Positions 1 through 64,000 are shown, counted from the first letter of the stretch. The stretch: 64,000 nt of DNA from an uncultured Prochlorococcus sp. (GCA_902587615.1 CACILY010000001.1:40887-104886); one strand, 5' to 3'. The notes: generated by a model from the sequence alone, not told the origin. Translations and numbers: made by a program.

Positions 1-219
1 AGAATCAAAAGCTCTTTGAGCAGCATCCTTTGATACGAATTCTATAACTAGCCCCAATTGCCCACCATCCCATTCGTTTAAATCTGAATTCTGGTTTACA
101 TCCTTAGCAATTATTGTTCCTCCTACTGATCTCAACCACGGTACAACCGTCTTAACGTATTCTATGAAGACTTCAGTATTTTCGATCTTTGCTTGCTTAA
201 ACCAGTATCCCTTAGACAT
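1..219 (-). CDS. DUF1330-like protein, truncated at the window start
   Basis: Reverse strand reads MSKGYWFKQAKIENTEVFIEYVKTVVPWLRSVGGTIVAKDVNQN..., typical of DUF1330; runs off the left edge. Confidence 0.7.
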   Translation of the reverse strand, partial: MSKGYWFKQAKIENTEVFIEYVKTVVPWLRSVGGTIIAKDVNQNSDLNEWDGGQLGLVIEFVSKDAAQRAFDS

Positions 220-441
220 GAATAATTAAGAAATTCGAAAGAGTATCGCACGGGACGGTTCTAAAATTGTCTAAATCAAAAAACATTACGAATAAACCTT
301 TACCAGTAGTTGTAAAAAGTCCCAATAAGATCCATTATTAATGCTCTACATACTGAATCTCTTTCAAAGCACTAAAACTTTATTACGACTCGGTCGTAGG
401 ATTGAAAATGAGTGCTAACCATTACTTCTATTAAAAAAACA

Positions 442-600
442 ATGTCTGACAGCGAACCAAAATGGGATTACACCACTAGAGAAGGAAATCTTTTTATAGG
501 TGGTTTAGTCGTCGGCCTGAATTTGCTTGTAGTTCTTGCACTTGTGCTTGATCGAACAGTACCAGCTGTTCATGCTTTTATTACTGGTAAGCCAGTCTAG
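442..600 (+). CDS. Small single-TM conserved hypothetical (52 aa from ATG 442)
   Basis: ORF MSDSEPKWDYTTREGNLFIGGLVVGLNLLVVLALVLDRTVPAVHAFITGKPV; the ATG at 442 is preferred over the GTG at 412. Confidence 0.6.
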   Translation: MSDSEPKWDYTTREGNLFIGGLVVGLNLLVVLALVLDRTVPAVHAFITGKPV

Positions 601-630
601 ATATCATTAGGCTAATTCAAGACGATCAAA

Positions 631-1104
631 GTGCTTTTTTCAAAACGCAAAAAGGTGCATACTTTATCTAGGGTTGATAACTCAATAGAAACTCTTAGGA
701 CTCGTATAAATAGACTCGATTCCCAAATAGTTGATATCTCACGACAGATTTTTAATGCTCAAACCGTAAGGTTTAGGTCTGCTTTTACTACTAACAATAA
801 TTTATTAGGGAATTTTCAAAAGCGATTTGTTGAAAATTCTGCCGCACAGTCTGTTCAATGGCACCGTAATCGTCTAATGGAAATAACAAAAGAGAGGAAT
901 AAATTACAGGATTTACTAGATAGGTATACAGGTCAATATTGGTCTAAAAGAATTAAGAAGTTTTTTTACCTTTCATTAGCTTGGGCTGGTTTGTTTCTTA
1001 TTTTCACAGTGATTTTAATCGGATTCTTTGCTTCTCTTTATATACTTCCTGTAATTGTAATGATCACTCTTGCCTATTTTCTGATAAAAAAAATTCACCT
1101 TTAG
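631..1104 (+). CDS. Hypothetical protein with coiled-coil-like N-terminus and C-terminal TM helices
   Basis: 157-aa ORF, GTG start, hydrophobic C-terminus. Confidence 0.55.
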   Translation: MLFSKRKKVHTLSRVDNSIETLRTRINRLDSQIVDISRQIFNAQTVRFRSAFTTNNNLLGNFQKRFVENSAAQSVQWHRNRLMEITKERNKLQDLLDRYTGQYWSKRIKKFFYLSLAWAGLFLIFTVILIGFFASLYILPVIVMITLAYFLIKKIHL

Positions 1105-1130
1105 CTTTTCATTGTTGTTAAATAATAGAA

Positions 1131-2084
1131 TTAGATATAATTTTCTCTAAACCAACTCTCTAATGTTGTCATGTCAATATTTTCTTCTTTTGCAATTTCT
1201 TTTAGTTCAGTGAGATTAGCACCATAGCCTGCTCTTTCTATCCAATCCGCCATTATCCCAATATCATTTACAAAGATTTTCATAAATAATCTAGGAATCA
1301 TAAAATAATTAAATTCTGCAGTAGATTTACCAGAAGATTTCTTTAAAATATTTACCATTTCATTTGGTGTTAATTCCTCCCCTGCTAAATTAATATTTTG
1401 GTTGATAAATCTTTTTGGGTTGCAAAATATAGCAGCAGACCATCTTCCAATATCTCTAACTGCGATAATTTGCCATTTTTTGTCTGCTTTTACTACTCCT
1501 CGTAATGTATCGTTACTTGCAGATAAACCAGGTAAATCAAAATTAAAGTTCTCAAAATAACTAGCCGGTCGAATAATAGTTGTGATTTCATTTAACTTCT
1601 TAATTTTTAGATAATCTTCTATATCCCACTTACTTGTGAAGTGACCTGGCGCAGGTTCATTTTTAATGGGATTTTGGGCTTTGCAAATTGAGCTAAATAC
1701 AAAATGTTTTAAACAGCCCTTTTTAGAGATTGTTTTTACAACATCAATAAGATTCTTTCCTTGTTCCATTTCATATTCACGTACTAAAGGTTGTCTTCCT
1801 TTAGTTGGTGTTGTATTACCAAATATTCCATATGCTCCTTCAAAACATGTCAAAAGGCTTTCTGTGTTTAATAAGTCACCTTTAATTACATCTACATTTG
1901 CTAGCTTTGCCAGCTCCTCAGCGTTTTTACTTGAGGGGTCTCTTGTAATTGCTCTTATTTTAAAGCATCCCTTTTCAGATAAGCTCTTTACCACGCCTTT
2001 TCCTTGAAGACCTGTCGCCATAGTTATGGCTATTATTGGTCTTGCGTTCTGTTCTACGACTTGGGAGTTCTCAAATTTAGACAT
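1131..2084 (-). CDS. NmrA-like / NAD(P)-binding Rossmann-fold protein
   Basis: IIAITMATGLQGKGVVKSLSEKGCFKIRAITRD...; NmrA-type N-terminus and length. Confidence 0.8.
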   Translation of the reverse strand: MSKFENSQVVEQNARPIIAITMATGLQGKGVVKSLSEKGCFKIRAITRDPSSKNAEELAKLANVDVIKGDLLNTESLLTCFEGAYGIFGNTTPTKGRQPLVREYEMEQGKNLIDVVKTISKKGCLKHFVFSSICKAQNPIKNEPAPGHFTSKWDIEDYLKIKKLNEITTIIRPASYFENFNFDLPGLSASNDTLRGVVKADKKWQIIAVRDIGRWSAAIFCNPKRFINQNINLAGEELTPNEMVNILKKSSGKSTAEFNYFMIPRLFMKIFVNDIGIMADWIERAGYGANLTELKEIAKEENIDMTTLESWFRENYI

Positions 2085-2372
2085 TAAGTATACTATTGAT
2101 ACAACTTAGAACCATCAAATAAGCGCTTAGAGACAAAAGAATAAGAAACTGTTTCCTTTGCTCATTAATCTTATAGCAGATTCGTTTTATTCGTGGTCTT
2201 TGTGGAGCTTATTAGGTAGACAGTATGATTAAATCACCATATTAATAATTTACCTACTAGAATGGAATTAATCCACAATCATATCTAAAGGAAATTATAT
2301 TATTAATATTTATTATAAATAATCTCTTAATTTATAACCTGGTTCTTTATTCTGGACGGAATAGTTATTAGT

Positions 2373-3161
2373 CTAACTAGATGCAGATGTGTAATACTTT
2401 AATGCGTGTATCCAAAACATTCTACTTAAACTAAAAAAGAAGACTGCTATTAGAATACCTATATAGATCATGTTATAGCCAGAATCGCCAATAATTATTT
2501 CAGCAGGTACAGTAGTTAGAAAAGTAATTGGTAGTATAAATGTAAATATAAATCTTAGCGTTAGTGAATATGCTGACACAGGATATCTTCCTGAAGATAA
2601 AATTGCTCGTAATACTTCTGTTGCATTCCATGTTTTTACAAACCAAATACTTGTAGCTGCGACCAGAAACCAAATTGAATACAGAGTAATAGAGCTTGAT
2701 GCTAATATTATTATGATTCTTACCAACTGGTTTATATTTAATACAACACCTAATTGATTACAAGCATAGATAACTAGTGTTGCACCTAGTCCGATTTCTG
2801 GTAATCCCGAAGGTGAAAAGGTTCTAAGAGATACCCAGAATTGACTATCTATAGGTTTGAGAAGAACAAAGTCCAATGTTCCCTCTCTGACATAATTTAC
2901 TATTTCTCGAAGATTTGGACGTAATACTGTGTTTGTTATTCCATCTAGTAATGTATATATACCTTGAATTATTAATGCTTGTTCCCAACTCCAATTACCT
3001 AGTTGTTGACCCTGTGTAAAAAAAAGAGACAAGATAAAAATACTTCCACTAAGCGTTCCAATCATTGCGATTACTTCCACAATGAAATTTAATTGGTACT
3101 CCATTTCAATTCCTATGGCAGTAGTTAAAAATAGATATAGTGCTTTTAAATACCTTTCCAT
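2373..3161 (-). CDS. ABC-2 type transporter permease
   Basis: Polytopic membrane protein adjacent to a second permease and an ATPase. Confidence 0.75.
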   Translation of the reverse strand: MERYLKALYLFLTTAIGIEMEYQLNFIVEVIAMIGTLSGSIFILSLFFTQGQQLGNWSWEQALIIQGIYTLLDGITNTVLRPNLREIVNYVREGTLDFVLLKPIDSQFWVSLRTFSPSGLPEIGLGATLVIYACNQLGVVLNINQLVRIIIILASSSITLYSIWFLVAATSIWFVKTWNATEVLRAILSSGRYPVSAYSLTLRFIFTFILPITFLTTVPAEIIIGDSGYNMIYIGILIAVFFFSLSRMFWIHALKYYTSASS

Positions 3162-3962
3162 TTATGCACCCATGGCTGTGTAGTTACGTACACCTGCTTT
3201 CCAAAGAAGAATTACGACAGGAAATAAGATTGATATCCAAATGATTTGAATAATAAAGCCTATAAATATATTCTCTGCTAAACCTGATAATATATTGGCT
3301 GGAAAATTTATCATATATGGGAAAGGAGTAAGGAGAACAATCTTTTGTATGTTCGGAGGAAATGATGATATAGGCGCTAGTAAACCTGAAAGGAATAGGT
3401 AGGGAGTAAATAATAATCTTTCTAATGAACTAGCTTTTTCATTCCAAAAACATAATGATGCAATAATACTTTGTAAAAGAAATGCAATTGAGAAAGCAAA
3501 TAATGTCGATAGCCAAGCTAATAAAAATTGAATTAGTGATGGTATCCAAAATGAGTCGGTATTAAACAAGAAGAAGGTAAATGTAATTAACAAGGCGAAT
3601 GGTAGGCGTGTAACTTGTTCAGCTATGTGCGCTGCCAAGTATCTCCAAAGAGGGTGAAGTGGCTGTATTAAATATGGTGATAGTTTGCCTAATAGTGCGT
3701 CCTCTTCAAATGAGAATACAACCCAAACAACGGAGAACTGTCTGACTAAAAATGCACTCAAGAAATATCTAGATAATGAAAGACCGTCGAATCCATAAGA
3801 TGTTGCTGCCCCACTCTCTTTCCAAATTGAGAGCATAATAAAAGGTAATACTCCAGATAGAGCCCAAAGTGCTATTTCTACTCGATATTCCAGCATATTT
3901 GCATATTGACTATTGAATAAAGCCTTTATAACATTAATTTTTAATTTAGAATATGACATCAA
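3162..3962 (-). CDS. ABC-2 type transporter permease
   Basis: Polytopic membrane protein; its start overlaps the end of the upstream ATPase gene. Confidence 0.75.
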   Translation of the reverse strand: MMSYSKLKINVIKALFNSQYANMLEYRVEIALWALSGVLPFIMLSIWKESGAATSYGFDGLSLSRYFLSAFLVRQFSVVWVVFSFEEDALLGKLSPYLIQPLHPLWRYLAAHIAEQVTRLPFALLITFTFFLFNTDSFWIPSLIQFLLAWLSTLFAFSIAFLLQSIIASLCFWNEKASSLERLLFTPYLFLSGLLAPISSFPPNIQKIVLLTPFPYMINFPANILSGLAENIFIGFIIQIIWISILFPVVILLWKAGVRNYTAMGA

Positions 3963-4948
3963 ATCCTTCTTTGATTAAATAGTTTTCCTATTAATTCTTC
4001 TATAGGTGGATCTTTAATTTCAATATCAATGACTTCAAACCTTTCTAATATTCTTGAAATTACTTTAGGAAGTTCCGTCCTTAAGATTCTTATTTCTATA
4101 AACCTATCTGTATTAGTTTTAATAATTCCATAGTTTTCAAATTCTTTTGGATTAAATTGATCTTTTAGTTCAATTCGTAATTCTCTATACGGTGTTAACT
4201 TATTTGTTAGAGAGTTTAAACCTCCATCATAGAACAGCTCGCCTTTATGAATACACAAAACTCGTGAACATAATGCAGTTATATCAGCCATGTAATGACT
4301 AGTTAATAATATAGTTGCCCCAGTTTTCCTATTGTATTCTGAGAGAAAACTTCTTACCCTAGCTTGTGCATTTACATCAAGTCCTAGAGTAGGTTCATCC
4401 AGAAAAAGCACAGAAGGCTTATGCAAAAGCGAAGCCAGCAATTCTGTTTTCATACGCTGCCCTAATGATAGTTTTCTAACAGGACGATATAGCTCTTCCC
4501 CAAGTTCAAGCATAATTGAAAGTTCTTTTATTCTATTGGTTGCTTCACTTTCACTTAATCCATATATAGCAGCATTAACCTGAAGAGAGTCCATTGGAGG
4601 CAAATCCCAAATCAGTTGCTGTTTTTGCCCCATGACAAGAGTAATATTCTTTAAAAAGTCATTTTGTCTTTTTGCAGGATTAAAACCATCTACATAAATA
4701 GATCCTGAACTTGGATATATTAATCCACATAACATTTTGAGGATAGTTGTTTTTCCAGCACCATTTGCACCAAGGAAGCCAACTATCTCACCAGGCTGAA
4801 TTTTAAAAGATACATTTTTAACGGCTTCGACCCCAAAAGTTTTTCTTGATAGAAAGTGTTTTAAGGTTCCCTTGAAACCAGGATCTTTATCTGAAATTTG
4901 ATATGTCTTGCTAAGTTGTTCAACATCAATAATTGCTCGATCTTTCAT
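3959..4948 (-). CDS. ABC transporter ATP-binding protein
   Basis: Walker A GANGAGKTT, signature LSLGQRMK, Walker B VLFLDEPTLGLD. Confidence 0.92.
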   Translation of the reverse strand: MKDRAIIDVEQLSKTYQISDKDPGFKGTLKHFLSRKTFGVEAVKNVSFKIQPGEIVGFLGANGAGKTTILKMLCGLIYPSSGSIYVDGFNPAKRQNDFLKNITLVMGQKQQLIWDLPPMDSLQVNAAIYGLSESEATNRIKELSIMLELGEELYRPVRKLSLGQRMKTELLASLLHKPSVLFLDEPTLGLDVNAQARVRSFLSEYNRKTGATILLTSHYMADITALCSRVLCIHKGELFYDGGLNSLTNKLTPYRELRIELKDQFNPKEFENYGIIKTNTDRFIEIRILRTELPKVISRILERFEVIDIEIKDPPIEELIGKLFNQRRI

Positions 4949-5179
4949 CAGACTATAAATCCATGAGTAAATAAAATTGCAAACATCCTAATTTTTTAAT
5001 TGATTTAATACTATAGTAGCTAAAGATAAAGCATTAATACATCTCTCTTTAAAGAAGATAAATTATGAACTTTTATTCATTTTATATGGTGTTATTTTCA
5101 GGACATAAACTAATATATGACAGTAGAGATTATCTTAAATTCCTAGACTATTATTTAGTAGTGTTTGTTTAACTTTATC

Positions 5180-5563
5180 ATGTCAGAATTTAATTATTTA
5201 ATAGCACTTGCAATGATAGAGAAATCAGGTAAAAGGTTTATGCCTATAGGGGGCAAGTCTGTTAATAAGCCTATAGATTTTAATGATGATAAGGATAAAA
5301 TTAAATTATTAGCATTAGAGATTTTATTGCGAGTCATTCAGGGGACAGATAGCATTCCAGCAAAAAGGTTCGCTGGAGAACAAAGTATTTTAGTTGCTCA
5401 AATACCATTAGATTCAATACAGACTGATTTAGCGACGATAAAATCTAAATGGATTAAGTATGGAGATAATCAGAAGTTCTTATCAGAATTGAAAGGTCTC
5501 TCTAGTAATCTATTTTCTATCTCATTTGTTAAATATAGTGGAGTTCAATTAATTCAGCTTTGA
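5180..5563 (+). CDS. Conserved hypothetical protein
   Basis: ORF from ATG 5180 (MSEFNYLIALAMIEKSGKRF...). Confidence 0.5.
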   Translation: MSEFNYLIALAMIEKSGKRFMPIGGKSVNKPIDFNDDKDKIKLLALEILLRVIQGTDSIPAKRFAGEQSILVAQIPLDSIQTDLATIKSKWIKYGDNQKFLSELKGLSSNLFSISFVKYSGVQLIQL

Positions 5564-5639
5564 TCTTATAATTTTAAAGGATTAAATTATAAAAAAATTG
5601 CTCAGTCGCTGAGATAATTATCTATATATATTTAATTCT

Positions 5640-5792
5640 TTATTTTAATAATTTTCTGTTGGCTTTATCTGCTTTTTTGATTATTTTCTGTGCCTCTTCT
5701 CTTGAAATACATTTCTGAGCTTTGGTTTGGAGCTTGAGAAGTTTAGCGTGTTGTTTAGCTGCAGCCATATTTAGCTTACCTTTTTTCGACAT
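5640..5792 (-). CDS. Small basic hypothetical protein (50 aa), not in ORF track
   Basis: MSKKGKLNMAAAKQHAKLLKLQTKAQKCISREEAQKIIKKADKANRKLLK. Confidence 0.55.
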   Translation of the reverse strand: MSKKGKLNMAAAKQHAKLLKLQTKAQKCISREEAQKIIKKADKANRKLLK

Positions 5793-5918
5793 AATGATAA
5801 AGCAGTCTTAATTAATTTGCAAATCCTTGAAGGTTTTGATATTTCGATAAAGAGTTTTAACTTGATTTTTTTTTAACTCTTTCTTTATGCGATGATTGAA
5901 TAAACGCATGTAAAGCCA

Positions 5919-6146
5919 GTGACAGTTGACCCTCTTAATGCAAGCGATCCAAGAAATGCAAACCACCATTGGTTTCCATTCTTGAGATATCAGGAACAAT
6001 GTGCTGCTGAAGGCAGAGACGCAACTATTAACGGATGGTTACGTTCTAAAGGTCAGCTTAGTCATCAGGATGCCTATGAGGCTGCTAAAGCTAAAGCCGC
6101 TGCCGAAGAAGGAAAACCTTCTGCTAAGCCAGATACTACAGAATAA
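5919..6146 (+). CDS. Small hypothetical protein
   Basis: GTG start; MTVDPLNASDPRNANHHWFPFLRYQEQCAAEGRDATINGWLRSKGQLSHQDAYEAAKAK... Confidence 0.6.
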   Translation: MTVDPLNASDPRNANHHWFPFLRYQEQCAAEGRDATINGWLRSKGQLSHQDAYEAAKAKAAAEEGKPSAKPDTTE

Positions 6147-6156
6147 AACCAGGACT

Positions 6157-6456
6157 TTATTTTCCGGTCAATCTTATTAGTAGAGTTTTATCCGTATGTA
6201 GCTTGATATAAGCGAGATCTTTTCTGACTTTAGGATTATCAAATTTAATTATAGATGTAAATGAGTAAATTAAAGGACTGATAATAGCTATACAAGCTAA
6301 TAAACTAAGTATTTTTTTAGGCCCAAAAGCCCTTTTTATCCTGGCTTCTTCGCCACATTGACCACAAATAGTCACGCCATCTAATCTTGTTTTGAAAAAC
6401 GCGTACCTATTAGAACAGTATGGACATATGTATTGTTTACTAGAACTAAAAAACAT
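6157..6456 (-). CDS. Small zinc-ribbon-like membrane protein
   Basis: CPYC...CGQCGE motif followed by a TM helix. Confidence 0.55.
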   Translation of the reverse strand: MFFSSSKQYICPYCSNRYAFFKTRLDGVTICGQCGEEARIKRAFGPKKILSLLACIAIISPLIYSFTSIIKFDNPKVRKDLAYIKLHTDKTLLIRLTGK

Positions 6457-6673
6457 TCCTACAAATATCTGACTAATTTTTAATATTATAGCTCTATTTA
6501 TTAGAACTTTTTTGAGGATTTTTCTATTTGATCGCTTTGCTTATTTTCTCAACCTTCATGTTTTGTTTTTGGCACTTGCGCACTTAGTAAAAAGAGAGAG
6601 AATGTACTGAAATAGCTTTATTTAATTTCCCCTGACGAATGAAGCTTTTCTCAAATTGGGAAATTTTATTTTT

Positions 6674-7027
6674 ATGGATGCATTAAAATTTAAACTATTT
6701 CGTGAACAATCTTCATCTGATCAGTTAAATGTTGTTCTTGAGCAATGGGGAACAAGCTTTGATACAGATGATAATTGGAAAGACGAGTATAAACAATTAA
6801 GGAAACTTAAGCCATACCAAATAAAGCTGTTAGATCAAGGGGCTCAAAGCCAATCTCAAGCATGGTTGATTAGTCAGATGTGGAGCGATTGGCAAAATCT
6901 AAAAAAGGCTATTCCTGATAAGTCTAGTATTAAATCAAGGCCTCCTCAATCTGAATGGGAAAAAGCTTTTAAGGAATGGAAGCAAGTCCAAAATCACCAT
7001 AAGAATGGTGAAAATTCTATTGAATAG
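6674..7027 (+). CDS. Hypothetical protein
   Basis: ORF from ATG 6674 (MDALKFKLFREQSSSDQLNVVLEQWGT...). Confidence 0.5.
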   Translation: MDALKFKLFREQSSSDQLNVVLEQWGTSFDTDDNWKDEYKQLRKLKPYQIKLLDQGAQSQSQAWLISQMWSDWQNLKKAIPDKSSIKSRPPQSEWEKAFKEWKQVQNHHKNGENSIE

Positions 7028-7083
7028 TTTATAAGGTAATTTATATTATTCTTGCTAATAAGAAGTCCAAAGGTGTTTTTAAA

Positions 7084-7590
7084 GTGTCGCAAACTAAGAA
7101 CTTATATTTAGTAAGTGCAGAAAAGTTTGGTTTAGGATATTGGTATGTCGGCATTACAGATCATATAAACCCATTAAATCATGATCCTTCTCATTTTCTC
7201 GAATGTTATCGCAAAGAGCTATTAGGTGCTTCTAGTGCAAATGATGTTGCGAAGGCAATCTCACAAAATATTTCTAACTTGATTTTTCTAATAAAGAATG
7301 ATGGCTATCCATTAGTCTCCTCTCCTTATGGATTCTCTTATGACTTACCTCTCGCTTTAGTAGAAGATATATTCGACTTTTGGTTTGAAACCTATAAAAA
7401 TCCTTTGGCTTGGTCTAAATGTATTCGCTTATTGAAGTTCAGATCGAAGATCTCCTTCTCAGATCCTTCTATAGTTAATGGATTTATTTCTTCTACAGCA
7501 AACTATGCACAACAAATAGAGGAATTACATAGCTACAGACCATCTCATTCTGATATCTTTAGTATGGATAAAGAGCCTATGTGGCAATAG
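7084..7590 (+). CDS. Hypothetical protein
   Basis: 168-aa ORF, GTG start. Confidence 0.5.
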   Translation: MSQTKNLYLVSAEKFGLGYWYVGITDHINPLNHDPSHFLECYRKELLGASSANDVAKAISQNISNLIFLIKNDGYPLVSSPYGFSYDLPLALVEDIFDFWFETYKNPLAWSKCIRLLKFRSKISFSDPSIVNGFISSTANYAQQIEELHSYRPSHSDIFSMDKEPMWQ

Positions 7591-7775
7591 AAACCCTATT
7601 AGTAGTGTATGTCGTTTGTTTGATGCCTATATCTGGTATGCATTAGTACTTCATACTCATTGCATTAGTGATTAAAAGCAGTAAATTTATAATGGCTGAA
7701 TGATTTAAGACATTCAGGATAGAAAATTCAACCTTTCTATACTTTCTTTCTTTTTCAATTTAGGGAGTGACCTTT

Positions 7776-7874
7776 ATGACTTTCTCTAGATTAAGTAAAT
7801 CAGAAATTCTTCACGGTAGATTCGCTATGTCATTTGTACTTTTAGCGATTTGTTTTTTTGTATTTAGATTTTAG
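7776..7874 (+). CDS. Minimal high-light-inducible-like (Hli) protein, 32 aa, not in ORF track
   Basis: MTFSRLSKSEILHGRFAMSFVLLAICFFVFRF; EILHGRFAM resembles the ExxxGRxAM Hli/chlorophyll-binding core; preceded by tagggag. Confidence 0.6.
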   Translation: MTFSRLSKSEILHGRFAMSFVLLAICFFVFRF

Positions 7875-7878
7875 TAAA

Positions 7879-8055
7879 TTATCCTCTACACATAGGCTCT
7901 AATTGATTCCTTCGACCCTCATGACATTGCTGTAAAGCACGTTCACTTTCAAGTATTTTATTATTCTCTGCTTCATATTCATGAGAGTATGAATAATTTT
8001 CAGATGTATCTACTGTGAAGAACACAAAAAATATTAGTAGTGAACTAAGGAACAT
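7879..8055 (-). CDS. Small hypothetical protein with signal/TM N-terminus (58 aa), not in ORF track
   Basis: MFLSSLLIFFVFFTVDTSENYSYSHEYEAENNKILESERALQQCHEGRRNQLEPMCRG. Confidence 0.45.
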   Translation of the reverse strand: MFLSSLLIFFVFFTVDTSENYSYSHEYEAENNKILESERALQQCHEGRRNQLEPMCRG

Positions 8056-8083
8056 TTCAGGTTAGCTACTCTTATTTAGTAAT

Positions 8084-8203
8084 CTATCTTTTTATCCCCA
8101 CTCTCCAAAAAAGGATATATCCAACTAGTGTAATTATTCCCCAAACTGGAGCTGGAAGGCCTAATGGGGCTGACCATTCTGAATGAAGCATAGATGTCAG
8201 CAT
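8084..8203 (-). CDS. Small single-TM protein (39 aa), not in ORF track
   Basis: MLTSMLHSEWSAPLGLPAPVWGIITLVGYILFWRVGIKR. Confidence 0.45.
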   Translation of the reverse strand: MLTSMLHSEWSAPLGLPAPVWGIITLVGYILFWRVGIKR

Positions 8204-8371
8204 GATTTCTAAAGAATTACTTACTAATAGATACCATATATCTGGTTACATTTACTAAATTCTTGCGAAGTAAAAACAAGTTGTAAATCTTTTAAGCTAG
8301 TAGTCCATATCTAAAGATATTAATACATTTAAATATTTATTAGTTAACTTTATGTTAGATAACCATATATA

Positions 8372-8545
8372 TTATTCTTCACCGCCTTTGTTCTGTAATC
8401 CTTTAATGAGATTAGAGAACACTGCATATAAAGCACCCAAAAGCCAGGCTGCTATAGCTATAGCCAAAATGCCAACTACGATTGATAGAGCAGATACTCC
8501 AGCATCATTAGGACCATAGTTAATTGCAGGGTCAAAGCCATTCAT
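8372..8545 (-). CDS. Small single-TM protein (57 aa), not in ORF track
   Basis: MNGFDPAINYGPNDAGVSALSIVVGILAIAIAAWLLGALYAVFSNLIKGLQNKGGEE. Confidence 0.5.
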   Translation of the reverse strand: MNGFDPAINYGPNDAGVSALSIVVGILAIAIAAWLLGALYAVFSNLIKGLQNKGGEE

Positions 8546-8652
8546 TTCTTACTTGGAATTTGCTACTAAAGGTATTATCATTATTGCATCAGGTTAATTA
8601 GTTATTAAAATATTTAATGATCTATTAATTAGCTGTACTTAAATTCTATTAA

Positions 8653-9204
8653 ATGAAGGACTTTCTAAAAAAATTAAAGAATAAAATCAAAACGAGGCTT
8701 AAAACTACATTCTTTTACAAGCAAGAAATCGTCGATTCAAAATTGCAATCAAAACATTTTGATGATGGCACAATTCATATAAATTGGAATTTAGCAAAAG
8801 ATGACATAAGGAAATTGAATAATAAGAGAATACATTGTCTAGGATTGAGAATCTTCGATATTACTCACAATCTATCAAATAATCATAAAACTACCATTAT
8901 GAAGGAAATCCAGTTAAATAAACAATCATTTTCATATAATTATCGAGCACCTCTGCCTACAGGACTTTTCTCATTAGAAATTGGCTATAGGGATCAGAAG
9001 AGTAAGTGGGTAAAGCTTTGTTCCTCTTTTATAAACCTAGGAATCAGAGCATCTGATAACAAGTTTGTAGATGATTCTTGGTTCTATTTGTCAGATAATT
9101 CTAATTCTAAAATGCCAGCAAGTTTACATGAAAAACTTTATCAACTATCACAAAGATCATCGATAATAGGCGGATCTGAACGAATCTATCCAGTAAGAAA
9201 ATAA
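8653..9204 (+). CDS. DUF4912-like hypothetical protein
   Basis: Pattern INWNLAKDD...LGLRIFDIT...YRAPLPTGLFSLEIGYRDQKSKW resembles DUF4912. Confidence 0.45.
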   Translation: MKDFLKKLKNKIKTRLKTTFFYKQEIVDSKLQSKHFDDGTIHINWNLAKDDIRKLNNKRIHCLGLRIFDITHNLSNNHKTTIMKEIQLNKQSFSYNYRAPLPTGLFSLEIGYRDQKSKWVKLCSSFINLGIRASDNKFVDDSWFYLSDNSNSKMPASLHEKLYQLSQRSSIIGGSERIYPVRK

Positions 9205-9227
9205 TAGTAAGCCAATCAGATCTTTAG

Positions 9228-9626
9228 TTAAATATTATCTTTTATACTAAATATAAACCAATTCATGAAATTAATTGGATTTAATAAATACTTGATTTGC
9301 TTATTTGAAGAATAATTGAATTCTGATGAGCTTTTCCCGATTAGTTTAATTAAACTATCTCTATTATTGTTTTCAGTATTTTCGATAAATTCTTTGGATT
9401 CTTTTATTTCGGATAAGAAGAACCAACTTTGCTTACCATTGTTAAATTGAACAATAATTCCAATTCCCATGCCGTCTGTCATTTTATAATCTACGACTTT
9501 TCCTGAAGGATCACTATTTATTTGGAGTCGTAGTGAATCAGGTAGGCGATCATTTATTTGGTTAAGATCAATTGTAACTTCACTCCCAATCTCGAAGCCC
9601 ATAGATATTTTTCCTATTTCCTTCAA
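9228..9626 (-). CDS. DUF2862-like protein
   Basis: GFEIGSEVTIDLNQINDRLP...GKVVDYKMTDGMGIGIIVQFNNGKQSWFF. Confidence 0.6.
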   Translation of the reverse strand: MKEIGKISMGFEIGSEVTIDLNQINDRLPDSLRLQINSDPSGKVVDYKMTDGMGIGIIVQFNNGKQSWFFLSEIKESKEFIENTENNNRDSLIKLIGKSSSEFNYSSNKQIKYLLNPINFMNWFIFSIKDNI

Positions 9627-9748
9627 TGCTTTTTCTCTGATTGTTGTTAATTTAACATATTAAATAGCTTCAGTGGTTATTAATATCATTAAATATAAGA
9701 TTTTTGGTGCAAAAATAAATATAATCTATCTTTACTTATTCTTGAGAG

Positions 9749-9895
9749 CTATTTCCGTGATCTTAATTTATCATAAATATTATTAATTCCACTTGCTGTT
9801 AGCTTTAAGAGAGCTACACAGCAGGCTATAAAACCAATTGCAATAACAACAGAAAGCAGAGTTGAACCTAAATCAATACTTGAAAAGGATTTCAT
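9749..9895 (-). CDS. Small single-TM hypothetical protein (48 aa), not in ORF track
   Basis: MKSFSSIDLGSTLLSVVIAIGFIACCVALLKLTASGINNIYDKLRSRK. Confidence 0.45.
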   Translation of the reverse strand: MKSFSSIDLGSTLLSVVIAIGFIACCVALLKLTASGINNIYDKLRSRK

Positions 9896-9981
9896 ACTAT
9901 AAGTTTGTTTATGTTTAGTTTTAGCATACTATTTCAATTAAATTAAATTCTAAACAATAAGATTTGCTCAGTGACGTCACT

Positions 9982-10164
9982 TTACGACATCCAAAAACCA
10001 CCATTGCGAAGGAGTTTAAAATAATTGTCACTAGAGGACTTATTATTATTTTTATGCTTGACTGTTATTTCTTGTTCTGAATCTCTTTTCATAATCAATT
10101 GATTAATGGAGAATTGATTTCTTCTTTTCAGAAATTTATATGAAGACCAACTAAGTAATCCCAT
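9982..10164 (-). CDS. Small hypothetical protein
   Basis: 60-aa ORF in an otherwise empty interval; no recognised family. Confidence 0.3.
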   Translation of the reverse strand: MGLLSWSSYKFLKRRNQFSINQLIMKRDSEQEITVKHKNNNKSSSDNYFKLLRNGGFWMS

Positions 10165-10484
10165 TTAATAAATTAAGTTATTTATTTAATAGCAAAGAAA
10201 TCTGTATAAGGCCAATCCTCTTAAAACTAAATTAGGGTTTGCTGTTTTTAGACCAACGGACTTGAAATCCAATTTGTTTTGACGATGTAAAAATTTATCA
10301 GTTATTTATTAATTCAAATAGATTACTGGTTTTGTGAGGTTTTCATTCTGTATCATCAACTACATTGACGATCGCTATCAAGTTAAAGCATTCTTTCGAC
10401 TTATTCTGATTACAAGATATCTGTAGATAAATAAATGATTTCTAGCCATAAAGGATATGTGCCTTCTTTTTGGCGCTTATCTAA

Positions 10485-10682
10485 ATGCTAAAAACTAACG
10501 CGGTCTCTCATTCAAGTTCTCTGAGAGCATATACGGTTCACTATAGGACTTGTGAAAACAGAAGAATTGAAAACTGTTTTTATGCCTGCGATGCTTATGA
10601 GGCAAGATTGCTGGCAATGGAATTCAACAAATATATTCATGACCATCCAAATAGCATTGATTTGATTCGACTAGAGAACTGA
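10485..10682 (+). CDS. Small conserved hypothetical protein (65 aa)
   Basis: MLKTNAVSHSSSLRAYTVHYRTCENRRIENCFYACDAYEARLLAMEFNKYIHDHPNSIDLIRLEN; compositionally normal soluble protein. Confidence 0.6.
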   Translation: MLKTNAVSHSSSLRAYTVHYRTCENRRIENCFYACDAYEARLLAMEFNKYIHDHPNSIDLIRLEN

Positions 10683-10904
10683 GACTAATCTTTATTGCAT
10701 TTATTAAGTGCTTTTTGCCTGTTTACATTGAGATTTATCTAGATCTCTCCTGATATAGGTCTAAATATCTAATTAATCATAGTGTTATACATTTCTTTTA
10801 ATTCATAATGATTAGCATTCCTTTCTTCACAAATCATAGACCTTAAATTGTTCTGTCAAGAAAAGAGCTATAGTTTTTATATCATTTCTAATTAGTTTAG
10901 TCCC

Positions 10905-11672
10905 ATAGATACTTATCTTTTTCATATTCTTCTTTTATCTATCTCTTTAATTGCTAATCTAATCTCTGCCTTTGCAGGAGGTGGTGCAGGACTTATACAG
11001 CTTCCAATTTTAATATTTCTAGGCTTGCCATTCCCATTGGCACTGGCTACCCATAAATTCGCAAGTGTGTGCTTAGGAATTGGTGCAAGTGTTAGACATT
11101 TTCAAAATAAAACATTAAACCCTTCGTTAATGTTTTTTATATTATGTACTGGTATCCCAGGTGTCTTTATTGGTTCAAATATTGTTCTTTTAATACCAGA
11201 TAAATACGCTTATATAGCCTTAGGCATATTAACCTTTTCAGTAGGTTTTTACTCTGCTAATAATAGATCTCTAGGTTCATATACTAATGGTAGAAATTTC
11301 TATAAGAAAAATTTTCTTATAGGGGGCATAGGATTATTTCTTATTGGTATTTTAAATGGATCACTTTCTTCTGGTACAGGGTTAATAGTAACAATCTGGC
11401 TTGTTGGCTACTTTAAACTGAGTTATTCTGAGGCTATTGGATATACATTAATTATTGTTGGATTGTTTTGGAATGGTTTAGGGGCTTTAGTTTTAGGTCT
11501 TATTAGTGAGATTCGGTGGAATTGGATCCCAGCTTTGCTTTTAGGTTCATTAATTGGAGGATATATAGGAGCACATCTCTCTATAAATCAAGATAAACAA
11601 ATCGTGAAAAGAGCCTTTGAAACAATTTCTGTTCTTATGGGGATCTCTCTAGTTATAAGAGGTTTGATGTGA
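10905..11672 (+). CDS. TauE/SafE family sulfite exporter-like permease; N-terminus lacks ATG/GTG/TTG
   Basis: Frame is open from 10896 and encodes IDTYLFHILLLSISLIANLISAFAGGGAGLIQLPILIFLGLPFPLALATHK; the glycine-rich TauE N-terminal motif lies upstream of the 11025 start in the ORF track; ATA at 10905 is the candidate start. Confidence 0.75.
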   Translation: MDTYLFHILLLSISLIANLISAFAGGGAGLIQLPILIFLGLPFPLALATHKFASVCLGIGASVRHFQNKTLNPSLMFFILCTGIPGVFIGSNIVLLIPDKYAYIALGILTFSVGFYSANNRSLGSYTNGRNFYKKNFLIGGIGLFLIGILNGSLSSGTGLIVTIWLVGYFKLSYSEAIGYTLIIVGLFWNGLGALVLGLISEIRWNWIPALLLGSLIGGYIGAHLSINQDKQIVKRAFETISVLMGISLVIRGLM

Positions 11673-11793
11673 TTTCTATAACGCTCTAAATATTGAGCAA
11701 TCCTTTCTAGACGTTAATTTTTAGTTATTCATCACATGAATTCAATGATTCTGGTTCAAAATTGATAATTGATAAAGCCCATCATTTACAGCT

Positions 11794-12036
11794 ATGGAAT
11801 TAACCTTTCTGACTGCATTGTTTTTTCCTGACTATGGAGCAAATGGAGTGCCATGGGATTTGTATCTACTTCATTTCTTCTTCTTTGCAATAGTTATCCC
11901 TTTTCACGTCATAATTTTTGCGGCTCGTAATGGACAGACGGTAAAGCCAAATGGATATAAGGACTGGTTGAAATATGAAACGCAAGCAGTAAAAAATGAA
12001 GAGACTCCATTCCCGAACAATTTCCCTACTGTTTGA
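11794..12036 (+). CDS. Small conserved hypothetical membrane protein
   Basis: 80-aa ORF MELTFLTALFFPDYGANGVPWDLYLLHFFFFAIVIPFHVIIFAARNGQ... Confidence 0.6.
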   Translation: MELTFLTALFFPDYGANGVPWDLYLLHFFFFAIVIPFHVIIFAARNGQTVKPNGYKDWLKYETQAVKNEETPFPNNFPTV

Positions 12037-12045
12037 TTCTTATAT

Positions 12046-13278
12046 CTATTTAAGTAAAAAGGTTTTATTAGACTTTTCTGATTTACTCATATCTTCAATA
12101 CCTGCCTCTGCTAGGTCATCTTGTAATCTATTCTCACAGGCTAGAACTCTAGCCCAACAAGGAAGTTGCTGCTTAACCGGAGACTCTCTAAAGTTTAAGA
12201 TTGCAGGCTTTAATAAATTCCCAAATTTTTGAACCGATAATTCTTCATTATGTCGGTCATAAGGTATTTGGTTAACAGCTGAGTCCAAACCAAACTGTTT
12301 GACTCTATCTTCTCCTACTCGACGGTATAGGACTTCTAATGTAGATAATTGCGAATTAGTAAGTGTCTGAGCTTGATGTTCCATTAATCCCCTAAGAACA
12401 CTTGAAAGAATTTCAGTACACATTTTCTGAAGACCTTCTTTTTGAGTAACACCAATCTCTTTATGCTTGTGATCAAAAAGCCCTAAATCAACCTGAGCTA
12501 TTCGTGAAATTCTTACATTTCTAAAAACTTCCGAAAGTAATCCAATTTCAAGTCCCCAATCACATGGAATTCTTAAGTTCATTCCTAGATCTCTTGTAAA
12601 GGCAAACTCTCCGGCGAGTGGATATCTAAATGCTTGCAAATATCTAAGGAATGCCCCATGCCCTAGCAATTGTTCAAGACTAGTAAGCAATGGACTCACA
12701 AATAATCTTGTTGCACGACCTTGTAATGCATATGTTTCAAGAGAAAGCCTGCTATAAAAAGCTTTTACATATGAGATTCCATGCGAAGGATCTAATAATG
12801 GTTGAAGCATTCTGGCTGGATACGAATTGCTGAAGGTACGAATGTCAGCATCAAAAAGAGCTACTACATCAGATGAACGTGTTGCGACTCCGATTCCCTG
12901 CCAAACAGCCCAACCTTTGCCCGGTGTTCCAAGAAGTTCAAGACCATTCTTTTCTTGAGCTTTTAAAAGTTCTATGACTGCTGGGCCATTAGTCCATTGA
13001 ACATGAACTGGAAATGGCATAGAGGAAAAAAAATCTTTTGCTTCTTTGACTTCGTCTACAGTTTTGGCAGACAAAGCTATAACTAGTTGATTTAAACCTT
13101 CAAGGTTTTTGAGTATATCTCTAATGTTCGCAAGTGCTGGTCTTTTGAATTCGTCAAAAAGACAAGGGATTAAAATTGCTGTAGGCCTTTTCTTTAGACC
13201 CAGACATAGCTCAGATAAGGAATCTGAATTAATTCCATACTCATGAATTGTTGTGATCAAACCCTGTTGAAAGTCCAT
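12046..13278 (-). CDS. gpgS: Glucosyl-3-phosphoglycerate synthase (GT81-like)
   Basis: AILIPCLFDEFKRPAL...GPAVIELLK...GKGWAVWQGIGVA...VALFDADI...PLAGEFAFTRDLGMNLRIPCDWGLEIGLLSEV; context with a GpgP-type phosphatase. Confidence 0.85.
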   Translation of the reverse strand: MDFQQGLITTIHEYGINSDSLSELCLGLKKRPTAILIPCLFDEFKRPALANIRDILKNLEGLNQLVIALSAKTVDEVKEAKDFFSSMPFPVHVQWTNGPAVIELLKAQEKNGLELLGTPGKGWAVWQGIGVATRSSDVVALFDADIRTFSNSYPARMLQPLLDPSHGISYVKAFYSRLSLETYALQGRATRLFVSPLLTSLEQLLGHGAFLRYLQAFRYPLAGEFAFTRDLGMNLRIPCDWGLEIGLLSEVFRNVRISRIAQVDLGLFDHKHKEIGVTQKEGLQKMCTEILSSVLRGLMEHQAQTLTNSQLSTLEVLYRRVGEDRVKQFGLDSAVNQIPYDRHNEELSVQKFGNLLKPAILNFRESPVKQQLPCWARVLACENRLQDDLAEAGIEDMSKSEKSNKTFLLK

Positions 13279-13327
13279 TCGATGATTAGTGCTACAGAAT
13301 TAAGTAAGAAACATCGATCATTCTGAT

Positions 13328-15103
13328 GTGAATAGTAGTAAATACAAGGATTCAGGAGTGGAAGAGGAACTTCAAACCATGAAAGGTTTGATTTATGAAA
13401 TCTACCAAGAACACTCTGCAGAAGAATTAAATATAGTGTGGTCTCAATTGTTGCAGATTTTGGATGAAAATTGTGTAATAGAGAATTCAAAATGTATCTC
13501 GGCTCAACCTCTTTGGGATCAATCTTCTGTTGTTCTTATTGCCTACCCTGATTGTGTCTATCGTGATAAAGAACCTACCTTACAAACCTTTTTAGAACTT
13601 ATAGAGAAAAAGATAGGAGGCTTGGTATCAATTATTCATGTGTTACCTTTTTTAACTTCTACAAGTGATGGAGGTTTTGCTGTTTCAAGCCACGAGGTTT
13701 TAGAAAATCGTTTTGGTGAATGGAAACATTTAAAAGATTTATCGTTTAATCATATTTTGATGGCAGATTTGGTTCTTAATCATGTTTCTTCATCACATGA
13801 ATGGGTTCAGCAATTTATTAAGTCCATTTCACCTGGAAATGAATATATATTGGCACCATCTTCAAAAGATGGTTGGGACAAGGTTATTAGGCCTAGAAGT
13901 TCTTCACTCTTTACCAATTTATCTACCAATAAAGGGCCTGTAGATGTTTGGACTACATTTGGACCAGATCAAGTTGATGTGAATTGGCATAATCCATACA
14001 TATTAATAGAATTCATAAAACTAATAGTTAGATACATAGATCATGGCGTTTTTTGGATAAGGCTTGATGCTGTCGCTTTTATATGGAAGGAAGAAAACTC
14101 ATCTTGTTTGCATAGAGCTCAAGTACATAAAATCGTAAAATTATTAAGAATGTTATTGAGTACTCTTTGTAAGTCTTCAGTAATTATTACCGAAACCAAT
14201 GTTCCAGAGAAAGAAAACCTTTCTTATTTGAATTCAGGAGATGAAGCACATATTGCATACAACTTTACTCTGCCACCATTACTTTTAGAATCTTTAATAA
14301 GTAGTAAGGCAGATTTGCTAAATGAATGGCTTTTTAAATGGCCTTCATTGCCAGATAAAACATCATTCCTAAACTTTACGTCATCCCATGATGGTATTGG
14401 TTTAAGAGCTTTAGAAGGTCTGATGGACTCAAATAGGATTCATAATTTATTATTTAATTGCGAAAAAAGAGGAGGATTAGTTAGCCATAGAAAATTAGAG
14501 AATGGAGAAGAAAAACCATATGAATTAAATATAAGTTGGTGGAGTGCCATGTCCGATAGCGGCCGAGATCAATCTCTTTGGCAGATTCAAAGATTCATGT
14601 TAAGTCAGTTATTTACACTCGCATTAAAAGGTATCCCTGCTTTATATTTACAAGCTATTCTAGCTTCAGAAAATGATATTCGCACTTTTAGTAGTTCAGG
14701 TCAACGTAGAGATTTAAATAGAGAAAGATTTCAAGCAGATACTTTACTCTTAAAACTTAATGATCCTAATTCTTTCCCTAGTAAAATTATTAAAGAGTTA
14801 AAGACAGCAATCCATTTAAGAAAACAATTACAGTGTTTTCATCCTTCTGCACCAATGAAATGCCTTTCTCGAGGAAGAAGTGATATCGTTATATTTTCTA
14901 GAGGAGAGGGCGAGGATATGTTATGGGCAGTTCACAATATGACAAATAATAAGTTAAGTCTTTCACTTTCTAAAAACTTATCAATTCCTGATAACAACGA
15001 GTTACATTTATGGAAAGATTACTTAAGTAATCAGACTTTCTTTGATAACAGAATTGATCTTCAACCTTACTCTGTAATATGGCTTACGCGAGTACAACCA
15101 TGA
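13328..15103 (+). CDS. GH13 sucrose phosphorylase-family protein; candidate glucosylglycerate phosphorylase (start uncertain: 13328, GTG 13361 or ATG 13379)
   Basis: GH13 motifs MADLVLNHVSS, FWIRLDAVAF, ITETNVP, FTSSHDGIG; DQVDVNWHNP; located in a gpgS/gpgP cluster. Confidence 0.85.
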   Translation: MNSSKYKDSGVEEELQTMKGLIYEIYQEHSAEELNIVWSQLLQILDENCVIENSKCISAQPLWDQSSVVLIAYPDCVYRDKEPTLQTFLELIEKKIGGLVSIIHVLPFLTSTSDGGFAVSSHEVLENRFGEWKHLKDLSFNHILMADLVLNHVSSSHEWVQQFIKSISPGNEYILAPSSKDGWDKVIRPRSSSLFTNLSTNKGPVDVWTTFGPDQVDVNWHNPYILIEFIKLIVRYIDHGVFWIRLDAVAFIWKEENSSCLHRAQVHKIVKLLRMLLSTLCKSSVIITETNVPEKENLSYLNSGDEAHIAYNFTLPPLLLESLISSKADLLNEWLFKWPSLPDKTSFLNFTSSHDGIGLRALEGLMDSNRIHNLLFNCEKRGGLVSHRKLENGEEKPYELNISWWSAMSDSGRDQSLWQIQRFMLSQLFTLALKGIPALYLQAILASENDIRTFSSSGQRRDLNRERFQADTLLLKLNDPNSFPSKIIKELKTAIHLRKQLQCFHPSAPMKCLSRGRSDIVIFSRGEGEDMLWAVHNMTNNKLSLSLSKNLSIPDNNELHLWKDYLSNQTFFDNRIDLQPYSVIWLTRVQP

Positions 15104-15909
15104 TAATTAAAACCACAAGAGATATTATTATTGTCTCAGATATTGATGGAACACTGATGGATCATGAATATGATCTTTCTCCAGCAATAGGAACTATTAA
15201 ATGGCTTCAGCAATTAGGAATTCCTATAGTATTATGTACCAGCAAGACAGCTGCTGAGGTCAAGGTTATTAGAGATTTCATTAATATAAATGATCCATAT
15301 ATAGTGGAGAACGGTGGCGCTATTTATGGATCTAATCCAAAGACAAATGAAGAATGGGAATTAATATTAGGTCGATGTTATAGAGATTTAAGAGATGTTT
15401 TGGATAGACTTTCAAATGATATCAAATTTCAATTAACAGCACTAAATGACCTTGGATATAAGGATATAAAAAAGCTTACTGGTTTAAATGATTCTCAAGT
15501 TACTCTGGCTCTAGATAGACATTGGAGCGTACCCTTCTTAAATCCACCTGAAGAATATCAACTTATACTTAATAATTATTTAGACCTATATGACATCAAT
15601 ATATATCAGGGTAACCGGATGAGTCATTTGTTAGGCAGAAACAGTCATAAGGGTAAAGCAGTTTCAGCTTTAAAGAAATTCTTGAATAAGAGTGGTTCCT
15701 CTATTATTGCTCTTGGAGATTCACCTAATGACTTACCATTATTGGAAATTGCAGATCAAGCGATAGTTGTCCCAGGTGTTAATGGGCCGAATCAATCGCT
15801 TATTAATGATCTTATGCGTAATAACATTAATTATATTTTGGCACCGGCTCCCCATGCTAAGGGATGGTCATTTTCTATTAGAAAACTCTTAGAAGAATAT
15901 TATTTATAA
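15100..15909 (+). CDS. gpgP: Mannosyl/glucosyl-3-phosphoglycerate phosphatase (HAD-IIB)
   Basis: VSDIDGTLMDHEYD...VLCTSKTAAEV...VENGGAIYG...GDSPNDLPLLEIAD; ATG 15100 overlaps the upstream stop (ATGA). Confidence 0.82.
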   Translation: MIIKTTRDIIIVSDIDGTLMDHEYDLSPAIGTIKWLQQLGIPIVLCTSKTAAEVKVIRDFININDPYIVENGGAIYGSNPKTNEEWELILGRCYRDLRDVLDRLSNDIKFQLTALNDLGYKDIKKLTGLNDSQVTLALDRHWSVPFLNPPEEYQLILNNYLDLYDINIYQGNRMSHLLGRNSHKGKAVSALKKFLNKSGSSIIALGDSPNDLPLLEIADQAIVVPGVNGPNQSLINDLMRNNINYILAPAPHAKGWSFSIRKLLEEYYL

Positions 15910-15910
15910 A

Positions 15911-16912
15911 GTGAACAACATATCTCAGGATAATAACTTGGATAAATACAATCCATGGTGCTTGGAGTTTCATCAGCATGAATCACTTCCAATGGCTGAT
16001 TACCAACTTCTTTTAGACTATTTCAACTTAACACCTGCTAAATTAACAGATTTGTGGTTACATGGTGATATAGATAAACTTCAATTTCTAAAATCTGAAA
16101 TGTTAATAACCAAAGGTTTTCTTTGGTCATTCTGTCTCCCTATAGTTAGCCATATTGCTTCCTACCTTAGTTCCAATCCTGAACCTGTATTGTTAGGTAT
16201 ATCAGGCCTGCCTGGTTCTGGTAAGTCAACCCTAGGTAAGGTTTTAGAGAAAGCCTTTCAATTGAATAATATAACCTCTAGTGTTATATCTTTAGATGAT
16301 TTTTATCTCCCATCTAGTGAGTTAAATATAGCTATGAAAGATAATCCCTGGAATGTTTCTCGAGGCCTTCCAGGTAGTCATTCATTAGAAGATATTCAGA
16401 ATACAATAGATCTCTTTCGAAAATCAGGAGAAGTAAAAGCTCCAGTCTTTGACAAGTCACTTCGTAATGGGTTAGGTGATAGATCTGGATGGATGTCTTC
16501 TCGTTCTCAAGTTTTAGTCATTGAAGGTTGGTTTATTGGATGTAAACCACTTCAACCCTGCCAAAATATAAATAACTTTGTTTCCATTGATCAAGTTCTT
16601 CTTGATGAAGAAATAATCTATCGATCTAAAGTTCAGAAACTACTAAAGCTTTACGTTCCTATTTGGGATCAGTTCTATAAATTATTTCATCTTAAGGCCA
16701 AAGATTTTCTTTACACGATGTCGTGGAAAACAGAACAAGAAAATAATATGCTATTAACTAAAGGCAGCTCACTTTCTGGTAAAAGGTTGAAATCTTTTAT
16801 CAGAATGATAACTACATCAATTCCACAAAATAGTCTTCAGAATATTGAAGCCAATATCATTTATGAATTAAATAATAGTCGGAATATAATCTCGATAAAA
16901 ACTGTCATTTAG
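15911..16912 (+). CDS. Plant-type D-glycerate 3-kinase
   Basis: P-loop GISGLPGSGKSTLG, SLDDFYLP, RGLPGSHSLEDI, VLVIEGWFIGC. Confidence 0.82.
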   Translation: MNNISQDNNLDKYNPWCLEFHQHESLPMADYQLLLDYFNLTPAKLTDLWLHGDIDKLQFLKSEMLITKGFLWSFCLPIVSHIASYLSSNPEPVLLGISGLPGSGKSTLGKVLEKAFQLNNITSSVISLDDFYLPSSELNIAMKDNPWNVSRGLPGSHSLEDIQNTIDLFRKSGEVKAPVFDKSLRNGLGDRSGWMSSRSQVLVIEGWFIGCKPLQPCQNINNFVSIDQVLLDEEIIYRSKVQKLLKLYVPIWDQFYKLFHLKAKDFLYTMSWKTEQENNMLLTKGSSLSGKRLKSFIRMITTSIPQNSLQNIEANIIYELNNSRNIISIKTVI

Positions 16913-16999
16913 TTTATTAGCTTATATTTCTAAAAATCTAACATAGTCAACTTCTTTTTATCTTTTATAATATCACTTGAAGCTAGAATTTAAAATCTA

Positions 17000-17377
17000 A
17001 TGGCATCTCATGTTTACCTAATTCGAAACGGTGAGCTATATTCTATTGGTTCAACGGATAATTTAGACCGTAGACTTGAACAGTTGAAACCAGGTGTTTT
17101 GGTCGCTTCACTGAAGAATCAAAATGCCGAAAAGATTACTAAGGAATTGCAATTATCATTTAGACAATCTCGCATTCCTCAATCAGATTATTATAGGCTA
17201 TCTCTTAATCAGGTAAATGAGTGTAAAAATAGATTATCAAAATTAGGAGGTTCCAATTACTTTCTGCCATTCTTTAGTGGATATAGACTTGCAATTGCTT
17301 TTATATTGGCATGGATAATTATTACTTTTCTCATTGTTGAATTTGGGATAAATCCTGTAATTAACAATTTTATTTAA
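17000..17377 (+). CDS. GIY-YIG / T5orf172-like domain protein with C-terminal TM helix
   Basis: HVYLIRNGELYSIGSTDNLDRRLEQL motif; C-terminal LAIAFILAWIIITFLIVEFGI. Confidence 0.65.
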   Translation: MASHVYLIRNGELYSIGSTDNLDRRLEQLKPGVLVASLKNQNAEKITKELQLSFRQSRIPQSDYYRLSLNQVNECKNRLSKLGGSNYFLPFFSGYRLAIAFILAWIIITFLIVEFGINPVINNFI

Positions 17378-17473
17378 GTACTCTTCACCCTTGCGCCAAA
17401 CATTGTATTAACCTAATATTAATTTTATATTTTTAAATTCTAAAGCTTCTATAATCAATTAAATATCTAATCT

Positions 17474-17608
17474 ATGAACTTCTCAACACTACTATTGTCG
17501 ATATCAGTACCTTTTGTATTAGCTACGATATATTTCGGTACAAGAAATGGTTACTATGACAGCGATGATTACCAAGGAGACGGATGTGCTCACGATGTTA
17601 AACGCTAG
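17474..17608 (+). CDS. Small TM-anchored hypothetical protein (44 aa), not in ORF track
   Basis: MNFSTLLLSISVPFVLATIYFGTRNGYYDSDDYQGDGCAHDVKR. Confidence 0.5.
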   Translation: MNFSTLLLSISVPFVLATIYFGTRNGYYDSDDYQGDGCAHDVKR

Positions 17609-17618
17609 TCCTTAACAG

Positions 17619-17921
17619 TCAATTTCCTCCCTTATAAATACAGGTCCATCTGTTGTCGAACTGCCATACAGGCTTATATATTTCATCAGTTATTTGTTTC
17701 CCCGCTTTTTTACATTGTTCTAATGTGCTAACTTCAATTGCGAATAAGGATGGACTGGTTATACCACTTACTTGAGGCTTTACTCCAGGACCCTGCCTAT
17801 AACTCCCTATTACAAGCCAGTAAGTTGCATTTGCTTTTAGACTTGTACAAGTAAACAGAATGATTTGTATTAACAAGGTTGATACAATCTTTCTTATTTG
17901 AGAGCTTTTTGCTTTACTCAT
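17619..17921 (-). CDS. Hypothetical secreted protein
   Basis: Signal-peptide-like N-terminus, cysteines in the mature part. Confidence 0.5.
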   Translation of the reverse strand: MSKAKSSQIRKIVSTLLIQIILFTCTSLKANATYWLVIGSYRQGPGVKPQVSGITSPSLFAIEVSTLEQCKKAGKQITDEIYKPVWQFDNRWTCIYKGGN

Positions 17922-18004
17922 ATTAGTTATATTTTAAGTAATGTTCTAATGTTATCAAATTAAAGCTACAATCCTAACCAGTTTAATCTTTAAATATTTA
18001 TAAT

Positions 18005-18850
18005 ATGCCTTTTTTTTCAATTGTTGCTGAACATGGTTATGAAATATATAGACAAATCATACTTGGTTTTATTCAAGGAATTACAGAGTTTCTACCAATA
18101 AGTAGTACTGCTCATTTGATTATTATTCCATCTCTTTTTGGCTGGCAGGAGCCCAGTCTAACCGTTATCGCTTCACTACAATTAGGTAGTATCGTTGCTT
18201 TATTTATTTATTTTTGGAATGATCTTAAAAAGGTAGGTAATGGATTTATATCTTTACTAAAGGGAGAATCCAACAACAGTTCTCGTTTAGCATCATTAAT
18301 ATTTATCGGTAACTTACCAATTATTTTCGTTGGATTATTGATTAAAATATATTGGCCTGGTTACGAAGATTCTCATTTAAGGTCTGCATTCTTTATAGCG
18401 ATTGTCTCTATATTTATGGCTTTGCTTCTAGCAATGGCAGAAAGAGTTGGTTCTATGAATAGATCAATAGAAAACATTTCCATCCCTAATTCCTTCATTA
18501 TTGGTTGCTCGCAAGTCCTGGCTTTGATACCTGGTGTTTCAAGGTCAGGTATAACTATTTCAGCATCACTATTAAGTAGTATTGATAGGTCTTCAGCAGC
18601 TAGATTTTCATTTTTATTGGGGATCCCTGCCATTACGCTGGCTGGCATGGTTGAAATAATTGACACTTTTTCAGACTCTTCTACTGAATCATTAACACCT
18701 TTAATATTTGGGATTTTTGCCTCCGCTGTCACTTCATGGTTCTCTATTGATTTTCTTATTAAATTCCTTAAAAGAAACTCTACTTATATTTTTGTATTTT
18801 ATAGATTACTTTTCGGCTTTTTTCTCTTAATCTATACACAGTACAATTAA
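18005..18850 (+). CDS. uppP: Undecaprenyl-diphosphatase
   Basis: LGFIQGITEFLPISSTAHLI...IPGVSRSGITI. Confidence 0.93.
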   Translation: MPFFSIVAEHGYEIYRQIILGFIQGITEFLPISSTAHLIIIPSLFGWQEPSLTVIASLQLGSIVALFIYFWNDLKKVGNGFISLLKGESNNSSRLASLIFIGNLPIIFVGLLIKIYWPGYEDSHLRSAFFIAIVSIFMALLLAMAERVGSMNRSIENISIPNSFIIGCSQVLALIPGVSRSGITISASLLSSIDRSSAARFSFLLGIPAITLAGMVEIIDTFSDSSTESLTPLIFGIFASAVTSWFSIDFLIKFLKRNSTYIFVFYRLLFGFFLLIYTQYN

Positions 18851-18917
18851 TCTTTAGAAACATGAGTCTTTCTACATTATAATTTTATCTTTCCTATGAT
18901 TTAACTCTATCTATATT

Positions 18918-19076
18918 ATGCTTAAAGTTTTCATGATATCTTTTGGTGAGATGAGTATTTCATTAACAACAGCAGTAATACTTATCAGTTTAACCCTCAT
19001 TACATTTTTATCTGTGATAATTAGTTCTTTAAGTTTATTTATGCCAGCTAATAGTAATGACAAAAATGGTGTATGA
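18918..19076 (+). CDS. Small single-TM hypothetical protein (52 aa), not in ORF track
   Basis: MLKVFMISFGEMSISLTTAVILISLTLITFLSVIISSLSLFMPANSNDKNGV. Confidence 0.45.
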   Translation: MLKVFMISFGEMSISLTTAVILISLTLITFLSVIISSLSLFMPANSNDKNGV

Positions 19077-19115
19077 ATAATTTTAATAAGTTCTTACTTG
19101 CAGCTTCATTGACTA

Positions 19116-19189
19116 TCGGAACGGCGGGATTTGAACCCACGACCCCCACTACCCCAAAGTGGTGCGCTACCAAGCTGCGCTACGTCCCG
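19116..19189 (-). tRNA. tRNA-Pro (anticodon TGG)
   Basis: Reverse strand CGGGACGTAGCGCAGCTTGGTAGCGCACCACTTTGGGGTAGTGGGGGTCGTGGGTTCAAATCCCGCCGTTCCG folds as a cloverleaf; TGG in the anticodon loop. Confidence 0.95.
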
Positions 19190-19204
19190 AGTTTATAAAT
19201 TATA

Positions 19205-19576
19205 TCAAGCTGGTTCATTTCTGTGTTGATTAGGAGATTTCATAAACTTTCTTATTTTCAGCCTTTTAAGTATTCTCCTTTGTAGAAGTAAATGAGTGTC
19301 AGCAGAATAACCATTTATCTTTAACTCTCTAGCTAGAGCTCTTAATTCTTTTGTAGTCATCGTTGAGACGAAATAATATGGATTTATTCTGCTATACTTT
19401 TTAATCGAAATTTGATTATCATTAAACTCCTCTTTATTTATACTTAAGGTAAACTCTGCCATCCATTCTGGTATTAGTACAAAGATTACAGCAAGGATTC
19501 CATATAAATTATTTATAAGTCTTGAGTGATTATCCTTTTTTATATTGTCTTTTCCCTGGAGATGATGGTCGTTCAC
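19205..19576 (-). CDS. Hypothetical protein with Rho-N/SAP-like C-terminal motif
   Basis: MTTKELRALARELKINGYSADTHLLLQRRILKRLKI resembles small SAP/Rho_N-type helices. Confidence 0.45.
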   Translation of the reverse strand: MNDHHLQGKDNIKKDNHSRLINNLYGILAVIFVLIPEWMAEFTLSINKEEFNDNQISIKKYSRINPYYFVSTMTTKELRALARELKINGYSADTHLLLQRRILKRLKIRKFMKSPNQHRNEPA

Positions 19577-19621
19577 CTTATATACCCCAGATTAAATTTT
19601 TATACTTAATTCCAATATACA

Positions 19622-19804
19622 TTAAATAAAAGAGCTGTTTAAATCTGTTTTATTAAGGGTTGTCTGCAATGGAGAGTCTTTCCATTCCATTTCCGGTTGA
19701 TTAACTCTATTATTTGGAATTGTCGCAAAAACAACAAGGAAAATTAATAGTATCGTACTTATTATTATTGTTATAACCGTTTTATCTGATAGTTGATTGT
19801 CCAT
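19622..19804 (-). CDS. Small TM hypothetical protein
   Basis: 60-aa ORF with a strong TM helix. Confidence 0.4.
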   Translation of the reverse strand: MDNQLSDKTVITIIISTILLIFLVVFATIPNNRVNQPEMEWKDSPLQTTLNKTDLNSSFI

Positions 19805-19817
19805 AGCTATTGTTAAT

Positions 19818-20558
19818 TTATACTCGAATAGGGGATACTGTACTTCTTAAAACACAATGTGTTTCAGACCAATTATAGTTTTGCCAAACATCTTTTTTTA
19901 GTTTGAAGTTTGCACCTTCAAATTCATCTAATTTTACTTTTGTTGGCATTGCCGAGCAATATTGTCTGCTTCCAGGTTTTGCTAAATATTGTTGGTGATA
20001 TTCTTCTGCATAATAGAAGGTTTTATCTGTGCAAATTTCTGTTGATATTTCTCCAATTCCATGTATGGCTAAATTCTTCTGGTAACCATATTTGCTCGCT
20101 AAAATTAATTTAGAATGATCTGGATTGTTGGAATATATTACTGATCTATATTGACTACCTCTATCGTTTCCCTGACGATTACCTTGCGTTGGATTGTGAC
20201 ATTCCCAAAATAATTTGAGAAGATCGCTTAAATCTATTTCTAATTTATTCCAAACAACTCTTACTACCTCAGCATGTCCTGTCATGCCAGTACATATTTG
20301 ATTGTAATTAGGATCAGTAGTTTTTCCTCCTGCATAGCCTACTGAGGTTGTTATAACACCAGGGAGTTTCCAAAATCCTTTTTCTGCTCCCCAGAAGCAG
20401 CCACATCCAAATATTATCTCATCTTCATTTTGTTTTAAGGGCGAATCTAGTACTGTCCCTAAAACATAGTGCTTTATCTGGCTGGTTTTATTCATTTGTT
20501 TTCGATTGCGTCCCAAATTGAAAATTGACTTGAGCATTGAATAATTAGGGCTAATCAA
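19818..20558 (-). CDS. msrA: Peptide-methionine (S)-S-oxide reductase
   Basis: FGCGCFWGAEKGFWKLPGVITTSVGYAGGKT...GHAEVVRV. Confidence 0.92.
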   Translation of the reverse strand: MISPNYSMLKSIFNLGRNRKQMNKTSQIKHYVLGTVLDSPLKQNEDEIIFGCGCFWGAEKGFWKLPGVITTSVGYAGGKTTDPNYNQICTGMTGHAEVVRVVWNKLEIDLSDLLKLFWECHNPTQGNRQGNDRGSQYRSVIYSNNPDHSKLILASKYGYQKNLAIHGIGEISTEICTDKTFYYAEEYHQQYLAKPGSRQYCSAMPTKVKLDEFEGANFKLKKDVWQNYNWSETHCVLRSTVSPIRV

Positions 20559-20841
20559 AATTAATCACTTCCTCAGATTCTAGTTTAATGTTGTTTAGTA
20601 ACGTCGTTACAAATGCGAATAATAAGAAAGGAAGACTTAGAACCAATATCAGGCCAACACCAACAAGTGCATAGATGGGTCTAGATGAACCCATTAGACC
20701 CAAGCCAGCTGCAAGACTGACAAAAATCACTCCCATCCAGGCTAAAATCTGAACATATATATCTCCAAAAGTTAAATCACATCTGATGGAATAGTTAGAT
20801 TTGTTAGCCATATTATTGAAATAATGAGTTTTATACTGCAA
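20551..20841 (-). CDS. Conserved hypothetical membrane protein
   Basis: 96-aa ORF, two TM helices; overlaps the msrA start. Confidence 0.6.
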   Translation of the reverse strand: MQYKTHYFNNMANKSNYSIRCDLTFGDIYVQILAWMGVIFVSLAAGLGLMGSSRPIYALVGVGLILVLSLPFLLFAFVTTLLNNIKLESEEVINFD

Positions 20842-20911
20842 CCTAATTGTTTTGAATCAATTTGAATGGTTTTTAATACTTCTAGAGATGAACTTTAATG
20901 ATATGCAGATT

Positions 20912-22663
20912 CTATGTAGTGTTTTTGATCTCTTGTTCAGCTTGCTCTCTTTCCCAAAGACTTTTATATGTTCCACGCGACTTTATGAGATCCTCGTGTT
21001 TACCTTGTTGGACAATTTTACCTTCATCCATTACTAAGATTCTTTCACAGGCAGCAGCAGCTGAAAGTTGGTGGCTAATCATTAAGATTGTTCTTTGCCT
21101 ATTATTTCTTATTGAATCAAGAATCCCAGCTGCTGTGTTGTTGTCTACGCTTGCAAGTGCATCATCCAAAACTATTATTGGCGCGTCAACTAATAAAGCT
21201 CTACCAAGTGCGGTCCTTTGTCTTTGGCCACCACTGAGTGTGATTCCTCTTTCTCCTACTAATGTTTTATATCCATCCGGAAACCCTTTAATGTCATCAG
21301 TTAATCTTGCTTGTTCCGCAGAATTTTCAATTCTTTTTTGTGATGCATATGGTTCACCATATCGTAGATTTTCAGAGAGTGTATTCGTGAAAAGATAACC
21401 TTCTTGAGGTACTAAAGCTATATTTTTTCTAAGATCATTTAGTTTGATATCAACAATATCTATATCATCTAAGAATAGCTGTCCTTTTGAAATCTCTATC
21501 ATCCTTCCTAATGCTCTTGCTAAAGTTGTTTTCCCACATCCAACAGGTCCTACAATCGCAACTAATTCACCTGGTTTTATTTTAAAGCTGACATCTTCGA
21601 GGATAAACTTATTACTATTTTGATATTTTATAAATAGATTCTTGGCTTGTAATTTACCTAATGCTTGTTCTTTAAATTCAACAGAGTCCTTTGTGTCTTT
21701 GATTAAAGGTTCTTGATTTAGTAATTCTTCTATTCTTTCTAGACTGACCTGACCTAATTGAAATGTATTTAGTGTAAACCCTAGCAAAGCAGTTGGGAAA
21801 ACTAATCTTTCAACATAAAGTATTAGAGCTACCAAGCCTCCAATTGTAATTAAATTATTATCTAATCTAGAGCTTCCAATTGCAATTAATAATAAAAGTG
21901 AAACTGAGGAGATCCCTTGTAAAAGCGGAAATAAAGTACTAGCTGTTTTTGCAAGATTTGTTGCAGAATCCCTGTACTTATTATTTAATATTTCAAAAGC
22001 TTTTTGCTCTGATTTTTCTTGTGCATAAATCTTTATTGCACTAATTCCTGATAAATCTTCTTGTATAAGTTCACTCAACCTTGATAATGCTTCTTGTTGA
22101 CTTTTTCTTTGTCTCACCATTCTTCCACCAAACAGTCCTACTATTCCAAGTATTAATGGGTATAGAGATATCGCTGCAATAGTCATAAATGGATCTATTG
22201 CAAGCATTGCAGGGAGAGTAAAACTGTATGCCAGAAATGTATTTGTGAGGCTAAGGATTGCGAACCCTAAAAGTCTTCTGATGTTTTCTATATCGCTAGT
22301 AGATCTACTAATTACTTCTCCACTTCCAATTTCCTGTAACCATCCAGAATCTTGAGTCAGCATATGGTCGAATAATCTCTGACGAAGATTCACTTCTATC
22401 TGTCTCCCGACTCCAAAGACTAATTGTCTTGATATAAGTCTTACAACCGCCATAGAGGTTGCAAGAACAATTAGCCAAGCTGCTTTCTTAAGAACAATAT
22501 TAAAAGTAAATCCACCTTGAAGCTCGTCTATAATTCTTTTGACTTCCATTGGTATAGCTACACTCAACAGATTAACTATCAACAGACTTAATGCTCCAAG
22601 CAATAAAGTCCTTCTGTGAGGTTTTATGTATTTTCTTATCAGGTCTAACCTTAGTGCTGACAT
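20912..22663 (-). CDS. ABC exporter, fused TMD-NBD (MsbA/MDR type)
   Basis: Walker A GPVGCGKTT, LSGGQRQR, VLDDALASVD; N-terminal TM domain. Confidence 0.92.
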   Translation of the reverse strand: MSALRLDLIRKYIKPHRRTLLLGALSLLIVNLLSVAIPMEVKRIIDELQGGFTFNIVLKKAAWLIVLATSMAVVRLISRQLVFGVGRQIEVNLRQRLFDHMLTQDSGWLQEIGSGEVISRSTSDIENIRRLLGFAILSLTNTFLAYSFTLPAMLAIDPFMTIAAISLYPLILGIVGLFGGRMVRQRKSQQEALSRLSELIQEDLSGISAIKIYAQEKSEQKAFEILNNKYRDSATNLAKTASTLFPLLQGISSVSLLLLIAIGSSRLDNNLITIGGLVALILYVERLVFPTALLGFTLNTFQLGQVSLERIEELLNQEPLIKDTKDSVEFKEQALGKLQAKNLFIKYQNSNKFILEDVSFKIKPGELVAIVGPVGCGKTTLARALGRMIEISKGQLFLDDIDIVDIKLNDLRKNIALVPQEGYLFTNTLSENLRYGEPYASQKRIENSAEQARLTDDIKGFPDGYKTLVGERGITLSGGQRQRTALGRALLVDAPIIVLDDALASVDNNTAAGILDSIRNNRQRTILMISHQLSAAAACERILVMDEGKIVQQGKHEDLIKSRGTYKSLWEREQAEQEIKNTT

Positions 22664-22743
22664 TAATTTTGAGCCATGTGTTTGAACCTAAGCCCAAGGG
22701 GACAATAATTTGACTATTTTATGAATCCCTAGAATTTTCAAAG

Positions 22744-23055
22744 ATGAATCAACAAGGTCAACAACATCCATTGTATTCAGGAGATAGAAATCATTTGGAT
22801 CGATTATTAGGAATAGCTTCACCTAAGGATGAGAATTTAGTTGATCTTGCAAGACTTTTAATTAGATATCGAGATTTTCCAGGAGTAGAAGATCTTAAAA
22901 CAGACATAACTAAAATTATGAAATTATGGGGATTGAGTCAAGACACTCTCTATCAAAAGACAAAGAACATTTGGGCCAAAGGGTTTAGACCTGGTGAAAA
23001 TCTTGAGGAAGGCATCGGTTCTGGCTTTGATACTTCTGATAAGACAACTAATTGA
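22744..23055 (+). CDS. DUF3288 family protein
   Basis: QQHPLYSGDRNHLDRLLG...LARLLIRYRDFPG. Confidence 0.75.
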   Translation: MNQQGQQHPLYSGDRNHLDRLLGIASPKDENLVDLARLLIRYRDFPGVEDLKTDITKIMKLWGLSQDTLYQKTKNIWAKGFRPGENLEEGIGSGFDTSDKTTN

Positions 23056-23156
23056 TGGGCTATAAATGATTTAAAAACTATTTCTCTATAATTTTGACGA
23101 TGTTAAAAAATCTATTATGAGTAAAACTCTGAGCTTTCACCCTTAATTTCGATTAG

Positions 23157-24188
23157 ATGTCTTCCTCTTTTTCTTGTTCAGAACTTCTGGAGTCCCTCTT
23201 AGAAAAAAACAATTTATCCACACATGAAGCTGCAGAACTAATGTCTGCTTGGCTAACAGAGGAATTGCAACCTGTTCAGACAGGTGCTTTATTAGCAGCT
23301 TTGAGAGCGAAGGGTTTAACAGGAATCGAACTTGCCTCGATGGCAAAAGTTCTAAGGACCGCTTGTAAGCCTTCTTTCCATATACCAGATTTGGCAATGG
23401 TTGACACTTGTGGTACAGGTGGTGATGGTGCTGAAACGTTTAATATTTCAACAGCTGTTGCTTTCCTTGCCGCTTCTTGCGGCGCAAATGTGGCTAAACA
23501 CGGTAATCGAAGTGCAAGCGGGAAAGTTGGCTCGGCTGATGTTTTAGAAGAGATAGGTATAAATTTAAAGGCATCTTTAGAAAAAGTTTCCAAGGCTGTA
23601 TCGGAAGAACATATCTCATTTCTTTTCGCACCAGTTTGGCATCCTGCACTTGTTAATCTTGCTCCTTTAAGAAAAAGTCTAGGAGTACGAACTGTTTTTA
23701 ATTTACTTGGACCTCTTGTAAATCCTTTGCAACCAAAATATCAAGTTTTGGGTGTAGCCAAGAGTGACCTACTTGATCCTATGGTCGATGCATTGCTAGA
23801 TATTGGATTGGAGAGAGCTGTTGTTGTCCATGGTTTTGGAGGTTTGGATGAGGCGTCTTTGGAAGGTCCTAATGATGTTCGGTTTCTTCAGAATGGCAGA
23901 ATCACGAAAGACGTGATCGATCCAGCTTCTTTAGGATTGACTCAGGCTTCTAATACTGAACTAAAAGGTGGAGATGTACAAACCAATGCTGATATTCTCA
24001 CCTCGATTCTTCAGGGTTTAGGAACTAAGCCTCAAAGGGAAGTAGTTGCTCTTAATAATTCATTAGTTCTATGGGCTGCTGGTATTGAAACTGATTTGAA
24101 ATTAGCTTTAGAAATCTCTTTTGATTCTTTACAAACTGGGAAAGCTTTTAAAGTTATGGAAGGCTTAAAGGCTTTTCTCGATACTTAA
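23157..24188 (+). CDS. trpD: Anthranilate phosphoribosyltransferase
   Basis: [36 protein letters not shown]. Confidence 0.95.
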
Positions 24189-24225
24189 ATTATTTATTTG
24201 ATTAAATAATGATCCCTTAAATTAA

Positions 24226-25380
24226 ATGATCTCTAAAAATTATAATGCAGCCATTTTGCTACTCGCAGATGGGACCTTTTTTAAAGGTAGGAGTTTTGGT
24301 TTTAATGGTACAGCTAAAGGTGAAGTTGTTTTTAATACTGGTATTACTGGTTACCAAGAAGTACTAACTGATCCGAGTTATTTCGGACAATTAGTTACTT
24401 TTACTTATCCAGAGATAGGAAATACTGGAATTAATGAAGAAGATAACGAGTCAAGCTCTGTTTCTGTAAAAGGAGTTATTGTAAGAGAATTTACATCTAA
24501 TCCTAGTAATTGGCGTTCTAAACTTTCTATTGAAGATTGGTTCTCTCAAAACAAAGTTGTTGGAATATCTGGAATAGATACTCGGGCTTTAGTTAAACAT
24601 CTAAGAGAGTATGGATCTATGAATGGGATTATTACTACTGATTTAAATACTCCTATTATTGAATTAAAGAACAAAATTGATCAGGCTTCTAATATGGAGG
24701 GGCTAAATCTTGTAAACAACGTTTCGACCAAAATTTCCTACAAATGGGATCACAAATGTCCAGTTAATTTTGATCAGAGAATAATTACAAGAATAGATAA
24801 ACCATATAAAATTGTAGCTATAGATTTCGGTATTAAAAAGTCAATCCTTCATCGATTGGTTGCTCATGGATGTGAGGTGACAGTTTTACCAGCTTCAACT
24901 GATATTACGAATGTTCTTAGTCTTAATCCTGAAGGCATATTTTTTTCAAATGGTCCTGGTGATCCTTCTGCTGTATCCCATGGAATTTCACTTGCAAAGG
25001 ATTTGATAAGTCAAACTAACATTCCAATATTTGGAATATGTTTGGGACATCAAATTATAGGTTTGGCTTTAGGAGGAAAAACTTTCAAACTTAATTATGG
25101 ACATAGAGGATTAAACCATCCTTGCGGCATATCTGGAAGACTTGAAATTACCAGTCAAAACCATGGTTTCGCTTTAGATCCTTCCTCATTAGATAGTAAC
25201 GTTGTTGAAATTACTCATATGAATCTCAATGATAGAACTGTTGCAGGTATAGCGATGTGTAAAAAACCCGTTTTTGGGGTTCAATATCATCCAGAAGCTA
25301 GTCCTGGACCTCACGATGCTGATCATCATTTCAATAGATTTGTTTCTCTAATAAAAAAAGATCGATCAAGCGTGGTTTAG
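24226..25380 (+). CDS. carA: Carbamoyl-phosphate synthase small subunit
   Basis: [43 protein letters not shown]. Confidence 0.95.
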
Positions 25381-25425
25381 TTTGATTTAAATAACTACAC
25401 TTCTGCACATAAGCACATAATTATC

Positions 25426-25431
25426 AGGAGG
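25426..25431 (+). promoter_or_regulatory. Shine-Dalgarno-like AGGAGG
   Basis: aggagg at 25426-25431, 9 nt before ATA 25441. Confidence 0.6.
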
Positions 25432-25440
25432 ATTAAACCC

Positions 25441-25806
25441 ATAAACGATTTGCAACGACTCACTGTTTCTTTACGTGGTGGATTCGATAGGCGTAAAGGT
25501 TGCCTTGTGTTTTATTTCACAGGTCAATTGGATGCTTATTCAGAGAAGCAGTTCACAACCTATGTAATTGATGTTCTAGATACAAATCAATTGTCAGTTG
25601 TTATTGATTTGTCGAAAATCGACTTCATTGACTCTTCAGGCTTAGGAGCAATGGTTCATATGGCTAAACATTGCAATAAAGCAAAGAGACCTTTCTTGGT
25701 TGTTGGTAATGCAAGAGTTAAGCAGACTATTAAATTGGTTAGACTTGAGGAATTTCTTCATTTGGTTCCAGACTTATCGACAGCACTAGATCAATTGGCG
25801 GCTTGA
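25441..25806 (+). CDS. STAS-domain anti-sigma factor antagonist (ATA 25441 or TTG 25450 start)
   Basis: STAS core VIDLSKIDFIDSSGLGAMVHMAKHC; AGGAGG is optimally placed for ATA 25441. Confidence 0.85.
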   Translation: MNDLQRLTVSLRGGFDRRKGCLVFYFTGQLDAYSEKQFTTYVIDVLDTNQLSVVIDLSKIDFIDSSGLGAMVHMAKHCNKAKRPFLVVGNARVKQTIKLVRLEEFLHLVPDLSTALDQLAA

Positions 25807-26228
25807 CTGATTGGATTCGGCTTCAGAAACCTTCAGGGTCTCCAGAAGATTTAGGACCGCTTCAATTAGCATGGTTAGGAGATGCAATTTGGGAGATGCA
25901 TCAACGTCTTCGTTATTGCAAAAAACCTGGTCGGGCTAAAGATCTTCATATTGCGGTAGTTTCTGAGGTTAAGGCTGACGCCCAGGCTGAGGCTATTGTT
26001 TTTTTAGATAAATACTTAACTGACGCAGAAAAGGATATTGTAAGAAAAGGACGAAATCGAGCTGGTAGAGGTCCTCGTAAGTGTGATGCAGCCATTTATG
26101 CAATGGCTACAGGCTTTGAAGCCCTTATTGGTTGGCTCTATTTAAACAATCCTTGTCGTCTTGCTCAATTATTTGATCAACTTCAAGAGAATTCAACTCA
26201 TTTAAGAAAAGAACAAAACAATGGTTAA
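25803..26228 (+). CDS. mrnC: Mini-ribonuclease 3
   Basis: LQLAWLGDAIWEMHQRLRY...RGRNRAGRGPRKCDAAIYAMATGFEALIGWLYL-type RNase III-like core. Confidence 0.85.
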   Translation: MTDWIRLQKPSGSPEDLGPLQLAWLGDAIWEMHQRLRYCKKPGRAKDLHIAVVSEVKADAQAEAIVFLDKYLTDAEKDIVRKGRNRAGRGPRKCDAAIYAMATGFEALIGWLYLNNPCRLAQLFDQLQENSTHLRKEQNNG

Positions 26229-27414
26229 TCGATTTGGCAAAAATAATAATAAGTTTAGACGTTCTTCTTCAGATCGAACAACTGGAAATTACAATCCAAA
26301 ATATAAAAGGCAAGATAAAAGAAACCTTTCTGAGACTTCTGAAAGAGTTGTTCCTAACGAGAAAGATAGAAGAAAATATTCTCACAGTAATTCTCTTAGA
26401 TCTGAAGCCAGAGATTCAACTAAAAGCCGGAATTTTATAGTACAAAATCAATATAATGATAATTATGCAAGGAGGAATTCACTTAGAAATCAAGATAAAT
26501 TCAACTCTGCAAATAAATTAAATAATGATAGGCAAAGCGATAGATCAAATTCTTATTCCAATAAATTTCCGAACTCTTCTGAGCCTCAATCTTTTAGCCA
26601 AGAAAATAGGACCGATTTAATTTGGGGACGCCATGCTTGTCAGGCAGCTCTAGAGGCAAGTAGACCCATACATCGCATATGGTGTACAGCTGAATTAAGA
26701 AGTTCTTCTAAATTCTTTCAGCTTTTACGCGAATCAAAATCTTCCGGAGTTCTTGTAGAAGAAGTCTCTTGGGCCAGATTAGGTCAAATAACAAATGGAG
26801 CTGTTCATCAAGGAATTTCTCTTCAAATTGCAGCTGTTCATACACTTGATCTTAAGAAATTAATAGAAGCTTGTAATTCATTAAGTGAAACCCCACTTTT
26901 GTTAGCTTTAGATGGATTAACTGATCCTCATAATGTAGGGGCTATTGTTAGATCAGCTGAGGCACTCGGTGCACATGGATTAGTTTTACCTCAAAGAAGA
27001 AGTGCAGGTTTAACAGGTTCTGTAGCAAAAGTCGCAGCAGGTGCCTTGGAGCATTTGCCAGTAGCTAGAGTTATTAATCTGAATCGCTCATTGTGTTCAC
27101 TAAAAGAATCTGGATATCGCATTATCGGGCTTGCAGAGGAAGGGGATGCAATCCTGCAAGAGGTTGATTTGGATGGCCCATTAGTTGTTGTCGTTGGTTC
27201 TGAAGATAAGGGTTTGTCCCTTTTAACAAGAAAGCACTGTGACCATCTTGTACGAATCCCCTTAAGAGGTATTACTCCAAGCCTTAATGCTTCTATTGCT
27301 ACATCACTGGTTTTATACGAAATTGCTAGAAATACTTGGATGAAAAGGCTTTCAGGACAAGATCCCTCCCCTAAGTTATCAAAAGCTAATTTGCTCTCCT
27401 CCAAGGAAATATGA
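26221..27414 (+). CDS. rlmB: 23S rRNA 2'-O-methyltransferase (TrmH/SpoU family) with N-terminal low-complexity extension
   Basis: LIWGRHACQAALEA..., LALDGLTDPHNVGAIVRSAEALGAHGLVLP, VVVGSEDKGLS. Confidence 0.88.
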   Translation: MVNRFGKNNNKFRRSSSDRTTGNYNPKYKRQDKRNLSETSERVVPNEKDRRKYSHSNSLRSEARDSTKSRNFIVQNQYNDNYARRNSLRNQDKFNSANKLNNDRQSDRSNSYSNKFPNSSEPQSFSQENRTDLIWGRHACQAALEASRPIHRIWCTAELRSSSKFFQLLRESKSSGVLVEEVSWARLGQITNGAVHQGISLQIAAVHTLDLKKLIEACNSLSETPLLLALDGLTDPHNVGAIVRSAEALGAHGLVLPQRRSAGLTGSVAKVAAGALEHLPVARVINLNRSLCSLKESGYRIIGLAEEGDAILQEVDLDGPLVVVVGSEDKGLSLLTRKHCDHLVRIPLRGITPSLNASIATSLVLYEIARNTWMKRLSGQDPSPKLSKANLLSSKEI

Positions 27415-27613
27415 TTTTCATTTTGGTTGAAATTTTCAACTAAACATTACTGATACTCACTATTTCAGTGTCTTTGATCATTACCATAATCAAAACAGCA
27501 AGCTGATTCTAAGAATTGAATATGGATTTGATAATCCAGATATCTAGTTATGAAAAGATTCTCTTTGATTATTTCAAATTTAAAAGTAAACTGATTAAAT
27601 ACGCTTCTTAAAT

Positions 27614-27844
27614 ATGGGCCCCATCAGGGTGCTTCGCAGCTTGGTAAACAATTTTGGCTTTGCTTGGTGGGCCAAAGTTGAGACTAAGGAGCCTAACGTC
27701 ACTTATTGGTTTGGACCTTTTCTTACTCGACGAAGTTTAAAAGGAAACCTCTCTATTTTTGAAGATGATCTAAGTAGTGAAGGAACAGGTTCAATAACTC
27801 ACAGCTTTATACGTGGTCATCGTGAAGAACCCCTTACACTTTAA
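27614..27844 (+). CDS. DUF1816 family protein
   Basis: FAWWAKVETKEPNVTYWFGPFLTRRSL. Confidence 0.75.
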   Translation: MGPIRVLRSLVNNFGFAWWAKVETKEPNVTYWFGPFLTRRSLKGNLSIFEDDLSSEGTGSITHSFIRGHREEPLTL

Positions 27845-27893
27845 TTCACTGCTAAATTTTTCATAATCAAAAATTCTCAAAGTTTTAAAATTA

Positions 27894-29354
27894 ATGTCAA
27901 TTGCTCAGCTACGAAAAAGTCTAGAGATAGGCGACATTTCTTCACTTGAGATAGTTGAAGATTATATAAATAGAATTGATCAAGTAGATAAACATCTACA
28001 TTCATATTTAAATTTAACTTTTGAGCGAGCTAGGTCAGACGCAAAAAAGATCGATAATCTTCGTCTAGAAGGCAAAAAACTTCCTCCTCTTGCAGGAGTC
28101 CCTATAGCTATTAAAGACAATCTCTGTACAAAAAATATAACTACAACTTGTTCGAGCAAAATGCTTCAGAATTTTGTTCCTCCCTATGAATCAACAGTTA
28201 CTCACCGTCTCTGGAAAGCAGGAGCAATTTTGTTGGGAAAAACAAATTTGGATGAGTTCGCTATGGGAAGTTCAACAGAAACTTCTGCTTTTGGAACTAC
28301 ATTTAATCCTTGGGATATATCTCGTGTACCAGGAGGAAGTTCAGGCGGTAGTGCTGCTGCAGTCTCTTCAGGGTTATGTATGGCTGCCTTAGGTAGTGAC
28401 ACCGGAGGATCTATTAGACAACCTGCTTCTTTTTGTGGTGTTGTCGGTTTAAAGCCAACATATGGACGAGTTAGTCGCTGGGGATTAATTGCTTTTGCAA
28501 GTTCTCTTGACCAAGTTGGACCTTTTGGCAATTCTGTTTCTGATGTTGCAGAGATATTACAGGTTATCTCTGGAAATGATCCATTAGATTCTACTTGCCT
28601 AAATAATCCAGTACCTAATTATTCCGAACAACTTTCGAAACCTATTGCTGGAATGCGTATTGGGTTGATATCTCAATGCTTTAATCAGCCTGGTTTATCG
28701 GATGAGGTAAAACACTCTGTAATGCAAGCTGCTGATCATTTAGCTTCTTTAGGCGCTGAATTAATAGATATCGAATGCCCCTGTTTTAACGATGGAATAG
28801 CTACTTATTATGTAATAGCTCCATCAGAAGCCTCAGCAAATCTGGCTCGTTATGATGGAGTTAAATACGGCTACCGATCAGGTGAATATAGCTCCCTATC
28901 CGACATGATGTCGAGAAGTAGGTCAGAAGCTTTTGGTAAAGAAGTAAAAAGACGAATATTGATTGGAACCTATGCATTGTCGGCGGGTTATGTTGATGCC
29001 TACTATAAAAAAGCTCAGAAAGTAAGGACCTTAATACGCAGAGATTTTGATAACGCATTTAAAAGTGTTGACGTTCTGTTAACGCCTACATCTCCGACAA
29101 CAGCTTTTAAATTGGGCGCCCATGATAATGATCCATTAGCTATGTATCTCTCAGATTTGTTAACTATTCCAGCAAATTTAGCTGGACTTCCGGCAATCAG
29201 CCTTCCATGTGGATTTGATTCTTCAGGCCTTCCGATTGGACTTCAATTAATAGGAAATGTTCTTGAAGAAAGTGCAATTCTACAAGTTGCCCATCAATAC
29301 GAGCAATCTGCTGAGGTCTCTAAGAAGAGGCCTAAAGGTCAATTCATACAATAA
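27894..29354 (+). CDS. gatA: Aspartyl/glutamyl-tRNA amidotransferase subunit A
   Basis: Amidase signature [36 protein letters not shown]. Confidence 0.96.
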
Positions 29355-29357
29355 TGG

Positions 29358-29390
29358 CAAAACACTTTATATAGTGTTTTGTTTTTTTTA
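29358..29390 (+). terminator. Intrinsic terminator downstream of gatA
   Basis: caaaacact-ttatat-agtgttttg hairpin followed by a T-tract. Confidence 0.8.
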
Positions 29391-29427
29391 TTACCCTCTA
29401 TCTTGTGTTACAGAATAGTATGTAGGC

Positions 29428-32400
29428 ATGGGATTTGTACCTTTACATAACCACAGTGATTACAGCCTCCTAGACGGAGCAAGTCAATTACCTTTGATGG
29501 TTGAAAGAGCTAAGCAGCTCGATATGCCTGCGATCGCCTTGACAGATCATGGCGTGATGTACGGAGCGATAGAACTTTTAAAGCTATGCAAGGCATCCGG
29601 AATTAAGCCGATAATTGGCAACGAAATGTATATCATTAATGGATCTATTGATGATCCCCAGCCCAAGAAAGAGCGAAGATATCACTTAGTGGTTTTAGCT
29701 AAAAATCTTGTTGGTTATCAAAACCTCGTAAAACTTACAACTATTAGTCATCTTAGGGGAATGCGTGGAAGGGGGATTTTTTCAAGGCCATGTATAGATA
29801 AGGAATTATTAATGAAATATAGTGAGGGATTAATTATCTCAACTGCTTGCTTAGGAGGTGAGATACCACAAGCCATTCTAAAAGGTCGTATTGATATCGC
29901 AAAAGAGACAGCTCTTTGGTATAAGAATGTTTTTGGATCAGACTTTTATCTTGAGATTCAAGATCATGGTTCTATTGAGGACAGAATAGTTAATGTAGAG
30001 ATTTCCAATATTGCTAGTCAATTATCTATTGATTTGATTGCAACTAATGATGCACATTATTTATCTAAAAATGATGTGGAAGCTCATGATGCATTGTTAT
30101 GTGTACTTACAGGAAAGCTTATAAGTGAGGAAAAAAGGCTCAGATATACAGGGACTGAATATATTAAATCTAAGGAAGAAATGCTTCAATTATTTTCTGA
30201 TCATCTTGATCAAGAAATAATTGTAGCAGCTATAGAAAATACCGTAAAAGTATCAGAGAAAATAGAAGATTATCCTATCTTAGGAAAATATAAGATGCCT
30301 CGGTTTCCTATACCGGATAATTTTACTCCTCTTAGTTTTTTAAGGTCTGTTTCACTAACTGGCTTGAAAGAACGGTTTGATCTTGATGATATTAATAATA
30401 TCGATAAAAGTTATCAGTTACGTATAGATCATGAGTTAAATATTATCGAACAAATGGGCTTTCCAACTTATTTCCTTGTGGTTTGGGATTATATTCGATT
30501 TGCAAGAGAAAAAGGTATTCCTGTTGGTCCCGGAAGAGGTTCGGCAGCAGGCTCACTTGTAGCCTATTCATTAGGCATTACCAATATTGATCCTGTAGAA
30601 AATGGCCTTCTTTTCGAAAGATTTTTAAATCCTGAACGTAAGTCACTTCCTGACATAGATACAGACTTTTGCATAGAAAGAAGAGGCGAAGTTATTGAAT
30701 ATGTAACTAATAAATATGGATTAGATAAGGTTGCTCAAATAATTACGTTTAATAGAATGACATCTAAGGCTGTTTTAAAGGATGTAGCAAGAGTATTAGA
30801 TATTCCATATGGTGAAGCTGATAGATTAGCAAAACTAATTCCTGTAGTCAGAGGTAAGCCTGCAAAATTATCATTTATGATTGATAAGGATACTCCGAGT
30901 AAGGAATTTAGAGATAAATATTTAAATGATCAAATCGTTAAAAAATGGGTTGATATGGCAATAAGAATAGAAGGTACAAATAAAACCTTTGGAGTTCACG
31001 CAGCTGGTGTTGTTATTGCATCTGATCCATTAGACGAGTTGGTCCCTCTCCAAAGAAATAATGATGGACAGATAATTACTCAATATTTTATGGAAGATAT
31101 TGAATCATTGGGCCTTTTGAAAATGGACTTCTTAGGTTTAAAGAATCTTACAATGATTAATAAAACAATCGAACTCTTACATAAATCTATTGGCCAAAAG
31201 TTAGATCCAGATAAATTTCCAATCAACGATCAAAAAACTTATGATCTTTTATCAAGAGGAGATTTAGAGGGCATTTTTCAACTTGAATCATCAGGAATGA
31301 GACAAATTGTTCGTGATTTAAAACCATCTAGTTTAGAAGATATATCTTCAATTCTTGCCTTGTATAGACCAGGCCCTCTTGATGCGGGATTAATTCCTAA
31401 ATTTATAAATAGAAAGCATGGTAAAGAGGAAATTGATTTTCCACATGATCTATTAATTCCTATACTTAAAGATACTTATGGAATTATGGTATATCAAGAA
31501 CAAATCATGAGAATAGCTCAGGATTTAGCTGGTTATTCTTTAGGCCAGGCTGATTTATTACGTCGCGCAATGGGTAAGAAAAAAGTATCTGAAATGCAAC
31601 GTCATAGAAGTATTTTTGTAGAAGGATCTATTGATAAAGGAGTTAAATCTGATATGGCTAATAATCTTTTTGATCAAATGGTTCTTTTCGCAGAATATTG
31701 TTTTAATAAAAGTCATTCGACCGCCTATGGAGCTGTTACTTACCAAACAGCATATTTAAAAGCTCATTATCCTGTTGCCTATATGGCCTCTTTGCTAACT
31801 GTTAATGCAGGATCAAGTGACAAAATTCAAAGGTATATTGCTAATTGTAATTCTATAGGAATAGAAGTTGTTCCACCAGATGTAAATTCTTCTGGATTTG
31901 ATTTTACTCCTAAAGATGATCATATTCTTTTTGGCCTTTCAGCTATAAAGAATCTCGGAGATAGTGCAATTAATAAGTTAATTTCTTCTAGAGAATCTGA
32001 TGGACCATTTAAATCACTTTCTGATTTTTGTGATCGAATACCTTCATCATCTTTAAATAGACGTGCAATAGAATCACTAATACATTGTGGAGCATTAGAT
32101 AGCCTTGATTTAAATGCTAACCGTGCACAATTAATTGCAGATCTAGATTATGTTCTTGAATGGGCTTCTTCACGAGCTAAAGATCGCTCTACTGGTCAAG
32201 GTAATTTATTAGACCTATTAACTCAAACTGTAAAGATTGAAGATGGTCCTAATATTTCTCAAGCGCCAAAGGCCTCAACCGTTAATGATTTTTCACCCTC
32301 TGAAAAGTTGAAACTTGAGAAGGATTTACTAGGTTTCTACCTTTCAGATCATCCTTTGAAACAACTTTCACCTCCGGCCAAATTAATTGCTCCTATCAGT

Positions 32401-32946
32401 ATCTGCAATCTTTCAGATCAACCTGACAAATTAAAAATTAGTTGTATAGCAATGATTCCAGAAATGCGCCAAGTAACTACTCGTAAAGGAGACTTGATGG
32501 CAATTCTAAAACTAGAAGACCTAACAGGTTCTTGTGATGCTGTTGTTTTCCCAAAACTTTATGACCGATTGTCGGAGCATTTAATGGTTGAAACCAGATT
32601 GCTTGTTTGGGGATCTGTTGACCGAAGGGATGATACTGTTCAATTAATCGTTGATGATTGTAGAGCTATAGATGATCTTAGATTTTTAATGATTGAGCTT
32701 GAACCTCATCAGGCTAAAGATATAAGTATTCAGCATAGGCTCAGAGAATGCTTATATAAGCATCGTCCCGCAAGAGGTGAAGTAGGAGTTAGTGTTCCTG
32801 TTGTTGCTTCTATAAGACAAGAATCAAGTATTAGCTTCGTTCGTTTTGGTCATCAATTCTGTGTACGAGATGTTGACTCTGCAGCTACTTTTTTACAAGA
32901 GAATGCTTTTAAGGCATCTTGTAGTGGCAGCCTTTTAAGTAATTAG
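29428..32946 (+). CDS. dnaE: DNA polymerase III subunit alpha
   Basis: 1172 aa; [38 protein letters not shown]. Confidence 0.97.
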
Positions 32947-32956
32947 ATGATTTTTA

Positions 32957-33355
32957 TCAGTTTCCCTTGGCTTTAAAGGCGGCTTTCATTTTTTGTATAT
33001 TAGGACCAATATTCTCTATTCCCAAAAAACTACCCTTTTCTTTCTCCCAACTAGCAGAAAGTATTCCATAACTTAATCCAATTAATCCTAATAGGAAAAA
33101 TGTACCAGATAAAAGTAATGTAAGTGCAGGAGCTATCTCTGCTATACCTTTAGTAATTAGAACATAACTGATAACAAATACACCCATACCACAAATAGTA
33201 GGTAAACCTGTTGTAAATAGGACTCTTCTAGCCATTCTGTTGGCTATTGGTTTGGGAATACCTTCATCTTTTTTATTTGATTTTGATTGTTTACTCTTGC
33301 TATTAGTTTCAATAGTCTTATCTTTATTATTCTTAAATCCAGTTGTGTTTTCCAT
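32957..33355 (-). CDS. PAM68-like photosystem II assembly protein (DUF3464)
   Basis: PKPIANRMARRVLFTTGLPTICGMGVFVISYVLI...SYGILSASWEKE. Confidence 0.82.
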   Translation of the reverse strand: MENTTGFKNNKDKTIETNSKSKQSKSNKKDEGIPKPIANRMARRVLFTTGLPTICGMGVFVISYVLITKGIAEIAPALTLLLSGTFFLLGLIGLSYGILSASWEKEKGSFLGIENIGPNIQKMKAAFKAKGN

Positions 33356-33413
33356 TTGTAATTATCAATTATTATTTTTTATAATAGGTGATACAAATAA
33401 TATATCGATTGGC

Positions 33414-33683
33414 TTAACCTCTGATTGCAAGCTTATTTATTAGCTCTATATATCTTTTTTCACTTTTGGCCCTTATATAATTAAGTAAACGCTTCCTTTG
33501 ACCAATCATCTTAAGAAGACCCTGTCTAGAGGAAAAGTCATGACTGTTGTTTTGAAGGTGGTCGCTAAGATTTGAAATTCTTTTGCTGAGCATGGCAACT
33601 TGAACGTCAGCTGAACCTGTATCACTTGAGTGGGTCTGATGTTCATTGATAAGTTTTTGTTTCTCTTCTGTATTAAGAGTCAT
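33414..33683 (-). CDS. rpsO: 30S ribosomal protein S15
   Basis: [26 protein letters not shown]...[16 protein letters not shown]. Confidence 0.96.
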
Positions 33684-33728
33684 GTTGTGCAGGCGTTACT
33701 TTTTATTGCGTATTTAGATTTTAACTCC

Positions 33729-34421
33729 TCAGGTCCCTTTTGAAGAATGTTTGTGATTTAGCTCTAGTAGTATTTCTTTAAGGATCTCGTCGAAAAGGGT
33801 TGTATCGATTGGTATAACTTTGTTATTTAGAGCATGAGAGTGAATTGATGTACTCAAAACATTCGATAAGGCTAGATTTATTTCTTTTTCGTCGTAAGAA
33901 AGGGATTTTAGAGTTTCTTTGAGATCATCTTTTATAGTGTTTAACTGATTTTCTTTTTGGTATGAGTTTGTATCTTTACTTATGGTTATAGGTGGAATAT
34001 CAGTCGTCAAATCATCAATCTTATTCTTTAATTCAACTGACAACCTTTCTGCCATTCGTTTCCCTACTCCTGGACATTTAATTAACCTTTCTATATCTTT
34101 ATTTGAAATTGCATCCCATAAATCATTTATTGAACAGTTATCGAGAAGTGACATCGCAATTTTAGGACCAATACCATTAACAGTTATTATTTTCCGAAAA
34201 AAATCTCGTTCAACTCTTTTTTCAAATCCGTATAATATTATAGCATCTTCTCTATTTACTTGATGAATCCAAAAATTAACTTTTGATTCCAATTTAATGA
34301 TATTTATCAGTCTATTTAGAATTAGAATTTCATATCCAATTCCTCCACATACAACTATTGCAATTTTTTTTGAGTTTTGATTCCACTTTTCTATTAATTT
34401 ACCTTCGATCCAGCTTATCAT
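33729..34421 (-). CDS. ruvA: Holliday junction DNA helicase RuvA
   Basis: MISWIEGKLIE...TVNGIGPKIAMSLLD...KCPGVGKRMAERLSVELK. Confidence 0.93.
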   Translation of the reverse strand: MISWIEGKLIEKWNQNSKKIAIVVCGGIGYEILILNRLINIIKLESKVNFWIHQVNREDAIILYGFEKRVERDFFRKIITVNGIGPKIAMSLLDNCSINDLWDAISNKDIERLIKCPGVGKRMAERLSVELKNKIDDLTTDIPPITISKDTNSYQKENQLNTIKDDLKETLKSLSYDEKEINLALSNVLSTSIHSHALNNKVIPIDTTLFDEILKEILLELNHKHSSKGT

Positions 34422-34489
34422 TAGCTTTTAGGTACCTATAGATGATTCTCTATATTAATAGAGTTTAGTTTGGGATTAAATTATGAAAT

Positions 34490-34535
34490 AAACAATAAAC
34501 ATTAAATTCATTCATGAATTTAATGTTTATTGTTT
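34490..34535 (-). terminator. Perfect 22-bp inverted repeat, 2-nt loop; candidate terminator for the 34546..34929 gene
   Basis: aaacaataaacattaaattcat-tc-atgaatttaatgtttattgttt, immediately downstream of the minus-strand CDS. Confidence 0.6.
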
Positions 34536-34545
34536 TGATTTATTA

Positions 34546-34929
34546 TTAGCCGCCGTCTATTTGACAGCCAATCATTGCACCACCAACTACTCCAGCTGGT
34601 ACCGCCCACAATCTTCCTTTACCTCTAGATCCAGAGGCAGCTAGACCTCCTCCTAGGAGCCCTCCTATAAGAGTTCCTTCTTTGCAATCATTAGTGTCTG
34701 TTTCTACTTGCTGACCATTACAAGGTACTTCCACATATTCATACCAGTTTCTTACGTAACCAGGTGTTTCTGGAGTGCCTGGTATGAACTCCTCTCTATA
34801 TTCTCTCCTAGTACAAGTTCTCATACTTGTAGCAGTTCTACCATTTACCCTGCGGTATGATGGAATGTCTTCTGAATGTGCTGGATAACTCGCACTTGCA
34901 GCTATAAGAAGTGCTAGTAAGAGTTTCAT
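34546..34929 (-). CDS. Secreted glycine-zipper-like hypothetical protein
   Basis: Signal peptide MKLLLALLIAASASYPAHS; GTLIGGLLGGGLAASGSRGKGR...GGAMIG. Confidence 0.65.
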   Translation of the reverse strand: MKLLLALLIAASASYPAHSEDIPSYRRVNGRTATSMRTCTRREYREEFIPGTPETPGYVRNWYEYVEVPCNGQQVETDTNDCKEGTLIGGLLGGGLAASGSRGKGRLWAVPAGVVGGAMIGCQIDGG

Positions 34930-34953
34930 GGCTTTACTCGAATGAATATTGAT

Positions 34954-35844
34954 CTAGGTGATATCTATTCTAGCGCTAACGCTTATAAGTGTCGCAGAAA
35001 GAATAAATACCCCTCCTATCGCAATATACTCATTAATTGGTTCCGAGAAAATTAAAACGCCCCACAAAGTTGCAAATAGTACTTGTGAATAGTTGAAAGA
35101 ACTAGCCTGTGCAGCAGGTAACAATTTCAATCCTTGGGTAATCCATAGTTGTCCCATCTGTGTAGTTATACCTATTCCCAAAAGCCACACCCACTCAATT
35201 CCTATAGGAATTATAGAATTATTAATTAAGAAGGGTAATGATACGGGAACTGAGATTAGAGGGAAATAATGAATAATAACTAGAGGATGTTCCTTTTTTG
35301 ATAACTGTCTCACACATATATATGCAAATGCAGTAAGTAATGCACCACTTAATCCAATTAATAGAGCAGTTATTGATATCTCTTGAGAGTTTGTTGTTAG
35401 CCAATCTGGCTGCAATACTAATAATATTCCTATCCATCCACTAATTATCGCTAAAACTATTCTTTTCCTCAATTTTTCCTTTAAAAATATCGAGGCTAAT
35501 ATCGCAATAAATGTTGGATAAGTATATTGAATAATTGTTGCAGGTGCTATAGGCATATCTCCAATGGCTTTAAATATACAGAAAAGGGCTCCAGTACCCA
35601 TTATCCCTCTTACAATTAAAAGCTTTTTATTGTTACCCCATGGATTAACTTTTAATCTCCATAACATCGCTCTTGTCATTATTAGACTTATTATTGCGCG
35701 GGTAAATACAATCTCTGGAACTGGTATACGTCCTTGTAAATGCTTGACGCATACTGTCATTAAACTAAAGGAAAAACCGCTAGCAAGAAGAGCTATAGAT
35801 CCAGAAAACTTCAAGGATAGTTGCTTCTTACTTATCAGATTCAT
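34954..35844 (-). CDS. EamA/DMT family permease
   Basis: About 10 TM helices, repeated EamA-like halves (GTGALFCIFKAIGDMPIAPATIIQYTYPTF). Confidence 0.85.
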   Translation of the reverse strand: MNLISKKQLSLKFSGSIALLASGFSFSLMTVCVKHLQGRIPVPEIVFTRAIISLIMTRAMLWRLKVNPWGNNKKLLIVRGIMGTGALFCIFKAIGDMPIAPATIIQYTYPTFIAILASIFLKEKLRKRIVLAIISGWIGILLVLQPDWLTTNSQEISITALLIGLSGALLTAFAYICVRQLSKKEHPLVIIHYFPLISVPVSLPFLINNSIIPIGIEWVWLLGIGITTQMGQLWITQGLKLLPAAQASSFNYSQVLFATLWGVLIFSEPINEYIAIGGVFILSATLISVSARIDIT

Positions 35845-35963
35845 TTTGAATTACTATAATTGATTATTTTCGTGGGTTTCGATTTGTATTGTGATAATCA
35901 ATCTCTAAATATTATTTTTACCATTTCTACCTAGACGATTTCTACTTACGTTATCAAAATATA

Positions 35964-38021
35964 TTGATGACACCTCCACGTTTTCACCCGCGAACTATTG
36001 ATGCCGTTAAAGAACGGGCTGATATCGTTGATGTTGTTGGAGAACATGTTGTTTTAAAAAAAAGAGGTAGAGAGTTTGTAGGTATATGTCCTTTCCATGA
36101 CGACAGTAAACCATCAATGACTGTTTCTCCTGCGAAACAGTTTTATTACTGTTTCTCCTGTGGTGCTGGTGGAAATTCGATTAAATTTTTAATGGAATTT
36201 CAGAGGTTAAGTTTTTCAGATGTCGTCTTAGAGTTAGCACGCAAATATCAACTTCCAGTTGAAACCTTAGATGCTCCTCAGCAAGAAAGATTACGTAAGC
36301 AGTTATCTCGGAAGGAAGAACTACATGCAGTATTAAACCTTGCTCTTGGTTGGTTTCGTACTCAGTTGATAAATCCTATAGGAAATGATGCTCTGAACTA
36401 TTTAACTAATGTCAGATCTCTTTCAAAAGGTACTATTGATAATTTTGAATTGGGGTATGCTCCAAATCAATGGGACGGGCTTTTAAATTATCTGAATAGA
36501 GTTCATAACATTTCTAATGAGCTAATCGAAGCATCAGGGCTTATTGTCTCAAGAAAAAATGATGGTGGTTTTTATGACAGATTTAGAAATAGAGTGATAG
36601 TTCCCATCCATGATAGACAAAAAAGAGTTATTGGTTTTGGAGGTAGAAGTTTAGACGGCTCTGAACCTAAATATCTTAATTCTCCGGAGACAGAAATTTT
36701 TCAAAAGGGTCAAAACCTATTTGCTCTTGATAAAGCTGTTAATTCCATCCGCAAGAATGATTGTTCAGTTGTTGTAGAAGGATATTTTGACGTAATAGCT
36801 CTTCACGACGCAGGAATTAAAAATTCAGTTGCATCACTAGGCACTGCATTAAGTAGCCAACAGATAACTCAGTTATGTAGATGTATGGATAGTAAAAGGA
36901 TATTCCTTAATTTTGATACTGATGGTGCAGGCACACGTGCAGCGACACGAGCTATTAAGGAAGTAGAGCATCTCGCAATGCAGGGTCAACTAGAACTTAG
37001 AGTACTTGAACTTCCGTCTGGTAAGGACCCGGATGAATTCCTTAAGAAGAATACTCCTGCTGATTACAACGCTTTATTGAAGAAAGCACCTCTTTGGCTT
37101 GATTGGCAGATAGATCAAGTTTTAAAAGGCCTGGATTTGAGAAAGGCAGATCAATTTCAATTAGCTGTTACAGGTGTAGTTAAATTACTAGGCAAATTAC
37201 CTCCTTCTGCGTTACGAACCCATTACCTTCAAAAGGTTTCCGAGCTCTTAAGTGGTGGACATGCACGTTTATCACTTCAATTAGAAGAAGATCTAAGAAA
37301 ACAAATAAAAGGTCAACGTTGGCATGGCCAATCTAAACGGCACGAACAACCCGGTGATGCAACTTTGAAAGAAAGAAGTGAGGCAGAAATTCTACGGCTT
37401 TATCTTCATTGTTCTAATGACAGAGTTCAAATTCGTAGGGAATTAAGAGTTCGAGAAATCGAACATTTTGCTTTCATCCATCATCGCCTCTTATGGGCCG
37501 CTATAAGTGATATAGAAGAGAAACTTGTTGGTGCTAATCGTTTAGAACAAATTAATAAGGGAAATGATAATGGAACCGACTTGTCTCAAATTGATTTGAC
37601 ACAACAAATTTTCGATCAATTTCTTCTTGAACACGTTGAGCTTGTGGATCGTATTACTCCACTTTTGAAACCCAATGAACTTCAAATGACAGAGATGTCT
37701 CAACCACTTATTCAATTGAGAGGTGCTGCTGCTGTTTTAGAACGTCAAAAAGCTCTTAAGAGATGTAGACATTTGATCGAGTCCTGGAGCTCACAAAGAC
37801 TTAAGACTCTTGAAGAATGTATTGCATGCCTTATCGAGCAGGATAAAGAAAATTCTTCTGAGTCTCAAGAAATGCAAACTCAAATTGATCAAATGTTTGA
37901 GAAATTAAACGTTGATGCTTTGAACTTTCAAGAACTCTATTATAGCGAACGTAAACATATTCTTCATCTAGATAAACAAAGATGCTCGACATACGAGTCT
38001 GTATCGAACATTAAGGAATAG
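35964..38021 (+). CDS. dnaG: DNA primase
   Basis: CPFHDDSKPSM...YYCFSCGAGGN zinc finger; VVEGYFDVIALHDAG. Confidence 0.96.
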   Translation: MMTPPRFHPRTIDAVKERADIVDVVGEHVVLKKRGREFVGICPFHDDSKPSMTVSPAKQFYYCFSCGAGGNSIKFLMEFQRLSFSDVVLELARKYQLPVETLDAPQQERLRKQLSRKEELHAVLNLALGWFRTQLINPIGNDALNYLTNVRSLSKGTIDNFELGYAPNQWDGLLNYLNRVHNISNELIEASGLIVSRKNDGGFYDRFRNRVIVPIHDRQKRVIGFGGRSLDGSEPKYLNSPETEIFQKGQNLFALDKAVNSIRKNDCSVVVEGYFDVIALHDAGIKNSVASLGTALSSQQITQLCRCMDSKRIFLNFDTDGAGTRAATRAIKEVEHLAMQGQLELRVLELPSGKDPDEFLKKNTPADYNALLKKAPLWLDWQIDQVLKGLDLRKADQFQLAVTGVVKLLGKLPPSALRTHYLQKVSELLSGGHARLSLQLEEDLRKQIKGQRWHGQSKRHEQPGDATLKERSEAEILRLYLHCSNDRVQIRRELRVREIEHFAFIHHRLLWAAISDIEEKLVGANRLEQINKGNDNGTDLSQIDLTQQIFDQFLLEHVELVDRITPLLKPNELQMTEMSQPLIQLRGAAAVLERQKALKRCRHLIESWSSQRLKTLEECIACLIEQDKENSSESQEMQTQIDQMFEKLNVDALNFQELYYSERKHILHLDKQRCSTYESVSNIKE

Positions 38022-38045
38022 ATTACTTCTATAATCGTCTATCCC

Positions 38046-38510
38046 TTAAAAACAATACTTTTTCAATGCTTTTATGACGTATTTAGGCTTGTCTTCAAGC
38101 GCATAAGCTTCATATTCCTTCTCTCTGTTACCTGATACGGATACAGAGCCCTCTAATGCCTCAGTTTTATATGGATGAATTTTTAGTTTCTTTTTTTCTA
38201 TAAGATCCACTGTGTTTCCATTATTACAGTCTTGAGCTATATGAATAGACTCATGTCTTAATGCTCTTCTGATATATATGCCTGTTCTATCTAACTCGTC
38301 ATTAGGTCTAAGTTTCGTTATAAAGTAACCGCCTCTCTTCTTAGCATTATCTGTACATATTACTACTTTACGTTGTCGTCTTTTTAAAAAACCAACAAAC
38401 TCTTCGCCTATTAAGCATAATGGAGTATTTTCTTCTACTGAATAATCCGCCTTATATAGCAATTCTAGGATCTCTATTTCTCTTGCGTTTAGAAATGTCA
38501 GAAACTCCAT
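38046..38510 (-). CDS. Small HExxH-containing (zincin-like) hypothetical protein
   Basis: ALRHESIHIAQDCNNGN...EKEYEAYALEDKPKYV. Confidence 0.6.
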   Translation of the reverse strand: MEFLTFLNAREIEILELLYKADYSVEENTPLCLIGEEFVGFLKRRQRKVVICTDNAKKRGGYFITKLRPNDELDRTGIYIRRALRHESIHIAQDCNNGNTVDLIEKKKLKIHPYKTEALEGSVSVSGNREKEYEAYALEDKPKYVIKALKKYCF

Positions 38511-38557
38511 TCTTTCTCTTTACTATGATCTCATATCAAAATCTATATTACCAGTAA

Positions 38558-39829
38558 CTATGCTTTTAAAATAGGTATCTCATTAAGTCTTGTTGTTGCT
38601 GCTTTACTTAGTCTTTCTCGCTTCATTTGCCAATTTTGTTTTATTCCACACGCACACCAAGTGATAGTATTTTTTCCGTATCTCTTATTTAGATTGTCGA
38701 TAACATCCATTAGTTTCTCCTGCTTTTGTTTTGATAAATTGTTTGTTTCTTGAAAGAGATGTTGTTGTAAAAAATTTGGCTTTTGAAGTTTTTGCATGAT
38801 TACACCTGCTTTGATGAATGGATATCCTTCCTGGAATATTTGTTTAGTCAATGAAAGCGAGCTAGACAGAAGAATATTAGTGTTATTAGTAGGTATATCC
38901 AGTGTTTTTGTAGCTGTTTTACTATAATAATTTGATTTGTAAGAACTGGTTTTAATGAATATGCTTATAGCACCTGCTAATTGGTTTTGAATACGTAGCT
39001 TTTCACTAGCACGTACTACATAACTAGCTATTGCTTGTCGTAATTCGCTCTCATCTGTAATAGGTTTATTAAAACTTCTACTTACGCAAGTTTCCTTTTT
39101 ATCATTTTCAATTGTAAATCGTGAGCATGATTCTCCACGTAACTCATGTTGTATGCGTAAACCTTTTATTCCGGATTGTCTTTTTAAGAAGTTACTTGGC
39201 ATATCCCTTAACTGACGAGCTGTTTTAATTCCATGTAGTCGACACCAATATGCAAGCTTGTGGCCAATACCCCATACGTTTTCTATTTCAATCATTTCAA
39301 GCCACTCATCTGGATTATCTACAGTTGTTATGTCAAAAACACTTGCATTAGTTATTACACTTTTAGCTAAGTAATTGGAAGCTTTGGCTTGCCCTTTGCT
39401 TGAACCAATACCAATGGCTATTGATAAGCCGAGATTCTGATATATAAGTGATCGCAGTTGATATGCCCATGGAGTTAATTGAGAATGAGAGGGTCTAGTT
39501 ATTTTGCAAAAGGCTTCGTCAATTGAATATATATCCAATTCCTCGCAGTGACCTTTTAATAATTCCATTAAGCGCTTACTCATGTCCCCATAAAGTTCGT
39601 AATTTGAACTACGTATCTGCACTCCATGGCTTTTTAACGTATGGGCTACTTTGTAATAGGGTGCTCCCATTTTGATATTAAGACTTCGAGCTTCCGCATT
39701 GCGAGAGATAATACAGCCATCGTTATTGGAAAGAACAACCAATGGTTTGTTTTTGAGTGATGGATCAAATACTTTTTCACATGATGCATAAAAATTATTG
39801 CAGTCAATTAATGCGATAGCTCTAGTCAT
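38558..39829 (-). CDS. umuC: Y-family DNA polymerase V subunit
   Basis: ALIDCNNFYASCEKVFDPSLKNKPLVVLSNNDGCIISRNAEA; YSIDEAFC. Confidence 0.95.
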   Translation of the reverse strand: MTRAIALIDCNNFYASCEKVFDPSLKNKPLVVLSNNDGCIISRNAEARSLNIKMGAPYYKVAHTLKSHGVQIRSSNYELYGDMSKRLMELLKGHCEELDIYSIDEAFCKITRPSHSQLTPWAYQLRSLIYQNLGLSIAIGIGSSKGQAKASNYLAKSVITNASVFDITTVDNPDEWLEMIEIENVWGIGHKLAYWCRLHGIKTARQLRDMPSNFLKRQSGIKGLRIQHELRGESCSRFTIENDKKETCVSRSFNKPITDESELRQAIASYVVRASEKLRIQNQLAGAISIFIKTSSYKSNYYSKTATKTLDIPTNNTNILLSSSLSLTKQIFQEGYPFIKAGVIMQKLQKPNFLQQHLFQETNNLSKQKQEKLMDVIDNLNKRYGKNTITWCACGIKQNWQMKRERLSKAATTRLNEIPILKA

Positions 39830-39846
39830 ATAATTCTAGAAATTTG

Positions 39847-40278
39847 TTATAGGCTGTGAATTGAATGTATGGCTACACCCCAGATCTCGACATTTTCGTA
39901 AAGACTTAAATTGATTCGTGGGTATTCTGGATTTTCAGCTTCTAAGTAAAGACTTTCTTTATACTTCACAAGCCTTTTTAAAGTAAATGAACCATCTAAA
40001 ATAACTACCACGATTCGACCTAGATGTGGATGGATACTACGGTCTACGATTAATAAATCACCATCATTGATGCCTGCGTTAGTCATCGAGTAACCACTTA
40101 CACGTAGAAAAAAAGTACTCGAAGGGTGCTTGATTAAATGTTCATTAAGATCAATTCCAAAGTCAGTGTAGTCGTCAGCAGGAGAAGGAAAACCTGCTGC
40201 TATATATTCATTTGCAAGTGGCAGAGGAACAGGTAAAAGTTTGCTTTTCAAGGAAAGCGGTAGCTCGGTAAATTCCAC
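39847..40278 (-). CDS. umuD: UmuD-like S24 autoprotease
   Basis: IAAGFPSPADDY cleavage region, VSGYSMTNAGINDGDLLIVDRS (Ser), GSFTLKRL (Lys). Confidence 0.93.
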   Translation of the reverse strand: MEFTELPLSLKSKLLPVPLPLANEYIAAGFPSPADDYTDFGIDLNEHLIKHPSSTFFLRVSGYSMTNAGINDGDLLIVDRSIHPHLGRIVVVILDGSFTLKRLVKYKESLYLEAENPEYPRINLSLYENVEIWGVAIHSIHSL

Positions 40279-40299
40279 GTAAATTGAACCTTAGGTAGT

Positions 40300-40313
40300 A
40301 GTATACTAGTACT
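40300..40313 (-). promoter_or_regulatory. Candidate LexA/SOS box upstream of umuDC
   Basis: Minus strand AGTACTAGTATACT matches the cyanobacterial LexA consensus RGTACNNNDGTWCB with one mismatch, about 21 nt from the umuD start. Confidence 0.5.
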
Positions 40314-40346
40314 AATACCCTTATCCCGTCGATATGGGTTAAATCT

Positions 40347-40784
40347 TTAGCTTCTGTGATAAGGGCTGCGTGTGAGGATTGATTGAGCTCTATATATTTG
40401 CTCAACGAGTATTAGGCGTGCTAATTCATGAGGGAAGGTGAGAGGAGATAAGCTTAAATTCCAATAGCAAATATCTTGAAGTTCAGTATGCAAGCCGTTA
40501 GCTCCACCAATAGCAAAAACAAGACGTTGGTTCCCAATGTTGTTTAGACGTTCTGCAAATTGCACGGAGGAAAGTTGAATTCCTCTTTCATTGAGAAGTA
40601 TTAATAGCTCATTGGGTTTGATGGAAGAGCGAATAGCTAATGCTTCCTTTGTTATAGTGCTGTCACGTAACTCAGTGATAGTAAGTCCTTTTAATCGATT
40701 TAGATATATAGAAATACCAGATTGAATCCAATCCTTTTTTATTTTGCCAATGGCTAAAATACGATAACGAGATAAATTAAGCAA
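40347..40784 (-). CDS. rlmH: 23S rRNA pseudouridine-1915 N3-methyltransferase
   Basis: LVFAIGGANGLH...LSPLTFPHELARLILVEQIYRAQSILTRSPYHR. Confidence 0.94.
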   Translation of the reverse strand: MLNLSRYRILAIGKIKKDWIQSGISIYLNRLKGLTITELRDSTITKEALAIRSSIKPNELLILLNERGIQLSSVQFAERLNNIGNQRLVFAIGGANGLHTELQDICYWNLSLSPLTFPHELARLILVEQIYRAQSILTRSPYHRS

Positions 40785-40798
40785 AGGACTTAAATAAA

Positions 40799-41185
40799 TT
40801 AAATTTCATCTTCCAAGAGTAATTGCTCAAACAAGACATATTCACCATGTATATCGTTTTTTTGTTGTTGGAGGGGTATGGGATTGCTAGAATTATTCGA
40901 AGTATGTTCTTTATTCCTATTGCCTGTAGGTGTATTTAAGGAGTCTTGTTGTTTTTGTTCTGTTTGTTGAAGTCGTGAAAGAAGATGAGAGGGAATAGAA
41001 CCGTCTTGACTTGCGTTCATAAGCTCATGAAAAAGTTTTTGGGGATTATCTTCAGTTTCTATTGGATGTAGTTTTTTAGTCGAATTGCTATTAGCATTTT
41101 TGGAGGATTTATCCGTTTTGATATTTTGAGGTAAATCCTTACGAAGTTTGAGCAAAAGATCAATGCTTTTAGAATTAAAACTCAT
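40799..41185 (-). CDS. Low-complexity conserved hypothetical protein
   Basis: 128-aa polar ORF directly upstream of rlmH. Confidence 0.5.
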   Translation of the reverse strand: MSFNSKSIDLLLKLRKDLPQNIKTDKSSKNANSNSTKKLHPIETEDNPQKLFHELMNASQDGSIPSHLLSRLQQTEQKQQDSLNTPTGNRNKEHTSNNSSNPIPLQQQKNDIHGEYVLFEQLLLEDEI

Positions 41186-41253
41186 TTATATGTTTAATTC
41201 ATTTATTGTTTATTCTAAATGAAAAACAGATTATTTGTGGATTGATAATGAAT

Positions 41254-42234
41254 TCACGTAAAATCATTTTTGGAAAGTGACGTATCTAAATTTTTATTCT
41301 TAAAAAGAGCGATTAATCCAATAATTGTTGGAATAAATAAAGTGTAAATTCTAAGAAACAATGTAGCTGCAAATGCTTCTCCTTTACCGGCTCCATAGGC
41401 GATGGATAAAGCTATTGATGTGGTTTCACTGGTAAGAAGACCGCCTGGTAAGAAAGATATTACTCCTCCTATTCCCATAGCAGTTCTAATAAGAGTTGCA
41501 TGTTTGAAGGCTAAATCAACATTTAGGAGGTGAAAAGTTATAAATAATAAAAATGATTCAAGGAGCCATGCTGTGGCACATAAAACATTAGATGCTATAA
41601 ATACTTTAGGATTATTTAATTCTTTTACGGTAAGAAGGGCAGAATAAAGCTTGCTAGTAAGTCTATTATCTATGAAATAATATTTAATTTTATTTTGTAT
41701 ACGCTTTATGATAGTAAATTTTGTAATAGGTAATGTGATTATATATAATAGAAATGATAAAATGAATAGTGAATAAAAAAATGTATCCAAATTAAGAATT
41801 GACCAAAGAATAAGAAGTAGGGCGCTTGATAAATCAGTTATTCGTTCGGATATAGTTATGCCTATACCATGACTCATAGGGATGCGATAAAGTCTATTTA
41901 ACCAAATTGCACGTATGGCCTCACCACTTCTTGCAGGGGCTGAAATAAGAGATAATCCTGCAATGTAGAGTTTCGAACAGGATAGAAGATTCACTCTAGT
42001 ATGTAGTATTTGTAATAGGTATAACCATCTTATGTTTAGGATGAAATGGCTAAGAATAGGGAACGATAGTGAGTAAAACCACCAAGAATAAGGAATTGAG
42101 AATATAGAGTCTTTAACTTCTAATAATCCAATGAATAATATGATTATCGAGTAAATGACTATTGTTATAAGTATTAACTGGAAGACATTATCTTTTTTCA
42201 TGTATTTAGATAAAACGTAATTTTTGGGCAGCAA
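41254..42234 (-). CDS. YbhN/AglD-like (lysylphosphatidylglycerol synthetase TM-like, flippase-type) membrane protein
   Basis: Polytopic; SLISAPARSGEAIRAIWLNRLYRIPMSHGIGITISERITDL; GVISFLPGGLLTSETTSIAL. Confidence 0.75.
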   Translation of the reverse strand: MLPKNYVLSKYMKKDNVFQLILITIVIYSIIILFIGLLEVKDSIFSIPYSWWFYSLSFPILSHFILNIRWLYLLQILHTRVNLLSCSKLYIAGLSLISAPARSGEAIRAIWLNRLYRIPMSHGIGITISERITDLSSALLLILWSILNLDTFFYSLFILSFLLYIITLPITKFTIIKRIQNKIKYYFIDNRLTSKLYSALLTVKELNNPKVFIASNVLCATAWLLESFLLFITFHLLNVDLAFKHATLIRTAMGIGGVISFLPGGLLTSETTSIALSIAYGAGKGEAFAATLFLRIYTLFIPTIIGLIALFKNKNLDTSLSKNDFT

Positions 42235-43597
42235 CTAAGCACATTTTGGCCAAGATAAGACCTTCTTTTACATGAGAAATATTTGAACTACCATATTGAC
42301 GTTCTTGATATCGAATAGGAACTTCAACTATTTTGAGATTTAATTTACTGGCACCAAATAGAAGATCAAAGTCTCCAAATGGATCGAAATCGCCAAAGTA
42401 TTTTCGGCCATGTTTTATATCATCATAATCTTTTCTCCAAAGAACTTTTGTCCCACAAAGGGTATCTTTGAGTCTTTGTCTCAGTAGCCATGAAAATGCG
42501 GCAGCAAAGAATCTATTTGCCATTGTATTTAGTAATGGCATTGCATTTTTGGTTCTAGGGTAAACAAGTCGACACCCATTGACGAAATCACCATTGCCAT
42601 CGACAAGTGTCTTGACAAAGATTGGTAGGTCTTCTGGCCTAACGGTTAAATCAGCATCCAATATTATTAAAATGTCACCGGTAGACTTTTCAAAACCATG
42701 CCATACTGCATTGGCCTTTCCACTTCCAGTCTGTCTATATTTGCTTAGATGTAATTGACCTTTGTAATCGTTGCATACATTTTCTATCATTTCCCAAGTA
42801 TCATCTTTTGAATGGCCTTCGACAAAAATAACTTCCGTAGATACACCAAGTAATGGCAATCGTTTAATAGCTGATTTAATATTGCCAGACTCGTTTCTTG
42901 CAGGAATTATTACGCTTACTGTCGGTTCTTTGATTCTTTTTGATTTAAGTCTGGCTACTAGCCAATGAGTTAAGCCTATTTTTTCAATAATTGGTAATTG
43001 ACTAACGAACCTGTTAGTGAAATTTGTGATTAAAGGAACGTATCTAGGAAGTAGACATCTATTACCATTCTTTAATACTTCCCATCCCGAAAGATCTAGC
43101 AGATTAGTTATATCTCCGGGCGTTAGCCAACTTTCGGGTGGTTGAGGATCACGTTGACCTAACTTCTCAGCTACTTTAAGTAATGGTTGCCATAACCAAT
43201 TATGAAAACTAATAATCAGCTTGGTATCTTTATGGCTAAAAGGCTCTAATTTCTCTAGTAAACCTTGAACGTCATTTACTGTGTTTAATGTGTTGTTAAT
43301 TACAATAATATCAAAAGGATCATTCTCATTTAAAGACTGGGGAGTTATTTCTTCAGCATTAGCATTATGAATAGTTAAATTTGAGTGTCGCCTTTGAGCA
43401 AAACTGGCTATTGAAGAGTCAATCTCTATACCTACACCATATGAAGGAGAAACACTAGCAAGTAGGTCTCCTATTCCACATCCAATTTCTAGAACTTTTT
43501 TATTTTCAGGGACAAGTAACTTATGGATTGCTTCTAGATCTTGATAATAAACTTTATTTGATTTTCTGAAGTGATCTTTTTTAATTGATTTATTCAT
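42206..43597 (-). CDS. Fusion: N-terminal SAM methyltransferase and C-terminal GT2 glycosyltransferase
   Basis: VLEIGCGIGDLLASV (MTase motif I) followed by VSVIIPARNESGNIKSAI...ILDADLTVRPEDLP...DTLCGTKVLWRK. Confidence 0.88.
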   Translation of the reverse strand: MNKSIKKDHFRKSNKVYYQDLEAIHKLLVPENKKVLEIGCGIGDLLASVSPSYGVGIEIDSSIASFAQRRHSNLTIHNANAEEITPQSLNENDPFDIIVINNTLNTVNDVQGLLEKLEPFSHKDTKLIISFHNWLWQPLLKVAEKLGQRDPQPPESWLTPGDITNLLDLSGWEVLKNGNRCLLPRYVPLITNFTNRFVSQLPIIEKIGLTHWLVARLKSKRIKEPTVSVIIPARNESGNIKSAIKRLPLLGVSTEVIFVEGHSKDDTWEMIENVCNDYKGQLHLSKYRQTGSGKANAVWHGFEKSTGDILIILDADLTVRPEDLPIFVKTLVDGNGDFVNGCRLVYPRTKNAMPLLNTMANRFFAAAFSWLLRQRLKDTLCGTKVLWRKDYDDIKHGRKYFGDFDPFGDFDLLFGASKLNLKIVEVPIRYQERQYGSSNISHVKEGLILAKMCLVAAQKLRFI

Positions 43598-43654
43598 TAA
43601 GTATTCTTGTTTTTAATTATTATACATTATTCAATTCAACTCTACAATATTAAA

Positions 43655-45223
43655 TTATAATATATCTGAACTTATAAGAATCCATGGATCTAATACATCA
43701 TTTTCTTCTATTACTTTTAGTTTTTTGCTGTTTGTGATTGGAGACGACTTGTGGACCCAAAAATAACCAGTTTTCTTTGTTGAAAGACTGCCTTTAGTAT
43801 AGGATCCTATATGTGGAGTATGAATTGAAATTTTTACTAATTTTGTAAATGCCTCACTATCTAGATCCTCTTCAGAGATTATATTAATTGAATTACGCTG
43901 AAGTATTTCTGCAATATCATTGTTCTGTAGAATAGTCTTTATCGATGGATCCCTATCTGTTAAAAGGGTGGATTGAGCAATTAATGAGAATGCAAGATAT
44001 GGTCCTATTAAAGTAAGTAAGATAACATGCTTTTGTTTATGGATAAATATAATAGATGCCCATGAAACTCCCAAGATAAGTAATGAATAAAGTATTACTG
44101 AGTCTTTAAAATTTATATAATCTACCTCTGTATATATTGATAAATTTCTAATTATAATTGAACTTATTATAAATGATATGCCAATAAGTATAAACAATAT
44201 TCTAGCAAATTTCTTGCTAATAATATTTTCGGAAAAGATGTGTCTTAGTCCTATTCCAGCGCTGATCGCTATAAATGGTGTTAGTTGAAGCGGGTAATAA
44301 GGTGTTTTGGTATTGAACAAACTAAGTAATATTAGAAATATTAATGGATAGCAAAATAAAAGTAAAAACTGGTCATTATTTATTTTCCTATGTTTAAAGA
44401 TGACAGATAAACCTAATATACTTAAAAATGACCATGGAAATGTATTTAGGGGAATATTCCATATGTAATAGAATAGAGATTTGCTAAATTGACTAGATTT
44501 AGATAAGTAATTAACTTTATTTATGATTAGAGAGTATTCTTCAATTCCATATTCAGAAATACTGGCGAATGTCCATAAAATAAAGGGCATAAATCCTGTT
44601 AAAAGTGCAACCCAGAATAAACGTGATCTTATTATATTTAATCTGTGATAATAGATAAATGGAATTAATGAAATTACAGGAATTAAAATCATCACAGTCT
44701 TTAGCATAAATGCCAGACCTACAACTAATCCCACAATGATGATATAAGAATCTGCTCTCTCCCTTTGATATTTTATAAGAGCCCATATACCAAGTATTTC
44801 CAATGCTAACAATGGCATATCTTGGCTTGCTAAGTGAGCATTATTAATCCATAAATATGATGTAGCAAGAATGATTGGACTTATCCAAGCTTGTTTTCTA
44901 TTTATTAATTCAAGTGATATTTGGTATGTTAAAACCAATGTTATGACAGCTGATATTAAAGATGGAATATGTGCTGCAAAAATTGTTTCCCCAAATATCT
45001 TTTGAGAGCCAGCTATTAACCACTGTACCCCTATAGTTCTGTCAAAGACTGGTTCACCAAGCCACGATGGTGTTATCCAATCGTTTGTTTCCAATATCGT
45101 CTTCGCTTGCAAAGCATAATATCCTTCATCTTGAGCTATGTAGCTTCTATCACCAAATACAATTAGAAGAGGACCGAAAATTAAAAAGCTAATTAAATGA
45201 TTTAATTTATTTTTTTTTATCAT
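43655..45223 (-). CDS. ArnT-like/GT39-family membrane glycosyltransferase
   Basis: AQDEGYYALQAKTILETNDWITPSWLGEPVFDRTIGVQWLIAGSQKIFGET. Confidence 0.85.
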   Translation of the reverse strand: MIKKNKLNHLISFLIFGPLLIVFGDRSYIAQDEGYYALQAKTILETNDWITPSWLGEPVFDRTIGVQWLIAGSQKIFGETIFAAHIPSLISAVITLVLTYQISLELINRKQAWISPIILATSYLWINNAHLASQDMPLLALEILGIWALIKYQRERADSYIIIVGLVVGLAFMLKTVMILIPVISLIPFIYYHRLNIIRSRLFWVALLTGFMPFILWTFASISEYGIEEYSLIINKVNYLSKSSQFSKSLFYYIWNIPLNTFPWSFLSILGLSVIFKHRKINNDQFLLLFCYPLIFLILLSLFNTKTPYYPLQLTPFIAISAGIGLRHIFSENIISKKFARILFILIGISFIISSIIIRNLSIYTEVDYINFKDSVILYSLLILGVSWASIIFIHKQKHVILLTLIGPYLAFSLIAQSTLLTDRDPSIKTILQNNDIAEILQRNSINIISEEDLDSEAFTKLVKISIHTPHIGSYTKGSLSTKKTGYFWVHKSSPITNSKKLKVIEENDVLDPWILISSDIL

Positions 45224-45395
45224 ATAAAAAACCGATTAATGGGTGGACGGAAAATTAACAATTATGAGTTTATATTTGTTATAGTAATTTCGTGTAGGTA
45301 TGGAAGCTATTAAATCCAATTCAATTATACTACTATTAGAAATACATTGATTAATACCTATTATTAAACTTTTTTCAATCTGTTAGTTATTAAAT

Positions 45396-46226
45396 ATGTC
45401 ATTGGCCAAGCACTTCCCACGTAAAAGACTAGGTCAGCATTGGCTTAAGGACAATCTTATTTTGAATAAGATTATAAGAGCCGCTGAGTTGTCTTCGGAA
45501 GATCGTGTTTTAGAAATTGGTCCAGGAAAGGGTTCTCTTACTCATTGCCTTTTAAGTACATCAATTAATTCTTTATATGCAATTGAATTGGATCAGAACT
45601 TAATTCAGGGATTAAATAACCGCTTTGCTTCTAATTCAAGGTTTTCTTTGCTTCAGGGTGATTTTCTTACACCGTCTCTTATTTCTTTTGATCAAGTAAA
45701 GGCTAATAAGGTTGTTGCAAATATTCCATATAACATTACTGGGCCGATCTTAAATAAATTACTTGGGAGACTAGGCTCTTCCCCAGAATATAGATTCGAT
45801 CGACTGGTCTTACTTATGCAAAAAGAGGTAGCTGATCGAATTCTTGCTAAACCGGGTCAGAGTATTTTTAGTGCGTTAACTGTTCGAATACAACTACTAT
45901 CAAAGTGTAAGGATGTTTGTTCAGTTGCTCCATCATGCTTTTATCCTCCTCCTAAGGTTCATTCAAAAGTTGTAGCTTTTGAGCCCTTGCCTGATTCTGA
46001 ACGTCTTTCTGCTGAGCTAGAAGTTAAAATAGATCATTTATTGACTCATGCTTTTCGATATCGCAGAAAAAAGTTGAGGAATAGTTTGCTAGGTATTGCG
46101 CCACTTGATATTTTATCTTCAATTGCAAAGGATAATGGTTTTACCCTTGATCAGAGACCTCAAGAACTATCGAAAATACAATGGGTCTATTTAGCCAAGA
46201 AGCTCATTCTCAGAAATATAAGTTAA
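45396..46226 (+). CDS. rsmA: 16S rRNA dimethyladenosine transferase
   Basis: FPRKRLGQHWLKD, VLEIGPGKGSLT, VVANIPYNITGPIL. Confidence 0.96.
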   Translation: MSLAKHFPRKRLGQHWLKDNLILNKIIRAAELSSEDRVLEIGPGKGSLTHCLLSTSINSLYAIELDQNLIQGLNNRFASNSRFSLLQGDFLTPSLISFDQVKANKVVANIPYNITGPILNKLLGRLGSSPEYRFDRLVLLMQKEVADRILAKPGQSIFSALTVRIQLLSKCKDVCSVAPSCFYPPPKVHSKVVAFEPLPDSERLSAELEVKIDHLLTHAFRYRRKKLRNSLLGIAPLDILSSIAKDNGFTLDQRPQELSKIQWVYLAKKLILRNIS

Positions 46227-47182
46227 TGAATACTAATTCTCAACAATCTATTAGCAAGTTAAGGATTAAAGCTCCAGCTAAGATTAATCTACATTTACAA
46301 ATTTTAGGAGTTAGAAAGGATAAATTCCACGAATTAGCAATGGTTATGCAAAGTATATCATTATATGATTCCCTTGATTTTAGACTTAGAAATGATAATA
46401 GGATAATCCTGACATCTACTGATAATCAACTTCCCACTGATACGGATAATCTTATTGTCAAAGCAGCTAAGTTGTTACAAGAGAAATATGTTATTAATAC
46501 ATTAGGGGTGGAAATTAGGTTAACCAAAAATATCCCTATTGGTGCAGGTTTGGCTGGTGGATCCAGTGATGCTGCAGCTACTTTAATTGGTTTAAATATT
46601 CTTTGGAATTTGAACCTAAGTACCAAAGATTTAGAATTAATTGCCTCTCAAATTGGTTCTGATGTTCCATTTTGCGTATCTGGTGGCACCCAATTGTGTT
46701 TTGGACGTGGAGAAGTACTCGAACCCTTAAATTCAAGACCAACTCCTTTATCTATTTTGCTTTTAAAGGATCCCCTCGTAAGTGTTTCTACGCCATGGGC
46801 TTATTCAAAATCTCGTGAGCATAATCATAAAAATTATTTGACCAATGTAGAGGATTTCGAATATCAAAGGCAATCTCTTAGAAGGGCTTCATGGCTTACT
46901 CAGCTATCTTCAGACAGCCCTCCTCCTTTAAGAAATGATCTCCAAGATGTAGTTACTAAATATGTCCCTGAAGTGTGTAAGGCTCTTTCTTTATTGTCAT
47001 CTTTTCCTTATACCCTTTCTTCTGCAATGAGTGGTTCAGGCGCTAGTTGCTTTGCTATTTATCCTGATATAGATCACTGTAAAGAAACGCTAGGTCAAAA
47101 TCATTCGTTAATCGAATCAAATGGCTTTGAAGCTTGGTGTTGCTCTTTTCAAGATTCAGGACCAGAAATTATCTATGAATGA
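46226..47182 (+). CDS. ispE: 4-diphosphocytidyl-2-C-methyl-D-erythritol kinase
   Basis: APAKINLHLQILG, IPIGAGLAGGSSDAAATL, SAMSGSGASCFA. Confidence 0.95.
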   Translation: MNTNSQQSISKLRIKAPAKINLHLQILGVRKDKFHELAMVMQSISLYDSLDFRLRNDNRIILTSTDNQLPTDTDNLIVKAAKLLQEKYVINTLGVEIRLTKNIPIGAGLAGGSSDAAATLIGLNILWNLNLSTKDLELIASQIGSDVPFCVSGGTQLCFGRGEVLEPLNSRPTPLSILLLKDPLVSVSTPWAYSKSREHNHKNYLTNVEDFEYQRQSLRRASWLTQLSSDSPPPLRNDLQDVVTKYVPEVCKALSLLSSFPYTLSSAMSGSGASCFAIYPDIDHCKETLGQNHSLIESNGFEAWCCSFQDSGPEIIYE

Positions 47183-47540
47183 TTCTCAAGAAACTAATTC
47201 TATTATTAGTAACAATAAATCCGTCAAGGATTCTTCTCAAGAGCCTTTAGATACTGAAGTAGAGATGAAAAAGGGGCCTTTAAGTTTTTTCTCTGGTGCT
47301 TGCACCAGTCTTATTTCTGCTTGGTTGTCTTATCGACTTAGTCAAGCACTCGTGATTTATTTTTCAATTCATACAAATAACTACAACTCTGCATTTGCAC
47401 AAAGCATTGCTTCTGGCTTTAAAACACTGGTAATTGGCATCTCCTTTTTAGCAACATTTACTTTTACATTTATTGGATTAGGCCTATCTATTTTATTTAT
47501 TCGAAGTTTATTTGATGCCATTAAGCCAGATTCTGATTAG
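47178..47540 (+). CDS. DUF3082 family membrane protein
   Basis: GPLSFFSGACTSLISAWLSYRLSQALVIYFS...; start MNDSQETNS... overlaps the ispE stop. Confidence 0.7.
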   Translation, partial: NDSQETNSIISNNKSVKDSSQEPLDTEVEMKKGPLSFFSGACTSLISAWLSYRLSQALVIYFSIHTNNYNSAFAQSIASGFKTLVIGISFLATFTFTFIGLGLSILFIRSLFDAIKPDSD

Positions 47541-47582
47541 AGTTTTACTAATTCTTTATTAGCCTTCACTGGTCATTGGATT

Positions 47583-47678
47583 ATGAATTTTCATGATCTT
47601 GGTCTATTGGTTTTATTACTGTGTCCGGGTATGTTGCTGTCTATTTTGATTTTTTCTACATTTGCAGCAGGCGGCTAA
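47583..47678 (+). CDS. Small single-TM protein (31 aa), not in ORF track
   Basis: MNFHDLGLLVLLLCPGMLLSILIFSTFAAGG. Confidence 0.5.
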   Translation: MNFHDLGLLVLLLCPGMLLSILIFSTFAAGG

Positions 47679-47740
47679 CTAGGCACTATTTGTTATAGCT
47701 TGTCTTAATAAGCCGATTATTCGGTATCGCTTGTAAATCT

Positions 47741-48727
47741 TTGAAAGGGACACTTCTTTTTAACGCTCTCCGTGAGGCCATAGATGAAGAGATGGCCAAA
47801 GATCCCCTTGTTTGCGTAATGGGAGAGGATGTTGGACATTATGGAGGCTCTTATAAGGTCACAAAAGACCTTTATGAAAAATACGGAGCATTACGGGTCT
47901 TAGATACTCCAATAGCTGAAAATAGTTTTACTGGTATGGCTGTCGGTGCTGCAATGACTGGTCTGCGACCGATTGTAGAGGGTATGAACATGGGATTTCT
48001 ATTGCTTGCCTTCAATCAAATCTCAAACAATATGGGCATGTTGCGATATACCAGTGGTGGAAATTACAAGATACCAACGGTAGTGAGAGGACCAGGAGGC
48101 GTTGGACGTCAATTAGGAGCAGAACATAGTCAACGTCTAGAAGCTTATTTTCATGCAGTGCCTGGAATTAAAATTGTTGCATGTAGCACTCCAACAAATG
48201 CTAAGGGTCTAATGAAAGCTGCTATTCGAGACGATAACCCTGTTTTATTTTTTGAACATGTACTCCTTTATAACTTAACTGAAGAATTACCCAAAGGAGA
48301 ATATGTTTGTGCTTTAGATCAAGCAGATATCGTTAGGGAAGGATCAGATATCACGATACTTACTTATTCACGAATGAGACATCATTGTCTTAAGGCCGTT
48401 CAGCAACTTGAGGATATAGATATTGATGTTGAGTTAATAGATTTAATCAGTTTAAAACCATTTGATATGCAAACAGTTGCGGCTTCAATTAGAAAAACTC
48501 ATAGAGTAATTATTGTTGAAGAGTGTATGAAAACAGGCGGAATCGGAGCCGAGTTGATAGCTCTTATAACTGAACAATGTTTTGATGATCTTGACGAGAG
48601 ACCTATTCGACTTTCTAGTCAAGACATACCAACTCCTTATAATGGCAACTTAGAGAACTTAACTATTATTCAGCCACATCAGATAGTTGACGCTGCTAAG
48701 AAAATTTTATTGAAAGAGGAGAGTTGA
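47741..48727 (+). CDS. pdhB: Pyruvate dehydrogenase E1 component subunit beta
   Basis: [49 protein letters not shown] start. Confidence 0.95.
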
Positions 48728-48730
48728 TAA

Positions 48731-50179
48731 ATGGCACGACAACAAGGCATATTTGCCTTGATACTTGCATTGGCTATTGCTGCAGGTGCTGTATGCAATA
48801 CTTTTCCTCTTGAATTAGGTCTCGATTTAAGAGGCGGAAGTCAACTCACTTTAGAAGTTCAACCTACAGAGCAAGTACCTCGAGTAACAGCAAATGATGT
48901 TGAAGCTGTTCAAGCAGTTCTTGATAGGCGAGTTAATGGATTAGGAGTCTCAGAATCAACTTTACAGACTATTGGCACTAATCAACTTCTCCTAGAACTA
49001 CCTGGAGAACAAGATCCATCTAGAGCTGCAAGAATTCTAGGTGAAACAGCCCTATTGGAGTTCGGAGCTCAGAAACCGGGCACGGATGATTTAATGAAGG
49101 AATTAAAGCAACTTCGTTTTCAAATACAGTTTTTAAAAACTCAATATTTAAACAATGAAGATCAATTTGATTTAGATTTATTTGAAAAAGTTATACGTTC
49201 TCTTCAAGTTACCCCAATTAGTTCTGATAAGTCTCAACAATTAGAGCAGTTAAATATAGTTGTTAATGAAAGAATATCAGATTTATTTGTTCGTACTAAT
49301 TTGACCGGAAAAGATTTAGTGTCTGCTGGTAGAAGACAAGATCAAAATCTTTCTACTTGGGAGGTTACCTTAAATTTTAATCAAGATGGTGGTGAAAAAT
49401 TTGCACAATTAACTCAATCAATAGCAGGTACATCGAGATTATTAGGCATAATTCTTGATGGGCAGTCAATTAGTGAAGCTTCTGTTGGGAACCAATTTAA
49501 AGCCGCTGGTATTACAGGAGGTGCAGCCTCTATCTCTGGTAATTTTACTGCTGAAGAAGCCAGAGATTTGGAAGTAAAACTTCGTGGGGGTTCCTTGCCA
49601 TTACCAGTTGAGGTTTTGCAGGTGAGAACAATAGGACCCACATTAGGAAGAGAAAATATTCAGAGGAGTTTAAGTGCAGCATTTACTGGATTAATACTAG
49701 TGGCATTATTTATGATCTTTAAATATCGTTTAGCCGGTGTTGTTGCTATCTGTTCTCTTGCTCTTTATTCATTGTTTAACTTCACTGTTTATACCTTACT
49801 TCCTGTTACATTAACATTGCCTGGTATAGCGGGTTTTATTTTAAGTATTGGTATGGCCGTAGATGCAAATGTCTTGATTTTTGAAAGAGTTAAGGATGAG
49901 TTAAGACAAAGAAATACCTTAATTAGATCTATAGATAAAGGTTTTTCCCTAGCATTTTCCTCAATAATTGATGGCCATTTAACAACATTAATTAGTTGCT
50001 TGGCTCTTTTTAATTTAGGTACTGGTTTTGTTAAAGGATTCGCTGCGACCTTAGGTATAGGAGTAGTTATTAGTTTGTTCACAGCTCTTACTTGCTCTAA
50101 GGTGATTTTGAAATTCTTGATGAATTATCAATCATTAAGGAAACCAACTTATTTCTTGTCTTCTCATCAAATTCAATAA
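48731..50179 (+). CDS. secD: Protein translocase subunit SecD
   Basis: LGLDLRGGSQLTLEV, GGAASISGNFTAEEARDLEVKLRGGSLP, GMAVDANVLIFERVKDE. Confidence 0.95.
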   Translation: MARQQGIFALILALAIAAGAVCNTFPLELGLDLRGGSQLTLEVQPTEQVPRVTANDVEAVQAVLDRRVNGLGVSESTLQTIGTNQLLLELPGEQDPSRAARILGETALLEFGAQKPGTDDLMKELKQLRFQIQFLKTQYLNNEDQFDLDLFEKVIRSLQVTPISSDKSQQLEQLNIVVNERISDLFVRTNLTGKDLVSAGRRQDQNLSTWEVTLNFNQDGGEKFAQLTQSIAGTSRLLGIILDGQSISEASVGNQFKAAGITGGAASISGNFTAEEARDLEVKLRGGSLPLPVEVLQVRTIGPTLGRENIQRSLSAAFTGLILVALFMIFKYRLAGVVAICSLALYSLFNFTVYTLLPVTLTLPGIAGFILSIGMAVDANVLIFERVKDELRQRNTLIRSIDKGFSLAFSSIIDGHLTTLISCLALFNLGTGFVKGFAATLGIGVVISLFTALTCSKVILKFLMNYQSLRKPTYFLSSHQIQ

Positions 50180-50202
50180 ATTTTATTTAATCCGAATCTC
50201 CA

Positions 50203-51216
50203 ATGATTAAACAGTCAAATAAAAAATTCTCTCTTATACGGCAAAAGACAGCGGTCTGGTTTATTTCAGGTTTAGCAATAATTCTTAGTTTCATGGGCTT
50301 TACTTTCTCATGGCTGAATCCCACTATTCGTTCACCGTTGTTGCCAGGACTAGATTTTACTGGAGGTACCCAAATACGTATGGAAAGAAGTTGTGTGGAT
50401 AATTGTTCTATTCTTGATCCCACTGAAATCTCTAAAGCTTTAACTGATCTTTCTAATAGTACAGAAATAAATAATCAAATACCTGATCTTTCTCGTTCTA
50501 GGATTCAGTTTCTTGATGGTTATCAATCGGTATCCCTTAGGATGCCCTTTTTGTCTGCCTCGCAAGCTCAAAATGTTATTGAGTATCTCAAACCAGTATT
50601 AGGATCAATTGAATCTGGTGGCCTTTCCGTTCAGACTATAGGTCCAACTTTAGGGGTTCAATTATTAAAAAGTAGTTTATTATCTCTTCTTTTTGCCTTT
50701 ACAGGAATAGCTATATATATTTCGATTAGGTTTGACAGGCGCTATGCTTTTTTAGCCTTATTAGCATTAGCTCATGATGTAATTATTGTATGTGGAGTGT
50801 TTTCTTGGCTTGGTCTTCTTTATCATATTGAAGTTGATAGTCTTTTTGCCGTAGCTCTTTTAACAATTGCGGGTTATTCAGTTAATGATACAGTTGTGGT
50901 TTTTGATAGAATTAGAGAGATAAATTCTATTAAAGTATCTGAGTATAATTATTTAAATGTTATTGATCAAGCAGTTTCTGCAACATTAACCAGAACACTT
51001 TATACAAGCAGTACTACATTATTACCATTATTAGCTCTAATCTTCTTTGGTGGATCGACGCTTTATTGGTTTGCGATAGCCTTATCCTTGGGTGTGATTG
51101 TAGGCAGTTGGTCAAGTATTGCTTTGGCTCCAACAATTCTAAGTAGATTTAAATCAAGTTATTCATATAATGAGTCAACAAAGAAAACTGATGATTTTAA
51201 TGAGGAAAATTTATAA
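50203..51216 (+). CDS. secF: Protein translocase subunit SecF
   Basis: LLPGLDFTGGTQIRM, GYSVNDTVVVFDRIRE. Confidence 0.95.
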   Translation: MIKQSNKKFSLIRQKTAVWFISGLAIILSFMGFTFSWLNPTIRSPLLPGLDFTGGTQIRMERSCVDNCSILDPTEISKALTDLSNSTEINNQIPDLSRSRIQFLDGYQSVSLRMPFLSASQAQNVIEYLKPVLGSIESGGLSVQTIGPTLGVQLLKSSLLSLLFAFTGIAIYISIRFDRRYAFLALLALAHDVIIVCGVFSWLGLLYHIEVDSLFAVALLTIAGYSVNDTVVVFDRIREINSIKVSEYNYLNVIDQAVSATLTRTLYTSSTTLLPLLALIFFGGSTLYWFAIALSLGVIVGSWSSIALAPTILSRFKSSYSYNESTKKTDDFNEENL

Positions 51217-51409
51217 ACAGATAGACTTTTATTATCTATTAGAATATATACCATTAATATTATTATTCTTGGCTATATATGACCTTCGTATTGAAATAAA
51301 AATACTCTTAGATCACTTTACATTCATCTCTCTATTATATGCAATTAAGAATCACCCGCTAGCTATATTTATTATAGTTTTTTATCCGTTTATTCTGAAA
51401 AAAATATGA
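51200..51409 (+). CDS. Small membrane hypothetical protein overlapping the secF 3' end
   Basis: ATG 51200, MRKIYKQIDFYYLLEYIPLILLFLAIYDLRIEIKILLDHFTF... Confidence 0.5.
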   Translation: MRKIYKQIDFYYLLEYIPLILLFLAIYDLRIEIKILLDHFTFISLLYAIKNHPLAIFIIVFYPFILKKI

Positions 51410-51415
51410 GTCTCT

Positions 51416-51736
51416 CTATTTTTCAATTTTAGCTTTTAGAAGAGTGATGTCATTGTATTTATTCAAGTTTATGTTTCTTTTATCAAGATTATAGTTGATG
51501 ATTTCAATTGCTCTTTTGTTATAGAATCTTGAGGCCATTATATATCCATGACTAAATTCAGATTCAAAATAACCAATACCAATAAGAGAATCTATACAGA
51601 CCATATTAGCAAGTACTTTCTTATACCATTCAAGTAACATTTTATCATTCATAATATCTGCAATAGCAATTCGAGTTATCGTCTTAGTTCTTATAGCGAA
51701 ATAATCAGAGAGATCACGTAATAATGGTATAAGCAT
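51416..51736 (-). CDS. Hypothetical protein
   Basis: 106-aa ORF. Confidence 0.45.
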   Translation of the reverse strand: MLIPLLRDLSDYFAIRTKTITRIAIADIMNDKMLLEWYKKVLANMVCIDSLIGIGYFESEFSHGYIMASRFYNKRAIEIINYNLDKRNINLNKYNDITLLKAKIEK

Positions 51737-51909
51737 ATGTCCATTATCACTTTACTTTCTAAATTCTACAATTATCCATTATTAGTTTTAACTCATCTTA
51801 ATATTATATTTAATTACTTTGTTAGATTTCATCAATATATCTTTGATATTGCATTTGAAACAGCCTATAGTCTATATTTAGAAAATTATATGTTGTCTTT
51901 GATATTGAT

Positions 51910-52104
51910 ATGGTAATCGAACCAGAAGTAATACCATCTTCTAGTAATGATGGTATGAATGCAACCTCACTACCATCAGATGTAATAACTCCAATTTTAC
52001 TTGTACTAGTAGTCTTTATTCTTGCTGTTGCTCTTAAATATGTTTTTCAGGCTCTGCTCATATTTCTTGGAATTAGGTTTATTTGGTCACTAGCAAATAG
52101 TTAA
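51910..52104 (+). CDS. Small hypothetical membrane protein
   Basis: 64-aa ORF with C-terminal hydrophobic segment. Confidence 0.5.
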   Translation: MVIEPEVIPSSSNDGMNATSLPSDVITPILLVLVVFILAVALKYVFQALLIFLGIRFIWSLANS

Positions 52105-52183
52105 TAAAGCCTCATCTGATGTTCAGAATTATTTGCATATTTTTAAAATGTCTCATAGACTTTAATTAATAGTTTATCTCTTT

Positions 52184-52282
52184 ATGATAGAAGGTGACGT
52201 CGTTTACAGTGTAAACATATTAATCATTTTGCTTATTATAGGAGTAACTCTATTTCTATATTATATTTTTAATTATGATTAA
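52184..52282 (+). CDS. Small single-TM protein (32 aa), not in ORF track
   Basis: MIEGDVVYSVNILIILLIIGVTLFLYYIFNYD. Confidence 0.4.
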   Translation: MIEGDVVYSVNILIILLIIGVTLFLYYIFNYD

Positions 52283-52306
52283 TGTGTTCAGTTGTTCTAT
52301 AATTCA

Positions 52307-52459
52307 CTATTTATTATTATTTTCTGATGTGTAGATAATTTCTTTTAATTCGTTACTTATATTAGTTAAATGCTGTTCACTTCCAAGTTCTTTAATCCGC
52401 ATAGCAATGTCATTAACTAAACTATCTAATTCAGAATCGTTTCTTTTCACTTTTGACAT
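52307..52459 (-). CDS. Small acidic hypothetical protein (50 aa), not in ORF track
   Basis: MSKVKRNDSELDSLVNDIAMRIKELGSEQHLTNISNELKEIIYTSENNNK. Confidence 0.45.
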   Translation of the reverse strand: MSKVKRNDSELDSLVNDIAMRIKELGSEQHLTNISNELKEIIYTSENNNK

Positions 52460-52468
52460 TTTAATGTT

Positions 52469-52834
52469 TCAACTACCTTTTCTTTCAAGTATATATATTG
52501 TTTCTTCACCAACTTGATCTGGGACATTGACTCGGCATCCTTTTTCGAGATCCATGTTACATCCTGGACGTGAAGGTACTGATTTCCAGCTACATGTTTT
52601 GGATTGTGTTTTTTTATCCTTGATAATCCAACCTTCAGAGAGGTATTTATCGATATTGCCGTCACTGCATGATGTAGTTATTTCAATCTCCTGAGTTGAT
52701 TTACTTTTATCATCCTGCAATTGATCTTCTTCTTGTGTCTGATTATTTATTTGATTGCGTTGGTTCTCTAAATATGTGCAACCAGTAAGTAGCGATGATA
52801 TAGCGAATAATGTTATTAGATATGATTTACTCAT
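52469..52834 (-). CDS. Putative lipoprotein
   Basis: Lipobox-like SLLTGC near the N-terminus. Confidence 0.55.
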   Translation of the reverse strand: MSKSYLITLFAISSLLTGCTYLENQRNQINNQTQEEDQLQDDKSKSTQEIEITTSCSDGNIDKYLSEGWIIKDKKTQSKTCSWKSVPSRPGCNMDLEKGCRVNVPDQVGEETIYILERKGS

Positions 52835-52935
52835 GGTTCTAGGTGATTTTTTCTAATTATAGTGATATTTACTTGATCGCCGCTAATTGCGCAGTGAAGA
52901 CATATATATCTTTCTATTCATTTGGAATGGGTTAA

Positions 52936-53142
52936 CTAGTCGTTAGTTGCTTTTGGCTTTCGTGTTGTTTTTGCCTCTACAACAGCCAATAGTTCTTCCA
53001 TCTTTGTCATAAGTTTTTTCACTTCTACTGCTTCAGGAAGGGTAAGTTCCTCTGTTACGCCTAGATGCATATCTCTGAGTTCTGCTCGTAGTGATTTCAA
53101 AGCGGTTTTTACTAGTTCTTTTTTTTCCTTAACTGTAGCCAT
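52936..53142 (-). CDS. Small hypothetical protein (68 aa)
   Basis: MATVKEKKELVKTALKSLRAELRDMHLGVTEELTLPEAVEVKKLMTKMEELLAVVEAKTTRKPKATND. Confidence 0.55.
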   Translation of the reverse strand: MATVKEKKELVKTALKSLRAELRDMHLGVTEELTLPEAVEVKKLMTKMEELLAVVEAKTTRKPKATND

Positions 53143-53231
53143 TTCAATTAGTTAAATATAGCATATTATATCACACTTTATGATTGCTAATTTTAATCCA
53201 AGGTATAATTCATTTAACTAATAAATATCAT

Positions 53232-53393
53232 ATGATCAGCTTACTTAAATTTCTTTATAAAGAAATCTGGGTCCCTTCATTTGGCCGGCTATTATTTATG
53301 TTTGCTCCATTAATAGAAGGTAAAACACCTGCTATTAAGCCCAACTATCGAATAGATGACGATTTCAAATCTGAGAATAAAACAATTAACTAG
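53232..53393 (+). CDS. Small hypothetical protein
   Basis: ATG 53232, MISLLKFLYKEIWVPSFGRLLFMFAPLIEGKTPAIKPNYRIDDDFKSENKTIN. Confidence 0.5.
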   Translation: MISLLKFLYKEIWVPSFGRLLFMFAPLIEGKTPAIKPNYRIDDDFKSENKTIN

Positions 53394-53743
53394 CTTCCTC
53401 CATTGCAGTAATTATTGGCAATCGCATTCAATAATAATTTATCACTCACAGTTGTACTTTCTTTATTATTGTCAATTGTCCACTCAACACATTTGTTAAT
53501 ACGGTAATAGTAGGTTGTAACTGGTAGAAGAGATAAAAAGAATATCAATACAACTGACCCATATATTATCTGAGCTTGATTCTCACTAATGTATGCTTTT
53601 GTGTCTCTTTTTGCTTTTAGTATTTTTGATAACCATTTGTCTGGTAATCCTACTTGTACAAAAAGTAGTTCTACCCACCAAGGTAACTGTGGATCGCGCT
53701 TAGTTTTTCTCTCAGAGGAGTTTTTCTGAGTAATGCTAGCCAT
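53390..53743 (-). CDS. Hypothetical membrane protein
   Basis: 117-aa ORF with one TM helix. Confidence 0.5.
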   Translation of the reverse strand: MASITQKNSSERKTKRDPQLPWWVELLFVQVGLPDKWLSKILKAKRDTKAYISENQAQIIYGSVVLIFFLSLLPVTTYYYRINKCVEWTIDNNKESTTVSDKLLLNAIANNYCNGGS

Positions 53744-53943
53744 TTTTACAATGGTTTATTAAATAATAAACCTTAATTTTAAAATTGACTTATCTTACCA
53801 TTATATAAAAAAATAATTAAATTTCTTATGATCTTCCCTTTCATATTTCTCTAATATGAGTATATGGAACGTGATGTAATAAAATGTTTATAATGCTCTA
53901 TGAATTGAACTAGAGGTTAATATTAATTATTCATAGTTATCCC

Positions 53944-54213
53944 ATGCCTAAGAAGAGAAGAAAATTAGACCCAGAAATGGAAAAGAACATGGCTTCAGCT
54001 AAAAAAGAAGTGGAGCTTATTACAGCGAAGATCAATGATATCTCAGAGGAGGATATTCAGATTGAATATCGTGAAGCTTTTCGGTCTGCACTTTTAGAGC
54101 TGAATTCCTTGGTTGAACTATATAAAACAGTTGGATATACAGAAGATACGAAGAAGATCTACGAAAATTATCTGGTTTTAATAACCACCTTTCTAGGAGA
54201 ATACGAATTATAA
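53944..54213 (+). CDS. Hypothetical protein
   Basis: 89-aa charged ORF. Confidence 0.5.
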   Translation: MPKKRRKLDPEMEKNMASAKKEVELITAKINDISEEDIQIEYREAFRSALLELNSLVELYKTVGYTEDTKKIYENYLVLITTFLGEYEL

Positions 54214-54220
54214 ATTAGAC

Positions 54221-54445
54221 CTATTGCTTGTAAGGAATGATTGGTATGCGAGTAGGACCGGACTTCTTTTTATATCGATCATATAACCCATCTTTGTTGG
54301 TATCGATATTAAATTCCTTTTTGCATTGTTCATATTCTACAAAGTTCATGCAATATCTGATAACTTCATAATCGTTAGAGGCAATTGAATTTGAAGGTAT
54401 TATTAATAGCATGAAAGACGTCAATACTAACTTTACTGTAGTCAT
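54221..54445 (-). CDS. Small secreted hypothetical protein
   Basis: Signal-like N-terminus; NTNKDGLYDRYKKK resembles a Ca-binding/dockerin-like segment. Confidence 0.45.
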   Translation of the reverse strand: MTTVKLVLTSFMLLIIPSNSIASNDYEVIRYCMNFVEYEQCKKEFNIDTNKDGLYDRYKKKSGPTRIPIIPYKQ

Positions 54446-54492
54446 TAATAATACAAATCGTTTAATTTCGATACTAGCCTATATCTTTAGCT

Positions 54493-54708
54493 TTGCTTTA
54501 TTTTTTAGAATTTATTAATTTTGATTTCTTTGATTTAGTTTATGATGAATTAACCGAGATTTCAATTATGTTTGATATTATAGAAATCAATACAGCAATG
54601 GATCTTATAAAAGAAGATGTAATCAAAGAATTATCTGAATCAGTTAAAGATATATGTCCTGATAAATTAATTGAGAATGCACAAGATGAGTTATCCAATA
54701 GTCTCTAA
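54493..54708 (+). CDS. Small acidic hypothetical protein
   Basis: 71-aa ORF; start codon uncertain. Confidence 0.4.
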   Translation: MLYFLEFINFDFFDLVYDELTEISIMFDIIEINTAMDLIKEDVIKELSESVKDICPDKLIENAQDELSNSL

Positions 54709-54971
54709 TTTAATAAGAGCGACTTCATTTCCTCTATACTAAGTTGACCGACTATAAAGACTTCTTGATAGCATTTACCTTTTCTTGCTATTAGTTTATA
54801 ACCTGTAGATGTCTCTCTAGATATCCTTAATATTAGTTTTTCATTTTTATTCTTAGTTTGTCCGATTACCCCGGGTGTTATTGTTTGTATTCTTGGGTCC
54901 GAAGCTATATTACGTAACTTGTCTATAAGGCCTTCTATGTAAGTACTATGAGTTTTTACTATTCTTCCCAT
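54705..54971 (-). CDS. Hypothetical protein (DUF2103-like?)
   Basis: 88-aa ORF MGRIVKTHSTYIEGLIDKLRNIASDPRIQTITPGVIGQTKNKNEKLILRIS. Confidence 0.5.
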   Translation of the reverse strand: MGRIVKTHSTYIEGLIDKLRNIASDPRIQTITPGVIGQTKNKNEKLILRISRETSTGYKLIARKGKCYQEVFIVGQLSIEEMKSLLLN

Positions 54972-55045
54972 TACTTTTTCTATAATTAATTGGTTTAATG
55001 CTTTACATCTTTATGATATAGTAATAGAGATTAACTATTGTAATC

Positions 55046-55147
55046 ATGCTATTTACATTTGCATGGGCTTCATTGGCAGGAATATTCACTTTTTCTATAG
55101 CCATGGTTGTTTGGGGTAGAAATGGCGATGGATCAATCGATATTTAA
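55046..55147 (+). CDS. petN: Cytochrome b6-f complex subunit PetN (33 aa), not in ORF track
   Basis: [33 protein letters not shown]; the [11 protein letters not shown] signature is characteristic of PetN. Confidence 0.9.
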
Positions 55148-55295
55148 TATCTCAGATCTATTTATCAGAATAGATCTTATAACTATATTATCTTTAGTAT
55201 CATTAATATCTCTTGTTTTTATCACTATAGCCATTATATATATATCTTCTGTAAATTTTAAGGATAAGAGGCGATCAACAAAAAAGAATAAATGA
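55122..55295 (+). CDS. Small single-TM hypothetical protein overlapping the petN 3' end
   Basis: [57 protein letters not shown]; +2 frame relative to petN. Confidence 0.4.
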
Positions 55296-55297
55296 TA

Positions 55298-55912
55298 TTA
55301 CTTTCTCTTTTTATTTAATTCTAATTGAAGTTCTATGAATTGCTGAATCTTTTCTATGCTGTGCATATATGAGGTTATATCCTTTTCTATTCTTTGCTGT
55401 GAGAAGCCAAGGCAATCTCCTATGTTTATGACAGTTTTAATCAATTCTTCTTGAGTTTGATTGTTATCATCTAAATCCTTGATTAACACGTATATACCAA
55501 TTATCGTTAACCTAGAGTATTTGGAGTTTTTATTAATGAATATATCCTTAATACGAGATGACTTTGTTTGCGATAACGACAATATTTCTTCATAACTATG
55601 ATCTCTCATTGATTTAATTAATTCCTGAGACTTATTTCTTACTGTTTTAGGTTCTATATCGGTACAATTGCAAATAGCATCAAATAATTTATCAAGATGA
55701 TCAGTTGGCTTATATCCAACTGTTAAATCTGAGAAGACTCTATTCAATCCCACCGCAAAAAGATCATCTAAGGTAAATTCTTTTAGATGACTCAACAAAT
55801 GAAGTTCAACAATTAATTCATCTGCAACTCTCCTATATATGTGTGGTATTACATATGGAAATTCTTTATAGAATGATTTTTTGCTGTCAGAGATGGTCAG
55901 ATGACTATTCAA
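55298..55912 (-). CDS. thf1: Thf1/Psb29 photosystem II biogenesis protein
   Basis: TISDSKKSFYKEFPYVIPHIYRRVADELIVELHLLSHLKEFTLDDLFAVGLNRVF. Confidence 0.88.
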   Translation of the reverse strand: MNSHLTISDSKKSFYKEFPYVIPHIYRRVADELIVELHLLSHLKEFTLDDLFAVGLNRVFSDLTVGYKPTDHLDKLFDAICNCTDIEPKTVRNKSQELIKSMRDHSYEEILSLSQTKSSRIKDIFINKNSKYSRLTIIGIYVLIKDLDDNNQTQEELIKTVINIGDCLGFSQQRIEKDITSYMHSIEKIQQFIELQLELNKKRK

Positions 55913-55991
55913 TTTCTTTAGCTTTAAACTCTAATCATCCTTTATCTTAGCTTCTAATCTCGTTAGGATTGAAAAAGAACTCAATCAAATT

Positions 55992-56585
55992 ATGATTCCA
56001 ATAGTCATAGAAGAATCTGGCAGGGGTGAAAAAGCCTTCGATATATATTCACGTCTTTTGAGAGAAAGGATAATATTCCTTGGAGAGCCAGTAACAAATG
56101 ATTCTGCGAATAGAGTAGTGGCCCAATTGTTATTTCTTGAGGCCGAAGACCCAGACAAAGACATCTTCCTTTATATAAATTCTCCTGGAGGCTCTGTTTA
56201 CGATGGATTAGGTATTTTCGATACTATGCAGCACGTTAAGCCCGATATTCAGACTGTTTGTGTTGGTCTTGCAGCAAGTATGGGTGCATTTCTTTTATGT
56301 GCTGGCACCAAGGGCAAAAGAAGTAGTTTGGCTCATTCTCGGCTCATGATTCATCAACCTTTAGGAGGTGCTAGTGGTCAAGCAAGTGATATAAGGATCC
56401 AGGCAGATGAAATTCTTTATTTAAAGGAACGTCTTAACCAAGAATTGTCTGACAGAACAGGTCAACCTCTTGATCGAATTAGAGAAGATACTGATAGAGA
56501 CTTCTACATGTCACCTCATGAAGCAATAAAGTATGGTCTTATTGATTCAGTTTTTGATAAAAATTCTGTTAAACCAGTTAATTAG
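55992..56585 (+). CDS. clpP: ATP-dependent Clp protease proteolytic subunit
   Basis: [45 protein letters not shown]. Confidence 0.96.
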
Positions 56586-56596
56586 ATATAACTTTT

Positions 56597-58510
56597 TCAA
56601 TTTAGAACGGGAGTAAATCTATCTTTTATGGGTATATCTGCGAATGTTGATAAAATCTCTACAAATTCGTCACCATCAATTGTTTCTTTCTCAATAATAA
56701 CTTCCACTAACTTATCCATAGCTTCTCTATTCTCCTTAATTATATGGAGTGTTTCTTTGTAGCATTGTTTAACTATTATCCTTACTTGTTCATCTATTTG
56801 TTGATTAATAGAGTCAGAGACATCATTCCTTGTCATAAGATCTCTTCCTATAAATACTTCTTGGCTATCTCCTTCAAGTGATACAGGTCCTAAATTACTC
56901 ATTCCAAACCTTGTAACCATTTGTCTTGCCATAGATCCAACTTGTTGTATATCTCCTCCTGCTCCTGTCGTTACTTCTGATCTGCCAAAAATGATGTCTT
57001 CTGCTGCCCTTCCTCCTAGGGCACCCATAATTCTGGCTTTTAATTGTGCTCTACTTACGAGCATTTGATCATCATCAGGAGAAAACCATGTAAGTCCTTT
57101 GGCTTGTCCCCTTGGAATTACTGTTACTTTCTGCACTGGATCGTGATCTTTAACAAGTGTTCCGATTAATGCATGTCCAATTTCATGGTAAGCAATAAGT
57201 CTTTTACTTTTACCATCTATTAATGTCTGCCCTTCCATCCCAGCAATTATTCTGTCTACAGCATCGTCAATCTCAGAGAGACCAATAGATTCTTTTCTTC
57301 TCCTAGCAGTAAGAATCGCTGCTTCATTTAATAAATTTGCTAAATCTGCTCCAGTAAAACCAGGTGTCCTTCTTGCAATACTTTCTAATGTTAACTGCTT
57401 AGCAAGTTTCTTATTTCTTGAATGAACTTTTAATATTGATAAACGACCATTTATATCAGGTGCATCAACTGTAACTTGTCTATCAAATCTTCCTGGTCTC
57501 ATTAATGCAGAATCAAGAACATCAGGTCTGTTAGTAGCTGCAATAATAATAATTCCAATATTGGTTTCGAACCCATCCATTTCTGTTAAGAGTTGATTTA
57601 ATGTTTGCTCTCTTTCATCATTTCCTCCTCCAATTCCTGCTCCTCTTTGCCGACCAACTGCGTCAATCTCATCTATAAATACTAAACATGGGCTGTTCTC
57701 CTTAGCTCTTTTAAAAAGATCTCTCACTCTACTTGCACCTACTCCTACAAACATCTCAACAAATTCTGATCCAGATAATGAAAAGAAAGGTACCCCTGCT
57801 TCACCTGCAATAGCTTTTGCAAGCAATGTTTTACCAGTACCAGGTGGTCCAACTAAAAGCACTCCTCGAGGAATTTGAGCTCCTACAGAGGTAAATTTCT
57901 CTGGTGTTTTCAAAAAGGTAACTACTTCTTCTAGGTCTTCTTTCGCTTCATCAACACCTGCAACATCTTCAAATTTCACACCGGTATCTGCTTCCATTGC
58001 AAATCTGGCTTTCGTCTTGCCGAATTGCATTGCTTGGCCAGGACCTCCTGGCATTGAATTTGATCTTCGAGCTAGAAGGATTAAACCTCCTATAAGAATT
58101 ATTGGGAACAAGAGGCTTCCAAAAATGCCAAGAGCAGGAGATGTAGTACGTGCTGGATGTATATCAAAATTTATAGCATTGCTTTTCAATTTATCTATAA
58201 GTTCAGGTGTTAAACCTGGTAGGTCCACTCTCAGTTTTTGAACTTTGTTATCTAAGTCTGGATCAATAGTTTCTACTATTGCGTTTTGACCTCCTTCATA
58301 TATATCTATTGAAGAAACTTTCCCTGAATCCAGATAATCGAGAAAACGCCCATAGCTAATTGGTGTTACTGGAGTACTTCTAGAAGTTATTGAAGGATTC
58401 CCTGAATTTTCTGCCGGGTTAGTTGTATTTCCAATTATTTGCCAAGATAGCAGTACTACCAAGGCTATTGGAAGAACCCATAATGCTATTCCACGCCACC
58501 TCGAATTCAT
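56597..58510 (-). CDS. ftsH: ATP-dependent zinc metalloprotease FtsH
   Basis: [32 protein letters not shown] metal site. Confidence 0.97.
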
Positions 58511-58673
58511 TAGAACAAGTATTTTTAACGATTCTAGACGAAGTCTTGACGTTATTGTGACTTCGAATCTGTAAATCTTTAGTCATTGACCCTTTAAATA
58601 ATATTTAACTGGGAGATTATTCTGCTTGTATATCCTATGTATAATCTCTTGTATATTAAAAGTATGAATAATA

Positions 58674-59906
58674 CTAAAGACTTCTTAATGCAACTATAGG
58701 ATCTAAACTAGCTGCTTTCTTTGCTGGTAATACACCAAATGTTAAGCCTATCGACCCTGATATTAGTACCGTGATTAATATCATACCTGTACCGATTTGT
58801 GCAGGTAAAGGTGTTAATAATGAAATGAGAGCAACTGTACCTAAACCTGTTCCAGTTCCTACTGCACCCCCAATAATTGCTAGTATCAGTGATTCTATTA
58901 AGAACTGATTTAGTATATCTGCTTGTCTTGCTCCTAATGATTTTCTGAGGCCTATTTCTTGAGTTCTTTCACTTACAGAGACCAACATTATATTCATAAT
59001 TCCTATGCCTCCAACAAGTAATGAAATGCCTCCTATTGCTCCTAACATTAACGTTAGACCTCCAGTGATGTTAGACACAATTGACAATGCATCTTTTTGA
59101 GATCTGACTGCAAAATCATCTTCACGAATTATTTTGTGTCTTTGTCTTAAAAGATTTGTAATTTGAAACTTTGCAGCTCTTGTTGCTTCTTCACTTGTTG
59201 CTTCAATACTTATATAGCTAAGACTTACACCATATGTTGGGTCTTTTCCAGTTAATCTATTAACCATTGTAGTTAAGGGAATATAAGCATTCTCATCTTG
59301 GTTGTTACCAAATACGGCTCCTTTTGGAGCCATTATTCCAATAACTTTGAATGATTGATCTTTTATCCTTAGACTTTCACCTATTCCTTGTTTTTGTTTA
59401 AATAATTTTTCGTTTAAATCAGGACCTATTACAACAACATTATTGGCACTTCTCATATCTCCTTCATTTATAAATCTACCTTTTGCAATATCGAAACTTC
59501 TAACAAGTAAGAAGTTTGAGGTCACACCAAGTATAGAACTACTCTTACTTTTTGATCCATATTGGATAACCTCAGTAGATGCTATTTGAGGCGCTACCCG
59601 TTTAACTGTTGGCACCTGACTAGCTATTGCATCTGAATCTTTTAGTACTAAGTTTTTCGGAAAAGCAACTCCTCTTCTTCTTGTGTCGTTATTCCCTGGT
59701 ACTACAAATAATACGTTTGCTCCCAAATTACTTAATTGATCTTCAGCTAAATTTTGAGCTCCTTTTCCTACTCCTACTAAGGTTATTACTGAGGCGTTAC
59801 CGATTACAATTCCCAACATAGTCAATATACTTCTAAGTTTATTTGTTCTCAGCGTTTTACACGCCATATATATTGTTTCTTTAGTTGATAATCTTCTGTT
59901 CATCAT
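58674..59906 (-). CDS. MacB/FtsX-like ABC transporter permease
   Basis: LRTNKLRSILTMLGIVIGNASVITLVGVGKGAQ; IGIMNIMLVSVSERTQEIGLRKSLGAR. Confidence 0.93.
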   Translation of the reverse strand: MMNRRLSTKETIYMACKTLRTNKLRSILTMLGIVIGNASVITLVGVGKGAQNLAEDQLSNLGANVLFVVPGNNDTRRRGVAFPKNLVLKDSDAIASQVPTVKRVAPQIASTEVIQYGSKSKSSSILGVTSNFLLVRSFDIAKGRFINEGDMRSANNVVVIGPDLNEKLFKQKQGIGESLRIKDQSFKVIGIMAPKGAVFGNNQDENAYIPLTTMVNRLTGKDPTYGVSLSYISIEATSEEATRAAKFQITNLLRQRHKIIREDDFAVRSQKDALSIVSNITGGLTLMLGAIGGISLLVGGIGIMNIMLVSVSERTQEIGLRKSLGARQADILNQFLIESLILAIIGGAVGTGTGLGTVALISLLTPLPAQIGTGMILITVLISGSIGLTFGVLPAKKAASLDPIVALRSL

Positions 59907-59908
59907 TT

Positions 59909-61375
59909 TTAAATGATGTGGTCTTTCTGTTCACTATGAACTACTTTTTCACCTACTATTCCTACTTTTATTAAGTCTGTAGATCCACTTATTCCAGTTT
60001 GCGTTCCAGCAGTTTGTACAACAATATCACCTACTTTTAGTATATCAATTTCTTCCGCATGCTTCATCGCAAGATTAAAAGTTTTAGTAGTACTGTTTTG
60101 ATCTTTTATTAATAAGGGTATAACTCCCCAGACCAATTGTAGTTTTCTCGCTACTTCAATTTCACTGGTTATAGCCAGTATGGGAGTAGCTGGACGGAAC
60201 TTACTAACATTATGTGCAGTTGCGCCCGTTTTGGTTAAGGGTATTATTGCAGCGGCCTCAAGTTGTCTAGCGATGCTACTTACTGCTGCACTTATGGCAT
60301 TTGGAATGGTACTTGGTAGATGACTTTCTATATGTCTCTGTGGATAATCTCGTTCTATTCTTCTAGCTATTGTTGCCATTGTTGAGACTGCTTCGACGGG
60401 ATAATCACCTACTGCAGTCTCGTTTGAAAGCATCACGGCATCAGTTCCATCAAGTATTGCATTCGCGACATCACTCACTTCAGCCCGAGTTGGTCTTGGA
60501 CTGGCTGCCATGGAATCAAGCATTTGAGTAGCTGTAATTATTGGAATACCAAGAGTATTAGCTTTTTTAATAAGCTCTTTTTGAAGTAGTGGTACTTCTT
60601 CTGCAGGCATTTCAACTCCAAGATCTCCTCTCGCAACCATTACACCGTCACACAGTTCTAATACATCGTCTATTTGATCAATAGCTTCGAATTTTTCAAT
60701 CTTTGCTACTACTGGAACGTTATGACCATGGCTAGCTATTAACTCTTTTATTTCGGTGAGATCATGAGGATTCCTTACAAAACTAAGTGCAATCCAGTCC
60801 ACACCTTGACTAAGTCCAAATTTAAGATCTTCCTTGTCTTTATGGGTTAGTGCTTTTATTGATAATTGCACATCTGGAAAATTAACACCTTTGTTATTGG
60901 AAAGCACTCCACCAACTGTTACTACGCAGTAGACATTCTTATTTGTTAAATCAACTTTTTCTACTTTCATTTCTACTCTACCGTCATCTAGAAGAATTCT
61001 GTTACCTTCTTGTACTTCTTCAGCCAATTTCTCATAAGTTACGTTTGCAGCTGTTTTGTCACAATTAATTTTCTTTGATGTGAGAGTGAATTTAGCTCCC
61101 TTTGAAATTTTAATCGGACCATCTTTGAATTTTCCTAATCGAATTTTGGGACCTTGTAGATCTTGCAATATCCCTATATGTACTCCAAGATCAATTGCTA
61201 CTTGACGAATGGTTTTGATACGTTTTGCATGCTCATTGTGGTCTCCATGCGAAAAATTTAATCTAAAGGTTGTGGCTCCAGCTTTTACAAGCTGAGTGAT
61301 GACCTCTGCGCTTTCAGTTGCAGGCCCAATTGTCGCGACTATCTTGGTCCGTCTAGTTAGATCAACCTGGGACAT
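59909..61375 (-). CDS. pyk: Pyruvate kinase
   Basis: RTKIVATIGPA, FRLNFSHGDH, ILQDLQGPKIRLG, MVARGDLGVEMP. Confidence 0.96.
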   Translation of the reverse strand: MSQVDLTRRTKIVATIGPATESAEVITQLVKAGATTFRLNFSHGDHNEHAKRIKTIRQVAIDLGVHIGILQDLQGPKIRLGKFKDGPIKISKGAKFTLTSKKINCDKTAANVTYEKLAEEVQEGNRILLDDGRVEMKVEKVDLTNKNVYCVVTVGGVLSNNKGVNFPDVQLSIKALTHKDKEDLKFGLSQGVDWIALSFVRNPHDLTEIKELIASHGHNVPVVAKIEKFEAIDQIDDVLELCDGVMVARGDLGVEMPAEEVPLLQKELIKKANTLGIPIITATQMLDSMAASPRPTRAEVSDVANAILDGTDAVMLSNETAVGDYPVEAVSTMATIARRIERDYPQRHIESHLPSTIPNAISAAVSSIARQLEAAAIIPLTKTGATAHNVSKFRPATPILAITSEIEVARKLQLVWGVIPLLIKDQNSTTKTFNLAMKHAEEIDILKVGDIVVQTAGTQTGISGSTDLIKVGIVGEKVVHSEQKDHII

Positions 61376-61456
61376 TCAGAAGACCAAAGTTTGTTCAAAA
61401 AATAATATCCTGTTAAGAGATAAAAAGTCATTACCTTATTTTATTAATTATTGAAC

Positions 61457-61786
61457 ATGGAACTAAACGATTATCAAGTCAGATCAAGAAGAACAGCTAT
61501 CTATCCAAACCTAGGAGACAATCCTATTTATCCAACTTTGGGGCTTGCTGGTGAATCTGGTGAAGTAGCCGACAAAGTCAAGAAAATAATTAGAGACAAG
61601 TCTGGGGTTTTTGATGATATAGCCAAGGAATCAATTAAATTAGAACTAGGAGATGTTCTCTGGTATGTAGCTCAATTGAGTGCAGAATTGGGTTTTGATT
61701 TAGAACAAGTGGCTGAATCGAACTTAAAAAAACTGTCTTCTAGGAAGGAGAGAGGGATGATTGAAGGGAGTGGAGATATTCGTTGA
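61457..61786 (+). CDS. MazG-like nucleotide pyrophosphohydrolase
   Basis: LGLAGESGEVADKVKKIIRDK...KLELGDVLWYVAQL. Confidence 0.88.
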   Translation: MELNDYQVRSRRTAIYPNLGDNPIYPTLGLAGESGEVADKVKKIIRDKSGVFDDIAKESIKLELGDVLWYVAQLSAELGFDLEQVAESNLKKLSSRKERGMIEGSGDIR

Positions 61787-61793
61787 TTAATAA

Positions 61794-62099
61794 TCAGCCG
61801 TAAAATTGTAATGCGCTATTTAGTGAAGTAAATCTAATATAATTGACAAGACTTTGAACAAAGTTTAAGAGTAAAAATGCAAGTATAGGAGATATATCTA
61901 TTCCTCCTATGGCAGGAATAATTCCCCTAAAGACGTTTAGATATGGATCTGTTATCGAATATAGATTTGTTAGAATAGGATTAGATTGATCAAGATTGGG
62001 AAACCAACTCAATAAGACCCTTATTATGAGCAAGTAAGAATATATAAGTAGTGTTTGGGATAAAACACCAAACACAGTGGAAATAATTTGTGAACTCAT
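61794..62099 (-). CDS. YggT family membrane protein
   Basis: YLLIIRVLLSWFPNLDQSNPILTNLYSITDPYLNVFRGIIPAIGGIDISPILAFLLL. Confidence 0.9.
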   Translation of the reverse strand: MSSQIISTVFGVLSQTLLIYSYLLIIRVLLSWFPNLDQSNPILTNLYSITDPYLNVFRGIIPAIGGIDISPILAFLLLNFVQSLVNYIRFTSLNSALQFYG

Positions 62100-62128
62100 A
62101 TTCAGTGATTAGTTTGACCGATTTTACT

Positions 62129-62635
62129 TTATGCCACTTTTTTAGTTTCCGTGTCAGTTATATCTGGAACAACTGTAAATGTCTGGTGGAATTTTTCTGA
62201 AAGGGTAAGCCAATAGGAGCGACCTTCTCTTTGTCTTTTTCGATCAATAAAATTTTGGGATATTAATTCCTTTATGTGGTCGTAAGCACCAGAGCCTCGG
62301 AGATCGACAAGTTCAGACTGTAGGATTCTTTTTTTTAGGGCTATTGTTGCAAGAGTTCTTAAGGTTCCTAATGAAATATTGACTGGTAGGAGATTTTGAA
62401 CCAATTCACTTAAGCCAGAACGAAGTTCCAGACTGTAGAGACCAGACTTGTCATTTATTTCTAGAGCTGTATCTCTTTGAGAATATCCAGCCATTAAGGC
62501 TATTAATGCTTGTTCAATCGAAGATTCTTCTTCTTTTAGGAGAGTGGCTATTTCGGCGACAGTTATAGGTTTGCCTTTTAGATAAAGTACGGCCTCAATT
62601 CTCGCAGGTAGAGAAATGTCGGTTACATTCTCTAT
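62129..62635 (-). CDS. scpB: Segregation and condensation protein B; conserved N-terminus lies upstream of the ATG in the ORF track
   Basis: Upstream in-frame translation ENVTDISLPARIEAVLYLKGKPITVAEIATLLKEEESSIEQALIAL continues into MAGYSQRDTALEI; no ATG/GTG/TTG; ATA 62635 is the candidate start. Confidence 0.82.
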   Translation of the reverse strand: MENVTDISLPARIEAVLYLKGKPITVAEIATLLKEEESSIEQALIALMAGYSQRDTALEINDKSGLYSLELRSGLSELVQNLLPVNISLGTLRTLATIALKKRILQSELVDLRGSGAYDHIKELISQNFIDRKRQREGRSYWLTLSEKFHQTFTVVPDITDTETKKVA

Positions 62636-62698
62636 TGAAATAGGTAATGATTCTTTAGTGATTGCTTTAATCCAACTGTTATACCAAAAATAACTTGA

Positions 62699-64000
62699 TT
62701 ATCCTTCATTTGCACCTAGGAACAATTTGTAGGCTGGATTATCAGTCTCCTCCCAACTTTTGTAGCCAATATCCTTTAAGAAAATTCGCCAAGCCTCTAA
62801 TTCCTTTCGTTTAACTAAAACTCCTACAACAATTCTTCCTATATCTGCTCCATGATTCCTGTAATGAAAGATGCTTATACTCCATTGAGGTTTCATTGTA
62901 TTAACGAATTTCATTAGTGCTCCAGGTCTTTCTGGAAATTCAAATCTATATAAAAGTTCTTTGTATTCTTCTCCATATTTATTCTCATCTAATGAAGGAA
63001 GTCTTCCACCAACCATGTGTCTTAAGTGTACTTTTGATAATTCATCATTAGTCAGATTAAGATTATTGAAACCAGCTGAACTAAATTTTTCTGAAAGGTT
63101 TATTTGCTCTTCTAGACCATCTACTTCAATACCCATAAATATTTGAGCTGTATTTCCTTTAGACATTCTGTAACTAAATTCAGTAACATTTTTCTTTCCT
63201 ATAACTGAGCACAATGTCCTAAGGCTTCCAGCGTTTTCTGGTATTTCCACAGCAAACATTGCTTCTTTCTGTTCTCCTAGCTCTGCTCGTTCTGCAACAA
63301 ATCTAAGTCGTTCAAAATTCATATTTGCTCCGCATGCAATTGCCACTAAGTTTTTATTTTCATATTGATTATTTGTAATATCTAGTTTAAGTCCTGCAAT
63401 AGCGAGTGCTCCTGCAGGTTCAAGTATTGAGCGAGTATCTTCAAAAACATCTTTAATCGCAGCACAGATCTCATCTGTACTAACTGTGACCATTGAATCA
63501 ACATATTTTTGTGCTAACGAAAATGTATTAGTGCCAACTTCTCTTACTGCTACACCATCTGCAAATAAACCAACATGATTTATTTGTACCCGCTTGCCTT
63601 GTTTTAGTGATTGTGTCATCGCAGCCGCGTCTTCAGGTTCAACTCCAATTATTTTTGTTTCAGGCCAGAGACTTTTTATATAAGCAGACACACCTGCTAT
63701 TAATCCACCACCGCCAACAGCTATATAGATAGCGTCTGGAGGATCTTTAATCTGTCTTAATATCTCCATTCCTATAGTTCCTTGCCCAGCTATTACATCA
63801 GGATCATCAAACGGATGTATAAATGTCAATCCATAATTTGTGGATATTTTTAAGGCTTCTTTATAGGCTTCATCATAGGTTTCACCGTGCAATATAACTT
63901 CTGCATTAAGAGCCTTAACAGCCGAAATTTTCACTGCAGGTGTCGTTAAAGGCATAACTATTACAGCTCTACAATTTAAATGTGCGGCACTAAGAGCTAC
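62699..64000 (-). CDS. ilvA: Threonine ammonia-lyase, biosynthetic (5' end beyond window)
   Basis: AVGGGGLIAGVSAYIKSLWPETKIIGVEPEDAAAMTQSL; regulatory ACT-like C-terminus; VALSAAHLNCRAVIVMPLTTP at the window edge. Confidence 0.95.
   Translation of the reverse strand, partial: VALSAAHLNCRAVIVMPLTTPAVKISAVKALNAEVILHGETYDEAYKEALKISTNYGLTFIHPFDDPDVIAGQGTIGMEILRQIKDPPDAIYIAVGGGGLIAGVSAYIKSLWPETKIIGVEPEDAAAMTQSLKQGKRVQINHVGLFADGVAVREVGTNTFSLAQKYVDSMVTVSTDEICAAIKDVFEDTRSILEPAGALAIAGLKLDITNNQYENKNLVAIACGANMNFERLRFVAERAELGEQKEAMFAVEIPENAGSLRTLCSVIGKKNVTEFSYRMSKGNTAQIFMGIEVDGLEEQINLSEKFSSAGFNNLNLTNDELSKVHLRHMVGGRLPSLDENKYGEEYKELLYRFEFPERPGALMKFVNTMKPQWSISIFHYRNHGADIGRIVVGVLVKRKELEAWRIFLKDIGYKSWEETDNPAYKLFLGANEG

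Follow-up and report, generated by a model that had tools for sequence, protein, structure and literature searches.

Does this picocyanobacterial locus both make and recycle glucosylglycerate (GGA), and is its glycerate kinase shared with photorespiration? It encodes a probable glucosyl-3-phosphoglycerate synthase (GpgS), a GH13 enzyme, a glucosyl-3-phosphoglycerate phosphatase (GpgP) and a D-glycerate 3-kinase (GLYK), and we consider it quite likely that it is the Prochlorococcus GGA make-and-recycle cluster. The window (the whole stretch of DNA analysed, 64,000 nt) was taken from a picocyanobacterial genome of 1.10 Mb in 59 contigs. The closest relatives of this genome were two genomes of the same genus, G001 and G002, and absences were judged from G002, which is complete, because the assembly with the window reaches a completeness of 59.5%. 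The features are as follows.

10926..11672, plus strand: TauE/SafE-family permease gene, convergent with gpgS (the ORF starting at 11025 matches PF01925 at E=2e-31).
11794..12036, plus strand: conserved hypothetical ORF of 80 aa between tauE and gpgS, 89% identical in the same genus.
12046..13278, minus strand: gpgS, probable glucosyl-3-phosphoglycerate synthase, 410 aa, with a DAD motif in LFDADIRTF.
13279..13327: intergenic region of 49 bp separating the divergent genes gpgS and ggaP.
13328..15103, plus strand: ggaP, predicted GH13_18 glucosylglycerate phosphorylase (GGaP), GTG start, 591 aa.
15100..15909, plus strand: gpgP, HAD-IIB glucosyl-3-phosphoglycerate phosphatase, ATG at 15100 with an alternative ATG at 15079.
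15911..16912, plus strand: glyk, plant-type D-glycerate 3-kinase, GTG start, 333 aa, with the P-loop GLPGSGKST.

Gene content and order could be read directly. The four ORFs formed the divergent cluster of the original prediction, with coordinates and strands as claimed, and the 1-nt gap between gpgP and glyk was exact (15909/15911). The ATGA overlap between ggaP and gpgP holds if gpgP starts at its second Met (ATG 15100; TGA stop 15101–15103), the longest gpgP ORF beginning at 15079 and not at 15100. The GTG start of ggaP is uncertain: close relatives offer starts nearby, and clear homology sets in at about codon 18, whose Met is a possible start. The arrangement is far beyond chance, because the gene order was identical in all 80 named relatives, save where a contig ended. 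The permease gene is probably a neighbour of the cluster and not a core part; it adjoined gpgS in the window's genus and several low-light lineages and did not in others. Within the 49-bp intergenic region, comparison of 21 loci by eye revealed a block CAGAAT, conserved upstream of gpgS, together with one resembling CGATGAT, and none of the sigma-70 matches listed fell inside it. The promoter/terminator scan showed no excess over shuffles (20 vs 22.4; 2 vs 2.7) and was therefore discarded. Viral contigs searched with GGaP (close relatives only) gave no match and hence no sign of phage carriage.

The gpgS product matched the GpgS model NF040724 at 391.8 bits, under the curated cut-off of 700, over positions 1–400 of 402, and PRK13915 at 101.7 bits. 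Its best structure matches were all GpgS or MpgS, with mycobacterial GpgS at E of about 6e-15, and the gene was 77–82% identical in the two same-genus genomes. The gpgP product scored 283.8 bits against TIGR01486 (HAD-IIB MPGP family; cut-off 164.75) and has both HAD motifs, DxDGT (SDIDGT) and GDxxND (GDSPND); its structure matches were to mannosyl-3-phosphoglycerate phosphatase, and the models do not separate glucosyl from mannosyl enzymes. The glyk product matched solved GLYK structures (7xpc, E=1.8e-18; 6ckg, E=2e-15). Plant or class III GLYKs yield 3-phosphoglycerate, not 2-phosphoglycerate (PMC10970406). For this kinase, the expected return of glycerate to 3-phosphoglycerate is supported at the level of its family.

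Two features tell GGaPs from sucrose phosphorylases (PMC7178133): beta-5 ends in (T/S)ETN, and loop A carries a conserved Glu. The beta-5 sequence is IITETNVP in both the GH13 enzyme of the window and E. coli YcjM, and it is absent from three solved sucrose phosphorylases. Loop A is KPYELN in the window and SPYEIN in YcjM, with Glu in place of Gln. The corresponding sequences in other clades are NLD[LI]YQ (sucrose phosphorylases), FDVHQ (TtSPP) and VGAIYQ (GGoP), and the sucrose phosphorylase motif N(L/V)D(I/L/V)YQ does not fit the window enzyme. The GGaP signatures are present and the motifs of sucrose, sucrose-6-phosphate and glucosylglycerol phosphorylases are absent. The catalytic triad is complete, with the nucleophile Asp in RLDAV, the acid/base Glu in TETN and the stabiliser Asp in HDG. 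All 31 cyanobacterial copies in the tree carried TETN or SETN, and the loop-A motif was found in the 28 in which the scan located the region.

Family searches in NCBIfam and PDB placed the enzyme in the GH13/sucrose-phosphorylase family, with sucrose_gtfA as the best NCBIfam model at 149 bits (cut-off 334). Its best match among the characterised references used was YcjM (local score 793, 33.6% identity); the three sucrose phosphorylases scored 338–363 at 28–31% identity, a roughly twofold difference that is partly due to these references being partial sequences. With sucrose phosphorylases as the root, the tree placed YcjM together with every cyanobacterial copy (100/100), the references besides YcjM being sucrose phosphorylases only; sucrose-6-phosphate and glucosylglycerol phosphorylases were compared in the loop-A region. 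This tree replaced one with amylosucrase-like outgroups, whose very long root branch was misleading. The picocyanobacterial branch is long, and the AU test did not reject a grouping with sucrose phosphorylases (p=0.24). By itself the tree does not decide between the two placements; we rejected phylogeny alone as proof of specificity, and the assignment is carried by residues and gene context. Our literature search found no assay of any enzyme in this picocyanobacterial clade. Taken with the similarity to YcjM and the co-occurrence below, the residues support the prediction that the 13328..15103 protein is a glucosylglycerate phosphorylase and not a sucrose phosphorylase.

We surveyed 200 Cyanobiaceae genomes by sequence searches (the window's own and others at at least 90% completeness), counting strong phosphorylase matches. 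The phosphorylase was present in 103 of the 200, and gpgS and gpgP accompanied it in 103/103. The synthesis genes occurred without it (gpgS or gpgP) in G056, in G178 and in a few partial or distant matches. The divergent gpgS/ggaP-gpgP core had the same arrangement in marine Synechococcus-type genomes, and cyanobacterial family f14 shares this arrangement at lower identity (46–47, 37–38 and 33–36% for gpgS, ggaP and gpgP, respectively). Around the phosphorylase gene of several further cyanobacteria, no homologues of the cluster genes were found out to about 5 kb.

The kinase gene had a different distribution, being present in 194/200 genomes. Of the 103 phosphorylase genomes, 49 had it on the same strand 0.8–1.0 kb downstream of ggaP, with gpgP between, and these 49 all belong to Prochlorococcus-type genera; in 50 it was at least 154 kb from ggaP or on another contig, and for four its place was not listed. 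In the unlinked examples compared (G045, G016, G014 and Synechococcus-type genomes), it stood in the conserved row UPF0182-ftsH-GLYK-DUF565-HAD-recJ. This ftsH-DUF565 site was vacant in seven genomes of the clade with the relocated gene, five with UPF0182 and two with ftsH-DUF565-HAD-recJ only. A GLYK tree with 38 sequences united every linked copy sampled in one clade (95/88), sister to the genus of G045. One linked clade and a vacated old site fit a single move in which no second copy was kept. Most likely, GLYK moved once from the ftsH-DUF565 site into the cluster, in an ancestor from which a large clade of Prochlorococcus descends.

Later losses were found within this clade, some of them in draft assemblies. 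Five genomes that lost the cluster kept GLYK: G011, G030, G031 and G034 were without gpgS, gpgP and ggaP, and in G015 the kinase gene stood beside a gpgS remnant with its 5' end gone and an internal stop. In G056, gpgS, gpgP and GLYK were intact around a ggaP remnant with a large loss and many stops. Retention of GLYK where the GGA genes were lost indicates that the kinase also serves some purpose other than GGA recycling, and the decay of ggaP in G056 indicates that GGA recall is not obligatory and that synthesis can outlast phosphorolysis.

The original prediction had the kinase shared with photorespiration. The general part of this claim, that GLYK has a job outside the GGA cycle, is borne out by its retention. 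The photorespiratory part is doubtful in this lineage. GlcD (model match at E<1e-80) was found in 144/200 genomes and in 51 of the 54 other phosphorylase genomes, but it was missing in 47 of the 49 linked-GLYK genomes, including the complete G002 of the window's genus (exceptions G018 and G047). MIT9312 is reported to have an incomplete photorespiratory set, with only a glcD2-type gene, no glcE or glcF and no 2PG phosphatase (PMC9723591). There may be other glycerate routes, and a further glycerate source is suggested by G011, G030 and G014, which keep GLYK without GGA genes and without GlcD. The tartronate-semialdehyde reductase model gave matches below its cut-off only and was not used as evidence. 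The pattern of GlcD and linked GLYK comes mostly from one clade, so it cannot count as independent support for cause and effect. Tentatively, and with the balance somewhat against it, we propose that the single move was followed by loss of canonical GlcD in most descendants, the osmolyte cycle taking the place of photorespiration as this kinase's main D-glycerate source in many Prochlorococcus. Within this proposal the single move is well supported, and the functional shift to osmolyte-derived glycerate is hypothetical.

From this gene content we infer the substrate, the direction of flux and the control of a GGA cycle. GpgS would join NDP-glucose to 3-phosphoglycerate, and GpgP would take the phosphate off to give GGA. 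GGaP would convert GGA and phosphate to alpha-glucose 1-phosphate and D-glycerate, and GLYK would return the glycerate to 3-phosphoglycerate. Phosphorolysis spares the ATP that hydrolysis followed by glucokinase would require. Each complete turn would have a net cost of about two ATP equivalents, one to regenerate the NTP used for NDP-glucose and one for GLYK, so synthesis and recall are not expected to be active at once. The arrangement suggests that ggaP, gpgP and glyk form one transcript, and gpgS, the only one of the four on the minus strand, would be the simplest control point, acting as a gate. Such control agrees with the opposite transcript shifts of dark-tolerant NATL2A cells, in which GGA precursor synthesis transcripts went down and recycling genes up (PMC11631117).

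Other readings of the same genes were weighed against this cycle, two of which concern the GH13 reaction. As implied by the name gmgG, listed in the picocyanobacterial gpgS cluster (PMC7522525, PMC9361551), the enzyme could be a GGA (or mannosylglycerate) glucosidase releasing glucose and glycerate. GH13 holds many hydrolases, but the signature residues fit a strict GGaP and the nearest characterised enzyme found, YcjM, is described as a strict phosphorylase, so that we regard a glucosidase as very unlikely. It is still less probable, to the point of being hardly credible, that the enzyme is a sucrose, sucrose-6-phosphate or glucosylglycerol phosphorylase standing beside gpgS and gpgP by chance. 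The sucrose_gtfA match and the AU result speak for such an enzyme; the enzyme lacks the loop-A and beta-5 motifs that mark those clades, and every carrier genome has both synthesis genes.

Two further readings accept a GGaP or a GLYK but change its purpose. The same enzymes might serve mainly for uptake and use of foreign GGA and not for recall of an internal store, as proposed for dark-tolerant NATL2A with its adjacent transporter gene (PMC11631117). A TauE-family gene stands beside gpgS in the window, as it does in LLI-type loci, but this adjacency is patchy, being absent in G007, G051 and G096. No part in GGA metabolism is known to us for permeases of the TauE family, and the synthase is present in every genome with the phosphorylase, which makes uptake as the main use quite improbable. 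The kinase, for its part, could be mainly photorespiratory, its place beside gpgP having no functional meaning. GLYK is found in nearly twice as many genomes as the GGA genes and survives their loss; however, canonical GlcD is absent from nearly all linked-GLYK genomes, and the new position, with its short gaps, has persisted in many genera. We therefore judge a mainly photorespiratory kinase unlikely, and prefer the GGA make-and-recycle cycle.

The finding is ordinary in kind, and its useful content is evolutionary detail and a point of re-annotation. GGA ranks among the chief nitrogen-free osmolytes in Prochlorococcus. Whether it serves only for protection or also as carbon that the cell can call back matters for survival at night and in the dark. 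A decision between phosphorylase and glucosidase would put right a name that is still used. The history of relocation and loss offers natural tests in G056, with synthesis but no phosphorylase, and in lineages that keep the kinase without the cycle. In the limited set of literature searched, relocation of GLYK into the GGA cluster was not found; the single move and the retention of GLYK after cluster loss are apparently new here.

The phosphorolytic GGA pathway itself is already known in Prochlorococcus. A phosphorolytic "glucosylglycerate metabolism operon" has been published for NATL2A (Coe et al. 2024, PMC11631117); its GGaP reading rests on Franceus 2017, reviewed in PMC7178133. Like the window cluster, the NATL2A operon, as described there, leads from GGA to glucose 1-phosphate and 3-phosphoglycerate and adjoins a transporter gene; the window comes from a different low-light genus and has the 80-aa ORF separating gpgS from the TauE gene. 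The gpgS-gmgG cluster of marine picocyanobacteria, with gmgG a glucosyl(mannosyl)glycerate glucosidase (Scanlan 2009, as cited in PMC7522525; PMC9361551), has the same synthesis gene in the same organisms, and gmgG is most likely a name for this GH13 gene. That cluster names a glucosidase, whereas the signature residues in the window enzyme point to a phosphorylase. Known GGaPs (EC 2.4.1.352; Meiothermus silvanus, Spirochaeta thermophila and E. coli YcjM) share TETN, the loop-A Glu and the triad with the window enzyme, and GGaP genes often stand beside glycerate kinase, gpgS or gpgP genes (PMC7178133). The window enzyme differs from them in its 32–34% identity to YcjM, its longer N-terminus and the long branch of its picocyanobacterial clade. 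YcjM, annotated as a glucosylglycerate phosphorylase, is encoded in an ABC-transporter/kojibiose operon without gpgS.

Canonical glycolate dehydrogenase (GlcD, model match E<1e-80) was absent from 56 of the 200 Cyanobiaceae genomes surveyed and from 47 of the 49 in which D-glycerate 3-kinase (GLYK) lies 0.8–1.0 kb downstream of ggaP, the inferred glucosylglycerate phosphorylase gene. Within this survey it was also missing in G184, G188, G191 and G197, genomes of one Synechococcus-type genus.

Decay of the cluster was found at two loci:
L109 6700-7440 (genome G056), decayed phosphorylase remnant, flanked by intact gpgS and gpgP
L108 7572-8354 (genome G015), gpgS remnant, truncated and interrupted by an internal stop, adjoining intact GLYK

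Judged from its sequence, G056 has lost the predicted recall step and retained predicted synthesis. G015 lacks both gpgP and ggaP, and its kinase gene is intact.

Three features of the window lie close to gpgS:
10896-11672, +, TauE/SafE permease gene
11794-12036, +, conserved hypothetical ORF (80 aa, ~89% identity within the genus), flanked by tauE and gpgS
13279-13327, short divergent gpgS/ggaP intergenic region containing sequence blocks that are conserved among Prochlorococcus genomes

One of these blocks, CAGAAT(T), lies upstream of gpgS; the other resembles CGATGAT. The permease frame opens at 10896 with no ATG, GTG or TTG ahead of the conserved N-terminal GGGAG stretch; because only ATA/ATT are available, a rare start codon may be used. 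For the transporter whose gene lies next to the NATL2A glucosylglycerate metabolism operon (PMC11631117), this permease is a plausible candidate.
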